Source: Streptomyces seoulensis
GTDB taxonomy: Bacteria; Actinomycetota; Actinomycetes; Streptomycetales; Streptomycetaceae
Reading direction: 5' to 3'
Assembly: GCF_004328625.1 (NCBI RefSeq)
Contig: NZ_CP032229.1
Span: forward strand, 5,766,001 to 5,830,000
Length of the DNA: 64,000 nt
The position numbers and the translations under genes are program-made. This document shows positions 1-64,000 of this stretch, piece after piece. How positions within the stretch are numbered: position 1 is the first letter of the stretch; each line of letters starts with the position of its first letter. A model generated the notes under the pieces. That model saw only the letters and a list, made by a program, of their open reading frames with translations. It made no database searches and was not told the DNA's origin.

Positions 1-564
1 TGGCCGGATACGATCACCCCAAAAGCGGGGTGCGCGGTCTGTTCTTCGCTCCGGGTGTCTTGAACTGGCCGCTGCGGCGGGGTGTCCCGGGCGAAAACGG
101 GGCGCACGGTCGGCGCACGGGTGCGTACCCCGGGGCCCTGTGCGCTCAACTGAGGACGCGGCGGCACAGGTGCCGGATCGGCCTGATCGCCCTGGGTCAT
201 ATGCGGGTGAACCGCGTTACTCCGGGCTCCCGTTGGCCGAACGGAGGATGTCGAATGCCTTCCGGCATATGCCAAGGGCAGCGCGAGCGGTTATTGCGCG
301 CTCTATTACCCATCGGTAATCAATCGAACGAGTACCGTCGATCGTGGACTTTCCCTTAGTGTGATGAGTGTGAATGAACAGGGTCCGGGCAGTCTGGTTC
401 CGACCGGCCGCACGGGAACTGTCATCTCGGGGGTGGGAGTGAATCGCTCCTTCGTTCGATCTGACGCACCGTCCGGATCGGGCAAGCAGTCCGGGAGTCG
501 CGGAAACGGAATGCGCGGCGGCTCGGAGAAACAAGATGATGTACGTGCTGCCGAGGGGGGCGTC
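1..564. other. Gene-free leader region upstream of mbtH
   Basis: I see no convincing gene here; the open frames lack family similarity and ribosome sites. A small hairpin CACCCC-6 nt-GGGGTG lies at 15-32 and may end an upstream transcript, though no T-run follows. From about 240 to 365 the sequence is clearly more AT-rich than its surroundings, which is the usual look of a promoter region. It contains a perfect inverted repeat at 305-320 and a possible -10 element TAGTGT at 357-362. This region probably carries the promoter for mbtH and perhaps the NRPS genes. Confidence 0.5.
305..320. promoter_or_regulatory. Perfect inverted repeat, candidate operator
   Basis: ATTACC-CATC-GGTAAT is a perfect 6-4-6 dyad in an AT-rich stretch about 245 bases before the mbtH start. 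It is the only such dyad in the leader and lies about 37 bases before the possible -10 element at 357. It could be the binding site of a regulator encoded outside the window. The assignment rests on symmetry and position only. Confidence 0.35.
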
Positions 565-780
565 GTGGTCAATCCATTCGACGATGAGTCGGGCAAGTTC
601 CTGGTGCTCGTGAACGAAGAGGGCCAGCACTCACTCTGGCCGGCGACGCTCGCCGTGCCGGGCGGCTGGCGGGCCGAGGGCCCGGAGGGGTCGCGCCAGG
701 AGTGCCTGGACGCGATCGAGGCCAACTGGACCGACATGCGGCCCGCCAGCCTGGTGCGGGCGATGGCGGCCGACGGCTAG
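565..780 (+). CDS. MbtH-like NRPS accessory protein
   Basis: Small protein of 71 residues that binds and activates NRPS adenylation domains. The family signature is complete: NPFDDESGKF at the N-terminus, then NEEGQHSLWP, PGGW and the C-terminal NWTDMRP. The three tryptophans that define the family are all present. I chose the GTG at 565 because a GAGGGG ribosome site precedes it by about 6 bases and because the family normally begins one to five residues before NPF. A longer frame exists back to 361, but its N-terminus has no family similarity. It precedes the two NRPS genes in the same direction, so it probably serves their six adenylation domains. A hairpin follows the stop. Confidence 0.93.
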   Translation: MVNPFDDESGKFLVLVNEEGQHSLWPATLAVPGGWRAEGPEGSRQECLDAIEANWTDMRPASLVRAMAADG

Positions 781-1179
781 ACCGTCCCGCGACCCCGGCC
801 CGTCCGGGGTGTCATGCCTGGTCGTACGGCATTTCGCCGCCGAGTGACCCCCTGGGCGCCGCTCTCGCCCCGGGGGCCCGTCGGCCGGTGTGCAGGACGA
901 CCGTCACCGCTGGCGAGACGCTCGCGCCGGTTCCCGTTCCCCCCGCGGACCTCCCGGCGGCCCACCCCGGCCGCAGGGTCGACGCGCGTGGATACGAGGG
1001 GCACTCGTGCGCCGGTAAGCGGGAGTGCGGATGGGCGCGGCCGTGTCCGACATCTCGCAGACGCACTTTCTTCCTTTCACCGTCACGGAAAGGCCATGGG
1101 GCGAGCCGCTGTGCGCGCGTTCGTTTTACCCGGGCTTTCCTTACCGTCCCCGGAACCTCTCCCCAAAGGTTGATCCCGC
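781..1179. other. 400-base gap between mbtH and NRPS gene, with hairpin
   Basis: No gene is seen. A hairpin ACCCCGG-5 nt-CCGGGGT at 792-810 starts 11 bases after the mbtH stop and could terminate or attenuate transcription. A weaker CCTTTC...GAAAGG dyad lies at 1073-1093. The unusual length of this gap for an mbtH-NRPS pair suggests that the NRPS operon has its own promoter here or is controlled by read-through. Confidence 0.4.
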
Positions 1180-15509
<14,330 letters not shown>

Positions 15510-15513
<4 letters not shown>

Positions 15514-18500
15514 CCGGGTTCCAGCTGGAGGACGTACTGCCCTTGACGCCGTTGCAGGCGGGCATGCTCTTCCACTCGCTCTACGACTCCCAGGCCGTGG
15601 ACGTCTACACCACCCAGTTCGTCTTCGACCTGGAAGGCACCGTCAGCGTCTTCGCCCTGCGTTCCGCCCTCGGCACCCTGCTGCGCCGCCACGCCAACCT
15701 CCGGGTCGGCTTCCTCCACGAGGACCTCGACCAGCCCGTCCAGGCGGTCGCGGCGCAAGTACCCGTACCGCTGGAGGAGCTGGACCTGACCTCGGCCGGT
15801 ACGGAGGCGCTGGAGGCGTTCCTCGCCGAGGACCGCACCCGGCGGTTCGACCTCACCACCCCGCCCCTGATGCGGTTCACCCTCGTCCACACCGGGCCCG
15901 GCCGGCACCAGCTGGTGATGACCAGCCACCACCTCCTCTTCGACGGCTGGTCCGTCCCGCTGCTGGTCCGCGAGCTGTTCGAGCTGTACGCCCGCCAGGG
16001 CGACGACCTCACGCTGCCCCGCGTCACCCCGTACCGCACCTACCTCGCCTGGCTCGCCGCGCAGGACCGGGCGGCCACGCTGGACACCTGGCGGGAGGCG
16101 CTGGCGGGGCTGGAGACGCCGACCCTGCTCGCCGGGCGGGACGCGCCGGAGGGCCCGGACTCCGCCGAGCTGCCCGAGACCCTGGTGCTGGAGCTGGACC
16201 GGGACACCACACACCGGCTGCGCGAGACGGCCCGCGCCTCCCGGCTCACCCTCAACACCCTGGTCCAGTGCGCCTGGGGGCTGGTGCTGGCCCACCTGAC
16301 CGGACGCTCCGACGTGGTGTTCGGCACCACCGTCTCCGGGCGGCCGCCGGAGATCCCCGGCATCGAGACGATGATCGGCCTGTTCATCAACACCGTCCCG
16401 GTACGGCTGCGCCCCGAGCCCGGCGAGTCCCTGGCCGCGCTGCTCACCCGGCTCCAGGAGGAGCAGGCACGGCTGCTGGGCCACCAGTACGTCGGGCTGA
16501 CCGAGATATGCGAGACCGCCGGGCTCGACCGCCTCTTCGACACCCTCGCCGTCTTCGAGAACTACCCGCTGGACGCCGAGGCCCTGCGCACCGCCCAGCA
16601 GGGCATGGCCGGCCTCACCGTCGCCGGGATCGAGGGCACCGACGCCGCCCACTACCCGCTCACCCTCACCATCGCCCCCGGCGAGGACAGCCTCCGCGTC
16701 ACCTTCGGCTACCGCGCCGCCCTGCTCGACCGCACCCTGATCGAACAGACCGTGGCCCGTATGCGCCGTCTGCTCATCCGGATGGGGGAGGGCCTCGACG
16801 TACCCGCCGACAGCCTGCCCCTGCTGCTGGAGGGCGAGCGGGAGCAGCTGCTGGCGAGCGGACGCGGCGCGGAACTCCGGCTCGACGTACGGAACATGAG
16901 CGTGCCGGACGTGGTGGCCCGGCAGGCCGTGCACCACCCCGGCACGATCGCCGTCACCGGCGCGGGCGAGGAGCTGACCTACGGACAGCTCCAGGAGCTG
17001 TCCACCGGGCTGGCCAAGGCCCTGACGGGCTCCGGGGTCGGCGCCGAGGACGGGGTCGGCATCCTGCTCGCCCGCTCCTCGGCCCAGGTCACCTCCGCCC
17101 TGGCCGTGCTGCGCGCGGGCGCCGCGTACGTCCCGCTGGACCCGCGCTGGCCCGCCGACCGCCTCGACCGCGTCACCGAGTCCGCCCCGCTGCGCGCCCT
17201 GATCGTGGACGGCACCACCCGGGACAACGCCTGGGTGCGCGGACTGGACATCCCCGTCCTCACCGTGGACTCCGCCGGACGCGTCGTCAGCGGCGGCCCG
17301 TTCGCCCCCGGCGCGCTGCCCGCCGTGTCCGGCGGCGACCGGCTCGCGTACGTCATGTTCACCTCCGGCTCCACCGGCCTGCCCAAGGCCGTCGGCGTCA
17401 CCCACGCCGACATCACCGCCCTCGCCGCCGACCGCACCTGGGCCGACGGGATGGCGGACGCCGTGCTGATGCACTCCGCGTACGTCTTCGACGCGGCCAC
17501 CTTCGAGATCTGGGCGCCCCTGCTCAGCGGCGGCCGGGTCGTCGTGGCCCCGCCCGGAACGCTCCAGCCCGCAACGCTCCGCGACCTCGTCACCCGGCAC
17601 GGGGTGACGGCGGCCTTCCTGACCACCGCCCTGTTCAACGTCATCGCCGAGGCCGACCCCGGCGCCCTCGGCCTGCTCCGGCTGGCCGCCGCCGGCGGCG
17701 AGGCCGCCACCCCCGGCGTACTCCAGCGACTGGCCGCCGACCACCCGGGCACGACGGTCCTCAACGCCTACGGACCCACCGAGACCACGACCTTCGCCAC
17801 CCTCCACCGCGTCCCGGCCGGCGCCCCGCCCGGCATGCCCCCGATCGGCCGCCCGCTGGACGGCATGCGCGCCTACGTGCTGGACGCGGCTCTGCGCCCG
17901 GTGCCGCCCGGTGCCGAGGGCGAGCTGTACCTCGCGGGCCCCGGTGTCGCGCGCGGCTACCTCGGGCGCCCCGACCTCACCGCCACGAGGTTCGTCGCCG
18001 ACCCCTTCGAGGAGGACGGCACCCGGATGTACCGCACGGGTGACGTGGTACGCCGGGACACCGACGGCCGTATCCACTACGTCAGCCGCGCCGACCAGCA
18101 GATCAAGCTGCGCGGCCACCGCATCGAGCCCGCCGAGATCGAGGCGGTCCTGCGCACCGACCCGTCCGTGCGCGCCGCCTGCGTCCTGGTCCGCGAAGAC
18201 CTCCCCGGCGACCGCACCCTCGCCGCGTACGTCGTCCCGGCGCCCGGCCACACCGCGGACCCCGCCCGGCTGGCCGCGCACATCGGCCGCCACCTGCCCT
18301 CCTACATGGTGCCGTCCGCCATCCAGCCGCTCGACGCCCTCCCGCTGACCGTCAACGGAAAGGTGGACCGGGCCGCGCTGCCCGCCCCCGCCGCCACGGG
18401 ACCCGGAGGTGCGGGACGGGCGCCGCGCGGGGCGCACGAGGAGATCGTCGCCGGACTGTTCGCGGACGTGCTCGGTGTGCCCCAGGTCGGCGTCGACGAC

Positions 18501-21500
18501 GACTTCTTCGCCCTCGGCGGCCACTCCCTGCTCGCCACCCGGCTGGTGGGCCGCGTCCGTACCGCGCTGGGCACCGAGACCGAGATCCGTACCCTCTTCG
18601 AGAACCCGACGGTCGCCTCCTTCGCCGCCGTCCTCGCCGACGGCGACCGCCCGGCCCGCCCGGCCCTGGTCCCGCAGCCGCGCCCCGAGGTGCTGCCGCT
18701 GTCCTACGCCCAGCGTCGCCTGTGGTTCCTGCACCGGCTCGACGGCCCCTCGGCCACCTACAACATCCCCTTCGCCGTACGCCTCGACGGCCCGCTGGAC
18801 CAGGACGCCTTGCGCGCCGCGCTGGACGACGTGGTGGCCCGGCACTCCGCGCTGCGCACGCTCTTCCCGGCCGACGGGGACGGCCCGCACCAGCGCATCA
18901 CCGAACCCGGCGCGGCGGACGTGCCGTTCACCGTCCGGGACGCCGACGAGGGCCGGCTCGACGCGGCCGTCGCGGAGGCCGCCGCCGAGGCCATCGACAT
19001 AGAGGCCGAACTCCCGCTCCGGGCCACGCTGTTGCGGCTCGCCGACGACTCCCACGTACTCGTCCTCGTCGTCCACCACATCGCCGCCGACGGCTCCTCC
19101 CTCGCGCCCCTCGCCCGCGACCTGGGCACCGCCTACCGCGCCCGCTCCGGCGGCCGGGCCCCGGCGTGGACCGCACCCCCGGTCGACCACGTGGACCACG
19201 CCCTCTGGCAGCGGACCCTCCTCGGCGACGAGAGCGACCCCGCCAGCGTGCTCTCCGGCCAGCTGGAGCACTGGCAGCGGGCGCTCGCCGGACTGCCCGA
19301 GCTGATCGACCTGCCGTGGGACCGGCCGCGCCCCGCCGTGCCCCACCACACCGGCGCCACCCACGACTTCATCCTGGACGCCGATACCGCCCGGCGGATC
19401 GCGGACCTTGCCCGCACCAGCGGATGCAGCGTCTTCATGGTCCTCCAGGCAGCCCTCTCCCTGCTGCTCTCCCGGCACGGCGCGGGTGAGGACATCCCGC
19501 TCGGCACCGCCGTCGCCGGACGCACCGACGAGGCGGCCACCGATCTGGTCGGCTTCTTCGTCAACACCCTCGTCCTGCGCACCGACCTCTCCGGCGACCC
19601 CACCTTCCGCGAACTCCTGGACCGGGTGAAGGAGTTCGACCTCTCCGCCTACACCCACCAGGACCTGCCCTTCGAGCGGCTGGTCGAACTCCTCAACCCC
19701 GCCCGCTCACAGAGCCACCACCCGCTGTTCCAGACCATGCTCGTCCTGCAGAACCACGGCCCGGCCGCCCCGGTCGAGCTGCCCGGCCTCACCGTGAGCC
19801 CGGTCCCGGTCGAGCTGGACGTGGCCAAGTTCGACCTGTCCTTCACCTTCACCGAGACCCACGACGACCGGGGAGCGCCGGGCGCCATGCGGGCCGCCGT
19901 GGACTACGCGACGGAACTCTTCGACGCGGCCACCGTGGAGGCCCTCGGCGAGCGCCTCGCCGGGCTGCTCTCCGCCGTCACCGCCGACCCCGACCGCCCG
20001 CTGCGCGCCTACGACGTGCTCACCGACGCCGACCGCGCCCGCGTCACCGCCTGGGGCACCGGCCCCGAGGCCGACCGGCCCGAGAGCGTCCCCGCCCTGT
20101 TCCGGCGCCGGGTACGCGACACCCCGGACGCCCCGGCGCTCCGCGACGCCACCACCACGCTCACCTACCGCGAACTCGACGCCCTCGCCGACTCCGTCGC
20201 CGCCGACCTCGCCGCACGCGGCATCGGCGCCGAGGACCGGGTCGCCGTCGCCCTGCCCCGCGACCGCGAGCTGCTGGTCACCCTGCTCGGCGTCCTCAAG
20301 GCCGGAGCCGCGTACGTACCGCTCGACCCGGACTATCCGGCCCGGCGCCTCACCCACATGGTCGAGGACTCCCGGCCGCGCCTGCTGCTGACCACCCCCG
20401 AGGTGCGCGAGCGGCTGCCCGAACTGCCGGTGCCGTACGTCCACGTAGGGGACCTCATGCGGGGCACGGCCCCCGCCTCCGTGGACCCCGACCCGGCGCA
20501 CCCGGCGTACGTCATCTACACCTCCGGCTCGACCGGCCTGCCCAAGGGCGTCGTCGTCACCCACCAGGGGGTCGGCGCGCTGGCCCGCACGCACGCCGAG
20601 CGGCTGCGGGTCGGGCCCGGCGACCGGGTGCTCCACCTGGCGTCCGTCAGCTTCGACGCGGCGTTCTGGGAGATGTGCATGGGCCTGTTCACCGGGGCCT
20701 GCCTGGAGATCGACGAGCGCGACGCCCTGCTGCCCGGACCGGCCCTCGCCGGCACCGTCCGGGAGCGCGGCGTCACCCACCTCACCCTGCCGCCCGCCGC
20801 GCTCGCCGTGATGCCGCCCGGCTCACTGCCCGAGGGCACCACCATCGCCCTGGCCGGCGAGGCGTGCCCGCCGCACCTCGTGCACACCTGGGCGCGCGAC
20901 CGGCACCTGGTCAACGCGTACGGGCCCACCGAGACCACCGTCTGCGCCACCATGAGCGCCTTCCAGCACGCCGACGGCCCCCTCGCGCCCGAGCGCACCG
21001 TGCCCATCGGCGTTCCCGTCGACGGCACCCGCGTGTACGTCCTGGACGACCGGCTGGCCCCCGTACCGCCCGGCGTGGTCGGCGAGTTGTACGTCTCCGG
21101 CGCCAGCCTCGCCCGTGGCTACCACGAGCGGGCCGCCCTGACCGCGACCCGGTTCGTGGCCGACCCCTTCGACCGGGCGGGCGGCCGGATGTACCGCACC
21201 GGCGACCTGGCCCGCTGGACCGCCGACGGCGAACTCGTCTACGTCTCCCGCGTCGACGACCAGGTCAAACTGCGCGGTTTCCGCATCGAGCTGGGCGAGA
21301 TCGAGGCCGCCCTCACCGCGCTGCCCGGCATCGGCTCCGCCTGCGCGATGGTCCGGGAGGACCGGCCCGGCGACCGGCGCCTGGTCGCCTACACGGTCGC
21401 GGAGGAGGGGCAGCGGGTGCCCGACGGTGCCGAACTGCGCGCCCGCCTCGCCGAGACGCTGCCCGACCACATGGTCCCGGCCGCCCACGTCACGCTGGAC

Positions 21501-23012
21501 ACCCTGCCGCTGACCCCCAACGGCAAGACCGACCGGCAGGCCCTCCCGGCGCCGGAGCGCACCGCCCCCGGCGAGGGCACCGCCCCGCGCACCGACCTGG
21601 AACGCGAGCTGTGCACGGCGTTCGCGCAGACCCTCGGTGTGCCCCAAGTCGGCGTACAGGACGACTTCTTCGCCCTCGGCGGTCACTCCCTGCTCGCCGT
21701 CACCCTCGCCCAGCGGATCGAGGAACGCTGTGGCCGGCGCCTGTCCCTGCGGGACCTCTTCGCCGCGCCGACCGTGGAGGGCGTCGCCCGCCTGCTGGAG
21801 CGGACTCCGGGGGAGCAGGGGTTCGGCGGCGGGCCCGACCTCGCCGCCGAGGTCCGCCTCGCGCCCGACATCACGGCCACCACGCGCAGGAGCGCCCGCC
21901 CCGGCACGCGCCCGCTGCTCACCGGTGCCTCCGGGTTCCTGGGCGCGTTCCTCCTGCGCGACCTCATCGAGAGCACCGGCGGCCCGGTCGACTGCCTGGT
22001 CCGAGCCGAGGACCCCCGCCGGGCCGCCGAGCGGCTGCGGGCCAACCTGGAGCACTACGGCCTCTGGCAGCCCCGCTACGAGAGCCTGATCAACGCGGTG
22101 CCGGGCGACCTCGCCGCCCCGGGCCTCGGCCTCACCCCCGAGGACCGCACCGCGCTGGTCCGCCGCCTGGGCCCGGTCCTGCACAACGGCGCCCGCGTCA
22201 ACTTCGCGGCCGGGTACGGGGATCTGCGCGCCCCCAACGTCGCGGGCACCGAGGAACTGCTGCGGCTGCTCGCCGACTCGGCGTCACCGGGCCTGCACTA
22301 CGTCTCGACCACCAGCGTGTTCGCCCCGGCGACCGGCGACGACCCGGTCGTCGTCACCGAGTCCACCCCGACCGGGCCTCCGGCCGGCCTGCCCGACGGG
22401 TACGCGCGCAGCAAGTGGGTCGCGGAGGGCCTGGTCGGCCTCGCCGCCGAGCGCGGGCTGCCGGTCACCGTGCACCGGCCCGGCCGGATCAGCGGCGACA
22501 CCACCACCGGTGCCTGCCAGGACCGGGACCTGCTCTGGCAGCTCATCAAGGGCTGCCTCCAGGCCGGGGCGGTGCCCGACCTGCCGTACGGCTCCACCGA
22601 CTGGGTGCCGGTGGACCATGTCAGCCGGGCGGTCGTGGCACTCGCCGGGGCGGAGCAGCCGGGCGGCGAGGTGTATCACTTCACCAACCCGGACGCCCCG
22701 GACCTCGGCCGCGTCTTCGCGGCGGCCGCGCGGCTCGGCCACGAGCTGAGCACCGTCCCCGTCGAGGAGTGGCAGGCCCGCATCGCGGCCGACCCGGACA
22801 ACGCGGCCCAGCTCTTCCTCGGGGACGAGCCGCAGACCCGGCACGAGGCGATGGACCGGCGGCGCTTCGACTCCCACCAGACGGCCAAGGCGGCGGGTGT
22901 CCTCGGCGTCCACCAGCCCGAGCTGACCGACGAGGTGCTCGCCCGCTACCTCACCTGGTTCCAGAGCACGGGCTTCCTGCCGGAGCCGGGGAAGGGAGGG
23001 TCCGCGCGCTAG
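15510..23012 (+). CDS. NRPS, two modules with terminal thioester reductase (C-A-T-C-A-T-R)
   Basis: Synthetase of 2500 residues that adds residues 5 and 6 and releases the product. Domains: C5 7-445 (HHLLFDG at 140; its [15 protein letters not shown] opening is typical of DCL domains that follow an epimerase), A5 463-955, T5 (Ser1006), C6 1062-1490 (HH 1189), A6 1527-2010, T6 (Ser2060), R 2134-2490. The reductase has the nucleotide-binding TGASGFLG at 2138 and the catalytic Tyr2298/Lys2302 pair. It replaces a thioesterase, so release is by NAD(P)H reduction to an aldehyde, or to an alcohol after a second reduction. Hand-read codes: A5 DAFFAAATFK; A6 DAWTAAAVCK, close to phenylalanine-type codes. 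The GTG start overlaps the stop of the upstream NRPS by 4 bases with a GGGGTGGA ribosome site inside that gene, so the two are translationally coupled. Confidence 0.95.
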
Positions 23013-23422
23013 CGGGCGGACCGCTCGGCGGCGCGCTTGATGCCGTGCAGGGCCTCCTCCAGGCCGCGGCTGACGTGCTCGCCCTCGACGTTGTCGGTGT
23101 GCAGCTCGACGGTCAGCCGCGAGCTGCCCGCCTCGTCGCCCGCGGCCACGTGCAGCCGGCCGTGGTAGTCGTCGGGGCCGGGCGCGCCCCACTCCAGACT
23201 CTTGCCGTCCTCCAGCACATGCACCCACGCCTCACTGGTGACGTCCTGCTCCGGCTCACCGGGCGGGTCGATGTGCGCGGTGACCGTGACCCGGTCCCCG
23301 CCCTCCGGCTCGACCGCGGTCAGCCGGGGGAGGTAGGACGGGAGGTTCTCCACGTCCGCGAGGTAGTCGAAGAGGCGGTCGGCGGGGACGGCCACATCGA
23401 TCGAGTTGTCGTAGTTACCCAT
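23009..23422 (-). CDS. SRPBCC / polyketide-cyclase-like protein
   Basis: Protein of 137 residues with the START/SRPBCC pattern: an N-terminal strand with [25 protein letters not shown], then alternating strands and a long C-terminal helix ([14 protein letters not shown]). Such proteins bind hydrophobic ligands, and some act as cyclases, but this one has no obvious catalytic signature. I chose the ATG at 23422 with a GGGAGC just upstream; the longer frame adds a Pro-rich stretch unlike the family. It converges on the NRPS, and the two stop codons share the same CTAG (23009-23012), so there is no room for a terminator between them. Its opposite strand argues against membership in the NRPS operon. 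Confidence 0.75.
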
Positions 23423-23644
23423 GCTCCCGCTGTGCCCCGGCGCGGGGGGCGGTAACGGTACGGACGGGCGGATTGATCCGGACGGGTGAACCGGTGGAAA
23501 CGGCTGGCGCAGCACCGGGTTCAGCGCCGCCGCCCACCCTCGCAGCCGACCTGATCAGGGAGTTTCGCAGGTGGGCAGGATTATTCGGTCGCCTCGGGGA
23601 AACGCGGACCGGGACCCGTTGACCACGAACGCCTGGAGGCGACC

Positions 23645-24109
23645 ATGAGTGACGAGACCCCGATGGCGGACGACGCCTACCAGCCCACCGGTGGCAATGA
23701 GGAGCAGGAGGATGCCGCGCCGCTGGATCTTCAGGACGCGGTCGGTGAGCGGGACTACGACGAGATTCTCGACGAGGGGTACTCCCCTCCGGAGCGGCCG
23801 TTGGGTGTGAATCAGCACGGGACCACGGCCGCCGAGCAGCAGGAGGGGGAGACGCTGGACGAGCGGCTGGAGCAGGAGGTGCCGGACGTGACGGCGTCGG
23901 CCGGGGACGGGGTCGGTGACCTGCCCGGCGGCGAGGGCGAACCGCTCGACGCCGAGGTGGGCGACGCCCGCGCTGGCCGGCTGGTCGCCCCGGACGAGGG
24001 CGCGCACGCCGACACGGTGGGCGAGGAGGTCGCTGAGGACGTGGGCATCGACGGCGGCGCGGCGGGCGCGGAGGAGGCGGCCGTCCATGTCATCCCGGAC
24101 GAGGGCTGA
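23645..24109 (+). CDS. DUF5709 family protein
   Basis: Acidic protein of 154 residues, rich in Asp, Glu and Gly, with no signal peptide or membrane segment. The motifs GYSPPERPLGVN, GETLDERLEQE, AGRLVAPDEG and the C-terminal DVGIDGGAAGAEEAAVHVI are typical of actinobacterial DUF5709 proteins. The family's function is unknown, and the protein is probably largely disordered. An excellent GGAGGCGACC precedes the ATG. It stands alone, with 220 bases upstream. Confidence 0.8.
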   Translation: MSDETPMADDAYQPTGGNEEQEDAAPLDLQDAVGERDYDEILDEGYSPPERPLGVNQHGTTAAEQQEGETLDERLEQEVPDVTASAGDGVGDLPGGEGEPLDAEVGDARAGRLVAPDEGAHADTVGEEVAEDVGIDGGAAGAEEAAVHVIPDEG

Positions 24110-24119
24110 CCGTCCGGTG

Positions 24120-24139
24120 CTTACCGAGTGGTGACGTCG
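24120..24139 (+). promoter_or_regulatory. Candidate OmpR-type regulator site and leaderless promoter of the epimerase gene
   Basis: Direct repeat TTACC-N6-TGACG with an 11-bp period, the geometry used by OmpR/PhoB-family regulators. It is one of three related sites (also 27077-27096 and 30884-30903). The second half-site begins exactly 55 bases before the ATG at 24187 and 43 bases before a -10 element TAGCTT (24175-24180). The -10 lies 7-12 bases before the ATG, so the transcript should begin at or next to the start codon. Confidence 0.6.
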
Positions 24140-24186
24140 GGGCCGTGAGCCGGGGAAGTGGGGGTCCGGGGGCCTAGCTTGAGGGC

Positions 24187-25176
24187 ATGCGTGTATTGGT
24201 CACCGGCGGTGCCGGGTTCATCGGGTCGCATGTCGTCGACGCGCTCAGGGCGTCCGGGCACGAGGCCGAGGTCTTCGACGTCCGCGACGACCCCGCCGCG
24301 GACGTCCGCGACCACGCGGCCGTCGCCCGCGCCCTCACCGGCGTGGACGCCGTCTGCCACCAGGCGGCCATGGTCGGCCTCGGCGACGGTGTCTCCGACG
24401 CGGCCGAGTACGTATCCCGCAACGACCTCGGCACCGCCGTCCTGCTGGCCGCGATGGCGGAGGCGGGCGTGCGACGCCTGGTGCTGGCCGGGTCGATGGT
24501 GGTGTACGGCGAGGGCCGCTACGAGTGCCCGGCCCACGGTGTCGTACGGCCGGGCCCGCGCGCCGAGGCCGACCTCAAGGAAGGCCGCTTCGAGCCGCCC
24601 TGCCCCCACTGCGGCACCGCGCTCGTCCCCGGCCTGGTCGGCGAGGACGCCCCGGCCGACCCGCGCAACGTGTACGCCGCCACCAAGCTGGCCCAGGAGC
24701 ACCTGGCCGCGGCCTGGGCCCGCGCCACCGACGGCACCGCGTTCTCCCTGCGCTACCACAACGTGTACGGCCCCCGGATGCCCCGCGACACCCCGTACGC
24801 CGGAGTCGCCGCGTTCTTCCGCTCGGCGCTGGAGCGGGGTGAGGCGCCAAGGGTGTTCGAGGACGGGGGCCAGCGGCGCGACTTCGTGCACGTACGGGAC
24901 GTGGCGGCGGCGAACCTGGCCGCGCTGACGGCGCCGGACCGGCCCGGCACGCTCACCGCGTACAACACCGGCAGCGGCGAGCCCCGCACGGTCGGCGAGC
25001 TGGCCCGGGCGCTGGCCGCCGCGCACGGCGGTCCGGAGCCGGTGGTCACCGGCGAGTACCGGCTCGGGGACGTACGGCACATCACCGCGGACTCCGCCCG
25101 GCTGCGCGCCGAACTGCGCTGGCGGCCGGAGGTCACCTTCGCCGAGGGGATGGCGGAGTTCGCGGGGACCGGCTGA
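24187..25176 (+). CDS. NAD-dependent sugar-nucleotide epimerase/dehydratase with Cys-rich insert
   Basis: Extended short-chain dehydrogenase of 329 residues. The NAD-binding TGGAGFIG lies at residues 6-13 and the catalytic Tyr163/Lys167 in NVYAATKLAQE, followed by the substrate-loop NVYGPRMP. This pattern belongs to UDP-glucose 4-epimerase-like and dTDP-sugar epimerases. Between the catalytic Ser region and Tyr163 sits an insert with CPAH (Cys114, His117) and CPHCG (Cys139, Cys142), which looks able to bind a metal. The likely role is making an activated sugar for the glycosyltransferases encoded downstream. The gene appears leaderless and carries the same upstream operator as the regulator gene at 27029. 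The exact sugar cannot be told from sequence. Confidence 0.85.
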   Translation: MRVLVTGGAGFIGSHVVDALRASGHEAEVFDVRDDPAADVRDHAAVARALTGVDAVCHQAAMVGLGDGVSDAAEYVSRNDLGTAVLLAAMAEAGVRRLVLAGSMVVYGEGRYECPAHGVVRPGPRAEADLKEGRFEPPCPHCGTALVPGLVGEDAPADPRNVYAATKLAQEHLAAAWARATDGTAFSLRYHNVYGPRMPRDTPYAGVAAFFRSALERGEAPRVFEDGGQRRDFVHVRDVAAANLAALTAPDRPGTLTAYNTGSGEPRTVGELARALAAAHGGPEPVVTGEYRLGDVRHITADSARLRAELRWRPEVTFAEGMAEFAGTG

Positions 25177-25177
25177 G

Positions 25178-26290
25178 TCAGGAGGCGGGGGCGGGCAGGG
25201 TCACCTCGAAGCGGCAGCCGCCGGGGATGTTCCGTACGCTCGCCCGCCCCTGGTGCGCCTCCACGATCCCCCGGACGATCGCCAGCCCGAGCCCCGCACC
25301 GGCAGGCGGCGTCCGCGCGTCGGTACCGCGCCAGCCGGTGTCGAAGACGCGGGGCAGGTCCTCCTCCGGGATGCCGCCGCAACCGTCCGTCACCGACAGC
25401 ACCACGCCCTCCGGCGCCCGCCGGGCCGCGACGGCGACCGTGCCGTCGGCCGGGGTGCGCCGGATGGCGTTGACCAGCAGGTTGGCGACGACCCGGCTCA
25501 TCTCCTTGCCGTCCACCTCCACCGGCACCGGCCGCACCCCGTCGCCCACGAGCCGTACGCCGTGCTCGCGGGCGAGCGGGCCCACCCCGGCGAGGGCGTC
25601 GCCCACCAGGTCGTACAGCGAGATCCGGGACGGGCTCAGCGGGAGCGTCCCGGCGTGGATGCGGGAGAGTTCGAAGAGGTCGCCGACCATGCCGTCCAGG
25701 CGTTCCACCTCGGTGCGGATCTGCCGCAGATAGCGGGCCGGATCGGCGGCCACCCCGTCCTCCAGCGCCTCCGACATGGCGCGCAGACCGGCCAGCGGGG
25801 TCCGCAGATCGTGCGAGATCCAGGCGACCAGTTCACGCCGGGACGCCTCCAAGGCGCGCTCGCGCTCCCGGGAGTCGGCCAGCCGGGCGCTGGTCGCGGC
25901 CAACTCCCGGCTGAGGGCGTCCAGTTCGGCGGTGGCCGGGACGGCGGGCGCGGAGAAGGCGCCGGCGTCGCCGAAGTGCCGTGCCGCGTCGGTGAGTTCC
26001 CTGCTGCGGGCGACCACGCGGCGGCCCAGGAGGAGCGCGCTCGCCAGGGAGACGACCGCCGCCATCGCGACGACCGTGGTCACCACCCGCAGATCGTGCG
26101 GCGACAGGAACATCGCCCACGCCACCGCCATCGTGCCCGCCAGCATGGCGAACACGCCGACGCCCGCGACCACGGTGAGCGAGGCGGTCAGCGAGCGGCG
26201 CCGGACCAGCCGCAGCACGGCGGCGCCGAGCAGACCGGAGGCGGCGGCGCCGAGGAAGGCGTAGAGGGCGATGAGGAGGTTGTCACGCAT
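25178..26290 (-). CDS. Sensor histidine kinase
   Basis: Membrane kinase of 370 residues. Two hydrophobic N-terminal segments (about residues 3-25 and 33-80) with almost no extracellular loop are followed by a HAMP-like linker, the H-box WISHDLRTPLAGL with phospho-acceptor His160, the N-box NLLVNAIRRTP, and the ATP-lid motifs DGCGGIPEED and GAGLGLAI. The ATG at 26290 overlaps the stop of the response regulator gene (ATGCGTGA), with a GGAGGAGG site inside that gene, so the two proteins are co-translated. With little exposed outside, it more likely senses a membrane or intramembrane signal. Its stop is two bases from the convergent epimerase stop. Confidence 0.93.
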   Translation of the reverse strand: MRDNLLIALYAFLGAAASGLLGAAVLRLVRRRSLTASLTVVAGVGVFAMLAGTMAVAWAMFLSPHDLRVVTTVVAMAAVVSLASALLLGRRVVARSRELTDAARHFGDAGAFSAPAVPATAELDALSRELAATSARLADSRERERALEASRRELVAWISHDLRTPLAGLRAMSEALEDGVAADPARYLRQIRTEVERLDGMVGDLFELSRIHAGTLPLSPSRISLYDLVGDALAGVGPLAREHGVRLVGDGVRPVPVEVDGKEMSRVVANLLVNAIRRTPADGTVAVAARRAPEGVVLSVTDGCGGIPEEDLPRVFDTGWRGTDARTPPAGAGLGLAIVRGIVEAHQGRASVRNIPGGCRFEVTLPAPAS

Positions 26291-27029
26291 GCCGGTCCTC
26301 CTCCACCCCGGCGGCCGCGTCCGGCTCGAAGCGGTAGCCGACACCCCAGACGGTACGGATCAGCCGGGGCCGGGCCGGATCGTCCTCGACCTTCCCGCGC
26401 AGCCGGCGCACATGGACGGTCACCGTGGACAGGTCACCGAACTCCCAGCCCCACACCTCCCGCATCAGCTCCTCACGGGCGAAGGCGCGGCCCGGATGTC
26501 GCAGGAGGAACGCCAGCAGGTCGAACTCGCGCAGTGTCAGGGCGAGTTCAGCGCCGTCCTTGGTGGCCCGACGGGCAGCGGTGTCCACGGTCAGGCCCGC
26601 CGCCGCGAGCGTGCGGGGAGCGGGCGGTGTGCCGGTTGCCGGGCGGCTGCGGCGCAGGACCGACTCCACGCGCAGCACCAGCTCGCGCGGGCTGAACGGC
26701 TTCGTCACATAGTCGTCCGCGCCGACCTCCAGGCCGAGCACGCGGTCGTCCTCGTCGCCCCGCGCGGTGAGCATGATGACCGGCACCGGGCCGCGCTCGC
26801 GCAGCCGCGCGCACACCTCCAGACCGTCCATGCCGGGCAGCATCAGATCGAGCACCACCAGATCGGGCCACCGCCCGGCGGCGGAGGCGAGGGCGGAGGG
26901 GCCGTCGGCGGCGCGGTCCACCGCGTGTCCGGCGCGGACCAGATACCCGGCGACGACCTCGGCCACGGTCGGGTCGTCGTCCACGACCAGCACACGGCCT
27001 GCGGACGGGGTGGTGTACGGCTGCTGCAT
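26283..27029 (-). CDS. OmpR-family response regulator
   Basis: DNA-binding regulator of 248 residues. The receiver domain (14-125) has the acidic pocket DDD at 17-19, phospho-acceptor Asp61 in VLDLMLPG, the Thr of MLTARG and the Lys of VTKPFSPREL. A winged-helix trans_reg_C domain follows (about 150-240; LTLREFDLLAFLL to TVWGVGYRF). I chose the ATG at 27029, which has GGAGGG upstream; longer frames run into the divergent promoter region. It is the first gene of an operon with the histidine kinase. The 27077-27096 repeat lies at the same 55-base distance from its start as in two other promoters, so autoregulation and control of the flanking sugar genes are likely. Confidence 0.95.
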   Translation of the reverse strand: MQQPYTTPSAGRVLVVDDDPTVAEVVAGYLVRAGHAVDRAADGPSALASAAGRWPDLVVLDLMLPGMDGLEVCARLRERGPVPVIMLTARGDEDDRVLGLEVGADDYVTKPFSPRELVLRVESVLRRSRPATGTPPAPRTLAAAGLTVDTAARRATKDGAELALTLREFDLLAFLLRHPGRAFAREELMREVWGWEFGDLSTVTVHVRRLRGKVEDDPARPRLIRTVWGVGYRFEPDAAAGVEEDRHA

Positions 27030-27076
27030 GCCCTCCAGCCTGGCACCACCACCGCGTCCCGGGCGCCCCGGCTCCC

Positions 27077-27096
27077 GGACGTCCGCGTTTCGTAAG
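27077..27096 (-). promoter_or_regulatory. Shared operator between regulator gene and GT2 gene
   Basis: Read on the minus strand this is TTACG-AAACGC-GGACG, an 11-bp-period direct repeat. It shares ACGAAACGC and GACGTC with the site at 30884-30903. Its centre is 57.5 bases from both divergent starts (27029 and 27144). The GT2 side has a clear -10 TAGGGT at 27131-27136; the regulator side has a weaker AGGCTG/CAGGCT at 27036-27042. Confidence 0.65.
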
Positions 27097-27143
27097 GAGC
27101 GCAAGTCCGGTTCGTCCCGGTTCGGGTTCGTAGGGTGAAGGCC

Positions 27144-27866
27144 GTGACCACCTCACCCCCACCCCCCGGTCCCTCCGTGGACGTCGTGCTGCCCTGCCTG
27201 GACGAGGCCGAGGCGCTGCCCTGGGTCCTGGCCCGCATCCCGGCCGGCTGGCGTGCCATCGTCGTGGACAACGGCTCCACCGACGGCTCCGCCGAGGTCG
27301 CGCGCGCCCTGGGCGCCACCGTCGTCCGCGAGGAGCGGCGCGGTTTCGGCGCCGCCTGCCACGCCGGGCTGCTCGCCGCCACCGCGGACCTGGTCTGCTT
27401 CTGCGACTGCGACGCCTCCCTCGACCCGGGCCTGCTGGTGCCCTTCACCGAGGAGGTGCGCACGGGCGCCGCCGACCTGGTGCTCGGTCGCCGTCGTCCG
27501 CAGGGGCGGGGCACCTGGCCCGCGCACGCCCGCGCGGGCAACCTCGCGCTCTCCCTGCTGCTGCGCCGCCGCACCGGCCTCACCCTGCGCGACCTCGGCC
27601 CGCTGCGCGCCGCCCGCCGCGCACCCCTGCTCGCCCTCGGCCTCACCGACCGGCGCAGCGGCTACCCCCTTCAGATGGTGGTCCGCGCGGCCGACGCGGG
27701 CTGGCGGATCACCGAGCACGACGTGCCGTACCTGCCCCGTTCCGGCGCCTCCAAGGTCACCGGCACCTGGCGCGGCACCTGGCAGGCGGTACGCGACATG
27801 AGCCGCGTCCTCAAGGAAGCACCGGCGGCGGAGCGGGAGCGGACGGCACCGGGGGGTACTCGGTGA
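27144..27866 (+). CDS. Family 2 glycosyltransferase
   Basis: Cytoplasmic GT-A glycosyltransferase of 240 residues. VDVVLPCLDEAEALPWVL, VDNGSTDGS and the metal-binding CDCDASLDPG are the usual nucleotide-sugar-binding and DxD-like motifs of polyprenyl-phosphate mannose/glucose synthases. No membrane segment follows. It probably moves a sugar from a nucleotide donor onto a lipid carrier or other acceptor. I chose the GTG at 27144 because a TAGGGT -10 box lies 8-13 bases upstream, which fits a leaderless start; a GTG at 27135 is also possible. The DUF2064 and methyltransferase genes follow closely and probably form one operon. Confidence 0.87.
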   Translation: MTTSPPPPGPSVDVVLPCLDEAEALPWVLARIPAGWRAIVVDNGSTDGSAEVARALGATVVREERRGFGAACHAGLLAATADLVCFCDCDASLDPGLLVPFTEEVRTGAADLVLGRRRPQGRGTWPAHARAGNLALSLLLRRRTGLTLRDLGPLRAARRAPLLALGLTDRRSGYPLQMVVRAADAGWRITEHDVPYLPRSGASKVTGTWRGTWQAVRDMSRVLKEAPAAERERTAPGGTR

Positions 27867-27909
27867 GCGCAGGGCCTCCCACGGGCGCTGCGGTACCTGG
27901 AGAACGCCC

Positions 27910-28527
27910 ATGACCACTCTCCTCGTCATCGCCAAGGAACCCCGGCCCGGCAGGGTCAAGACCCGGCTCACCCCGCCGTTCACGCCTGCCCAGGCCGCCG
28001 CGCTCGCCGAGGCCGCGCTCGTGGACACGCTGCGCGCGGTGGCCGCCGCCCCCGCGAAACGCCGGGTCCTGGTCCTGGACGGACGTCCGGGACCCTGGCT
28101 CCCGGACGGTTTCGAGGTCGTCCCGCAGTGCTCGGGCGGCCTCGACGAACGCCTCGCGGACGCCTTCTCCCGCTGCACCGGCCCCACTCTGCTGGTCGGC
28201 ATGGACACCCCACAGCTCACCCCCGGCATGCTGAACCTGGACTTCGCCGACTGCGACGCCCGCTTCGGCCCGGCCGAGGACGGCGGATTCTGGGCCCTCG
28301 GCCTGGCACGCCCCGAGCCCGGCCTGCTACGCGGCGTACCGATGTCCGTGCCCGAGACGGGGAGCGTGCAGCGCGAGCGGCTGGCCGCCGCCGGGCTGCG
28401 GGTCCGCGAGCTGCCCCGGCTGCGGGACGTCGACACCGCCGCCGACGCCCGCGCCGTCGCCGCCCTCGCCCCGGACACCGCCTTCGCCGCGCGTCTGGCG
28501 GCCCTCACCCACCCCGGAGCAGCATGA
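27910..28527 (+). CDS. DUF2064 nucleotidyl/glycosyltransferase-like protein
   Basis: Protein of 205 residues from the family annotated as DUF2064 or TIGR04282. The KEPRPGRVKTRLTPP signature near the N-terminus, GMDTPQLTP in the middle and FGPAEDGGFWALGL resemble the CofC/MobA nucleotidyltransferase fold. Family members commonly sit next to a GT2 enzyme, as here, and are thought to modify or activate sugars; no reaction has been firmly assigned to my knowledge. A GGAG site precedes the ATG. Its stop overlaps the next start (ATGA at 28524-28527). Confidence 0.82.
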   Translation: MTTLLVIAKEPRPGRVKTRLTPPFTPAQAAALAEAALVDTLRAVAAAPAKRRVLVLDGRPGPWLPDGFEVVPQCSGGLDERLADAFSRCTGPTLLVGMDTPQLTPGMLNLDFADCDARFGPAEDGGFWALGLARPEPGLLRGVPMSVPETGSVQRERLAAAGLRVRELPRLRDVDTAADARAVAALAPDTAFAARLAALTHPGAA

Positions 28528-29282
28528 GCACCGTGACAGCGCCCGCCTGGGCCGCCTCCGACCCGTACGCCACCGCGCTGCGCACCGGCCGGGGCCCGCT
28601 GTTCCTGCGGCGGGGCGACGGCTGGCTGCTGCCGCTGGACGTGGAGCGCTGGTGCGCGGCGGCCGACGCCGTGGACCGGGCGGTGCTGGACCGCTGCGAG
28701 GGGACCGTACTCGACGTGGGCTGCGGCCCCGGCCGGCTGGTGGCGGAACTCGCCGCGCGCGGCCGCGGCGCCCTCGGCGTCGACGTGAGCGAGGCCGCGG
28801 TGGCCCGCACCCACACCCTCGGCGGGCGGGCGCTGCACCGCTCGGTGTTCGACCCGCTGCCCGGCGAGGGCGGCTGGGGCACGGTACTGCTCATGGACGG
28901 CAACGTGGGCATCGGCGGCGACGTGGCCGCCCTGCTGCACCGGATGCGCGAGCTCCTCCGCCCCGACGGCCTGCTGATCGTCGAGACGGCACCCGGAGAC
29001 GTCGACGAGCGGTCCCGTGTACGCGTGGTGGACGTGACGCACGGCGGGGGAGCGGTGGGCGAACCGTTCCCCTGGGCCCGCGTCGGCACGCCCGCGCTGC
29101 TGGCACTCGCGCGGCGCGGAGGCTGGCCGGAGACGGTTCAGTGGACGGACGGCGAGCGGTGCTTCGTGGCGCTGCGCAGCCGCAGGACGAGCAGCAGGGC
29201 CGAGCCGCCGAAGAGCACGGCCGTGATGAGCAGCCAGCGGAGCAGGAACACGTCCGGGTCGAGCCCGGTGGCCGACCGGTAG
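28524..29282 (+). CDS. Class I SAM-dependent methyltransferase
   Basis: Protein of 252 residues. The SAM-binding motif VLDVGCGPGRL, the acidic residue at the end of the second strand (LGVDVSEAAV) and the later LLRPDGLLIVETAP are typical of class I methyltransferases. It is coupled to the DUF2064 gene by an ATGA overlap. The recognisable fold ends near ERCFVALR; the last 30 or so residues are low-complexity Arg/Ser-rich and overlap the convergent membrane-protein gene by 145 bases, so they may be only a consequence of the missing stop. The substrate is unknown; the context suggests a glycan, glycolipid or sugar precursor. Confidence 0.85.
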   Translation: MSTVTAPAWAASDPYATALRTGRGPLFLRRGDGWLLPLDVERWCAAADAVDRAVLDRCEGTVLDVGCGPGRLVAELAARGRGALGVDVSEAAVARTHTLGGRALHRSVFDPLPGEGGWGTVLLMDGNVGIGGDVAALLHRMRELLRPDGLLIVETAPGDVDERSRVRVVDVTHGGGAVGEPFPWARVGTPALLALARRGGWPETVQWTDGERCFVALRSRRTSSRAEPPKSTAVMSSQRSRNTSGSSPVADR

Positions 29283-29593
29283 CGGTCGGCCGACAGGCCC
29301 AGGATCAGCGGGCACCACACCAGCAGGGCCAGCCCGGACAGCACGGCGGGCACGCGTACGTACAGCGTCCACCGCGCGGCCGTCCCCGCCCGCAGCGCGC
29401 GGTCGAGCGCGGAGTAGAGCGGCAGCAGCACCAGGTCGTGCAGCAGCGCCGCCCCCACGAACCAGAGGGCCACCCCGAGCCAGTCGTCCGCCAGGAGGCG
29501 TACCCCGGCATAGGCGACGAGCGCGAACGAGCAGACCAGCAACAGCAGTTGCAGGGGGCTGCCGAGCAGGGCACGGAACGTGGGCCGGCGCAT
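29138..29593 (-). CDS. Small multi-pass membrane protein
   Basis: Protein of 151 residues with four predicted membrane helices (LLLLVCSFALVAYAGV, a stretch near WFVGAALLHDLVLLPL, VPAVLSGLALLVWCPLIL and LLITAVLFGGSALLLVLRL). I do not recognise a characterised family. The ATG overlaps the stop of the upstream molybdopterin oxidoreductase gene (TGATG), so the two are made together and probably work together, perhaps as a membrane partner or electron-transfer subunit. Its 3' end runs 145 bases into the convergent methyltransferase gene. Confidence 0.75.
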   Translation of the reverse strand: MRRPTFRALLGSPLQLLLLVCSFALVAYAGVRLLADDWLGVALWFVGAALLHDLVLLPLYSALDRALRAGTAARWTLYVRVPAVLSGLALLVWCPLILGLSADRYRSATGLDPDVFLLRWLLITAVLFGGSALLLVLRLRSATKHRSPSVH

Positions 29594-30837
29594 CACAGGT
29601 CTCCGAAGGTCAGCCGGCCCACCCACTTGGTGTTGTGGACGCCGGGGGCGGCGGGCACGATGATCCGCGCCGGATAGCCGTGGTCGAGGGACAGTTCCTC
29701 GCCGTTGACGTACAGGGCGAGCAGGGAACGCGGGTCGGACACCTGGTTGGCACGCAGCGCCGCCCGCCGGAAGGCGCCGTGCCGCTGGAGGGACTCCACC
29801 AGCAGGTCGGGCGGATCGCCCTCGTACCCGGCGAGCGCGGCGAGGTCGCTCAGCCGCACCCCGCGCCACCACTGGTCCGCCGTGGACCAGCCCTCGACGC
29901 AGGCGATGGGCAGCGACGAGCTGTGCTGCGGCAGCCGGAGCAGTTCGGCCCGGCCGAGCCGGACCGTGCCCGCCGGACCGGTGAGGACCAGGCGCCAGGC
30001 ATCCGGATGAGTATCGGCGTCGGTGATCCCGGCATACCGGGCCGTCTTGTTGATCTGGAAACCGTTCGGACCGCCGCCGGGGTCGGCCCCGCCGTGCGGC
30101 GCGAGCAGCGCGGTACGGCGAAGCGGGCCGCCGAGGCTCTGCCCCACCGTCGTCACGAACAGCAGCAGCGAACCCCCGCCGACCAGCCACAGCGCGCCCC
30201 GGCGGGACACGGTGGGCGGCGCCGGCTCCGGGGCGGCCAGCTCCGCCTCGTCACCGGAGTCCCCGCGCCGCCGCGCCCGTACGGTCCGCACGGCCATCGG
30301 TGTCCGCAGCACCGCGTGCACGACGAACGCGGCGATGAACACCCAGGCGCCGTAGAAGTGCAGCGGGTAGAACGAGCCGGGGAAGACGTACTCCAGCTGG
30401 ATGTTGAGCAGCCCGGTGACGAACTGGAACAGGGCGCCGCCGACCAGCAGCAGCAGCGAGACCCGCTCCAGCGCGTGCGCCACCGAACGGGCCGGTGGCA
30501 GCGTGAACAGCTTCGGCACCACCGACCACAGCTTGGCCAGCAGCACCGGGACCAGGACGACGCCCAGCGTGACGTGGACGCCCTGGCTCAGCCGGTACAG
30601 CCAGGACGGCCCGGCCGGCCAGTCGAAGAGGTAGAAGCCAAGCACCCCCTTGTCGGGAGTCGTGTCGTTCACCGGCGAGAGGTCCGGGTTGTAGGCGGCG
30701 TAGGACACCAGCCCGGTCACGAACAGCACGCTGATGCCGCCGAGCAGCACCAGCCCGAGCACCGCCGTGAACCAGGTGCCGCGCAGGGGGCTGCGCCAGA
30801 AACGGGGAGAGGTGGGAAGCCGGGGATCGTCGCGCAT
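29593..30837 (-). CDS. Membrane-anchored molybdopterin-dependent oxidoreductase (sulfite-oxidase fold)
   Basis: Fusion protein of 414 residues. The N-terminal half carries four or five hydrophobic helices with histidines (GVHVTLGVVLVPVLL, HFYGAWVFIAAFVVHAVL) that look like a cytochrome b-type membrane domain. After an Arg-rich linker and VSRRGALWLVGGG comes a sulfite-oxidase-type molybdopterin domain with the Mo-ligand Cys313 in SLPIACVEGWS, plus DQWWRG and SLDHGYPARIIVPA. The active site should face outside the membrane. I start at the ATG 30837. A -10-like TACGGT lies 7-12 bases upstream on the minus strand, and the operator at 30884-30903 lies between this gene and the divergent membrane protein. 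Confidence 0.88.
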   Translation of the reverse strand: MRDDPRLPTSPRFWRSPLRGTWFTAVLGLVLLGGISVLFVTGLVSYAAYNPDLSPVNDTTPDKGVLGFYLFDWPAGPSWLYRLSQGVHVTLGVVLVPVLLAKLWSVVPKLFTLPPARSVAHALERVSLLLLVGGALFQFVTGLLNIQLEYVFPGSFYPLHFYGAWVFIAAFVVHAVLRTPMAVRTVRARRRGDSGDEAELAAPEPAPPTVSRRGALWLVGGGSLLLFVTTVGQSLGGPLRRTALLAPHGGADPGGGPNGFQINKTARYAGITDADTHPDAWRLVLTGPAGTVRLGRAELLRLPQHSSSLPIACVEGWSTADQWWRGVRLSDLAALAGYEGDPPDLLVESLQRHGAFRRAALRANQVSDPRSLLALYVNGEELSLDHGYPARIIVPAAPGVHNTKWVGRLTFGDL

Positions 30838-30883
30838 GCCCCGACCGTAGGCCCGGCGACACCCCGGAACGGCCCTGCGACCC

Positions 30884-30903
30884 ATGACGAAACGCTGACG
30901 TCA
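30884..30903 (+). promoter_or_regulatory. Shared operator between oxidoreductase and GT-C-like gene
   Basis: TGACG-AAACGC-TGACG followed by TCA, an 11-bp-period direct repeat. The second half-site is 55 bases from the GTG at 30951 and 43 bases from its TAGCGT -10 (30939-30944), the same spacing as at 24132. In the other direction, the distance to the TACGGT -10 of the oxidoreductase gene is 51 bases, the same as the distance from the 27077 site to the TAGGGT of the GT2 gene. Confidence 0.65.
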
Positions 30904-30950
30904 GGCCCGGAAGGCGGACCGGAGCCGCCCCTACGGCCTAGCGTGCCGGT

Positions 30951-32291
30951 GTGATCCACCACCCGCCCCACACCTCACGCCGTGACCTGTACGCCGCAGC
31001 GGCAGCCGTTTGGCTGGTGACCGCCGCCGTCCTGGTCGGCCGTCATATCCAGGACGCCCACCACACCCTGTTCGTGCACTGGCCTCCGCTCTTCGCCGAC
31101 TGGGACCCGCACGTCGGCCCCGGCACCCCGGCCGCGCTGATCCTCGCGGCCGCCGGAGTGGCGTACGGGCCCCCGCTCGCCGCCCGGCTGCCATGGCGTG
31201 CCCTGCCCTGGGCGGTCTGGGCAGCCTCCGCCGCCTGGATCGTCTCCCTCGCCCTGATCGACGGCTGGCACGACGGCATCGCCAGGCGGCTCACCACCGC
31301 CAACGAATACCTTCAGGTCATCGGCCGCTTCCACGACATCCCGGCCACCCTGCGCGGCTTCGACGGCCACATCCTCGCGGGCGTGCCCGGCAACTGGCCC
31401 GCCCATGTCGCCGGCCATCCCCCCGCCGCCACGCTCACCTTCGTGCTGCTGGACCGGATCGGGCTGGGCGGTGGCGGCTGGGCCGGGATGTGGTGCGTGG
31501 TGCTGGGCGCGTCCGCCGCCGCCGCGGTCCTGGTCACCGTACGGGCGCTCGCCGGCGAACCCCTCGCCCGGCGCGCGGCTCCCTTCCTGGTCCTCGCCCC
31601 GGCCGCCGTCTGGATGGGCGCCTCGGCCGACGCCTACTTCGCCGCCGTGGCCGCCTGGGCACTGGCCTGCCTCGCGCTCGCCCTCACCCGCCGCTCCCTG
31701 CTCTGGGCGGCCGCCTCAGGACTGCTCGCCGGGCTGACCTGCTACCTCTCGTACGGCCTCACCCTGATCGCCCTCATCGGGCTCGCGGTACTCGTCCTCG
31801 CCCGCGCGGACCTGCGGGCCCGCCCCCTGCTCGTGCTGCCCTTCCTCGCCGGACTGGCCGTGGTCCCGGTCGTGTTCGCCCTGTACGGCTTCAACTGGTG
31901 GACCGCCTATCACCTGTTGGTGACCCGCTACTACCAGGGTGTGGGCGGCACCCGCCCGTACAGCTACTGGATCTGGGCCAACCTCGCCTGCGCCGCGATC
32001 ATCACCGGCCCGGCGACGGCGGCGGCCCTCCCGCGCACCGCCGGTTCCCTGCTCCACCGGAACGACGACCGCCCCGCCGCCCGCCTCGCGCTGATCGTCT
32101 GCGCGGCCCTGGCCGGACTGCTGATCGCGGACCTGTCCGGCATGAGCAAGGCGGAGACGGAACGCATCTGGCTCCCCTTCGCGGTGTGGCTGCTGGCCGC
32201 GGGCGCCCTGCTCCCGCGACCCCGTGCCTGGCTGGCCGCCCAGGTGACCCTGGCCCTGCTGATCAACCACCTTCTGCTGACGGGGTGGTGA
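30951..32291 (+). CDS. Polytopic membrane protein, GT-C glycosyltransferase-like
   Basis: Integral membrane protein of 446 residues with about ten to twelve hydrophobic helices. A long first extracytoplasmic loop holds acidic and His residues (DWDPHVGPG, GFDGHILAGVPGNWPAHVAGHPP), as in GT-C mannosyltransferases that use lipid-linked sugars. I do not see a decisive family motif. The GTG start lies 7-12 bases after the -10 TAGCGT and has no good ribosome site, so it appears leaderless. Shared control with the GT2 and epimerase genes supports a role in surface glycan or glycolipid assembly. Its last 29 bases overlap the convergent acetyltransferase gene. Confidence 0.75.
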   Translation: MIHHPPHTSRRDLYAAAAAVWLVTAAVLVGRHIQDAHHTLFVHWPPLFADWDPHVGPGTPAALILAAAGVAYGPPLAARLPWRALPWAVWAASAAWIVSLALIDGWHDGIARRLTTANEYLQVIGRFHDIPATLRGFDGHILAGVPGNWPAHVAGHPPAATLTFVLLDRIGLGGGGWAGMWCVVLGASAAAAVLVTVRALAGEPLARRAAPFLVLAPAAVWMGASADAYFAAVAAWALACLALALTRRSLLWAAASGLLAGLTCYLSYGLTLIALIGLAVLVLARADLRARPLLVLPFLAGLAVVPVVFALYGFNWWTAYHLLVTRYYQGVGGTRPYSYWIWANLACAAIITGPATAAALPRTAGSLLHRNDDRPAARLALIVCAALAGLLIADLSGMSKAETERIWLPFAVWLLAAGALLPRPRAWLAAQVTLALLINHLLLTGW

Positions 32292-32811
32292 GGAGGTCGA
32301 GCTGGTACCAGCTCCCCGACTTGCCCCCGAGGTCGGCCGGCCCGGCGGGGCCCGTGCGTACGAACCCCGCCTTCAGCAGGACGCGTTGGGAGGCGGTGTT
32401 CTCGTGGGCGGTGGCGGCGCGGAGGGTGTGCAGGGCGTGCCTGGATGCCGCGAGCGCGGACAACTCCCGTACGGCAGCGGTCGCCACGCCCCGTCCGCTG
32501 GCGTGTTCCGCCACCCGGTAGCCGAGTTCGGCGGTGCCGTCGGCGAGGTCGTAGAGGTTGAAGCGGCCCAGGACGGTGCCGGTGGCGGTGACGAGCAGGT
32601 AGAAGGCGCAGGCGCCGGTGGCCTGTTCGGCGAGGAGGGCGTCGTAGCGGTCGGTGAAGCGGGCGAAGTACTCGTCGCCCCGGTCGGAGACGGCGGCCGC
32701 GAAGTAGTCCCGGTTCGCAAGCTCGAACGCCAGGACAGCGGGGGCGAGTGCGGCACTCAGCGGCTTCAGCTTCGGGGAGGGCGCCGCGCCGCCCCGCTCA
32801 GCGGCGGACAT
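32263..32811 (-). CDS. GNAT-family N-acetyltransferase
   Basis: Protein of 182 residues of the RimJ/RimL type. The acetyl-CoA-binding segment reads GYRVAEHASGRGVATAAV, followed by LRAATAHENTASQRVLLKAGFV, which is the classic C-terminal half of this family. The target is unknown (protein N-terminus, amino acid or antibiotic). The ATG lies inside the last codons of the upstream hydrolase gene with a 14-base overlap, so translation is coupled. It converges on the membrane-protein gene with a 29-base overlap. Confidence 0.88.
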   Translation of the reverse strand: MSAAERGGAAPSPKLKPLSAALAPAVLAFELANRDYFAAAVSDRGDEYFARFTDRYDALLAEQATGACAFYLLVTATGTVLGRFNLYDLADGTAELGYRVAEHASGRGVATAAVRELSALAASRHALHTLRAATAHENTASQRVLLKAGFVRTGPAGPADLGGKSGSWYQLDLLTTPSAEGG

Positions 32812-33625
32812 CCACCGAGGCCAGGAAGTCGCCGATCAACGCCGTGAGCGCGACAGGCTGTTCGAGCGTGCTGCTGTGCCCCGACCCCGGCACCACCTCC
32901 AGCCGCGCCCCTTCGACGGCGGCCGCGATGCGCTCGGCCTCGGCCGGGGGAGTGGCCAGGTCGTCGGCGCCGACGGCCACCAGCGTGGGTACGGTGATCC
33001 GACTCAACTCGGCTTGCACCGGCGTGCGTTCGATGACCCCGAGGACGGCCTTGCGTATCCCGGCCCGCTCGCAGCGCCGCAGGCGGCGTACCCACTCGTC
33101 GATGACCGGCCCGCTCGCCGGGTCCGCCAGGAAGCCGGGGCCGAACATCGCCGCCTTCACCCTCCCCAGGACCGGCCCGACCCCGGTGAACCGGTAGACG
33201 CGGGCCAGCAGCCGGTACTCGGCCGCCTTGTCCGACGGCTCGCCGTCCGCGCTGGTGTCCAACAGCGTGAGCGAGCGCACCAGTTCACCGTGCCGGGCCG
33301 CGATGCGCTGACCGACGAAGCCGCCCATGGACAGCCCGACCCAGTGCACGGGCCCGAGGTTCAGGTGCCCGATCAGCGCGACGGCGTCGGCGGTCAGGGT
33401 GTCCATGTCGTACCCGGACGCCGTCGCCGGGGTGTCGCCCTGGCCGCGCCAGTCCACGGTCACACAGCGATACCGCTCCCGGAGCGCCTCGACCTGCGGA
33501 TGGAACATCCAGCCGCTGAACAGCAGCCCGTGCCCGAAGACGACAGCCGGCGCGTCCGGCCTGCCCGGAGGCGCACCGGTGTCGGTGTACGCGATCGCTG
33601 CGCCATTGACCTCGGCAGTGGGCAC
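32798..33625 (-). CDS. Alpha/beta-fold hydrolase
   Basis: Hydrolase of 275 residues. The oxyanion loop GHGLLFSGW, the nucleophile elbow GLSMGG, the acidic residue in VAVGADDLATP and the catalytic His in GSGHSS form a complete triad. The overall pattern is closest to 3-oxoadipate enol-lactonase or non-haem peroxidase-like enzymes. I chose the GTG at 33625, which has AAGGAG upstream and begins directly at the family N-terminus (PTAEVNGAAIAYTDTG). It forms an operon with the acetyltransferase gene. The substrate cannot be told. Confidence 0.88.
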   Translation of the reverse strand: MPTAEVNGAAIAYTDTGAPPGRPDAPAVVFGHGLLFSGWMFHPQVEALRERYRCVTVDWRGQGDTPATASGYDMDTLTADAVALIGHLNLGPVHWVGLSMGGFVGQRIAARHGELVRSLTLLDTSADGEPSDKAAEYRLLARVYRFTGVGPVLGRVKAAMFGPGFLADPASGPVIDEWVRRLRRCERAGIRKAVLGVIERTPVQAELSRITVPTLVAVGADDLATPPAEAERIAAAVEGARLEVVPGSGHSSTLEQPVALTALIGDFLASVDVRR

Positions 33626-33927
33626 GTGCGGCTCCTTCGCTCCAACAGGCGCCTGGGGAGACGCCCACGGTGGGAGCCGAGCATAGGGATCTACGGAGCC
33701 AATGGCACGGCGGCTTGCGCGAGTTGGATCTACTTCACCGCGTCGGCGCGCGCCGGAGCTGACGGCACTCACGCCAGCACGGTCCCACGAGGAGGGGGCC
33801 GGGGGAGGGGTCCGCGCAACAGGCGTCGGACCGCGGGGGGCTGCGGTCCGTACGGGGGGTGTGCGGTGAGCGGTCGTACGCGCGGAGCCGTGGTCGGGGT
33901 CCGGCTGCTGGTCCTTCCTGGACCGAC
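33626..33927. other. Intergenic stretch without a recognised feature
   Basis: About 300 bases between the divergent hydrolase gene and a small membrane-protein gene. It contains a comparatively AT-rich patch around 33680-33735, where the hydrolase promoter may lie, and a G-rich run near 33790-33860. I see no gene, RNA or clear repeat. Confidence 0.4.
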
Positions 33928-34194
33928 ATGGCGGCGGCCTGCGACTGGGTCGCCGGGCAGACCGTCGTCGTGTGCATGGGGCTGGGGCTCGGCTGGGAGT
34001 GGTGGCTCGCACGGGCCGCCGGGATGAAGTGGTCCCAGGTCAGGAACTTCCGCCGGCTGTCGTCCGGCACGGTCCCGGCCGGCACCGCCCTCGTTGCCGC
34101 CGCCACCGCCTTCGCCACCACGGTCGCGGGTACGTGGGCCCAACCGGCTCCGGAGCCGCCGCCCCGGCCCGCGACAGCGGTGTCGGCCAAGTGA
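33928..34194 (+). CDS. Small hypothetical membrane protein
   Basis: Predicted protein of 88 residues with two hydrophobic stretches (QTVVVCMGLGLGWEWWLA and GTALVAAATAFATTVAGTW) separated by a basic loop, and a Pro-rich tail. I do not recognise the family. The frame could start further upstream at 33859, but the ATG at 33928 sits just before the hydrophobic region. The ribosome site is weak, so the gene is plausible rather than certain. Confidence 0.45.
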   Translation: MAAACDWVAGQTVVVCMGLGLGWEWWLARAAGMKWSQVRNFRRLSSGTVPAGTALVAAATAFATTVAGTWAQPAPEPPPRPATAVSAK

Positions 34195-34314
34195 CACCGG
34201 CTCGACAGCGGCCCGGGTAAGCACGGGCCCGGCCGGGCATCCATCGCCTGACGGGCGGCCGGTGGAGCGGGTGGGTGCCGGGCGCGTGGGAGTGACGGCG
34301 GTGAGGGCGGTGCC

Positions 34315-35661
34315 ATGGAGCGGGAGCGCGGGGAGCGGGTGAGCGAGGGGCGGCGGCCGTCGGTGCGGGCGCTGGTCGCCGGGTCGGTGGGCAACTTCAT
34401 CGAGTGGTACGAGTTCGGGGTCTACGGCTACTTCGCCACGGTGATCGCGGAGCGCTTCTTCACCCCGGCCGGGGGAGGAACGGTCGAGGGGCTGGTCAAG
34501 ACGTACGCCTCCTTCGCGCTGGCGTTCTTCTTCCGCCCGGTCGGCGCGGCCCTGTTCGGGCGGCTCGGGGACCGCGTCGGCCGGCGGCCGGTGCTGATCC
34601 TGGTGATCTCTCTGATGACGGTGACGACCGCGCTGATCGGCGCGCTGCCGACCTACGCCACTGCCGGCGTCCTGGCGCCCTGGCTGCTCACTCTGCTCCG
34701 GGTGCTCCAAGGGCTGTCCGCCGGAGGGGAGTTCGGGGGCGCCGTGGCGGTGCTGACCGAGTTCGCGCCGCCGGGCAGGCGGGGACTGTACGGCGCGTGG
34801 CAGTCGTTCACCGTGGCGCTCGGGCTGCTGGGCGGAGCGGGGGTCGCGGCGGTGCTGGCGAGCCTGCTGAGCGCGGCCCAACTGAGCGCCTGGGGCTGGC
34901 GGTTGCCGTTCCTGCTGGCGCTGCCGATGGGGCTGGGCGCGCTGTGGCTGCGGTTGCGGCTGGACGAGACGCCGACCTTCCGGGAACAGGAGCCCGCCGA
35001 ATTGCTGCCCGCCCGGCAGGTGGCGTGGGCGATCGCGCTGGGCGCCGGACGGGTGATGGGCTGGGCGGCGGCCGGGTACGCCTTCCTGGTCGTGCTGCCC
35101 TCGTACCTCCAGACGGCCCTGCACGCCACCTTCCGCGAGGCGCTCACCGCGACCGTGCTGGCCAACCTCGGCTTCGCCGCCACGATCATCCCGGCCGGCC
35201 TGCTGAGCGACCGGATCGGACGGCGGCCGGTGATGCTGACGGGGGCGGGGCTGGTGGTGGTGCTGGCGGTACCGCTGCTCAACCTCTTGCAGAGCGAGGG
35301 TACTTCGACGCCGGTCAAGGGGCTGGCCGTACTGCTCGCCGGAGCGGTCGTGGGCCTGATGGCCGGGCCGGGTCCCGCGCTGCTCGCCGAGATGTTCCCC
35401 ACGCGGGTGCGCTGCACGGGACTCGGACTCGCCTACGCCCTGTCCAATGCCGTGTTCTCGGGCTGCGCCGGGCTCATCATCACGGAGGCCGTGAAGCGGA
35501 CCGGGAACGTGGACGTACCCGCCTACTACGCGGCGGCGGCCTGCGCGGTGAGCATGCTCGCCCTCTTCAAGAACACCGTTTTCGACGGCACGACGGTAAA
35601 GGCGGGTGGCACGGATGCTGGTGATCGGCCTGATGTCGGGAACGTCGTACGACGGCATTGA
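34315..35661 (+). CDS. MFS transporter, metabolite:H+ symporter (MHS) family
   Basis: Twelve-helix transporter of 448 residues. The EWYEFGVYGYFA opening, the RPVGAALFGRLGDRVGRRPVL loop between helices 2 and 3, and the RVLQGLSAGGEFGGA segment are hallmarks of MHS proteins such as ProP and shikimate or citrate symporters. It probably imports a small polar or anionic solute with protons. The ATG at 34315 has GAGGG upstream; a GTG at 34339 is an alternative. Its 3' end overlaps the AnmK gene by 56 bases, which suggests one operon and possibly a cell-wall sugar or related solute as substrate. Confidence 0.9.
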   Translation: MERERGERVSEGRRPSVRALVAGSVGNFIEWYEFGVYGYFATVIAERFFTPAGGGTVEGLVKTYASFALAFFFRPVGAALFGRLGDRVGRRPVLILVISLMTVTTALIGALPTYATAGVLAPWLLTLLRVLQGLSAGGEFGGAVAVLTEFAPPGRRGLYGAWQSFTVALGLLGGAGVAAVLASLLSAAQLSAWGWRLPFLLALPMGLGALWLRLRLDETPTFREQEPAELLPARQVAWAIALGAGRVMGWAAAGYAFLVVLPSYLQTALHATFREALTATVLANLGFAATIIPAGLLSDRIGRRPVMLTGAGLVVVLAVPLLNLLQSEGTSTPVKGLAVLLAGAVVGLMAGPGPALLAEMFPTRVRCTGLGLAYALSNAVFSGCAGLIITEAVKRTGNVDVPAYYAAAACAVSMLALFKNTVFDGTTVKAGGTDAGDRPDVGNVVRRH

Positions 35662-36772
35662 CGCGGCGGCGGCCGAGCTGCGCCTCGCGGGGGACACGCT
35701 CCGCCTGAAGCCGCTCGGGATGGTGAGCGAGCCGTACGATCCCGGGCTACGGGACCTGCTCGCCGGTGCGCTGCCCCCGGCGGCGGTCCCGCTGGCGGAC
35801 GTGTGCCGGCTCGACACCCGGATCGGGCAGGCGTTCGCGGCGACGGCCGCGCGGGCCGACGCCGAACTGTGCGGTGGGGCAGCGGAGTTGATCGCCTCGC
35901 ACGGGCAGACCGTCTACCACTGGGTGGACGGCGACCGCGTGCACGGCACCCTGCAGCTCGGCCAGCCCGCCTGGATCGCCGAGGCGACCGGTCTGCCCGT
36001 GGTCGCCGACTTCCGGCCCCGTGACGTGGCCGCGGGCGGCCAGGGCGCGCCGCTGGTCAGCCTCGTGGATCTGCTGTGGCTGCGGGGCAGGCCGGGCACG
36101 CCGGTCGCGCTGAACATCGGCGGCATCGCCAACCTCACCGCGCCGGACGGGACGGCCTTCGACACCGGCCCGGGGTGCGCCCTGGTGGACGCGGCGGCGC
36201 GGGAGTTCAGCGGGGGCAGGCTGGCGTACGACGCCGACGGCGCGCTGGCCGCCCGGGGACGGGTCCACGGCCCGCTGCTGGAACGGCTGTCGGCCGACCC
36301 GTACTACGCGCGCCCGGCCCCCAAGACGACGGGCAAGGAGCTGTTCCACCCCGGCTACCTACGGGCGACGGCTGCCCAGCCGATGGCCGGCCTCTCCGCC
36401 GAGGACACCCTCGCCACCCTCACCGAGCTGACGGCCCGCACGATCGCGGACGCCGTACGGTCGGTCGTCGCCACCGAGGTCATCGCCTCCGGCGGCGGCA
36501 CCCGCAACCCCGCGCTGATGCGCGCCCTCGCCGCCGCGCTCCCCGGCGTCCCGGTACGCGTCTCCGACGACCTGGGCCTTCCCTCGGCCGCCAAGGAGGC
36601 GTACGCCTTCGCCGTCCTGGGCTTCCTCACCCTGCACGGCCTCGCCGGAACCGACCCCGCGAGTACGGGCGCCCGCCACCCGAGCATCCTCGGCTCGCTC
36701 ACCCCCGGCCGCGACGGACTCAGATTGCCCGCGCGGCCGGAACAGACGCCCGTACGGCTGGAGTTGGAGTAA
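35606..36772 (+). CDS. anmK: Anhydro-N-acetylmuramic acid kinase
   Basis: Kinase of 388 residues that opens and phosphorylates 1,6-anhydro-MurNAc to MurNAc-6-phosphate during peptidoglycan recycling. The N-terminal GLMSGTSYDGID phosphate-binding motif, ASHGQTVYH, NIGGIANLT, DTGPGCALVDAAA and the C-terminal SGGGTRNPALM and PSAAKEAYAFAVLG are all present, and the length is normal for the family. I take the GTG at 35606 (AAAGG upstream); an ATG at 35615 is equally possible. It starts inside the MHS transporter gene, so it is probably translationally coupled. It converges with the ene-reductase gene 12 bases away. Confidence 0.95.
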   Translation: MARMLVIGLMSGTSYDGIDAAAAELRLAGDTLRLKPLGMVSEPYDPGLRDLLAGALPPAAVPLADVCRLDTRIGQAFAATAARADAELCGGAAELIASHGQTVYHWVDGDRVHGTLQLGQPAWIAEATGLPVVADFRPRDVAAGGQGAPLVSLVDLLWLRGRPGTPVALNIGGIANLTAPDGTAFDTGPGCALVDAAAREFSGGRLAYDADGALAARGRVHGPLLERLSADPYYARPAPKTTGKELFHPGYLRATAAQPMAGLSAEDTLATLTELTARTIADAVRSVVATEVIASGGGTRNPALMRALAAALPGVPVRVSDDLGLPSAAKEAYAFAVLGFLTLHGLAGTDPASTGARHPSILGSLTPGRDGLRLPARPEQTPVRLELE

Positions 36773-36784
36773 CCCGGCGCCCGG

Positions 36785-37888
36785 TCAGAGCGCCCGGTGG
36801 TAAGGCTGCGCGACGTACGGCTCGGCGCCGAGTTCGCGGGCCGCGTGCAGCGCGAAGTAGGGGTCACGGAGCAGCTCACGGCCGAGCAGGACGGCATCGG
36901 CCTGGCCGTCGGCGACGATCTTCTCGGCCTGGCGCGCCTCCGTGATGAGCCCCACCGCGGCGACCGGCAGCCCGGTCTCCCGGCGCACCCGCTCGGCGAA
37001 GGGCACCTGGTAACCGGGGCCGGTCTCGATGCGGGCGTCGGGCGCGATGCCGCCGGAGGACACGTCGATCAGGTCGACGCCCCGGTGACCGAGGTCGGCC
37101 GCGAGCCGGACCGTGTCGTCCACGGTCCAGCCCGTACGCTCGTCGCTCTCGTCCTCGGTGAGCCAGTCGGTGGCCGACATCCGGAAGAACAGGGGGAGTT
37201 CGTCGGGCCACACCGCGCGGACCGCCTCCGCGACCCGCAGCGCGAACCGGGCACGCCCCTCGTAGGAACCGCCGTAGGCGTCGGTGCGGTGGTTGGAGTA
37301 CGGGGAGAGGAACTGGTGGACGAGGTAGCCGTGGGCGCCGTGGATCTCGGCGACCTCGAAGCCCGCGGCGAGCGCCCGCCGGGCGGTGGCGGCGAACTCC
37401 TCCACGATCGCGTCGATCTCGGCGATGGTCAGCTCGGCGGGGGTGGTGTACCCGTCGGCGAAGGGGAGCGCGCTGGCGGAGACGGGCTGCCAGCCGTAAC
37501 CCTCACCGGGGGCGATCGGGGCGCCCCGGTCCACCCACGTCCGCTCGGTGGACGCCTTGCGCCCGGCGTGTGCGATCTGGATGCCGGGGACGGTGCCCTG
37601 GGACTTGAGGAAACGGGTGATGCGCGCGAACGCGGCCTGCTGGGTGTCGTTCCACAGCCCCAGGTCGTAGGGGCTGATCCGGCCCTCCGGGCTGACGGCG
37701 GTGGCCTCGGTGAGGATCAGGCCGGTGCCGCCCGTCGCGCGTGCCGCGAGGTGCTGGAAGTGCCAGTCGTTCGGCGCGCCGGTCTCGGGGCCCTCGGGCG
37801 CGGCGGAGTACTGGCACATCGGCGCCATCCACAGGCGGTTGCGCACGGTCAGCGAACGGAGGGACAGCGGTTCGAACAGGACGCTCAC
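36785..37888 (-). CDS. Old-yellow-enzyme family NADH:flavin oxidoreductase (YqjM type)
   Basis: FMN-dependent ene-reductase of 367 residues. MAPMCQYSA places a Cys at residue 25, the redox-tuning Cys of the thermophilic-like YqjM class. The substrate-binding histidines lie in EIHGAHGYLVHQFLSPYSNHRTD, with the FMN-binding SSGG and LLGRELLRDPYF segments further on. These enzymes reduce activated C=C bonds with NADPH. The start has a normal upstream region, and the gene stands alone, 140 bases from the SPL-like gene stop. Confidence 0.93.
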   Translation of the reverse strand: MSVLFEPLSLRSLTVRNRLWMAPMCQYSAAPEGPETGAPNDWHFQHLAARATGGTGLILTEATAVSPEGRISPYDLGLWNDTQQAAFARITRFLKSQGTVPGIQIAHAGRKASTERTWVDRGAPIAPGEGYGWQPVSASALPFADGYTTPAELTIAEIDAIVEEFAATARRALAAGFEVAEIHGAHGYLVHQFLSPYSNHRTDAYGGSYEGRARFALRVAEAVRAVWPDELPLFFRMSATDWLTEDESDERTGWTVDDTVRLAADLGHRGVDLIDVSSGGIAPDARIETGPGYQVPFAERVRRETGLPVAAVGLITEARQAEKIVADGQADAVLLGRELLRDPYFALHAARELGAEPYVAQPYHRAL

Positions 37889-38027
37889 GTGGGGCTCCCC
37901 GGGGTCGTGGGTCAGCAGGTCGGCCCACCGTGCCGACGGCGGGCCGACCGGGGTAACAACATGCAGGGGCCATGGATTCCCCGGCCTGCTTGCCCTTCGT
38001 CCGCGGGCCCGCGCCGACGCTCGCCGC

Positions 38028-39197
38028 TCAGAACGCGTACCGCACCCGCAGCCAGGGCGCGTGCGCCGCGACCAGCTCGGTCAGCCGCCGCACGCCCTCG
38101 CGTTTGACGTCGTTGCGGTACCGCACGTTCAGCGCGCCGTTCTCCGAGCGTTTGGCCTGCTGGATCTCCGGGCGCCACAGCACGTCCTCGGCACGCGGGT
38201 GCCAGCGCAGGTTGACGTCGTGGAGCTGGCGGTTGTGCGTCAGCATGATGACCTCGGCCGCCGCCTGCGCCTTCACCCGCGCGGGCAGTACGTCGTCGAG
38301 GTGGCGCAGCAGCTCCGCCCAGTCCTCCTCCCAGCCGGGGCGCAGCACGACGGGGGAGAGGTTGAAGTGCACCTCGTAGCCCGCGTCCAGGAAGTCCCCG
38401 GCGGCGGCGATCCGTTCGGCCACCGGGCTGGTCCGCACGTCCAGCAGCCGGGAGTCGCCGGGCGGCATGAGGGAGAAACGGATGCGGGTCGAGCCGCGCG
38501 GGTCCAGGTCGAGCAGGTCCCGGTTGACGTACTTGGTGGCGAAGGACGCCATCGCGGCGGGCCACCGGCGGAAGGCCGCGATCAGGTCGGCGGTGTTGTC
38601 GCTGATCAGCGCGTCCACCGAGCAGTCGCCGTTCTCCCCCGTGTCGTACACCCACCGCTCCTCGTCGCACTGCGTGGGCTCCTGCTTCGGGCCGAGGGCG
38701 GTGATGTGCTTCTCCAGGGCGTCGACCACGTCCCCGATGTTGGTGAAGACGGTGATCGGGTTGGCGTATCCCTTGCGGCGCGGGACGTAGCAGTACGCGC
38801 AGGACATCGCGCAGCCGTTGGAGGCGCCGGGGGCGATCCAGTCCGCCGAGCGTCCGTTGGGCCGTACGGTCAGTGACTTGCGTACGCCGAGGACGAGCGT
38901 CTGCCGCTTGACCCGCACCCAGCGGTCGGCGTTTCCCTCGTTGCCGTGCAGGTGGGGGATGTTCCAGTGCGAGCCGACCTCCAGCACGCGCGCCGCGGGG
39001 AAGCGGCCGATGACCTGCCGGCCGCGCGGGGAGAGGGCGGCGGCGGGCTCGGCGTAGATCTCCCGCACGTCGAGCAGCCGGGACACCTGGTCGGGGGTTT
39101 CGCCCGGCTCCGGTCCCTCGGTGTGGCCCTCGGCGCCCAGCAGCTCGGTCAGCCCGAAGAGGGCGTCGGGGTCGCCTGAGGCGGGGGAGGGGGACAC
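38028..39197 (-). CDS. Spore photoproduct lyase-like radical SAM protein
   Basis: Protein of 389 residues. SNGCAMSCAYCYVPR contains the CxxxCxxC cluster that binds the [4Fe-4S] of radical SAM enzymes. Later segments (TKYVNRDLLDLDP, IRFSLMPPGDSRLLDVRTSPV, YEVHFNLSPVVL) match the SPL family, which repairs thymine dimers in spores; actinobacterial members of unknown substrate are common. It lacks any fused domain. The GTG at 39197 has a GGAG site at proper spacing. A role in spore DNA repair is possible in a sporulating actinomycete but is not shown by the sequence. Confidence 0.85.
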   Translation of the reverse strand: MSPSPASGDPDALFGLTELLGAEGHTEGPEPGETPDQVSRLLDVREIYAEPAAALSPRGRQVIGRFPAARVLEVGSHWNIPHLHGNEGNADRWVRVKRQTLVLGVRKSLTVRPNGRSADWIAPGASNGCAMSCAYCYVPRRKGYANPITVFTNIGDVVDALEKHITALGPKQEPTQCDEERWVYDTGENGDCSVDALISDNTADLIAAFRRWPAAMASFATKYVNRDLLDLDPRGSTRIRFSLMPPGDSRLLDVRTSPVAERIAAAGDFLDAGYEVHFNLSPVVLRPGWEEDWAELLRHLDDVLPARVKAQAAAEVIMLTHNRQLHDVNLRWHPRAEDVLWRPEIQQAKRSENGALNVRYRNDVKREGVRRLTELVAAHAPWLRVRYAF

Positions 39198-39303
39198 GGC
39201 GGCTCCAGCGGTACGGGGTGTGCGGGGGTGAGGAGTGACGGCACGGCCCTCTCCCGGCGCCCCACCCCTGATGCTGCTGTCCGCCTGCCCGCGCGGGCGT
39301 GGG

Positions 39304-39789
39304 TCAGCAGTCGGTGGTGGCGCCGAGGGAGTCGTCGCGCTGGGTGGTCTGGGCGACGCGGGTCAGGAGGCGGCGGAGCTGGCCCGCGTCGTTCTCGTCG
39401 AGGTCGGCCAGGAGGCGGGCCTCGGCGGTGGAGAGCTGACGGCGGCTGCGCTCCAGCTCCGCCCGGCCCTCCTCGGTTATGAGGACCTGCCGGGCGCGGC
39501 GGTCACGGGGGTCGGGGCGACGGGTGATCAGCCCGCGCTTCTCGAGGTCGTCCAGCAGATACGTCATCACCGTGCGGTCCAGGCTGACCTGCTGGGCCAG
39601 GGCGAGCTGGGACGGCGGCTCGCCCGTCGCCAGCGCGACCAGCACCAGATAGCCGCGCGGGCCTCCGGGCAGGTCGGCGACCGAGCTGGTGGCGATCCTG
39701 CGGAACGCCGAGGAGACCTGGCGGATGGCCCAGCCCAGGTCGGTCTCGAGCCCCGAGTCGTCGGTGGCGGCGGTGTCTGAAGCGGTCAC
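39304..39789 (-). CDS. MarR-family transcriptional regulator
   Basis: Winged-helix regulator of 161 residues. LALAQQVSLDRTVMTYLLDDLEKRGLITRRPDPRDRRARQVLIT is the helix-turn-helix and wing of MarR proteins. I chose the GTG at 39789, which is preceded by a -10-like TACATT 7-12 bases upstream, suggesting a leaderless transcript. It is divergent from a short-chain dehydrogenase gene with 152 bases between them, the usual layout of a MarR repressor and its target. Ligand unknown; MarR proteins often sense phenolic compounds. Confidence 0.92.
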   Translation of the reverse strand: MTASDTAATDDSGLETDLGWAIRQVSSAFRRIATSSVADLPGGPRGYLVLVALATGEPPSQLALAQQVSLDRTVMTYLLDDLEKRGLITRRPDPRDRRARQVLITEEGRAELERSRRQLSTAEARLLADLDENDAGQLRRLLTRVAQTTQRDDSLGATTDC

Positions 39790-39837
39790 CGGACCAATGT
39801 AGCGCAAATTCCTGCGAGTGGGCAGATAGTCTTGCGG

Positions 39838-39850
39838 ACAGAACATCTGT
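39838..39850. promoter_or_regulatory. Inverted repeat in the marR-SDR intergenic region
   Basis: ACAGA-ACA-TCTGT is a perfect 5-3-5 dyad between the divergent marR and dehydrogenase genes, in an AT-rich stretch just before a -10-like CATAGT. It is a reasonable MarR operator candidate by position and symmetry only. Confidence 0.4.
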
Positions 39851-39941
39851 GGTGCATAGTTTTTCGTGAGGCTCCGGCGACGGGACCCGAGTCCGACCGA
39901 TCGACCGACGACTTGCGCAGAGCAGGAATGAGAACCGCGCC

Positions 39942-40685
39942 ATGACGAACGACAGCAACGACCTGCAAGGCAGCACCGCCCTGGTCACCGGCGCCACCTC
40001 CGGCATCGGCCGAGCCGTGGCGGAGAGCCTGGCCGCCCGGGGCGCGAAGGTGGTCCTGCACGGCCGGGACCATGCCCGGGGCGAAGCCCTGGCGCGGGAC
40101 ACAGGGTCCGCCCGCTTCATCGCGGCGGACCTCACCGACGCCGAGGAGGTCCTCCGCCTGGCGGCCGAGGCGGGCGAGGTCGACATCCTCGTCAACAGCG
40201 CGGGCGTCTACGACTTCGCGCCCACCGCGGCGACCGACGCCGCCGCCTTCGACCGGCACATCGCGGTGAACACCCGCGCCCCCTTCCTCCTGGTCGGCGC
40301 GCTCGCTCCCGCGATGGCGCGGCGCGGTCACGGCTCGATCGTCACGATCGGCTCCAGCGCCGCCCGCCTGCCCGCCCCCATCGGCGCCGCCTACGGCGCG
40401 TCCAAGGCCGGCGTCGAAATCCTCACCCGCTACTGGGCCACCGAGTACGGCCCGCACGGAGTCCGTGTCAACACGGTCTCCCCGGGACCCGTCCGCACCG
40501 AGGGGGTCGCCGCGATATTCGGCGACGACACCGCCGTCCTGGACCAGGTCAACGCCCGTGGCCGGGCGGGCGAGCCGAGCGAGATCGCCGGGATAGTCAA
40601 CTTCCTGGTCTCCCCGGCGAGCAGCTACATGAACGGCGCGATCCTGTACGCGGACGGAGGGGAACGCAGCACCCTGCCGGGCTGA
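39942..40685 (+). CDS. Short-chain dehydrogenase/reductase (classical SDR)
   Basis: NAD(P)-dependent oxidoreductase of 247 residues. The cofactor motif TGATSGIGRA, the LVNSAGVYDF strand, the catalytic Ser in IGSSAARL and Tyr/Lys in AAYGASKAGVE, and the PGPVRTEG loop are complete. An Arg after the second strand (HGRDHARG) suggests NADP preference. AGGAATGAG precedes the ATG. It is divergent from the MarR gene and probably its target. Substrate unknown. Confidence 0.93.
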   Translation: MTNDSNDLQGSTALVTGATSGIGRAVAESLAARGAKVVLHGRDHARGEALARDTGSARFIAADLTDAEEVLRLAAEAGEVDILVNSAGVYDFAPTAATDAAAFDRHIAVNTRAPFLLVGALAPAMARRGHGSIVTIGSSAARLPAPIGAAYGASKAGVEILTRYWATEYGPHGVRVNTVSPGPVRTEGVAAIFGDDTAVLDQVNARGRAGEPSEIAGIVNFLVSPASSYMNGAILYADGGERSTLPG

Positions 40686-40696
40686 CCGGTGGGTTC

Positions 40697-41515
40697 TCAG
40701 GCCGTCGAGACGAGCGCGGCGATGATGCCGTCCCTGGTCCGGGAGGCGAGACGGTTGCTCGTCACCAATGTCAGGGGGACCGAAGGGAGAGATGGAAGAG
40801 AGTCGAGCGCCGTCAGGCCCGGCTCGCTCAGCCGGAGTCGCGGCAGTGCCGTGACGCCCCCGGTGGATTTGACGGCGGAGAGGAGACTGACCAGATCGGC
40901 GCATTCCCGGACCACTGCTCCGCCCGCCGCCGCCTCGGACGCCAGGATGTGGTCCCGGACGGTGCAGGGGGCGGTGAAGGTGACCAGCGCGCCCGTGTCC
41001 GGAGCGCGGTCCGACGGGCCCACCCAGGTGAGGGGCAGCTCGGTGATGTGCCGGGTGCCTTGGCCGAGGTCGCCGATGCCCAGCGCCACGTCCGCCGAGT
41101 GGTCGTGCACGAACTCGCGGACGCGGGCACTGCGGTGGAACCGGAAGCGGACGGGCCGGTCCGGGTGGTCGCGGGAGAGGACGCGGGCGACCGCGCGCAG
41201 CAGCGCCTCGGTGGCGTGCTCGGTGGAGACGACCAGCAGCTCCCCGCTCGCGGGGCCCAGCAGCCGGTGCAGCGCGTCGTCGTGCTCACCGAGCAGCCGG
41301 TACGCCTCCCGCAGGACGTCCTCGCCCCGGGAGGTGAAGGCGATGTTCCGGCCCTGCCGGGTCACCACGGGGAAACCCAGCTCCGTCTCCAGGCGGCGCA
41401 GATGACCGCTGACCCCCGCCTGGGACAGATGCAGGGCCTCGGCGGCCCTCCGGACCCCACCGAAGGAGGCCACGCTGACCAGGCTGCGCAGACAGGTGAT
41501 GTCGAGGGTCGCCAT
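40697..41515 (-). CDS. LysR-family transcriptional regulator
   Basis: Regulator of 272 residues. The N-terminal helix-turn-helix reads SVASFGGVRRAAEALHLSQAGVSGHLRRLE, followed by the LysR substrate-binding domain. It is slightly shorter than the usual 290-310 residues. It converges with the SDR gene (12 bases apart) and is divergent from an EamA exporter, which by the usual LysR logic is its likely target. Confidence 0.92.
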   Translation of the reverse strand: MATLDITCLRSLVSVASFGGVRRAAEALHLSQAGVSGHLRRLETELGFPVVTRQGRNIAFTSRGEDVLREAYRLLGEHDDALHRLLGPASGELLVVSTEHATEALLRAVARVLSRDHPDRPVRFRFHRSARVREFVHDHSADVALGIGDLGQGTRHITELPLTWVGPSDRAPDTGALVTFTAPCTVRDHILASEAAAGGAVVRECADLVSLLSAVKSTGGVTALPRLRLSEPGLTALDSLPSLPSVPLTLVTSNRLASRTRDGIIAALVSTA

Positions 41516-41612
41516 GCCTCATTGTCACCGGTGGGCCACGTACGAAGGGAGGACCGTTCACGAATCACGATCGGTCACGCACGGCGTCCCGCGCCGGTGC
41601 TGAGGTCGGAGC

Positions 41613-42536
41613 ATGTTCCAGCGACTTCTCCCGGCCCTGACCGTCCTGCTGTACGCCCTCGGCTATCCCCTGGGCGCGCTCACCCTCGGGCATGTCACGC
41701 CGTTCCTCCTCATCCTGCTGCGCTTCCTGCTCAGTGCCGTGCTGATGTGGACCGTCGTGGCCGTACGGCGGACCCCGCTGCCGCGTGGACGCCTGCTCGC
41801 CTGGACGGCCGCCGGCGGCCTGCTGGTGCAGGGGGTGCAGTTCCTCGGTCTCTACTGGGGCATGGCACACGGGGTGGGGCCGGGCGTCGCGGCGCTGGTG
41901 ATCGCGATGAACCCCGTCACCACCGCGCTCCTCGGGCGGCTGGTGCTGGGGCGGCGCGAGAACTCCTGGGGACTCGTCGCGCTCACCCTCGGCACCGTGG
42001 GCGTGGTGGCGGCCTGCCTCCCCCGGCTGCTGGCCGATCCGTCCGTGGGACCGGGACTGATCACGGTCCTGATCGCGCTCGGCGGACTGTCCGGCGGCTC
42101 CCTCCTCCAGGAGCGGAGGCTGCGGGCGGTCGACCCCTTCGTGTTCACCGCGATCGGCGTCACCGTCTCCGTCCTCCCGGCCGCCGCGCTCACCCTCACC
42201 ACCCCGCAGCACCTCACCGACCCCCTGCCCGCCGTGGCCCTGCTCCTGCTGCTCGTGCTCGCCAGCGCGGTGGGCATGGTCTGCTACGCGGCCTGCGTAC
42301 GGAGCAGGGGAGCGCGCGGGGCGTCGATCCTGTTCGCCGTCATCCCGGCGGTCTCCGTGATCGCGGCGTGGGGCGTGCAGGGCGCGCCCCTCGACCTGAC
42401 CACGGCTGTCGGGCTCGTCTGTGGCGCACTGGCCTGTGTCGCTCAGAGCCGGTCGGCGCGGCCCACACCCGGCGCGCCGGAGCGGAGCGGGCGGGGTTGC
42501 ACCAGCCGGGCGCCCACCGCTGAACGAGCTGGCTGA
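41613..42536 (+). CDS. EamA/DMT-family transporter
   Basis: Membrane protein of 307 residues with about ten hydrophobic helices in two repeated halves, as in drug/metabolite transporters (LLILLRFLLSAVLMW; GVGPGVAALVIAMNPVTTALLGRLVLGRR; VGLVCGALACV). These exporters usually move amino acids or small metabolites out of the cell. An AGGTCGGAGC site precedes the ATG. The divergent LysR gene suggests inducible expression. The Arg/Ser-rich tail of about 30 residues is unstructured. Confidence 0.9.
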   Translation: MFQRLLPALTVLLYALGYPLGALTLGHVTPFLLILLRFLLSAVLMWTVVAVRRTPLPRGRLLAWTAAGGLLVQGVQFLGLYWGMAHGVGPGVAALVIAMNPVTTALLGRLVLGRRENSWGLVALTLGTVGVVAACLPRLLADPSVGPGLITVLIALGGLSGGSLLQERRLRAVDPFVFTAIGVTVSVLPAAALTLTTPQHLTDPLPAVALLLLLVLASAVGMVCYAACVRSRGARGASILFAVIPAVSVIAAWGVQGAPLDLTTAVGLVCGALACVAQSRSARPTPGAPERSGRGCTSRAPTAERAG

Positions 42537-42655
42537 ACAAGCGGGACGGGCCACCATGCCCCGGCCCCGTCCACTTCCCGTCCGCTTCCCGGTCGAGTTG
42601 CTGGGGCCCGTCGATGCGAGAAGGTGAGGAAGGACGTCCGGGAAGGGAGCGTGGG

Positions 42656-44722
42656 GTGGCGAGCGATCCCATCGACGATGCCGCGGTACTGAACGCGCTG
42701 TTCGGCAACTCTCCCCAAGGGCTGTTCGTCTTCGACTCGCAGATGAAGGTCATGCGCTACAACCCCTCCGGACGAGGGGTGTGGAAGCTGGCCGCCGAGG
42801 ACATCGTGGGGCACTACGTCGAGGAGTTCGCGCCCGGTCTGGAGTCGGCCGAGCTGAGGTCCCTGATGGACGAGGCGCTGGCCAGTGGTGTGCCGCTGCG
42901 GAGGATGCTGGTCCGGGGGAAGTCGCCGTCGGACCCGGACCGGACGCTCGCGATAGAGGTGTCCCTCTTCCCGCTGCCCGACGCGGGCGGTGGCTCTCCC
43001 GGCCTGGTGGGCGTGGTCGAGGACGTGACCGAGAGGCAGGCCGGCGCGGACCGGCTCGCCGTCCTCAGCAGGGTGCACAAGACCGTCGGTTCCACGCTGG
43101 ACGTACGGACCACGGCCGACGAACTGGTACGGGCGCTGGTCCCCACCTTCGCCGACGGGGCGAGCGTCGACCTGCTGGACGACGGCCCCGCGTTCGGCCC
43201 CCTGACCTCCGGGGTGCCGCTGCGCCGGACCTCCTTCGCCCCGGCGGGCACCGTGACCGCGCGGAAGGAAGGCGACAGCCGGCCCTTTCCCTACCCCACG
43301 CCGCACACACAGGCGCTCAACGACACCGAGGCCCGTATCGTCCCGGTGACGCCGGACGCGCCGTGGCTGGCCGCCGACCCGGACATGTTCGAGCCGCTGC
43401 TCCGGGCGAACGTGCACTCCATGATCGTCGTACCGCTCACGGTGCGGGACACCGTGCTCGGCCTGGTCACCCTGTACCGGCACCGGACCGACCCCTTCGA
43501 GGAGGCCGACCTCGACGTGGCACGGCAGGCGGCCGCCACCACGGCCGCGCATCTGGAGAACGCCCGCAGCTACCGCCGCGAGCACATGGTCGCCTCCACC
43601 CTTCAGCGCAAGCTCCAGCCCAGCACCACCCCGCGCCTCTCGGCGGTGGAGACCGCCCACATGTATCTGCCCGAGAGCGCGGGCGGCGACTGGTACGACG
43701 TCATCCCCCTGTCCGGGACGCGCGTCGCGCTGGTCGTCGGCGATGTCGCCGGGCACGGCATCGAGGCGGCGGCGACGATGGGCCAGCTCCGGATCGCCCT
43801 GCGCACCCTCGCCCTCCAGGACCTGGAGACCGACGAGCTGCTGACCCGCCTGGACGAGGTCGCCGCCCAGCTCGCCGAACCCTCGGACGACTATGTGGCG
43901 ACCTGCGCGGTCGCCGTCTACAACCCCGTCTCGCGGCGCTGCGCGATGGTGCGGGCGGGGCACCCGGCGCCGGTGATCGTCGACCCCAAGGGCTCGCCCA
44001 TCCCCGTGCACGTGCCCCTCGGGCCGCCGCTGGGCGCCGGGGGCGGACGGGTCTTCACCCCGGCTCTGATCGACCTGCCCGCCGGGACCCTGATCGCCCT
44101 CTACACCAACGGCCTGCTCGGCGCCCGCGCGCACGACCCGGCCGCCGCCCGGCGCGTGCTCGCCCGCACCCTCGCCTCGCCTGCGCGGCCCCTGCGGGAA
44201 CTGAGCGACGACGCCGTGTACCGCATGGCACCCTCCCGCGGCGACGACGCCGTGCTGCTGCTCGCCCGCACCCACACCCTGGCCGAGGAGAACGTCGCGG
44301 ACTTGACGCTGCCCGCCGAGCCGTCCGTGGTGAGCACGGCGCGGCGGCTCGTGGACCAGCAACTGGCCGTCTGGCACCTGGAGGGGGCGGCGTACACCAC
44401 CGGGCTCATCGTCAGCGAACTCGTCACCAACGCCATCCGCTACGGCACCGGGCCCATCAAACTGCGCCTCATCCACGACAGCGGCCGGCTCCTGACCGAG
44501 GTCACCGACGCCAACAGCACCAGCCCCCATCTGCGCCACGCCCGTGAGAGCGACGAGGGCGGGCGCGGCCTGTACATCGTCATGCGCCTCAGCACGCGCT
44601 GGGGCGTCCGGCACAGCCACCAGGACAAGACGATCTGGTCCGAGCAGGGGCTCGGCGGCGAACCGGACACGCAGGCCGCCCCCGAGGCGTTCGACATGGC
44701 GGAGGTGGAGGAACTCTCCTGA
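42656..44722 (+). CDS. PAS-GAF-PP2C phosphatase with C-terminal ATPase domain (SpoIIE/RsbU type)
   Basis: Signalling protein of 688 residues. Order: PAS (about 8-120, NALFGNSPQGLFVFD to GVVEDVTERQ), GAF (about 130-310), SpoIIE-type PP2C (about 320-545; GGDWYDVIPL and VGDVAGHGIEAAATMGQLR bind the metals) and an RsbW-like HATPase domain (about 560-670; LIVSELVTNAIRYGTG and GRGLYIVM). Proteins of this layout dephosphorylate STAS anti-anti-sigma factors and can also phosphorylate them, which sets alternative sigma-factor activity. I chose the GTG at 42656 for its GGGAAGGGAGC ribosome site; an ATG at 42614 adds 14 residues. No partner is adjacent, but a STAS gene (59819) and an RsbW-like gene (58653) are in the window. 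Confidence 0.92.
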   Translation: MASDPIDDAAVLNALFGNSPQGLFVFDSQMKVMRYNPSGRGVWKLAAEDIVGHYVEEFAPGLESAELRSLMDEALASGVPLRRMLVRGKSPSDPDRTLAIEVSLFPLPDAGGGSPGLVGVVEDVTERQAGADRLAVLSRVHKTVGSTLDVRTTADELVRALVPTFADGASVDLLDDGPAFGPLTSGVPLRRTSFAPAGTVTARKEGDSRPFPYPTPHTQALNDTEARIVPVTPDAPWLAADPDMFEPLLRANVHSMIVVPLTVRDTVLGLVTLYRHRTDPFEEADLDVARQAAATTAAHLENARSYRREHMVASTLQRKLQPSTTPRLSAVETAHMYLPESAGGDWYDVIPLSGTRVALVVGDVAGHGIEAAATMGQLRIALRTLALQDLETDELLTRLDEVAAQLAEPSDDYVATCAVAVYNPVSRRCAMVRAGHPAPVIVDPKGSPIPVHVPLGPPLGAGGGRVFTPALIDLPAGTLIALYTNGLLGARAHDPAAARRVLARTLASPARPLRELSDDAVYRMAPSRGDDAVLLLARTHTLAEENVADLTLPAEPSVVSTARRLVDQQLAVWHLEGAAYTTGLIVSELVTNAIRYGTGPIKLRLIHDSGRLLTEVTDANSTSPHLRHARESDEGGRGLYIVMRLSTRWGVRHSHQDKTIWSEQGLGGEPDTQAAPEAFDMAEVEELS

Positions 44723-44731
44723 GCGCCACCG

Positions 44732-45003
44732 TCAGGCCCGGCGGCGCACATACGCCGTCCAGGTCACGCCCGCGCACACCCCGTACGCGGCGACGAACGC
44801 GACGTACGCCCCGTCACCGTTCCTGGTCGCGAGGAACGACTCGCGGAAGGCGAAGTTGACCAGCACCCCGCCGATCGAGGAGGCGAAGTTGCCGCCGCCG
44901 ACCCCGGCGAGGCAGGCGGTGAGCAGCAGGGTGCCGTACGAGGTGCCGGGCTCCAGGACGACGGCGGTCGCCACCGCGGGGACGAGCAGGAGCAGCGCGC
45001 TGC
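44732..45003 (-). pseudogene. Remnant of nitrate/nitrite MFS transporter (NarK/NasA type)
   Basis: Two pieces of a NarK-like protein are fused in one frame. One is a segment from early in the protein (SALLLLVPAVATAVVLEPG to LAGVGGGNFASS, the nitrate-signature helix). Joined to it is the C-terminal end (VNFAFRESFLATRNGDGAY to the TWTAYVRRR terminus). About 300 residues between them and roughly 75 at the N-terminus are missing, so the gene cannot encode a transporter. The 5' edge abuts a HemD remnant at about 45001-45005. Boundaries and the missing length are estimated from recall of the family, not from an alignment. Confidence 0.75.
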
Positions 45004-45004
45004 G

Positions 45005-45714
45005 GTGCAGGAGCACGGGGCGCCGCTGCCGGGACTCGCCTCGGCGCTGCGGGAGCGGGGCGCGGAGGTGGTGGAGGTCCCGATGTACCGCTGGGTGCCG
45101 CCCCTGGACCCCGAGCCGGTCCGGCAGCTGGCCGAGGCGACGGCGCGCGGCGAGGTGCACGCGCTGCTGTTCACCTCCGCGCCGGCCATCACCTCCTTCC
45201 TGGAGCACGCGGAGGCGGCGGGCAAGTACGAGACCGTCCTCGAACGGCTGCGTACGGACGTGCTCCCCCTGTGCGTCGGCGCGGTGCGCGCCCGGCCGCT
45301 GCTGAGGTGGGCGCCGGGCCGGTGTGGCCCGAGCGAGGGAGACTGGGAGCGATGGTCCACCTGCTCACCGCCACGCTCCCCGGCCGCGACCGCCACCTCG
45401 TCCCGGCCGGTGACCGCACCCTGGTCCTCCAGGGCAACGCGCTCCTCCTCGGCGACGGCGCCCCGGCGCAAGCGGTATGGCTGACGCCGGGCTCGGCCCG
45501 GGTGCTGCGGGCCCTCGCCGAACGCCCCGGCTGGGTGGTCGGCCGCCCCGAACCGCTGCGCCGGGTCTGGCCGGGGAAGGGCGCGGACGAGCGCGCGGTG
45601 GAGGCGGCGGTCACGCGTCTGCGAGCCGCCCTCGGCCCCTACGCGAGCCTGATCCGCACGGTCCCCGAACGCGGCTACCGCCTGACGACGGAGCCCCACG
45701 GAGGCACCCGATGA
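45005..45714 (+). pseudogene. Remnant of uroporphyrinogen-III synthase with winged-helix domain (HemD-like)
   Basis: The first part (45005-45300) encodes the middle of a HemD-like protein (QEHGAPLPGLASALRERGAEV, PMYRWVPP, LLFTSAPAITSFLEHAE). The frame then shifts near 45300, and the C-terminal part continues in another frame (GPVWPERGRLGAMVHLL to VERGYRLTTEP-like end) as a trans_reg_C winged-helix domain. The N-terminal half is absent. Actinobacterial proteins with this HemD plus winged-helix layout usually lie beside nitrate transporter and chelatase genes, as here. The loss of the start and the frameshift make it a pseudogene. Confidence 0.75.
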
Positions 45715-46415
45715 CCCCCACCCTGCTGGCCGTCGCCCACGGCACCCGCGACCCGGAGGGCGTCCGCACGGTCCTCGCCCTGCTGGACGAGGTCCGCCGC
45801 CTGCGCCCCGGACTGCGCGTCGAGCCGGCCTGGCTGGGCCTGGTGGCACCCTCGGTGCCCGAGGCGCTGTCCTCGCTCCCCGGCCCGGTGATCGCCGTCC
45901 CCCTCCTCCTGGCCAGCGGCTACCACGTACGCGCCGACATCCCGGCCCTCCTCGCCGAGGCGGACCCCGGCACGGTACGCGTCACCCCGGCCCTCGGCCC
46001 GTCCCCCCTGCTGGCCGACGCCCTGGCAGCCCGCCTGGCCGAAGCGGGCCGCCCGCCGGACGCGACCCCGGTCGTCCTCGCCGCCACCGGCTCCTCCGAC
46101 CCCCGCGCCCGAGCGGACACGGCCGAGTCGGCCCGCCTCCTCTCCGCCCGCCTCGACGCCCCCGTCTCGGTCGCCTACGCCTCCGGCGAGGGCCCGACCC
46201 CCACCGAAGCGGTCTCCGCCTGGCACACCTCCGGCCACCCCACCGTCTCCCTCGCCACCCACCTCCTGGCCCCCGGCCACTTCGCCCACACCCTGACCCA
46301 CACCCCCGCCCACTGGACCTCGTCCCCTCTGGGCACGCATCCTTCGGTGGCGGAGCTGGTGCTGCGTCGGTACGACGAGACGGCGGCCCGGCGTGATCGA
46401 CAAGACACCCCCTAG
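45711..46415 (+). CDS. Sirohydrochlorin chelatase (CbiX/SirB family)
   Basis: Protein of 234 residues that should insert a metal (Fe2+ or Co2+) into sirohydrochlorin, for sirohaem of nitrite/sulfite reductases or for cobalamin. The metal-binding AVAHGTRDPEG with His10, the VPLLLASGYHVRADIP motif with the second His, and a repeated second half (ATGSSDPRA, THLLAPGHFA) are typical of the long single-chain form. The ATG overlaps the stop of the degraded HemD-like gene (ATGA). Its original upstream partner is broken, so its current expression is uncertain, but the reading frame is intact. Confidence 0.88.
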   Translation: MTPTLLAVAHGTRDPEGVRTVLALLDEVRRLRPGLRVEPAWLGLVAPSVPEALSSLPGPVIAVPLLLASGYHVRADIPALLAEADPGTVRVTPALGPSPLLADALAARLAEAGRPPDATPVVLAATGSSDPRARADTAESARLLSARLDAPVSVAYASGEGPTPTEAVSAWHTSGHPTVSLATHLLAPGHFAHTLTHTPAHWTSSPLGTHPSVAELVLRRYDETAARRDRQDTP

Positions 46416-46663
46416 GCCCTCGGCCAGGGGTGGGCCGGCGGCTGACGCACCCGGCTGAAGCCGTGGACCATGGTCGACCACGTGAGCCGGGCGGAGCCCG
46501 CCCCGGCCGGTTGCGGTCCTCGGCGGGGACCCCAAGCATGGACGGAGGGGGGATCACGTGTGGGTGATCCCCGACTCGGGGTAGCCGTCACCACCAACGG
46601 CCGGACCGGCCGTGCGACGGGGCACTCGTGTGCCCGGTCCAGGGAACAGACCGAGGAGTGGCC
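46416..46663. promoter_or_regulatory. Esterase leader with two perfect hairpins
   Basis: Between the chelatase and esterase genes are two strong dyads: GGGGATCAC-6 nt-GTGATCCCC at 46549-46572 and GGGCAC-4 nt-GTGCCC at 46620-46635. The second ends about 18 bases before the esterase ribosome site (GAGGAG). They could be an operator, a terminator pair or a leader control element. No T-run follows either. Confidence 0.4.
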
Positions 46664-47638
46664 ATGTCCGACATCCCGCCGCCCGTCACCCCGTATCTCG
46701 AACCCGCCGCCAAGGAGCTGACCGAGGCGACCGATCCGCATCCCCGGATCTACGAGGTCCCGCCGGAACAGGGCCGGGCCATCCTCGCGGACCTGCAGAG
46801 CGACACCAGCGTGCCCCGTCCCGATGTCGACGAGGAGTGGGTCGACGTGGACGCGGGGGAGTGGGGCACCGTCCGCACCCGCGTCATCCGCCCCAAGGGC
46901 GTCACCGGCCCGCTGCCGGTGCTGATCTACATCCACGGCGCCGGCTGGGTCTTCGGCGACGACAAGACCCACGACCGCCTCTTCCGCGAACTCACCGTCG
47001 GCGCGGGCGCGGTGGGCGTCTTCCCGGTCTACGACCGCGCGCCGGAGGCGAAGTACCCGACCCAGGTCGAGCAGAACTACGCCGTGGGCCAGTGGGTCCT
47101 CGAACACGGCGCCGAGCACGGCATGGACACCTCGACCATCGCCGTCACCGGTGAGTCCGTCGGCGGCTGCATGTCGGCGGTGTTCGCGCTGATGAACAAG
47201 GACCGGGGCGGCATCGACCTCAAGGCCCAGTGCCTGCTGTACCCGGTGGCCGACGCCGGCTTCGACACGCCGTCCTACGAGCAGTTCGCCGAGGGCTACT
47301 ATCTCACCCGCGACGGCATGAAGTGGTTCTGGGACGCATACTCCGACCCGTCCCAGCGCTCCGAGAAGTACGCCGCCCCGCTCCAGGCGTCGCTGGAGGA
47401 GCTGAAGGGCCTGCCGCCCACGCTGGTCATCACCGACGAGGCGGACGTGCTGCGCGACGAGGGTGAGGAGTACGCCAACAAGCTCCGCGAGGCGGGTAAC
47501 GACGTCACCTCGGTCCGGGTCGCGGGCATGGTCCACGACTTCCTGCTGCTGGACGGCCTGCGGGACACCCGGGCGGCCAACATCGCCCGGAAGATCGCCA
47601 TCGACTTTCTCGGATCGGCGCTCCACCAGGACGACTGA
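46664..47638 (+). CDS. Alpha/beta hydrolase, HSL-type carboxylesterase
   Basis: Esterase of 324 residues from the hormone-sensitive-lipase class. The oxyanion motif reads HGAGW (usually HGGG), the nucleophile elbow GESVGG (usually GDSAGG), and the acid and His lie in DEADVLRDEGE and MVHDFLLLDG. The cap region is at the N-terminus, as in the class. The ATG at 46664 has a GAGGAG site. It may belong with the downstream oxidoreductase genes of the TetR cluster, although a regulatory region separates them. Substrate unknown; short acyl esters are usual. Confidence 0.9.
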   Translation: MSDIPPPVTPYLEPAAKELTEATDPHPRIYEVPPEQGRAILADLQSDTSVPRPDVDEEWVDVDAGEWGTVRTRVIRPKGVTGPLPVLIYIHGAGWVFGDDKTHDRLFRELTVGAGAVGVFPVYDRAPEAKYPTQVEQNYAVGQWVLEHGAEHGMDTSTIAVTGESVGGCMSAVFALMNKDRGGIDLKAQCLLYPVADAGFDTPSYEQFAEGYYLTRDGMKWFWDAYSDPSQRSEKYAAPLQASLEELKGLPPTLVITDEADVLRDEGEEYANKLREAGNDVTSVRVAGMVHDFLLLDGLRDTRAANIARKIAIDFLGSALHQDD

Positions 47639-47657
47639 GGCGGCCCGCGCGGCTATG

Positions 47658-47707
47658 TGTTGACGGTGCTTACATCGGTGGCCACTCTGATGTAATCACC
47701 GTCAACA
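47658..47707. promoter_or_regulatory. Paired TetR-type operators upstream of the broken aldehyde dehydrogenase
   Basis: Two convergent 17-base sites: TGTTGACGGTGCTTACA at 47658-47674 and, on the minus strand, TGTTGACGGTGATTACA at 47707-47691. Together they form a 50-base imperfect palindrome. The same 17-mer type occurs as pairs at 50256-50301 and 50915-50960, around the local TetR gene. Confidence 0.65.
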
Positions 47708-47728
47708 TGCGTTGCCAGGAGCCGCGTC

Positions 47729-48914
47729 ATGCCCTCGTCCCAGCCCCAGCCGCCGGGGCGCGATCCCGCTGCTCACCCACACCACCGAGCTGCGTCACCC
47801 CAAGGGCGTCGTGTCCGTCATCTCGCCCTGGAACTACCCGCTGAGCATGGCCGCCGGCGACGCCGTCGCCGCGCTGATGGCCGGCAACGCGGTCGTCCAG
47901 AAGCCCGACACCCAGACCGCGCTCACCGCCCTGTGGTCGCTGGAGCTGATGCGCGAGGCCGGACTGCCCGCCGGTGTCTGGCAGATGGTGATCGGGCGGG
48001 GCAGTTCCATCGGGGGCGCGCTGATGGACAACGCCGACTACATGATGTTCACCGGCTCCACCGCCAGCGGCCGGAAGATCGCCCGGGACGCGGGGGAGCG
48101 GCTCATCGGCTCGTCCCTCGAACTCGGGGGCAAGAACGCCATGTTGGTGCTGGACGACGCCGACATCGAGAAGGCCGCCGAGGGCGCCGTCGCCGCCTGC
48201 TTCCCCTCGGCCGGCCAGCTCTGCGTCTCCGTGGGGCGTCTCTACGTGGCGGATTCGGTGCACGACCGATTCGTGGACGCGTTCGTCGCCCGCACCGAGC
48301 GGCTCGAGGTCGGCGGCGCGTACGACTTCAGCCGCGACGTCGGCAGCCTCACCACGCCGGCCCAGCTGAAGACCGTCACCGAGCACGTCGACGACGCCGT
48401 GGGCAAGGGGGCGAAGGTCCTCGCGGGCGGCAGGGCGCGCCCTGACCTGGGACCGCTGTTCTACGAGCCGACCATCCTCGCCGGTGTCACCCCGGACATG
48501 ACGCTGTACGAGCACGAGACCTTCGGTCCCGTCGTGTCGGTCTACCCCGTCCACGACGACAGCGAGGCCGTCGCGCGGGCCAACGCCACGCCGTACGGCC
48601 TCAACGCGAGCGTCTGGTCCCGCAGTGCCTCGCGGGGCCGTGCCGTCGCCGCCCGGCTGCACGCGGGCACCGTCAACGTCAACGAGGCGTTCGCGGCCGC
48701 GTGGGGCAGCGTCGACGCGCCGATGGGCGGCATGGGCGACTCCGGCCTCGGCCGGCGGCACGGCGCCGAGGGCATCCTCAAGTACACCGAGGCCCAGAAC
48801 GTCGCCCACCAGCGCGTGCAGGGGTTCACTCCACCAAGGAGTATTCCGCCGGAGACCTGGGCGGCGCTGCTGACCGGTGCGCTGAAGGTGCTGAAGGCGG
48901 TCGGCTCCCGCTGA
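47729..48914 (+). pseudogene. Aldehyde dehydrogenase (succinate-semialdehyde type), N-terminus deleted and frame-shifted
   Basis: The proper start (ATG 47729, GGAG upstream) gives MPSSQPQPP and then goes out of frame. From about 47760 the ALDH frame resumes (RGAIPLLTHTTELRHPKGVV), so roughly 120 codons seem to be deleted at the junction. The rest is intact: the SPWNYP motif, catalytic Glu in LELGGKN, catalytic Cys in AGQLCVS and the C-terminal segment to KVLKAVGSR. The only in-frame upstream start is a TTG at 47712 without a good site. Without its N-terminal part the protein should not fold normally. It keeps the TetR operators upstream. Confidence 0.7.
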
Positions 48915-48928
48915 ACCGACGACAAGCC

Positions 48929-48954
48929 GGCGCGGCTCCCGTCGGAGCCGCGCC
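48929..48954. terminator. Bidirectional terminator hairpin
   Basis: GGCGCGGCTCC-CGTC-GGAGCCGCGCC, a perfect 11-bp stem with a 4-base loop, between the convergent aldehyde dehydrogenase remnant and the ene-reductase gene. It is followed by CTTGT rather than a long T-run, as is common in GC-rich actinomycetes. Confidence 0.75.
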
Positions 48955-48976
48955 GCCTTGTGCTGTGCGGGCCGCG

Positions 48977-50221
48977 CTAGGCGGCGCGCCGCTCCGTGCT
49001 GAGCCAGGTGCGGTAGCGGCGCAGCGCCCGGCGCTGCTTGCGCTGCTCGGCGAGGAGGGCGAGCGCCGGGTGGGTGCCCGGCGTGGGGCGGCTGCCGCGC
49101 GCGATGCGGCGCATCTGGTGGCGGACCTGCGCCATGCTCGCGGCCGAGGCGAGCACCTTGTCCGACCAGGTCACCGGCCTGAGTTGCCGCTCGGCCTCGC
49201 CACCGGCGCGCCAGCGCTCCGGCAGGTCCGGGGTGACGGCGAGGGCGGTGCCCATGCCGATGACCGCCACCTCGCTGTCGAGGACGCGCTCGGCGGTCTC
49301 GCGCCGGGTGATGCCACCGGTCAGCATCAGCGGTACCGGGCTGGAGCCGACGAGGTCCTTGGCCAGGTCCAGGAAGTACGCCTCGCGGGCCTGGGTCCGC
49401 GCGTCGGCGGCCCGGCCGGACATCGCCGGGCTCTCGTAGCTGCCGCCGGACAGCTCGATGAGGTCGACCCCGAGCGGCGCGAGCATCTCGATCACCTGGC
49501 GCGCGTCGTCCGCGTCGAAGCCCCCGCGCTGGAAGTCGGCGGAGTTGAGCTTCACCGCGACCGCGAAGGAGGGCGACACGGCGGCCCGTACGGCGCGGAC
49601 CACGTCCAGCAGCATCCGGGCCCGGTTCTCCAGTGAACCGCCCCACTGGTCGGTGCGTTTGTTGACCAGCGGGGAGAGGAACTGCGAGAGCAGATACCCG
49701 TGCGCCGCGTGCACCTCGACCCCGTCGAAGCCCGCCCGTTCGGCGCGCTGGGCGGTCACCGCGTACCGGGTGACCGTCTCCTCGATCTGCCGGGCGGTCA
49801 TCGCGACCGGGCGGCCGAACCGGTTGCTGTGCTTGCCCAGTTCGACGCCGACCGCGGAGGGCCCCCAGACGACGCCGGGCATGTCGGAGCCGATCTGGCG
49901 GCCGGGGTGGTTGATCTGCATCCAGATCGCCCCGCCCCCCGACTTGCCGGCCTTCGCCCACTCGGTGAACGGCTCCAGCGGCGCGGCCTCGTCGAGGACG
50001 AGACCGGCCGGACCGGTCAGCGCCTCGGCGTGGACCATGACGTTGCCCGTGATCAGCAGTCCGGCGCCGCCCTGGGCCCAGCGCCGGTACAGCCCGAACA
50101 GCTCGGCCCCGGGCAACTGGCCGTCGGCGGCCATGTTCTCCTCCATGGCCGCCTTGGCGATCCGGTTGCGCAGTACCTGCCCGGAGCGCAGGGACAACGG
50201 CGAGAACAGTTCGCTGGTCAT
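48977..50221 (-). CDS. Old-yellow-enzyme family NADH:flavin oxidoreductase
   Basis: FMN enzyme of 414 residues: a TIM barrel (about 5-345) followed by a basic C-terminal extension rich in Arg. IAKAAMEENMAADGQ replaces the MAPMCQYSA of YqjM, so it belongs to a different subgroup from the ene-reductase at 36785. The substrate histidines lie in EVHAAHGYLLSQFLSPLVNKRTD, with GGSLENRARMLLDVV after them. It probably reduces enones or other electrophiles. It is divergent from the TetR gene, with two operator copies between them, so it is a likely repression target together with the quinone reductase. Confidence 0.9.
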   Translation of the reverse strand: MTSELFSPLSLRSGQVLRNRIAKAAMEENMAADGQLPGAELFGLYRRWAQGGAGLLITGNVMVHAEALTGPAGLVLDEAAPLEPFTEWAKAGKSGGGAIWMQINHPGRQIGSDMPGVVWGPSAVGVELGKHSNRFGRPVAMTARQIEETVTRYAVTAQRAERAGFDGVEVHAAHGYLLSQFLSPLVNKRTDQWGGSLENRARMLLDVVRAVRAAVSPSFAVAVKLNSADFQRGGFDADDARQVIEMLAPLGVDLIELSGGSYESPAMSGRAADARTQAREAYFLDLAKDLVGSSPVPLMLTGGITRRETAERVLDSEVAVIGMGTALAVTPDLPERWRAGGEAERQLRPVTWSDKVLASAASMAQVRHQMRRIARGSRPTPGTHPALALLAEQRKQRRALRRYRTWLSTERRAA

Positions 50222-50255
50222 CCAGCTTTCCCCTCTCGATCTCCATCGCTTACGA

Positions 50256-50301
50256 TGTGTACAGCGTTCACATTAAGCCAGGAATGTAAGCGCCGTAAAC
50301 T
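50256..50301. promoter_or_regulatory. Paired TetR-type operators between ene-reductase and tetR
   Basis: TGTGTACAGCGTTCACA at 50256-50272 is a near-perfect palindrome. A second site, AGTTTACGGCGCTTACA on the minus strand, covers 50301-50285. The two are offset by 29 bases, the same offset as in the pair at 50915-50960. They cover the divergent promoters of the ene-reductase and tetR genes. Confidence 0.7.
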
Positions 50302-50317
50302 TCAGGGAGTGTGACCT

Positions 50318-50902
50318 ATGCCGCAAGCGAGCAGCTCGTACCATCACGGCGATCTGCGCGCGGCCTGCCTGCGTGCCGCGCGGGAGTTGCTGGAGGAGGA
50401 CGGCAGTGCCGGGCTGTCGCTGCGCGCGGTGGCGCGGCGGGCGGGCGTGTCGGCCACGGCCCCTTACCGGCACTACGCGGACCGCGACGCGCTGGTCTCC
50501 GCGGTGGCGGCCGAGGGGTACCGCGAGCTCGCCGAGCACCTGGCCGCCGCCCACCCCGACCCCCGGACGCCGGACGAGCTCGCGTCGGTCGCCGTCGCGT
50601 ACGTGCGGTTCGCGCTGGACCGGCCCGCGATGTTCCGGGTGATGTTCGCCGAGCCGTGCGACCCGGACAGCGAGGAGCGGGTCGCGGCGACCGCCGCCAT
50701 CTCCGGATACGTCCGCGGGATCGTGCAGGGCGCCTTCCCCGGCGTCGACCCGGACGCGCTGGCGACCGCGGTGTGGGCGCTCGTCCACGGCCTGGCCTTC
50801 CTGCACCTGGACGGCAAGCTCCACTCCTCGACGCCGGAGGTGGTGGACGCCCAGGTCCGCGCGGCCGTACAGGCGCTGTTCAGCGTGGCGGCGACGCGGT
50901 AG
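50318..50902 (+). CDS. TetR-family transcriptional regulator
   Basis: Repressor of 194 residues. The helix-turn-helix is LSLRAVARRAGVSATAPYRHYADRDALVSAVA; the C-terminal ligand domain (YVRFALDRPAMFRVMFAEP, ALVHGLAFLHLDGKL) is of the TetR_C_13-like type. It lies between an ene-reductase and a quinone reductase gene, each with the same paired 17-base sites, so it probably represses both and itself. An electrophile or quinone is a likely ligand, given the targets; this is inference. Confidence 0.93.
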   Translation: MPQASSSYHHGDLRAACLRAARELLEEDGSAGLSLRAVARRAGVSATAPYRHYADRDALVSAVAAEGYRELAEHLAAAHPDPRTPDELASVAVAYVRFALDRPAMFRVMFAEPCDPDSEERVAATAAISGYVRGIVQGAFPGVDPDALATAVWALVHGLAFLHLDGKLHSSTPEVVDAQVRAAVQALFSVAATR

Positions 50903-50914
50903 GACGCGGGGTCA

Positions 50915-50960
50915 TGTTGACAGTGCACACACTCACTCCCTAATGTGTGTGCTGTAAACA
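50915..50960. promoter_or_regulatory. Paired TetR-type operators upstream of quinone reductase
   Basis: TGTTGACAGTGCACACA at 50915-50931, and on the minus strand TGTTTACAGCACACACA at 50960-50944. The 29-base offset equals that of the pair at 50256-50301. The pair lies 40 bases before the quinone reductase start. Confidence 0.7.
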
Positions 50961-50999
50961 TGCGGGCCTGGCAGTCCGCCGTCCCAGGATCGGAGCGTC

Positions 51000-51959
51000 A
51001 TGAAGGCGGTGTCGATCAAGGAGCCCGGCGGTCCCGAGGTCCTGGAGTGGGTGGACGTCGAGGACCCGGTGCCCGCAGCCGGCGAGGTCGTCGTCGACGT
51101 CGTCGCGAGCGCCCTCAACCGCGCTGACGTCATGAAGCGTTACGGCCTCTACCCTCTCCAGCCCGGCACCTCGCCGTACCCCGGTTTCGAGGTCTCGGGC
51201 CGGATCGGCGCGCTCGGTGAGGGGGTTACCGGCTGGCAGGTCGGCGACGAGGTGTGCGCGCTGCTCACGGGCGGCGGTTACGCGCAGAAGGTCGCCGTCC
51301 CGGCCGGTCAACTGCTCCCCGTACCCGAGGGGATCGGCCTGGTCGAGGCGGCCGCGCTGCCCGAGGCGGTGGCGACCGTCTGGCCCGACATCGTCATGAC
51401 CGCCCACCTCAAGAGGGGCGAGACCCTCCTCGTGCACGGTGGCGCGGGCGGTGTCGGCACCTTCGCCGTCCAGATCGCCAAGGCGCTGGGCGCCCGGGTC
51501 GTCACCACGGTCGGCGGCCTCGAAAAGGCCGTTCGCGCAAGGGAGTTGGGCGCAGACGTCACGATCGACCACCGCACCGAGGACTTCACCGAGCACGGCC
51601 CCTACGACGTGATCCTGGACGTCGTCGGCGGCAGCTATCTCGAACGCAACGTCCGCTCCCTCGCCCCCGACGGGCGCCTGGTGCTCATCGGCCTCCAGGA
51701 CGGTCTGGAGGCCAACCTCAACCTGGCCGAACTGGTCTTCAAGCGCCTGTCCGTGCACGGCACGACCCTGCGCACGCGGTCCAAGGAGCAGAAGGCCGAG
51801 ATCGTCGCCCAGGTGCGGGACGAGGTCTGGCCGATGATCGAGAGCGGTGCCGTGGGACTCGTCATCGACCAGCGCCTGCCCATGTCCCAGGCCGCCGAGG
51901 CCCACCGCCTGATGGAGGCCGGCGGCCACGTCGGCAAGATCCTGCTGGTCGACGAGTAG
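51000..51959 (+). CDS. NADPH:quinone oxidoreductase (zinc-free MDR family)
   Basis: Medium-chain reductase of 319 residues. An N-terminal GroES-like domain (SALNRADVMKRYGLYPLQPG, YPGFEVSGRI) is followed by a Rossmann domain with the NADPH motif HGGAGGVGTFAVQIAK. The zinc-binding residues of alcohol dehydrogenases are missing, as in PIG3/crotonase-type quinone reductases. GGAGCGTC precedes the ATG. The upstream operators suggest control by the adjacent TetR protein. It likely detoxifies quinones or other electrophiles. Confidence 0.93.
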   Translation: MKAVSIKEPGGPEVLEWVDVEDPVPAAGEVVVDVVASALNRADVMKRYGLYPLQPGTSPYPGFEVSGRIGALGEGVTGWQVGDEVCALLTGGGYAQKVAVPAGQLLPVPEGIGLVEAAALPEAVATVWPDIVMTAHLKRGETLLVHGGAGGVGTFAVQIAKALGARVVTTVGGLEKAVRARELGADVTIDHRTEDFTEHGPYDVILDVVGGSYLERNVRSLAPDGRLVLIGLQDGLEANLNLAELVFKRLSVHGTTLRTRSKEQKAEIVAQVRDEVWPMIESGAVGLVIDQRLPMSQAAEAHRLMEAGGHVGKILLVDE

Positions 51960-52219
51960 CGCGCCATGGGCGCCCTACGGCGGCATCGCCCGGCGGACGG
52001 CGGGTCGTGGGGGGCGCCCCGAGGCGGTTCGTCAAGGCCGGCGGACTGGTGCTGCGTCAGTCAACGTTCGCCCCGACACAGCTCCGGGGAACCGGTCTGA
52101 CCCACCCGTTGCCGGAGTTGTCGGCGGTGGCTGCCAACCTGGCGCCGACGACTCCGCTCGCAGTGATCAACTGGGGTCTCGATGCCTGATGAACGATCCG
52201 GGTCCGTACTGTCCTCGAT
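51960..52219. other. Intergenic stretch, no gene recognised
   Basis: This stretch, between the quinone reductase stop and the IS481 fragment, has an ordinary GC content and no convincing gene. A short plus-strand frame ending at 52189 (LAAN-type residues, INWGLDA at its end) could be a fragment of another element, but I do not recognise it. Confidence 0.3.
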
Positions 52220-52393
52220 CAGGCGGTCCTGCAGTCCGGCTTCGCCGTGCGTGTCGTACCGGTTCTTCCACTTGGACAGGCAGGCGCGGGAGACACCGGC
52301 CTCAGCGCCGACGTCCGCGATCGGGCGGGTGCGGCAACGCTCCACGAGCCTTCGGCGTCCCTCGATGTTCCAGGGGGCGTTCGCATGCGTCAT
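52220..52393 (-). mobile_element. 5' fragment of IS481-family transposase gene
   Basis: Reading from the ATG at 52393, MTHANAPWNIEGRRRLVERC and the helix-turn-helix AGVSRACLSKWKNRYDTHGEAGL match the N-terminus of IS481-family transposases. Similarity stops after about 58 residues; the DDE catalytic domain is missing. No terminal inverted repeats were identified. The ATG overlaps the stop codon of the exporter gene (ATGA). It is dead debris, but it marks past insertion next to the exporter. Confidence 0.7.
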
Positions 52394-53568
52394 CGGAGCA
52401 CCTCGGTGCCCCGGCCGGCTGTGATGGCTGTGAGGAGGGGGAACGCGATGAGCAGCGCCACGGCGACGAGGAGTCCGCTCGCCCAGAGCGGCCCGAGGGC
52501 CCCGGCTTCGGTGCTGAGGGTGGCGGCGGCGATGACGGGGCCGATGGCAGCGCCCACGTTGAGTGCCGCAGTCGCGTACGAGCCTGCCATGGTGGGGGCT
52601 GCCACGGCCTCGTAGAGGACCCGCGTGATCAACGTGCTGCCCAGCGCGAACGACAGCGCACCCTGAACGAACACGAGGATGAACAGGGTGACCGGCTCGT
52701 CGGCCAGCACCGCCAGGGCCGGCCAGCCGATGAGCAGCAACGGACCGCCAACCGCGATGACCGGACCGGGACGCCGGTCGGCGAGCCGTCCGGCGACGGT
52801 GACGCCGACGAAGGAACCAGCGCCGAACAGCACCAGCGCGACAGGGATCCACAACTCGTCCAGCCCGGCGCTGTCGGTCACCACGGGTGCGAGGAAGGTG
52901 AGGCTTCCGAACGTTGCCGCGTTCACCAGCGCACCGAGCAGCATGACCAGGATCAATGGCGGCCTGGTGAGCTGGGCAAGTTCCGCTCGCAAGACCGGCC
53001 TGCCGGTCGCCTCGCCCTCATCGGGTCCTGCCGGGATCCCCTTCAGGATGCCGAGCGCTGCGGGCAGGCAGAGAGCGGCTACGGCCCAGAACGTGGCCCG
53101 CCAGCCGAGCAGCGTGCCGAGCACCGCCCCTCCGGGGACACCGGCGATCGTGGCCACCGTGGTGCCCGACAGCAGTACGGCCAGCGCGCGTCCCTTCTTG
53201 TCAGGCGGGACCAGCGTGGCCGCAGCCGTCAGAGCGACGGCGAGAAATCCTGCGTTTGCGAGCGCGGCGACGACTCGAGTGGCGAACAGGAGGGGGAAGC
53301 TCGTGGTGACGGCGCCCACGGCGTGGGCTGCCGCGAAGACGAGCACGAACCCGAGAAGGCCGACGCGCCTGGGCCAATTGCGGGTAAGCGCGGCCACAAG
53401 AGGGGCGCCGACGACCATGCCGATCGCGAACGCCGAGGTGAGGAAGCCCGCCGTCCCGACCGTAACGTAAAGATCTGAGGCGATGTCCGGCAAGAGGCCG
53501 GCGAGCATGAACTCCGAGGTCCCCATGGCGAAGACCGCCATGGCAAGCAGATACAGGGGAAGAGGCAT
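52390..53568 (-). CDS. cmx: Cmx/CmrA-family chloramphenicol efflux MFS transporter
   Basis: Twelve-helix exporter of 392 residues. MPLPLYLLAMAVFAMGTSEFMLAGLLPDIASDL, the AFAIGMVVGAPLVAALTRNWPRR loop, RVVAALANAGFLAVALTAAA and SFALGSTLITRVLYEAVAAPTMAGSYATAALNVGAAIGP closely match chloramphenicol exporters of Streptomyces and corynebacteria as I recall them. The ATG at 53568 has CGGAG upstream. A hairpin lies just before it (53594-53611). The GC content looks somewhat lower than in neighbouring genes, and the gene is flanked by IS481 and IS110 remnants, so acquisition by transfer is plausible. Drug range is predicted, not shown. Confidence 0.85.
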   Translation of the reverse strand: MPLPLYLLAMAVFAMGTSEFMLAGLLPDIASDLYVTVGTAGFLTSAFAIGMVVGAPLVAALTRNWPRRVGLLGFVLVFAAAHAVGAVTTSFPLLFATRVVAALANAGFLAVALTAAATLVPPDKKGRALAVLLSGTTVATIAGVPGGAVLGTLLGWRATFWAVAALCLPAALGILKGIPAGPDEGEATGRPVLRAELAQLTRPPLILVMLLGALVNAATFGSLTFLAPVVTDSAGLDELWIPVALVLFGAGSFVGVTVAGRLADRRPGPVIAVGGPLLLIGWPALAVLADEPVTLFILVFVQGALSFALGSTLITRVLYEAVAAPTMAGSYATAALNVGAAIGPVIAAATLSTEAGALGPLWASGLLVAVALLIAFPLLTAITAGRGTEVLR

Positions 53569-53593
53569 CGAGTCGCTCCGAGGTGAGAGAAGC

Positions 53594-53611
53594 ACGAGAA
53601 GGTCATCTCGT
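53594..53611 (-). promoter_or_regulatory. Leader hairpin of the exporter gene
   Basis: ACGAGA-6 nt-TCTCGT lies 26-43 bases before the exporter ATG, upstream of its ribosome site. A plus-one-frame ATG at 53606 begins inside it. Chloramphenicol-resistance genes are often controlled by leader attenuation, so this is a possible attenuator; I do not see a complete short leader peptide with its own stop. Confidence 0.3.
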
Positions 53612-53959
53612 CACCGCGGCCAGCCCCATGCGCTCACTCGTCACACCGCGAGAGCGGCGCGACGACATGGCTACGAGCTCAGTGGTTCAGGGGGCTGACG
53701 GCGTGACCGAAAGCCCCCACCGTGTCTGACTCAGGACTCGACATGGTCGGCACGCTACCCGACCGATGCCCGTCGAAGCATCCTGGTTTCCCGGGCATCG
53801 GCCTGTGTCACCAACGTCATGTCCCGCAACAACTAGGTTGCTGGTGGTGTCGGCTGGAGAGGGGGATGCGGTGGGAGTGTGATGATGTTCGGCTACCACC
53901 TCGCTCTCCAGGTTCACGATGCCGATGAGAAGTTCCCGTTCCGTCGTGGAAGCGGAGGA
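53612..53959. other. Intergenic stretch before the IS110 remnant
   Basis: About 350 bases with lower GC than the chromosome average and no intact gene. Part of it may be the degraded C-terminal end of the IS110 transposase, but I cannot recognise it. Confidence 0.3.
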
Positions 53960-54610
53960 TTTGCCGCTTGGCTCAGCAGGGCGGTTTGGGGTTCGAAAGG
54001 GTTGTGGCGCTTGCCCTGGGCGATCTTCCTGTCGTAGTAGGCGCGGTGGCTTCGGCGCCGGGGAGCAGCACTGTCTGCTCAGCCAGCGGGGTAACTGTGT
54101 TCTCGACCGGGCGCTCGGCCATCTGCGGTGCCTTGGGCCGCAGCAGCGTGACCAGCCGGCGGCGGCCTGCCTTGCGGATCTGTGCCGGTGACTCGAACCG
54201 CTCCAGCTGGGCCAGGACATCCGTCTTCGAGGTCGACCAAGCGCGGGGTGTGAGGCATCGCGCGGCCTGCGTCGGCGATGATGAAGGCGTCTCGCGTCCG
54301 TCTTGGCCTCGCCTGGGCAGAGGTGGGCGACCCGTCCCATCGTCAGGCCCAACAGATGGGCGACGGGGCAGCCCAACTCCCGGGCGACGGCGGGCGGCAG
54401 GGCTCCGGTCGAAGCCGGCTGGTCGATCACGACCAGGACCGTTCTGTGCCTGGTCCTGCGTATCGCGAACAGCTCGTGGAGCTTGGGCTCGGTATCGGGC
54501 AGGCGCCCGTCGAACGCCTTCTCCCTCGCCGGGGTGACGGCGGTGGCGTGGTGTCAATCGTTGCCGACGTCCAGGTCGAGATGGGAGGGGCGAGCGGTGC
54601 TCAACCAGGT
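53960..54610 (-). mobile_element. Degenerate IS110-family transposase remnant
   Basis: Pieces of an IS110 transposase lie on the minus strand in at least three frames: an N-terminal LDLDVGND (near 54570), then MIDQPASTGALPPAVARELG and VAHLCPGEAKTDAR from 54430 downstream, then QLERFESPAQIRKAGRRRLV and LRPKAPQMAERPVE near 54100-54200. Several frameshifts separate them, and the C-terminal catalytic Ser region is not recognisable, so it is inactive. No clear ends were found, as is usual for IS110. Confidence 0.75.
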
Positions 54611-54632
54611 GATCCGTCGCCGAACAGCCGCC

Positions 54633-54681
54633 GGATTGGTGTGAGATGCGTCTTCCTCCGATCTGAGGAAGTCACCAATCC
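54633..54681. other. Long two-armed hairpin upstream of oxidoreductase gene
   Basis: Outer arms GGATTGGTG (54633-54641) and CACCAATCC (54673-54681) enclose a second dyad CTTCCTC (54652-54658) / GAGGAAG (54665-54671) with a 6-base loop. The structure ends 29 bases before the start of the sulfite-oxidase-like gene and lies at the edge of the IS110 remnant. It could be a terminator protecting the gene from the element, a leader control structure or an IS end. Confidence 0.5.
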
Positions 54682-54710
54682 GGGTCCCCACCCGGCCCCG
54701 GATTCCCCCC

Positions 54711-56300
54711 GTGAGCGAGGAACAGAGCGACCCAAGGACATCACCGGGGCCGGTGCGGACGGTGCTGGGTGCGCTGAGCGGTCTGCTGGCCGGGTTCGCC
54801 GCGCTGGCGGTGGCCGAGCTGGTGGCGGCGGGGGTGCGGCCGCAGGCCAGCCCGGTCGTCGTGGTCGGCGGGGCCTCCATCGACCAGACCCCGGCGGCGG
54901 TCAAGGACTGGGCGATCCGTCACTTCGGCACCGACGACAAGCTGGTGCTCCAGCTCGGCATCCTCGTCGTGCTCGCACTCCTCGCCCTGGGCCTGGGCGC
55001 GCTGGCGGTTCGCCGCCGGGTCCTCGGTGCGGCCGGTGTCCTGCTGTTCGGCGCCATCGGCGCGACGGCCGCTTTCACCCGCCCCGACTCGCGGGGCTTC
55101 ACGGACGCGTTGCCGTCGCTCGTCGGGGCCGTCGCCGGTGCGCTCCTCCTGTACTTCCTGGCCGGACGCCTCATCACCCCCGTACCGGCCGCCGGCAGCG
55201 AGCCCGGCACCTGGGACCGCCGGGGCTTCGTCATCGCGGCCACCTCCGCCGCCGCGGCGTCCGCCGTCGCGGGCGGGGTCGGCCGGACGCTGAGCGGCAA
55301 CCGGGCGGGAGACGCCGTCGCCTCCCGCAAGCGGGTCGTCCTGCCCAGCCCCGGCTCGCCCGCGCGGCCGACACCGAAGCGAGCCGCCCTGCGGGTCGAC
55401 GGCGTCAGCTCCTACGTCACGCCCAACAAGAACTTCTACCGCGTCGACACCGCCCTGGTGGTCCCCAAGGTGGACGCCACCGCCTGGCAACTCCGCGTCC
55501 ACGGCAAGGGCGTGCGCCGCCCGGCCACCTTCACCTTCGACGACCTGCTGCGCCGGCGACTGATCGAGCGCACCATCACCCTGACCTGCGTGTCCAACGA
55601 GGTCGGCGGCCCCTACGTCGGCAACGCCCGCTGGACCGGCGTCCGTCTGGCCGACCTGCTCGCCGAATGCGGGGTCAAAGCTCCGTCCAAGGGCGGGCCG
55701 GCCGACCAGCTGGTGGCCCGCTCGGTGGACGGCATGACCATCGGCACCCCCGTCGAGGACATCATGGACGGCCGCGACGCCATGCTCGTCGTCGGCATGA
55801 ACGGCGAACCGCTGCCCTTCGAGCACGGCTTCCCGGTCCGCATGCTCGTCCCCGGCCTCTACGGCTACGTCTCCGCCTGCAAGTGGATCCAGGACATCGA
55901 ACTCACCACGTTCGACTCCTACGACCCGTACTGGGTGAAGCGCGGCTGGGCCAGGAAGGCACCGATCAAGACCCAGTCCCGGATCGACACGCCCAAGCCG
56001 TTCGCCCGGCCCAAGTCCGGGACCGTGATGGTGGCCGGGGTCGCCTGGGCCCAGCACCGGGGCATCGACAAGGTCGAGGTCCGGGTGGACGACGGCCCCT
56101 GGCAGGAGGCCCACCTCGCCGCCGAGGACACCCGTGACACCTGGCGCCAGTGGTCCTACCCCTGGCAGGCGACCAAGGGCTCCCACACCCTCACCGTGCG
56201 CGCCACCGACCGCACCGGAAGCGTGCAGACGGAGAAGCGCGCGCGGACCATCCCCGACGGCGCCAGTGGCTGGCACTCCGTCGTCGTGACCGCGGAGTGA
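54711..56300 (+). CDS. Membrane-bound molybdopterin-dependent oxidoreductase (sulfite-oxidase-like)
   Basis: Protein of 529 residues. Four N-terminal membrane helices (about 15-160) are followed by WDRRGFVIAATSAAAASAVAGG, a twin-Arg-like segment that carries the catalytic part outside. The Mo-cofactor domain has the ligand Cys293 in TLTCVSNEVGG, GNARWTGVRLADLL and FEHGFPVRMLVPGLYGY. A dimerisation-like C-terminal domain follows (about 430-529). It should oxidise a small substrate such as sulfite or reduce oxidised sulfur compounds, with electrons passing to the membrane. The GTG start at 54711 opens a likely transcription unit with the fasciclin lipoprotein gene 80 bases downstream. Confidence 0.9.
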   Translation: MSEEQSDPRTSPGPVRTVLGALSGLLAGFAALAVAELVAAGVRPQASPVVVVGGASIDQTPAAVKDWAIRHFGTDDKLVLQLGILVVLALLALGLGALAVRRRVLGAAGVLLFGAIGATAAFTRPDSRGFTDALPSLVGAVAGALLLYFLAGRLITPVPAAGSEPGTWDRRGFVIAATSAAAASAVAGGVGRTLSGNRAGDAVASRKRVVLPSPGSPARPTPKRAALRVDGVSSYVTPNKNFYRVDTALVVPKVDATAWQLRVHGKGVRRPATFTFDDLLRRRLIERTITLTCVSNEVGGPYVGNARWTGVRLADLLAECGVKAPSKGGPADQLVARSVDGMTIGTPVEDIMDGRDAMLVVGMNGEPLPFEHGFPVRMLVPGLYGYVSACKWIQDIELTTFDSYDPYWVKRGWARKAPIKTQSRIDTPKPFARPKSGTVMVAGVAWAQHRGIDKVEVRVDDGPWQEAHLAAEDTRDTWRQWSYPWQATKGSHTLTVRATDRTGSVQTEKRARTIPDGASGWHSVVVTAE

Positions 56301-56380
56301 GCCCGGACCGGCTCCCCGCCCCCTGACCAATTCCCCTCACCCCGCAGCCCGTTGCTGCCTTTCCTCACAGGAGAAAACCA

Positions 56381-57022
56381 ATGAACGCTCGCATCCGCCG
56401 CACCACCGGTCTCCTCTCGGCCGCCGTCATGCTGCCCCTGGCGCTCAGCGCCTGCTCCGGCAGCGACAGCGACTCGGCGAAGTCCGACTCCAAGGCGTCG
56501 GCGTCCGCGTCGGCCCCGGAGAGCAGCGCGGGCATGAGCAGCATGGACCAGCCGTTCGGCCCGGCGTGTTCCTCGGTGCCGAAGAACGGCGCGGGTTCCT
56601 TCGACGGCATGTCCAAGGACCCGGTGGCCACCGCCGCCTCCAACAACCCGGCCCTGTCCACGCTGGTCGCGGCCGTGAAGAAGGCCGGTCTGGTCGACAC
56701 GCTCAACAACGCCCAGAACATCACGGTGTTCGCGCCGACCAACGACGCCTTCAACAAGATCCCGAAGGCCACCCTGGACAAGGTCCTCGCCGACAAGGCC
56801 CAGCTCACCAAGATCCTGACCTACCACGTCGTCGGCAAGAAGCTGGCGCCGAAGGACCTGGAGAACGGCTCCTTCGACACCCTGGAGAAGTCGAAGGTCA
56901 TGACGTCGGGCATGGGCGAGTCGTACACCGTGAACGACTCCTCGAAGGTCGTCTGCGGCAACGTCAAAACCTCCAACGCCAACGTGTACATCGTCGACAC
57001 CGTCCTGATGCCCAAGAGCTGA
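56381..57022 (+). CDS. Fasciclin (FAS1) domain lipoprotein
   Basis: Secreted lipoprotein of 213 residues. The signal peptide ends in a lipobox LSAC with Cys25, followed by a Ser/Lys/Asp-rich linker (to about 60). One FAS1 domain follows (about 70-212), with NITVFAPTNDAFNKIP and ILTYHVVGKKL. Such proteins mediate adhesion or surface interactions. The layout resembles mycobacterial MPT83, whose gene is controlled by SigK; here a SigK/RskA pair lies just downstream on the other strand. An AGGAGA ribosome site precedes the ATG, and a strong terminator follows. Confidence 0.93.
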   Translation: MNARIRRTTGLLSAAVMLPLALSACSGSDSDSAKSDSKASASASAPESSAGMSSMDQPFGPACSSVPKNGAGSFDGMSKDPVATAASNNPALSTLVAAVKKAGLVDTLNNAQNITVFAPTNDAFNKIPKATLDKVLADKAQLTKILTYHVVGKKLAPKDLENGSFDTLEKSKVMTSGMGESYTVNDSSKVVCGNVKTSNANVYIVDTVLMPKS

Positions 57023-57039
57023 ACCGGACGGACCATGCT

Positions 57040-57069
57040 CCCGCCCAGGCCGCCGACGGCCTGGGCGGG
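57040..57069. terminator. Strong rho-independent-type terminator
   Basis: CCCGCCCAGGCCG-CCGA-CGGCCTGGGCGGG is a perfect 13-bp stem with a 4-base loop, 17 bases after the fasciclin stop. TCTCC follows instead of a T-run. Confidence 0.85.
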
Positions 57070-57102
57070 TCTCCGCCGTACCGAGTCCGACAGGGGGCCC
57101 TA

Positions 57103-57255
57103 TTGACCACGACCGATGAGAACGGCCCGGGGAGCGCGCGCGACGACGTACTGCGCCGGATCGCCGTGACCCGCCAAGTCCGCGCCGGACGCGGCCTGTT
57201 CGGCAGGCTCTCGCAGTGCCGTACCGCCCGGCACGACAGCGTGCCTCAGAACTGA
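57103..57255 (+). CDS. Possible small protein, 50 residues
   Basis: A short frame from TTG 57103 with an AGGGGG site 7 bases upstream; it ends 10 bases into the convergent rskA gene. The sequence is basic (VLRRIAVTRQVRAGRG) and has no recognised family. It may be real or chance; codon use is compatible with coding. Confidence 0.25.
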   Translation: MTTTDENGPGSARDDVLRRIAVTRQVRAGRGLFGRLSQCRTARHDSVPQN

Positions 57256-57974
57256 ACCACCGCCAGCGGAACGGCCGTCGGCTGCTTCGACCCTCCCGCA
57301 GGCTCCACCGTGATCCCGACGGCCGTCGCCCGGCCCAGGGAGCCCAGCAGCACCCGGCCCTGCCGGCCGCCCTCGCCGGAGAGCAGGCCGCCGGAGCGGA
57401 ACGTGGTGCCGTTGTCGGCGTACCAGAGCTGGTAGACCTTCCCCTCGCCGAGTGCGGGCAGCCCGGAGGCGACGAAGGCCGCCTTCTGTTCCTGCCGGGA
57501 CATGACCACGCTCGCCCGGCCGCCGTTGCTCAGCTCGCCGGTACGGACGGTGGCGTCCGGGGCGGTGACCACGTCGGCGAGCGAGGCGGTGCGCCGCTCC
57601 TGCTGCTGCGCCGTACGCCGGGCGTCCCGCGCCTCCTCGTGCTGCCACCAGGCGACCGAGCCGCCCGCGACGGCGGCCGCGAGACAGGCGGCGAGCGCCC
57701 AGGGCAGCAGCCGCTGGGCCCGGCCCGGCCGGCCGGGCGGTGTCTCCTGCCGGATGTCCCGGATGCCGGCCAGCACGCGGGCGCGCGCCGCGTCATCCGG
57801 GGGCAGCGAGCCGGCCTCGGCGAGCCCGACGACTGCCTCCATGAGCTGGGCGGCCTCTTCCCGGCAGGCCGCGCAGGCCGCGAGGTGGTTCTCGAATGCG
57901 GCGCGTTCGTCCGGGGGCAGGGCGTCGAGCACGTACGCGCCGACCGCCTCGTGATCGTTGGGAGCCGTGTTCAT
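57246..57974 (-). CDS. rskA: Anti-sigma-K factor, RskA family
   Basis: Membrane anti-sigma factor of 242 residues. The N-terminal zinc-type anti-sigma domain contains HEAVGAYVLDALPPDERAAFENHLAACAAC with the HxxxCxxC core. One membrane helix follows (LLPWALAACLAAAVAGGSVAWW, about 92-113), then the extracytoplasmic RskA domain (about 150-242; KVYQLWYADNG). It should hold the sigma factor inactive until proteolysis. Its ATG overlaps the sigma gene stop (ATGA), so the two are translationally coupled. Confidence 0.93.
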   Translation of the reverse strand: MNTAPNDHEAVGAYVLDALPPDERAAFENHLAACAACREEAAQLMEAVVGLAEAGSLPPDDAARARVLAGIRDIRQETPPGRPGRAQRLLPWALAACLAAAVAGGSVAWWQHEEARDARRTAQQQERRTASLADVVTAPDATVRTGELSNGGRASVVMSRQEQKAAFVASGLPALGEGKVYQLWYADNGTTFRSGGLLSGEGGRQGRVLLGSLGRATAVGITVEPAGGSKQPTAVPLAVVQF

Positions 57975-58540
57975 CCGCCGGCCTCCAGACACTCCCGCAG
58001 CCGGTGCAGTCCGGTGCGCATCCGCGTCTTCACCGTGCCGGGCGGCTTGCTCAGGGCGTGGGCGACCTCGTCGTACGTCAGGCCCTCGTAGTACGCCAGC
58101 ACCAGCGGCACCCGCAGGTCGCGGCCGAGCGCGGCCAGGCAGCGGTAGAGCCTGCGCCGCTCGTCGCGGTCCTGCACCAGCTCGGCCACCATGTCGAACG
58201 GGCGCTCGCTGCTGCCCTCGGCCACCCGGCGGTCCCGGTCGGACGCCGCCTGCGCCGAGCGGACCCGGTCGACCGCGCGGTGGTGCGCCAGGGCGAACAC
58301 CCAGGCCTTGGCCGAGGCGCGCTCGGGACGGAAACGGGCCGCCGTACGCCACACCTCCAGCATCACCTCCTGCGCGACCTCCTCCGCCTGCGAGGCGTCG
58401 CGCACCACGCGCAGGGCCAGGCCGCGCACGGAGCCGGACAGGCTGTCGTACAGCAGGGTGAACGCCTCCTCGCTGCCGCGCGCGGTCGCCGTCAGCCAGC
58501 CGTCGAGCCGGCGGTCGTCGGCGGACCTGTCCCTGGGCAT
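57971..58540 (-). CDS. sigK: ECF RNA polymerase sigma factor, SigK family
   Basis: Sigma-70 family factor of 189 residues. Region 2 reads EEAFTLLYDSLSGSVRGLALRVVRDASQAEEVAQEVMLEVWRTA and region 4 RVPLVLAYYEGLTYDEVAHALSKPPGTVKTRMRTGLHRLRE. GGGAGGAATC precedes the ATG. It is co-transcribed with the RskA gene. By analogy with mycobacteria, the neighbouring fasciclin and oxidoreductase genes are plausible targets, but no shared promoter was found by eye. Confidence 0.94.
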   Translation of the reverse strand: MPRDRSADDRRLDGWLTATARGSEEAFTLLYDSLSGSVRGLALRVVRDASQAEEVAQEVMLEVWRTAARFRPERASAKAWVFALAHHRAVDRVRSAQAASDRDRRVAEGSSERPFDMVAELVQDRDERRRLYRCLAALGRDLRVPLVLAYYEGLTYDEVAHALSKPPGTVKTRMRTGLHRLRECLEAGG

Positions 58541-58652
58541 CCGCGTGATTCCTCCCGTCGCCCTCGTGGTCCTTCCTGCCCAGCCTGGGTGCGCGGTGCC
58601 GTCCTCGCGCCCGCTGGACGCCCGCCTGCCGGGAAGTCCGTCCGTTCGGGTG

Positions 58653-59063
58653 CTATCCGTCCGGGGGGTCGAGTACGGCCCAGACGGTGTGCCCGTCCCC
58701 GGTCGGCTCGTCGCCCCAGCGGCTGGCCAGGGCGTCGACCAGGAACAGTCCGCGGCCGGACTCCTCCAGCGTGAAGGACGGGTGCCGCCAACGGGCCCGG
58801 ACCAGGGTGGTGTCGAAGCTCGCTCCGGCGTCGGCCACCTCGATGCGCAGCGCCCGGTCGGGGGACCGCCGCAGCGCGCACGCGACCCGGACGGGCGGTC
58901 TGCCGTGCCGGAGGGCGTTGGACAGCAGTTCGCTGACCACCACCGAGGCGTCGTTCGCGAACTCCTCCGCCTGCCAGCGCGCCAGGTGGGCGCACAGGTC
59001 GTCGCGCACCGCGCCGGCGGGTTCGGCGGAGTCGTAGCTGAGACGGGAGGAATCGCGCTTCAT
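58653..59063 (-). CDS. RsbW-like serine kinase/ATP-binding anti-sigma protein
   Basis: Single-domain GHKL ATPase of 136 residues. The N-box is VVVSELLSNALRHG, the G1 box VADAGASFD and the G2 box ESGRGLFLVDALASRWG. Small actinobacterial proteins of this type bind sigma factors or phosphorylate STAS antagonists. I start at the ATG 59063 with GAAGG upstream; a GTG at 59072 is an alternative. It lies near the SigK operon and a STAS gene, but the specific partner is not shown. Confidence 0.88.
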   Translation of the reverse strand: MKRDSSRLSYDSAEPAGAVRDDLCAHLARWQAEEFANDASVVVSELLSNALRHGRPPVRVACALRRSPDRALRIEVADAGASFDTTLVRARWRHPSFTLEESGRGLFLVDALASRWGDEPTGDGHTVWAVLDPPDG

Positions 59064-59235
59064 GACGAACACCTTCAGGGTTCTTTCGGGTAATTCGTCA
59101 CTGAATGGGCCTTGGATGGGCGTTCGCCGGATGTCATGGGCGACGCGAGAAATATCCCTGATGGTGCAAACCGTGACACCCGCCGCTCCGAATCACTGAC
59201 ATGGATGCTTCGAGACCTGAGAGGAGGTGTACGCA

Positions 59236-59538
59236 ATGCGCGCACTCAGTGTGAAGAGGGCCGCCGTCCTCGCGGCGGCCGGAGCGATGCTGGCGGGCGG
59301 TGCCGCCATCGGAACGGCAGGCACCGCGTCGGCGTCCGTACCCACGTCGGCGCCGGCCTCCCACAGCCAGCACCACGGCGACCGGGGGTCGGGCCACCAC
59401 GGCTACGACAACCGTCACCATGACCGCTACGGCCATGGCGGCTATGGCGGCTATGGCAACTCGCATCACCGTTGGCACAACCACTGGCACGACGGGTGGT
59501 GGGGCAACGGCTGCTGGCACTCGGGTTACTGGTACTGA
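59236..59538 (+). CDS. Secreted His/Gly/Trp/Tyr-rich small protein
   Basis: Protein of 100 residues with a clear signal peptide (MRALSVKRAAVLAAAGAMLAG to an ASAS cleavage region near 34). The mature part of about 66 residues is unusually rich in His (about 15), Gly, Tyr and Trp (HHGDRGSGHHGYDNRHH; HHRWHNHWHDGWW), with a single Cys near the end. Such composition suggests metal binding or a cell-surface role, but no family is recognised. The ATG at 59236 has GAGGAGG upstream; a GTG at 59227 is less likely. A perfect terminator follows 20 bases after the stop. Confidence 0.8.
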   Translation: MRALSVKRAAVLAAAGAMLAGGAAIGTAGTASASVPTSAPASHSQHHGDRGSGHHGYDNRHHDRYGHGGYGGYGNSHHRWHNHWHDGWWGNGCWHSGYWY

Positions 59539-59557
59539 TCCGGGGACCGGAGCGACC

Positions 59558-59593
59558 GGTGGGGCCGGCCCATGAGCGGGGGCCGGCCCCACC
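59558..59593. terminator. Strong terminator hairpin
   Basis: GGTGGGGCCGGCCC-8 nt-GGGCCGGCCCCACC, a perfect 14-bp stem, starting 20 bases after the stop of the His-rich protein gene. It is one of the longest perfect stems in the window. Confidence 0.85.
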
Positions 59594-59818
59594 GCCGCCG
59601 TCGGGCGCGTGACGGCGTCTGGCGTCCATGGTTGTCGTCGTGCAACGATGGCGTGTGACATGAGCTTTCCGGCACGTACCCCGAAGAGGGGGCCGGTTTC
59701 CGGGCTCCGAGCCGCATCCCGCCCTGGGATGGGCCGGGAGCCTGCCGTCCTCGGTCGGCCCCTGGTCTGTGAGCGGGGCCGCGGAGGCTACGGGCTCTTC
59801 TACCCCCGAAGGGGGTGC

Positions 59819-60142
59819 ATGCCCGTGAAGACGAGCACAGTGATCCTCGGCGACCGGGCGGCGATCAGGCCGCACGGCGATATCGACCACGACGAACTCC
59901 CCAGCCTGAGAGCCGCGTCCGACACCCTGCCCGGCGATGTGCTGTTCCTGACCTGGGACTTCGAGGATGTTCCCTTCCTCGGCGTGGCCGGCCTGCATCT
60001 TCTGAGCGAACAGCGGGTGATCGCCGGACACCAGGGGCGGACTCTCACGGTCCGCGGACTGCGGACCCAGCACCGGCGGCTGATCAGCGTGGCCGCCGAG
60101 ATATACCCCGCCATGGGCTGGGACGCGTTACTGGCCTGCTAG
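59819..60142 (+). CDS. STAS-domain protein (anti-anti-sigma type)
   Basis: Protein of 107 residues with the STAS fold pattern (AAIRPHGDIDHDELPSL, WDFEDVPFLGVAGLHLLSEQ). The switch loop, usually DSSG, here reads VPFLGVAG and lacks the phosphorylatable Ser, so regulation may differ. GGGGG precedes the ATG at 59819. Codon 104 is TTA (60128-60130), which would make full synthesis depend on the bldA tRNA. Its likely partners are RsbW-like proteins such as the one at 58653. Confidence 0.8.
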   Translation: MPVKTSTVILGDRAAIRPHGDIDHDELPSLRAASDTLPGDVLFLTWDFEDVPFLGVAGLHLLSEQRVIAGHQGRTLTVRGLRTQHRRLISVAAEIYPAMGWDALLAC

Positions 60143-60186
60143 AGCGCTCTGCCGGCGCAGGACCGGTGACCGGGTGGCCGCGATGA

Positions 60187-62238
60187 TCAGACCGAGGCCA
60201 TCTCCGGCCGCGACCGCTGCTCGCCCACGCCGACCGGACGCGGGTCCGGCGGCGGCTTCGTCGGCCACCACAGCCAGGGCCCCATGTCGAGGGTGAAGGC
60301 CGGGACGAGGAACGGGCGGACGAACAGGGTGTCGAGCAGCACGCCCACCGCGACGATGACGCCGATCTGCGCGAGATAGCGCAGCGGCATGACGGTCAGG
60401 GTGGCGAAGGTGACCGCGAGCACGACACCCGCCGAGCTGATGGCGTTGCCGGTGGCCCGCAAACCCCGCAGCGTGCCGACCCGTTGGCCCGCGAGCAGGG
60501 ACTCACGGCGGACACGGTGCATCAGGAAGATGTTGTAGTCCACCCCGAGTGCGATCAGGAACACGAACGAGAACAGCACCAGGGACGGCTCCGTCGCGGC
60601 CGAACCGAAGGCGAGGTCGAAGATCACCGCCGAAATGCCCAGCGCGGCAAGGAAGTTGGCCACGGCCACCGCGGCGAGCACGACCGGCAGCGCCAGGCTC
60701 CGCAACAGCCCCAGCAGGAGCAGCAGCACGATCACCAGGACGGCGGGCAGCACACGGGTACGGTCCTGCTCGGCCGCCCGCTGCACGTCGTACACCTGTG
60801 CCGGATAGCCCCCGACCCGGGCCCGGCCGTCCATCGCCGCGCGGAGGCGGGCGATCGTCTCCTGGGCGCGCCCGCTGTCCGGGGCGCTGTCGAGGGTGGC
60901 GGCGATCGTCGTACGCGGCCGGGTCGCGAGGATCTCGGTGCCGGCGACCCCCGGTGTCCCGTCCACCCGACGGCGCACCTGCGCGGCGCCCTCGGAGCCG
61001 GTCACCACGATCGCCGGGCTGCCGGTGCCAGCCGGGAAGTGCGCCGCCAAGGCCGACTGGGCGCGTACCGAGGGTGCTCCCGCCGTGAGCGCCTCGCCCA
61101 GCGGAAGACCGCCCGGCGCCAGCAGTACGGCGAGGGCTGCGCACCCCGCGAGCAGCGCGCAGCCACCCGTCCACACCGGACGCGCGTGCCGCTCCACCAC
61201 CGCCGAGACCAGGGACCAGCCCCGCCCGCCGGACCGGCCGGAGTGCGGACCCCGGGGCCAGAACATCGCGCGCGGGGCGAGGAGCACGGCGGCCGGGACG
61301 AAGGTCAGCGCGGCCGGTACGCAGCACGCCATGGCCACGGCTCCGGCGAGCGCCAGCGAGTGGTTGGCGGGCAGGGCGCTGAGCAGCAGGGCGACCATGG
61401 CGCAGGCCACCGTCGCCGCGCTCGCCGCGATGGGCGCCCAACTCGCCCGCCAGGCGGTCCACATGGCGGCCGGTGCCGACAGCTGCGGGGCGTGCTCGTG
61501 GTAGCGCGCCAGCAGGAGCAGGCCGTAGTCCGTGGTCGCGCCGATGACCAGGACCGAGAGGATGCCCTGCACCTGCCCGTCGACCGTCACCAGCCCCCGG
61601 CTCCGCAGCGCGTACAGCACCGCGCTGCACAGGGTCAGCGCGACGACCCCGGACGCGGCCACCACGAGGGGCAGCAGGACGCTGCGGTGGACGAGGAACA
61701 GGATGGCGGCGACGGCGGCCAGCGCGATGACCAGCAGCTTGCCGTCGATGCCGTCGAACGAGGTCTCCAGGTCGGCCTGTCCTGCCGCCGGACCTGCCAG
61801 CCGGGCCGTGCTGTCCGGCAGTGACCCGGCGATCGTCCGGACGCGCTCCAGGGAGGGGCCGAGCCGTCCTTCGTCGGTGTCGGCGAGGGTGACGACCGAG
61901 ACGAGGGAGCGGCCGTCGGCCGAGGCGGTCACGGCGCCGGGGGTCCCGACGGAACGCGGCAGCCTGCCCAGAACCCGCCGCGCGGACCCCGCGTCCAGCC
62001 GCGCGGCAGAGGTGGCGTCCCACACGATCACGACCGGCGGTCCTGATGCCGGCCCACCGGCCTCCCGCGCCACCCGGCTCGACTCCGCCGACGCGGGCAG
62101 GGTCATCGCCGGCCTGCGCGCGGCCTCGGACGCCAGCCGGCCGGGGAAGGCGGCCGTGCACACCGCCACCACCAGCCACGCGACCACGACGAACACCGGG
62201 AACCGCGCCACCACGAACTGCCGGCGGAACAGACGCAC
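60187..62238 (-). CDS. MMPL-family RND transporter
   Basis: Membrane protein of 683 residues, normal for actinobacterial MMPL proteins. A first helix (FPVFVVVAWLVVAVCT) precedes an extracytoplasmic loop, then a five-helix block with VLVIGATTDYGLLLLARYHE. A second helix pair, loop and block repeat this with FLIALGVDYNIFLMHRV. The Asp residues in these paired segments carry the proton relay. The family exports lipids, siderophores or hydrophobic compounds. It stands alone. Confidence 0.93.
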   Translation of the reverse strand: MRLFRRQFVVARFPVFVVVAWLVVAVCTAAFPGRLASEAARRPAMTLPASAESSRVAREAGGPASGPPVVIVWDATSAARLDAGSARRVLGRLPRSVGTPGAVTASADGRSLVSVVTLADTDEGRLGPSLERVRTIAGSLPDSTARLAGPAAGQADLETSFDGIDGKLLVIALAAVAAILFLVHRSVLLPLVVAASGVVALTLCSAVLYALRSRGLVTVDGQVQGILSVLVIGATTDYGLLLLARYHEHAPQLSAPAAMWTAWRASWAPIAASAATVACAMVALLLSALPANHSLALAGAVAMACCVPAALTFVPAAVLLAPRAMFWPRGPHSGRSGGRGWSLVSAVVERHARPVWTGGCALLAGCAALAVLLAPGGLPLGEALTAGAPSVRAQSALAAHFPAGTGSPAIVVTGSEGAAQVRRRVDGTPGVAGTEILATRPRTTIAATLDSAPDSGRAQETIARLRAAMDGRARVGGYPAQVYDVQRAAEQDRTRVLPAVLVIVLLLLLGLLRSLALPVVLAAVAVANFLAALGISAVIFDLAFGSAATEPSLVLFSFVFLIALGVDYNIFLMHRVRRESLLAGQRVGTLRGLRATGNAISSAGVVLAVTFATLTVMPLRYLAQIGVIVAVGVLLDTLFVRPFLVPAFTLDMGPWLWWPTKPPPDPRPVGVGEQRSRPEMASV

Positions 62239-62451
62239 TACCTCACCTCACGCGTGGGGACGGTTCCGGCGTCCGCGCTCCGACACGGCACCGTCCGCAT
62301 CCATGGATGCTCGACTCGTACGCGGGTGATCCGGCGCCGCCACCCCGTGGGGATCGGTCGAAGGGCCCCGATTACCTCCATCGGCGGAGCGCGCGTGCTC
62401 GTCGCGGTGCGACCATGAGCTCTCGGCCCCGGACCGCGGAGGACGGCAGGC

Positions 62452-63027
62452 ATGACGAGCAGCGCGCTCCTGGTGATGGACGTCCAGCGGGACGTGGTGG
62501 ACCTCGCCGACGACGGCTCCGGCTATCTGCCACGGCTGCGCGGCGCGATCGACGGCGCGCGGGCCGCCGGCATCCCGGTGGTCTACGTGGTGATGGGACT
62601 GCGGCCCGGCGATCCCGAGGTCGGCACACGCAGCAAGGTGATGGCCAACGTCCTGCGCGCCGGGCTGTTCACCGAGGGCGCGCCGGGTTCCGAGATCCAT
62701 CCCGACATCGCGCCCAGGGCGGGGGACGTCGTCGTCACCAAGCGGCGGGGGAGCGCGTTCTCGGGGAGCGACCTCGATCTGGTGCTCCGGGCCAGGGACA
62801 TCGACAGCCTGGTGCTCACCGGCATCGCCACCAGCGCGGTCGTGCTGTCCACGCTGCGGCGCGCGGTCGATCTGGATCTCGGTGCGACCGTCCTGTCGGA
62901 CGGCTGTCTCGACACCGACCCCGAGGTGCACCGGATGCTCGTCGAGCGGCTGTTCCCGCAGTGGGCGGACGTCGTCACCGTCGAGGAGTGGCTCGGCGCG
63001 ATCGGAACACCGCGCCCCTTGTCCTGA
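62452..63027 (+). CDS. Isochorismatase-family cysteine-hydrolase-like protein without catalytic Cys
   Basis: Protein of 191 residues. The family Asp (LLVMDVQRDVV, Asp10) and Lys (VVTKRRGSAFSGSDLD) are present. The motif that normally reads T-x-x-C is TGIATSAVVLSTLR, with Val in the Cys position. Related annotated cysteine hydrolases in actinobacteria share similar replacements. It may therefore act as an isochorismatase-like vinyl-ether hydrolase rather than an amidase, or have lost activity. AGGACGGCAGGC precedes the ATG. It is probably co-transcribed with the next gene. Confidence 0.87.
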   Translation: MTSSALLVMDVQRDVVDLADDGSGYLPRLRGAIDGARAAGIPVVYVVMGLRPGDPEVGTRSKVMANVLRAGLFTEGAPGSEIHPDIAPRAGDVVVTKRRGSAFSGSDLDLVLRARDIDSLVLTGIATSAVVLSTLRRAVDLDLGATVLSDGCLDTDPEVHRMLVERLFPQWADVVTVEEWLGAIGTPRPLS

Positions 63028-63084
63028 GCGGGCCGGTCTGATTTCGTACCGCGTGATCATCCGGAGCTGAGGAGAGCGGGCGGT

Positions 63085-63888
63085 ATGGAGACGGGCAGCG
63101 GGGACTCCCTGCCGGAGGGGCTCGGCGGGGCGATACGGGAGACGGCCCGGGACATCGCCGCGCTGCTGGACAGGGACGCGGACCCGGGCGCCCCCGTACC
63201 GGGGCTGGAGTGGACCGTGGGGGAGACGGCCGCCCATCTGGCCCTGGCCAACGGGCTGATGGCCGACCTCGCCGCCGGTCGGGACCGTCCCTACGGCGAC
63301 GGCACCCCGCAGAGCCTCGCGGCGGCCAACGCGCGCGGCCTCACCGAGTTCCCGGAGCGTGGGGCGCAGCCGCTGGCCGCGATGATCGTGCGGCAGGCCG
63401 AGGCGTTCCTGGTCGCCGTGGCGGAGACCGACCCGACGCGGACGCTGGTGACCCCGCTGGGCCCCATGACCAAGGACGTGCTCGCCTCGTACCTCCTGAC
63501 CCACATGCTGGGGCACGGCTGGGATCTCGCGCGCGGGGTGGGCCGTCCGCACATGATCGACCGGACGCGGGTGGGGCTGTGCCTGCCGTTCCTGAAGACG
63601 GCGATGCCACGGGTGGCGGCCGCCCCGGCCGGACTGACGGCGCGTTACACCCTGCGGGTCCCGGGCTGCGAGCCCTTCGGGGTCACCTTCACCGAGGGGG
63701 TCGTCGAGGTCCTCCCCGGGCCGCCGGAGCGCTCCGGGTGCACCATCCGCACCGAGCCGGTCACCTTCCTGCTCATCGCGCTGGGCCGCGTGGGCCCCTG
63801 GCAGGCCATGGCGCGCGCCGGCGTACTCGCCTGGGGGCGCAAGCCGTGGCTCGCGCCCCGCTTCCCCGCTCTGTTCAAAGCGCCCTGA
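63085..63888 (+). CDS. Maleylpyruvate isomerase-family mycothiol-dependent protein
   Basis: Protein of 267 residues. The N-terminal four-helix bundle (DinB/MDMPI-like) carries metal-ligand His residues in AAHLALANGL and THMLGHGWDLARG. A C-terminal SCP2-like domain follows (about 185-267). Family members use mycothiol, an actinobacterial thiol, in isomerase or transferase reactions. The upstream AGGAGAGCGGGC is a good ribosome site for the ATG. Substrate unknown. Confidence 0.87.
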   Translation: METGSGDSLPEGLGGAIRETARDIAALLDRDADPGAPVPGLEWTVGETAAHLALANGLMADLAAGRDRPYGDGTPQSLAAANARGLTEFPERGAQPLAAMIVRQAEAFLVAVAETDPTRTLVTPLGPMTKDVLASYLLTHMLGHGWDLARGVGRPHMIDRTRVGLCLPFLKTAMPRVAAAPAGLTARYTLRVPGCEPFGVTFTEGVVEVLPGPPERSGCTIRTEPVTFLLIALGRVGPWQAMARAGVLAWGRKPWLAPRFPALFKAP

Positions 63889-63955
63889 TTCAGGGGGTGA
63901 TCGACGGGTAGGCGTAGCCGGGTACGACGTACGCACCAACCGCAGGAGGCTTCCC

Positions 63956-64000
63956 ATGAGCAAGTTCGGGGATCTGGCGAACAAGGCCAAGGACCTGGCC
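63956..64000 (+). CDS. Small protein, truncated by window end
   Basis: A strong AGGAGG-type site precedes the ATG. Only MSKFGDLANKAKDLA is visible; the amphipathic Lys-rich start resembles small actinobacterial proteins annotated as MT0933-like antitoxins, but the visible part is too short to be sure. Confidence 0.5.
   Translation, partial: MSKFGDLANKAKDLA

Follow-up and report, generated by a model that had tools for sequence, protein, structure and literature searches.

A conserved direct repeat predicted to link an OmpR/PhoB-family regulator to leaderless promoters of envelope and redox genes in Streptomyces

Among the described systems closest to the locus analyzed here, one is built around MsrP, a molybdoenzyme. 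In Escherichia coli, the HprSR system adjoins and controls MsrPQ, an extracytoplasmic enzyme with a membrane partner, and the HprR box is given as CATTACAAAATTGTAATG in the available part of the source (PMC9302797). For PhoB-type regulators, the portion of PMC4415409 at hand describes an operator built of two 11-nt units in direct repeat. In Streptomyces venezuelae, CutRS has a small mapped regulon whose activating sites lie 62 and 69 bp ahead of the transcription start site; the CutR site is TAWATAAA and the targets include secretion-stress proteases, according to the available excerpt of PMC12802291.

We analyzed a stretch of 64,000 nt from Streptomyces seoulensis (GCF_004328625.1, contig NZ_CP032229.1, positions 5,766,001 to 5,830,000, forward strand), hereafter the window, in which all coordinates are counted. 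It harbors the genes of a histidine kinase (25178..26290, minus strand; PF00512, PF02518) and of a response regulator (26283..27029, minus strand), which has the receiver (PF00072, 1.3e-31) and the winged-helix Trans_reg_C domain (PF00486, 1.3e-27) of the OmpR/PhoB family. The kinase N-terminus contains hydrophobic segments (three counted by eye) without a sizeable extracellular domain, and its F-L-S-x-H-D-L motif is invariant in an alignment of 13 sequences. To one side lies the gene of an NAD-dependent epimerase/dehydratase (24187..25176, plus strand; PF01370, 4.7e-46). On the other side, the plus strand encodes a GT2 glycosyltransferase (27144..27866; PF00535), a DUF2064 protein (27910..28527; PF09837) and a class I SAM methyltransferase (28524..29282; PF13489, 1.1e-10). 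The best NCBIfam match of the GT2 protein was the dolichyl-phosphate hexose transferase model NF041391 (78.7 bits, below the cut-off of 375), and the DUF2064 protein was TIGR04282-like (115.4 bits, below the cut-off of 134).

The end of the methyltransferase reading frame overlaps a convergent gene, that of a small membrane protein (29138..29593, minus strand) for which no Pfam or NCBIfam match was found. This gene is directly downstream of that of a membrane molybdopterin oxidoreductase (29593..30837, minus strand). In an 81-sequence alignment, the N-terminal membrane part of the oxidoreductase has four invariant His residues and its PF00174 domain an invariant Cys313. The last gene considered encodes a GT-C-like membrane protein (30951..32291, plus strand), which had no Pfam match and, in a sequence-profile search, no match to solved structures; its matches come from fold comparison only. 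With its AlphaFold model (pTM 0.81, mean pLDDT 71), the best Foldseek matches were AftA, OST and ArnT (probability 1.00, E 1.1e-3 to approximately 1e-2); none reached E ≤ 0.001, and the query TM-scores of ranks 1 to 20 were 0.33 to 0.48.

By sequence, both the nearest NCBIfam model and the nearest solved structure (2gwr) of the regulator point to MtrA/MtrB. Identity with MtrA was nevertheless set aside (NF040689, 235.9 bits versus a cut-off of 300), and MtrB has a sizeable ectodomain, in contrast to the kinase described here. PhoB (TIGR02154, 219.5 bits versus 296.2) and CseB (NF041733, 184.1 bits versus 350) were set aside in the same way. The likeness to PhoB/PhoP and the PHO box, including that of Streptomyces PhoP, consists in a PhoB-type regulator and, as far as the available text describes them, 11-nt direct repeat units; the repeat reported below differs in sequence, and the genes linked to it concern envelope glycan and redox functions. 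As in HprSR-MsrPQ, as far as the accessible text describes it, a two-component pair stands beside, and would control, a putatively extracytoplasmic molybdoenzyme with a membrane partner, but HprR/MsrP identity was set aside (159.4 of 353 bits for the regulator, 21.1 of 207 for the oxidoreductase), and the HprR box given there is unlike the repeat. CutRS, in what is accessible of its description, is likewise a Streptomyces system with a small regulon; CutR was set aside on its motif. In the open-access literature, searched by title and abstract start, where absence is weak evidence, we found no description of the present two-component system.

According to the original prediction, three intergenic regions around the pair carry the direct repeat T(G/T)ACG-N6-(T/G)GACG. 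This holds for site 2 (27080..27095, minus strand; TTACGAAACGCGGACG) and site 3 (30885..30900, plus strand; TGACGAAACGCTGACG, followed by TC), both of which run on into the GACGTC predicted to be common to two sites. Site 1 (24121..24136, plus strand; TTACCGAGTGGTGACG, followed by TCG) falls outside the pattern, since its degenerate first half-site is TTACC. The half-sites TKACG and KGACG begin 11 bp apart, an arrangement conserved in the genus and the class. It agrees with the 10- to 11-bp period expected of an operator of the OmpR-family type; the regulator is the presumed binder. The start codons of the epimerase (24187), the regulator (27029) and the GT-C-like gene (30951) each lie 55 nt from the second half-site, as predicted.

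Two matches to the strict pattern in the window stand against 1.19 expected, and 36 of 100 shuffles reached two; the bare 16-mer was therefore rejected as sole evidence. In the genome it occurred 45 times, versus 14 for the reversed pattern. The longer pattern TKACGRANNNNKGACGTC, allowing one mismatch, gave eight genome matches versus two for the reversed control: two exact ones, both local, and six with one mismatch, site 1 among them. The significance of the repeat rests mainly on its position and on orthologs.

Orthologous regions were compared at 80 named loci, counting as a match a repeat on the same strand with at most one core mismatch. As a refutation test set in advance, we asked whether regions that keep the genes also keep the repeats. 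They did in 77/77 oxidoreductase/GT-C, 67/67 regulator/GT2 and 60/64 epimerase regions, and the strict motif was present in 69, 64 and 53 of them, respectively. This supports the prediction that one regulator controls the genes of the locus together. At the epimerase site, the first half is TTACG in 53 of 64 relatives, while TTACC recurs in three others; one of the 60 epimerase matches is at another position. The motif columns were near-invariant whereas many flanking columns varied, and the best opposite-strand scores did not exceed 10 of 12. Where targets were displaced, the repeat sites were kept, and further PF00174 or GT87 genes carried sites as well.

In 101 Streptomyces genomes, we counted 133 exact extended matches versus 2 for the reversed pattern, and 105 of the 133 lay no farther than 12 kb from the regulator gene. 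The regulator was present in 82 of these genomes, and site and regulator co-occurred (64/82 genomes with it versus 5/19 without; Fisher p = 3.6e-5), although this test, like the genus counts, ignores shared ancestry. This co-occurrence favors the regulator as the predicted binder. Genome comparison shows where the sites lie, on which strand and at which spacing, and that they are linked to the regulator. In S. anthocyanicus and S. rubrogriseus, both closely related to S. coelicolor, the regulator was found at 85 to 86% identity; among the 120 matches listed, none was a named S. coelicolor entry.

Leaderless promoters are defined by TANNNT and a 5'-UTR shorter than 9 nt in the available part of PMC4895711. 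The predicted promoters of the locus fit this geometry: TAGCTT for the epimerase (24175..24180, plus strand, 6 nt before ATG), TAGGGT for GT2 (27131..27136, plus strand, 7 nt before GTG), TACGGT for the oxidoreductase (30844..30849, minus strand, 6 nt before ATG) and TAGCGT for the GT-C-like gene (30939..30944, plus strand, 6 nt before GTG). The fifth, that of the regulator, has the -10-like box CAGGCT (27037..27042, minus strand, 7 nt before ATG), with NAGGCT in place of TANNNT. Direct reading bore out the divergent boxes of GT2 and the oxidoreductase. The claimed 43 nt from second half-site to -10 box stood for the epimerase and the GT-C-like gene; for the regulator we counted 42.

In relatives, the -10 box usually begins 38 nt past the motif, and in the divergent direction 34 to 35 nt before it. 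The GT-C-like box was at 38 nt in 63/69 relatives and the epimerase hexamer in 46/53 (39 nt in 7); facing away, the oxidoreductase box was at 35 nt in 65/69, and the GT2 box at 34 nt in 56/64 and 35 nt in 6. For the regulator, the distance between motif and AGGCT was 49 nt in 22 of 64 relatives, 50 nt in 13 and 38 nt in 12, which places the box at either of two positions separated by about 11 bp. Wherever a box was found, a possible start codon followed 4 to 8 nt past it (GT-C-like 68/68, oxidoreductase 69/69, epimerase 53/53, GT2 62/62, regulator with NAGGCT 48/48), in line with the prediction of five leaderless promoters. On the GT-C and epimerase sides examined, no -35-like hexamer stood out, and no -10 box facing away from the epimerase site kept a constant spacing. 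Between site 2 and the GT2 -10 box, a conserved block falls outside what the regulator would explain and counts against the proposal.

The arrangement extends beyond the genus. Relatives of the regulator (51 to 79% identity) occur in 96 of the genomes sampled from other genera of the class. Of 40 regulator orthologs outside the genus, 16 were preceded by the strict motif on their own strand, whereas a shuffle control gave 0.15 expected and the other strand 0/40; the commonest 4-mer dyad there (gaps 3 to 19) was TTAC-N8-GACG. This, too, argues for the regulator as the binder. Among 29 loose motif instances, TANNNT lay 37 to 39 nt past the motif in 16; divergently, it preceded the motif by 33 to 35 nt in 7 and by 23 to 24 nt in 6. 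The -10 spacing was often kept or shifted by about one helical turn. Counting against the proposal, 14 of the 40 orthologs lacked even the loose motif upstream. In its favor, the next-closest paralogs (about 50% identity; 10 loci in 9 genomes) had no motif upstream on the gene's strand.

On these data, it is likely that the response regulator binds the repeat and activates leaderless envelope and redox promoters as well as its own gene. The form bound to TKACG-N6-KGACG(TC) would most likely be a head-to-tail dimer of the OmpR/PhoB kind. From an operator some 48 to 66 bp ahead of the predicted transcript starts, it would act on promoters with a conserved -10 box. Five transcripts are predicted: epimerase; regulator plus kinase (autoregulation); GT2-DUF2064-methyltransferase; membrane molybdo-oxidoreductase plus its small membrane partner; and GT-C-like protein. 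Where the genes diverge, in two regions, a single asymmetric operator would work both ways. The signal sensed by the kinase probably resides within the membrane or next to it, and the circuit may serve to assemble envelope glycans and to couple this to a redox reaction outside the cytoplasm.

Ordinary conservation of promoters or coding sequence, or coincidence in GC-rich DNA, is a highly improbable source of the repeat. The bare pattern is indeed frequent in the genome, but the contrast between motif and flanking columns, the low opposite-strand scores, the shuffle control outside the genus and the near absence of the reversed pattern from the 101 genomes all speak against it. It is also quite unlikely that the repeat is the operator of another factor encoded elsewhere, with the two-component pair merely a target, although the terminal GACGTC is a palindrome readable by other proteins. 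In favor of another factor, and against the proposed circuit, genome G028 (4 contigs, 100% complete) keeps the oxidoreductase/GT-C-like site and has no regulator match above approximately 51% identity; G017 probably does the same, but is fragmented (740 contigs). Against another factor stand the clustering of sites within 12 kb of the regulator gene, the repeat units of about 11 nt, a known PhoB-type mode in the accessible part of PMC4415409, and the recurrence of the site upstream of the regulator at four loci of other families where no glycosyltransferase neighbor was found. Also counting against the proposed circuit, 18 of the 82 regulator-positive genomes had no exact extended match, and the full motif was lacking upstream of 15 of 20 hand-chosen unlinked oxidoreductase copies; three of the 20 came from regulator-negative genomes (two from G028, one from G109). 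The full motif preceded the other five (in G016, G072 and G070, one of three in G032 and one of two in G028). Among the 15, the G037 region ends at a contig end and that of G076 has 10 of 12 core positions. Of 21 sites far from the regulator, 19 were read (the second G020 and G058 sites were left out): 8 were beside genes of the kind found at the locus, 1 preceded a lactonase-like gene (G020) and 10 were beside neither. A wider regulon in S. seoulensis was looked for and set aside; the one-mismatch search gave five other places versus two control matches, which also counts against the proposal. With R-A required at positions 6-7, four strict matches lie outside the locus, and two of them fall inside GC3-rich reading frames.

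A more serious competitor, though still improbable, is that the regulator binds but represses, or activates one side only, and that the second -10 distance is fixed for other reasons. Equal two-way activation is not obvious because a direct repeat is asymmetric. The away-facing box lies at 34 to 35 rather than 38 nt, and the conserved block on the GT2 side could act as a -35 element or as a further operator. However, the motif is well upstream of every -10 box and not across it, and away-facing distances outside the genus differ by about one turn (7 and 6 of 29 instances), as if selection had maintained docking on one face of the helix; in addition, the epimerase site has no fixed away-facing box.

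For this two-component system, a binding site, a target list and promoter positions are now predicted, which makes the control circuit easy to test. Glycosyltransferase-like proteins, a membrane molybdoenzyme and orphan genes are tied into one system, so that one mutant and one ChIP experiment could give several gene families a function. The kept activator-promoter distances, with jumps of about one turn, offer a natural data set on regulator-RNA polymerase contact, including contact from one operator in two directions. More speculatively, and with a rather low probability of being right, the locus may represent an ancient actinobacterial envelope-repair circuit, in which the ectodomain-less kinase would sense an oxidant or redox state in the membrane. 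A single directional operator, with docking confined to a fixed face of the helix, would fire divergent leaderless promoters. The targets would be polyprenyl-linked glycan enzymes and an MsrP-like molybdoenzyme that carries a cytochrome-b domain of its own. If so, the system would be an independently arrived counterpart of E. coli HprSR-MsrPQ and would provide a clean natural series of activator-promoter spacing in one-turn steps.

The source-genome cluster (within G000:C1:5766001-5830000, genome 6.4 Mb) comprises plus-strand genes for an epimerase (24187-25176), the glycosyltransferase GT2 (27144-27866), a DUF2064 protein (27910-28527), a methyltransferase (28524-29282) and a GT-C-like protein (30951-32291), and minus-strand genes for a histidine kinase (25178-26290), an OmpR/PhoB-type regulator (26283-27029), a small membrane protein (29138-29593) and a membrane molybdopterin oxidoreductase (29593-30837). 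The convergent methyltransferase and small membrane-protein frames overlap by 145 nt at the gene end. Upstream of the cluster (window 1180-23012), a mechanical list gives huge plus-strand frames of 4777 and 3071 aa, and a minus-strand frame of 4687 aa lies in the same interval. The sites and -10 boxes in the window were read from the sequence by eye. The consensus of the direct repeat TKACG-N6-KGACG that had been proposed for three intergenic regions held for the regulator/GT2 and oxidoreductase/GT-C sites, while the epimerase site has TTACC in place of TTACG.

Conservation was analyzed in the best 80 loci, out of a larger set, from one oxidoreductase scan of named genomes; nearest to the window among them were Streptomyces bauhiniae and S. 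griseoluteus (88-99% protein identity across ten genes). Ten neighbor proteins were located per locus by tblastn, and only regions with both flanking genes, or with an epimerase gene oriented as expected, were counted. The strict 16-mer was present in 69/77 oxidoreductase/GT-C, 64/67 regulator/GT2 and 53/64 epimerase regions. With at most one core mismatch (core score ≥11/12), these numbers rose to 77/77, 67/67 and 60/64, the last including locus L078 with the motif at a different position, and the maximum on the opposite strand was 10/12. This is the opposite of the outcome that would have refuted the original proposal, namely loss of the repeats from orthologous regions that retain the genes. 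In the oxidoreductase/GT-C and regulator/GT2 sets, GACG to GACA was the sole change in all 11 nonstrict sites. The single G to A exchange giving GACATC for GACGTC was seen in the oxidoreductase/GT-C region of L003, L020, L022, L034, L038, L054 and L055 and in the regulator/GT2 region of L033, L041 and L079. Motif and -10 boxes were conserved while many flanking columns had drifted among these loci, which share descent. One exception was a conserved block between the regulator/GT2 site and the GT2 -10 box (window 27096-27130), possibly serving as a -35 element or an additional operator. Tandem motif pairs occur in the regulator/GT2 region of L048 and L106 (both 46 bp apart), L051 (81 bp) and L085 (23 bp).

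Using the strict sites as anchor, we searched for a -10 hexamer of the form TA[ACG]NNT. It begins 38 nt after the motif in 63/69 promoters on the GT-C side and in 46/53 on the epimerase side, with 7 more epimerase promoters at 39. On the divergent sides, the distance between motif and hexamer start is 35 nt for 65/69 oxidoreductase promoters and 34 nt for 56/64 GT2 promoters. For the regulator, AGGCT was found at 49 or 50 in 35/64 and at 38 in 12/64, two positions approximately 11 bp apart. When TANNNT (for the regulator, NAGGCT) was in the expected place, the first possible start codon, which may differ from the real one, followed 4 to 8 nt past the box in every case (GT-C-like protein, 68/68; oxidoreductase, 69/69; epimerase, 53/53; GT2, 62/62; regulator, 48/48), a spacing found at 10-27% of arbitrary positions. 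Leaderless transcription of the five genes is therefore a fitting prediction from sequence, since in S. coelicolor, according to PMC4895711, leaderless starts make up 21.0% of primary starts and TANNNT is the common -10 box.

Outside the genus, the motif was again found upstream of a share of the regulator orthologs. The regulator matched at E ≤ 1e-72 in 120 of 296 class genomes, 24 of these Streptomyces; from the remaining 96, we hand-picked 40 for variety and scanned 260 bp upstream plus 20 bp of the regulator gene. Many loci of families f13, f17 and f18 of the class retain the GT2, DUF2064 and kinase neighbors. The strict motif occurred on the regulator strand in 16/40 and on the other strand in 0/40 (first-order shuffling predicts 0.15; maximum among 300 shuffles, 2), and a looser form occurred in 24/40 versus 0.53 expected. 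In a motif-blind count of 4-mer pairs with gaps of 3-19, TTAC-N8-GACG ranked first (18/40 versus a maximum of 9 in five shuffles). The coding end of GT2 is probably one source of the other common pairs (up to 16). By hand count over 29 loose instances from 26 of the 40 loci, TANNNT lies 37-39 nt downstream in 16; divergent-side boxes are spaced 33-35 nt from the motif in 7 instances and 23-24 nt in 6. This shift of approximately 11 bp amounts to one helical turn, a step that selection would favor, we infer, if the bound activator touches RNA polymerase directly. In two f18 loci (L206 and L207), the motif is duplicated at a distance of 39 bp; one copy sits 38 nt from the regulator -10 box and the other 23 nt from the GT2-side box, as if each promoter had a separate operator.

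The sites are also linked to the regulator gene genome-wide. In the source genome, a longer, extended pattern with ≤1 mismatch matched five places besides the three local sites, and the reversed control pattern matched 2. Searched without mismatches in 101 Streptomyces genomes, the extended pattern gave 133 matches in 69 of them, and the reversed pattern gave 2. A regulator ortholog (E ≤ 1e-88) is present in 82 of the 101, and 105/133 matches lie ≤12 kb from a regulator gene; 21 more lie elsewhere in regulator-positive genomes and 7 in negative ones. The site was present in 64/82 positive versus 5/19 negative genomes (Fisher p = 3.6e-5, kinship ignored). Of the five site-carrying negatives, G055 retains part of a regulator gene close to the end of a contig, in G013 the site falls inside a reading frame, and in G040 it stands without any of these genes nearby. 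Genomes G017 and G028 carry the oxidoreductase/GT-C pair with the site, and G028 is a genuine exception, a site without regulator.

Four named genomes have the oxidoreductase/GT-C pair at a distance from the regulator gene (different contig in loci L016, L073 and L074; approximately 50 kb in L042); the pair still keeps its site, and so does the regulator gene at its own location. In L039 and L070, the regulator is only a few kilobases beyond the locus edge. We read 19 of the 21 distant sites: 8/19 adjoin genes of the cluster kind, 1 precedes a lactonase-like gene and 10 have no such link. The 8 include sites at a PF00174 enzyme (genome G087; TCCAAT at 38), at divergent oxidoreductase homologs (G073 and G037) and at a GT87 enzyme (G092). 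The site upstream of the lactonase-like beta-propeller gene (L136:3011 in G020) has TAGCGT at 49, not 38, one helical turn further. In G045 and G057, an additional PF00174 enzyme near the regulator has TCGAAT at 38. The oxidoreductase occurs in 62 of the 101 genomes, 59 of them regulator-positive. The full site is missing in 15/20 unlinked oxidoreductase copies, which counts against the proposed regulon. Fourteen of the 15 are 66-71% identical; these motif-less copies (L272-L285) look by sequence like a separate branch, which may be under another regulator.

The proposed mode of action is that of OmpR/PhoB regulons, as described in PMC4415409. MtrA, PhoB, CseB and HprR were ruled out as the regulator's identity by curated scores, and CutR by its motif as given in PMC12802291. 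No section heading of a review of S. coelicolor systems (PMC9739842) matched this two-component system, and none of the papers listed in topical searches of open-access literature (in one case, 10 of 24) dealt with it; the S. coelicolor locus tag was not found, so a description under that tag or in a subscription journal may exist.

The kinase lacks any sizeable extracellular domain and has an F-L-S-x-H-D-L stretch conserved across 13 sequences; therefore, its signal probably arises in or at the membrane. In an 81-sequence alignment, the oxidoreductase has invariant His 88, 121, 160 and 174 in its apparent membrane part, and its Mo domain has a single invariant cysteine, C313. PF00174 is the only Pfam domain it matches, as is the case for MsrP-type enzymes; it reached the cut-off of no curated model, and its best solved relatives are sulfite oxidases (4e-8). 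No Pfam family matched the GT-C-like protein, whose predicted model resembles AftA, OST and ArnT, with no E-value < 0.001; these enzymes use polyprenyl-linked donors. GT2 is closest to a dolichyl-phosphate hexose transferase model, with a score under the cut-off. From the resemblances of these three proteins, we infer an envelope glycan pathway with a redox step outside the membrane.
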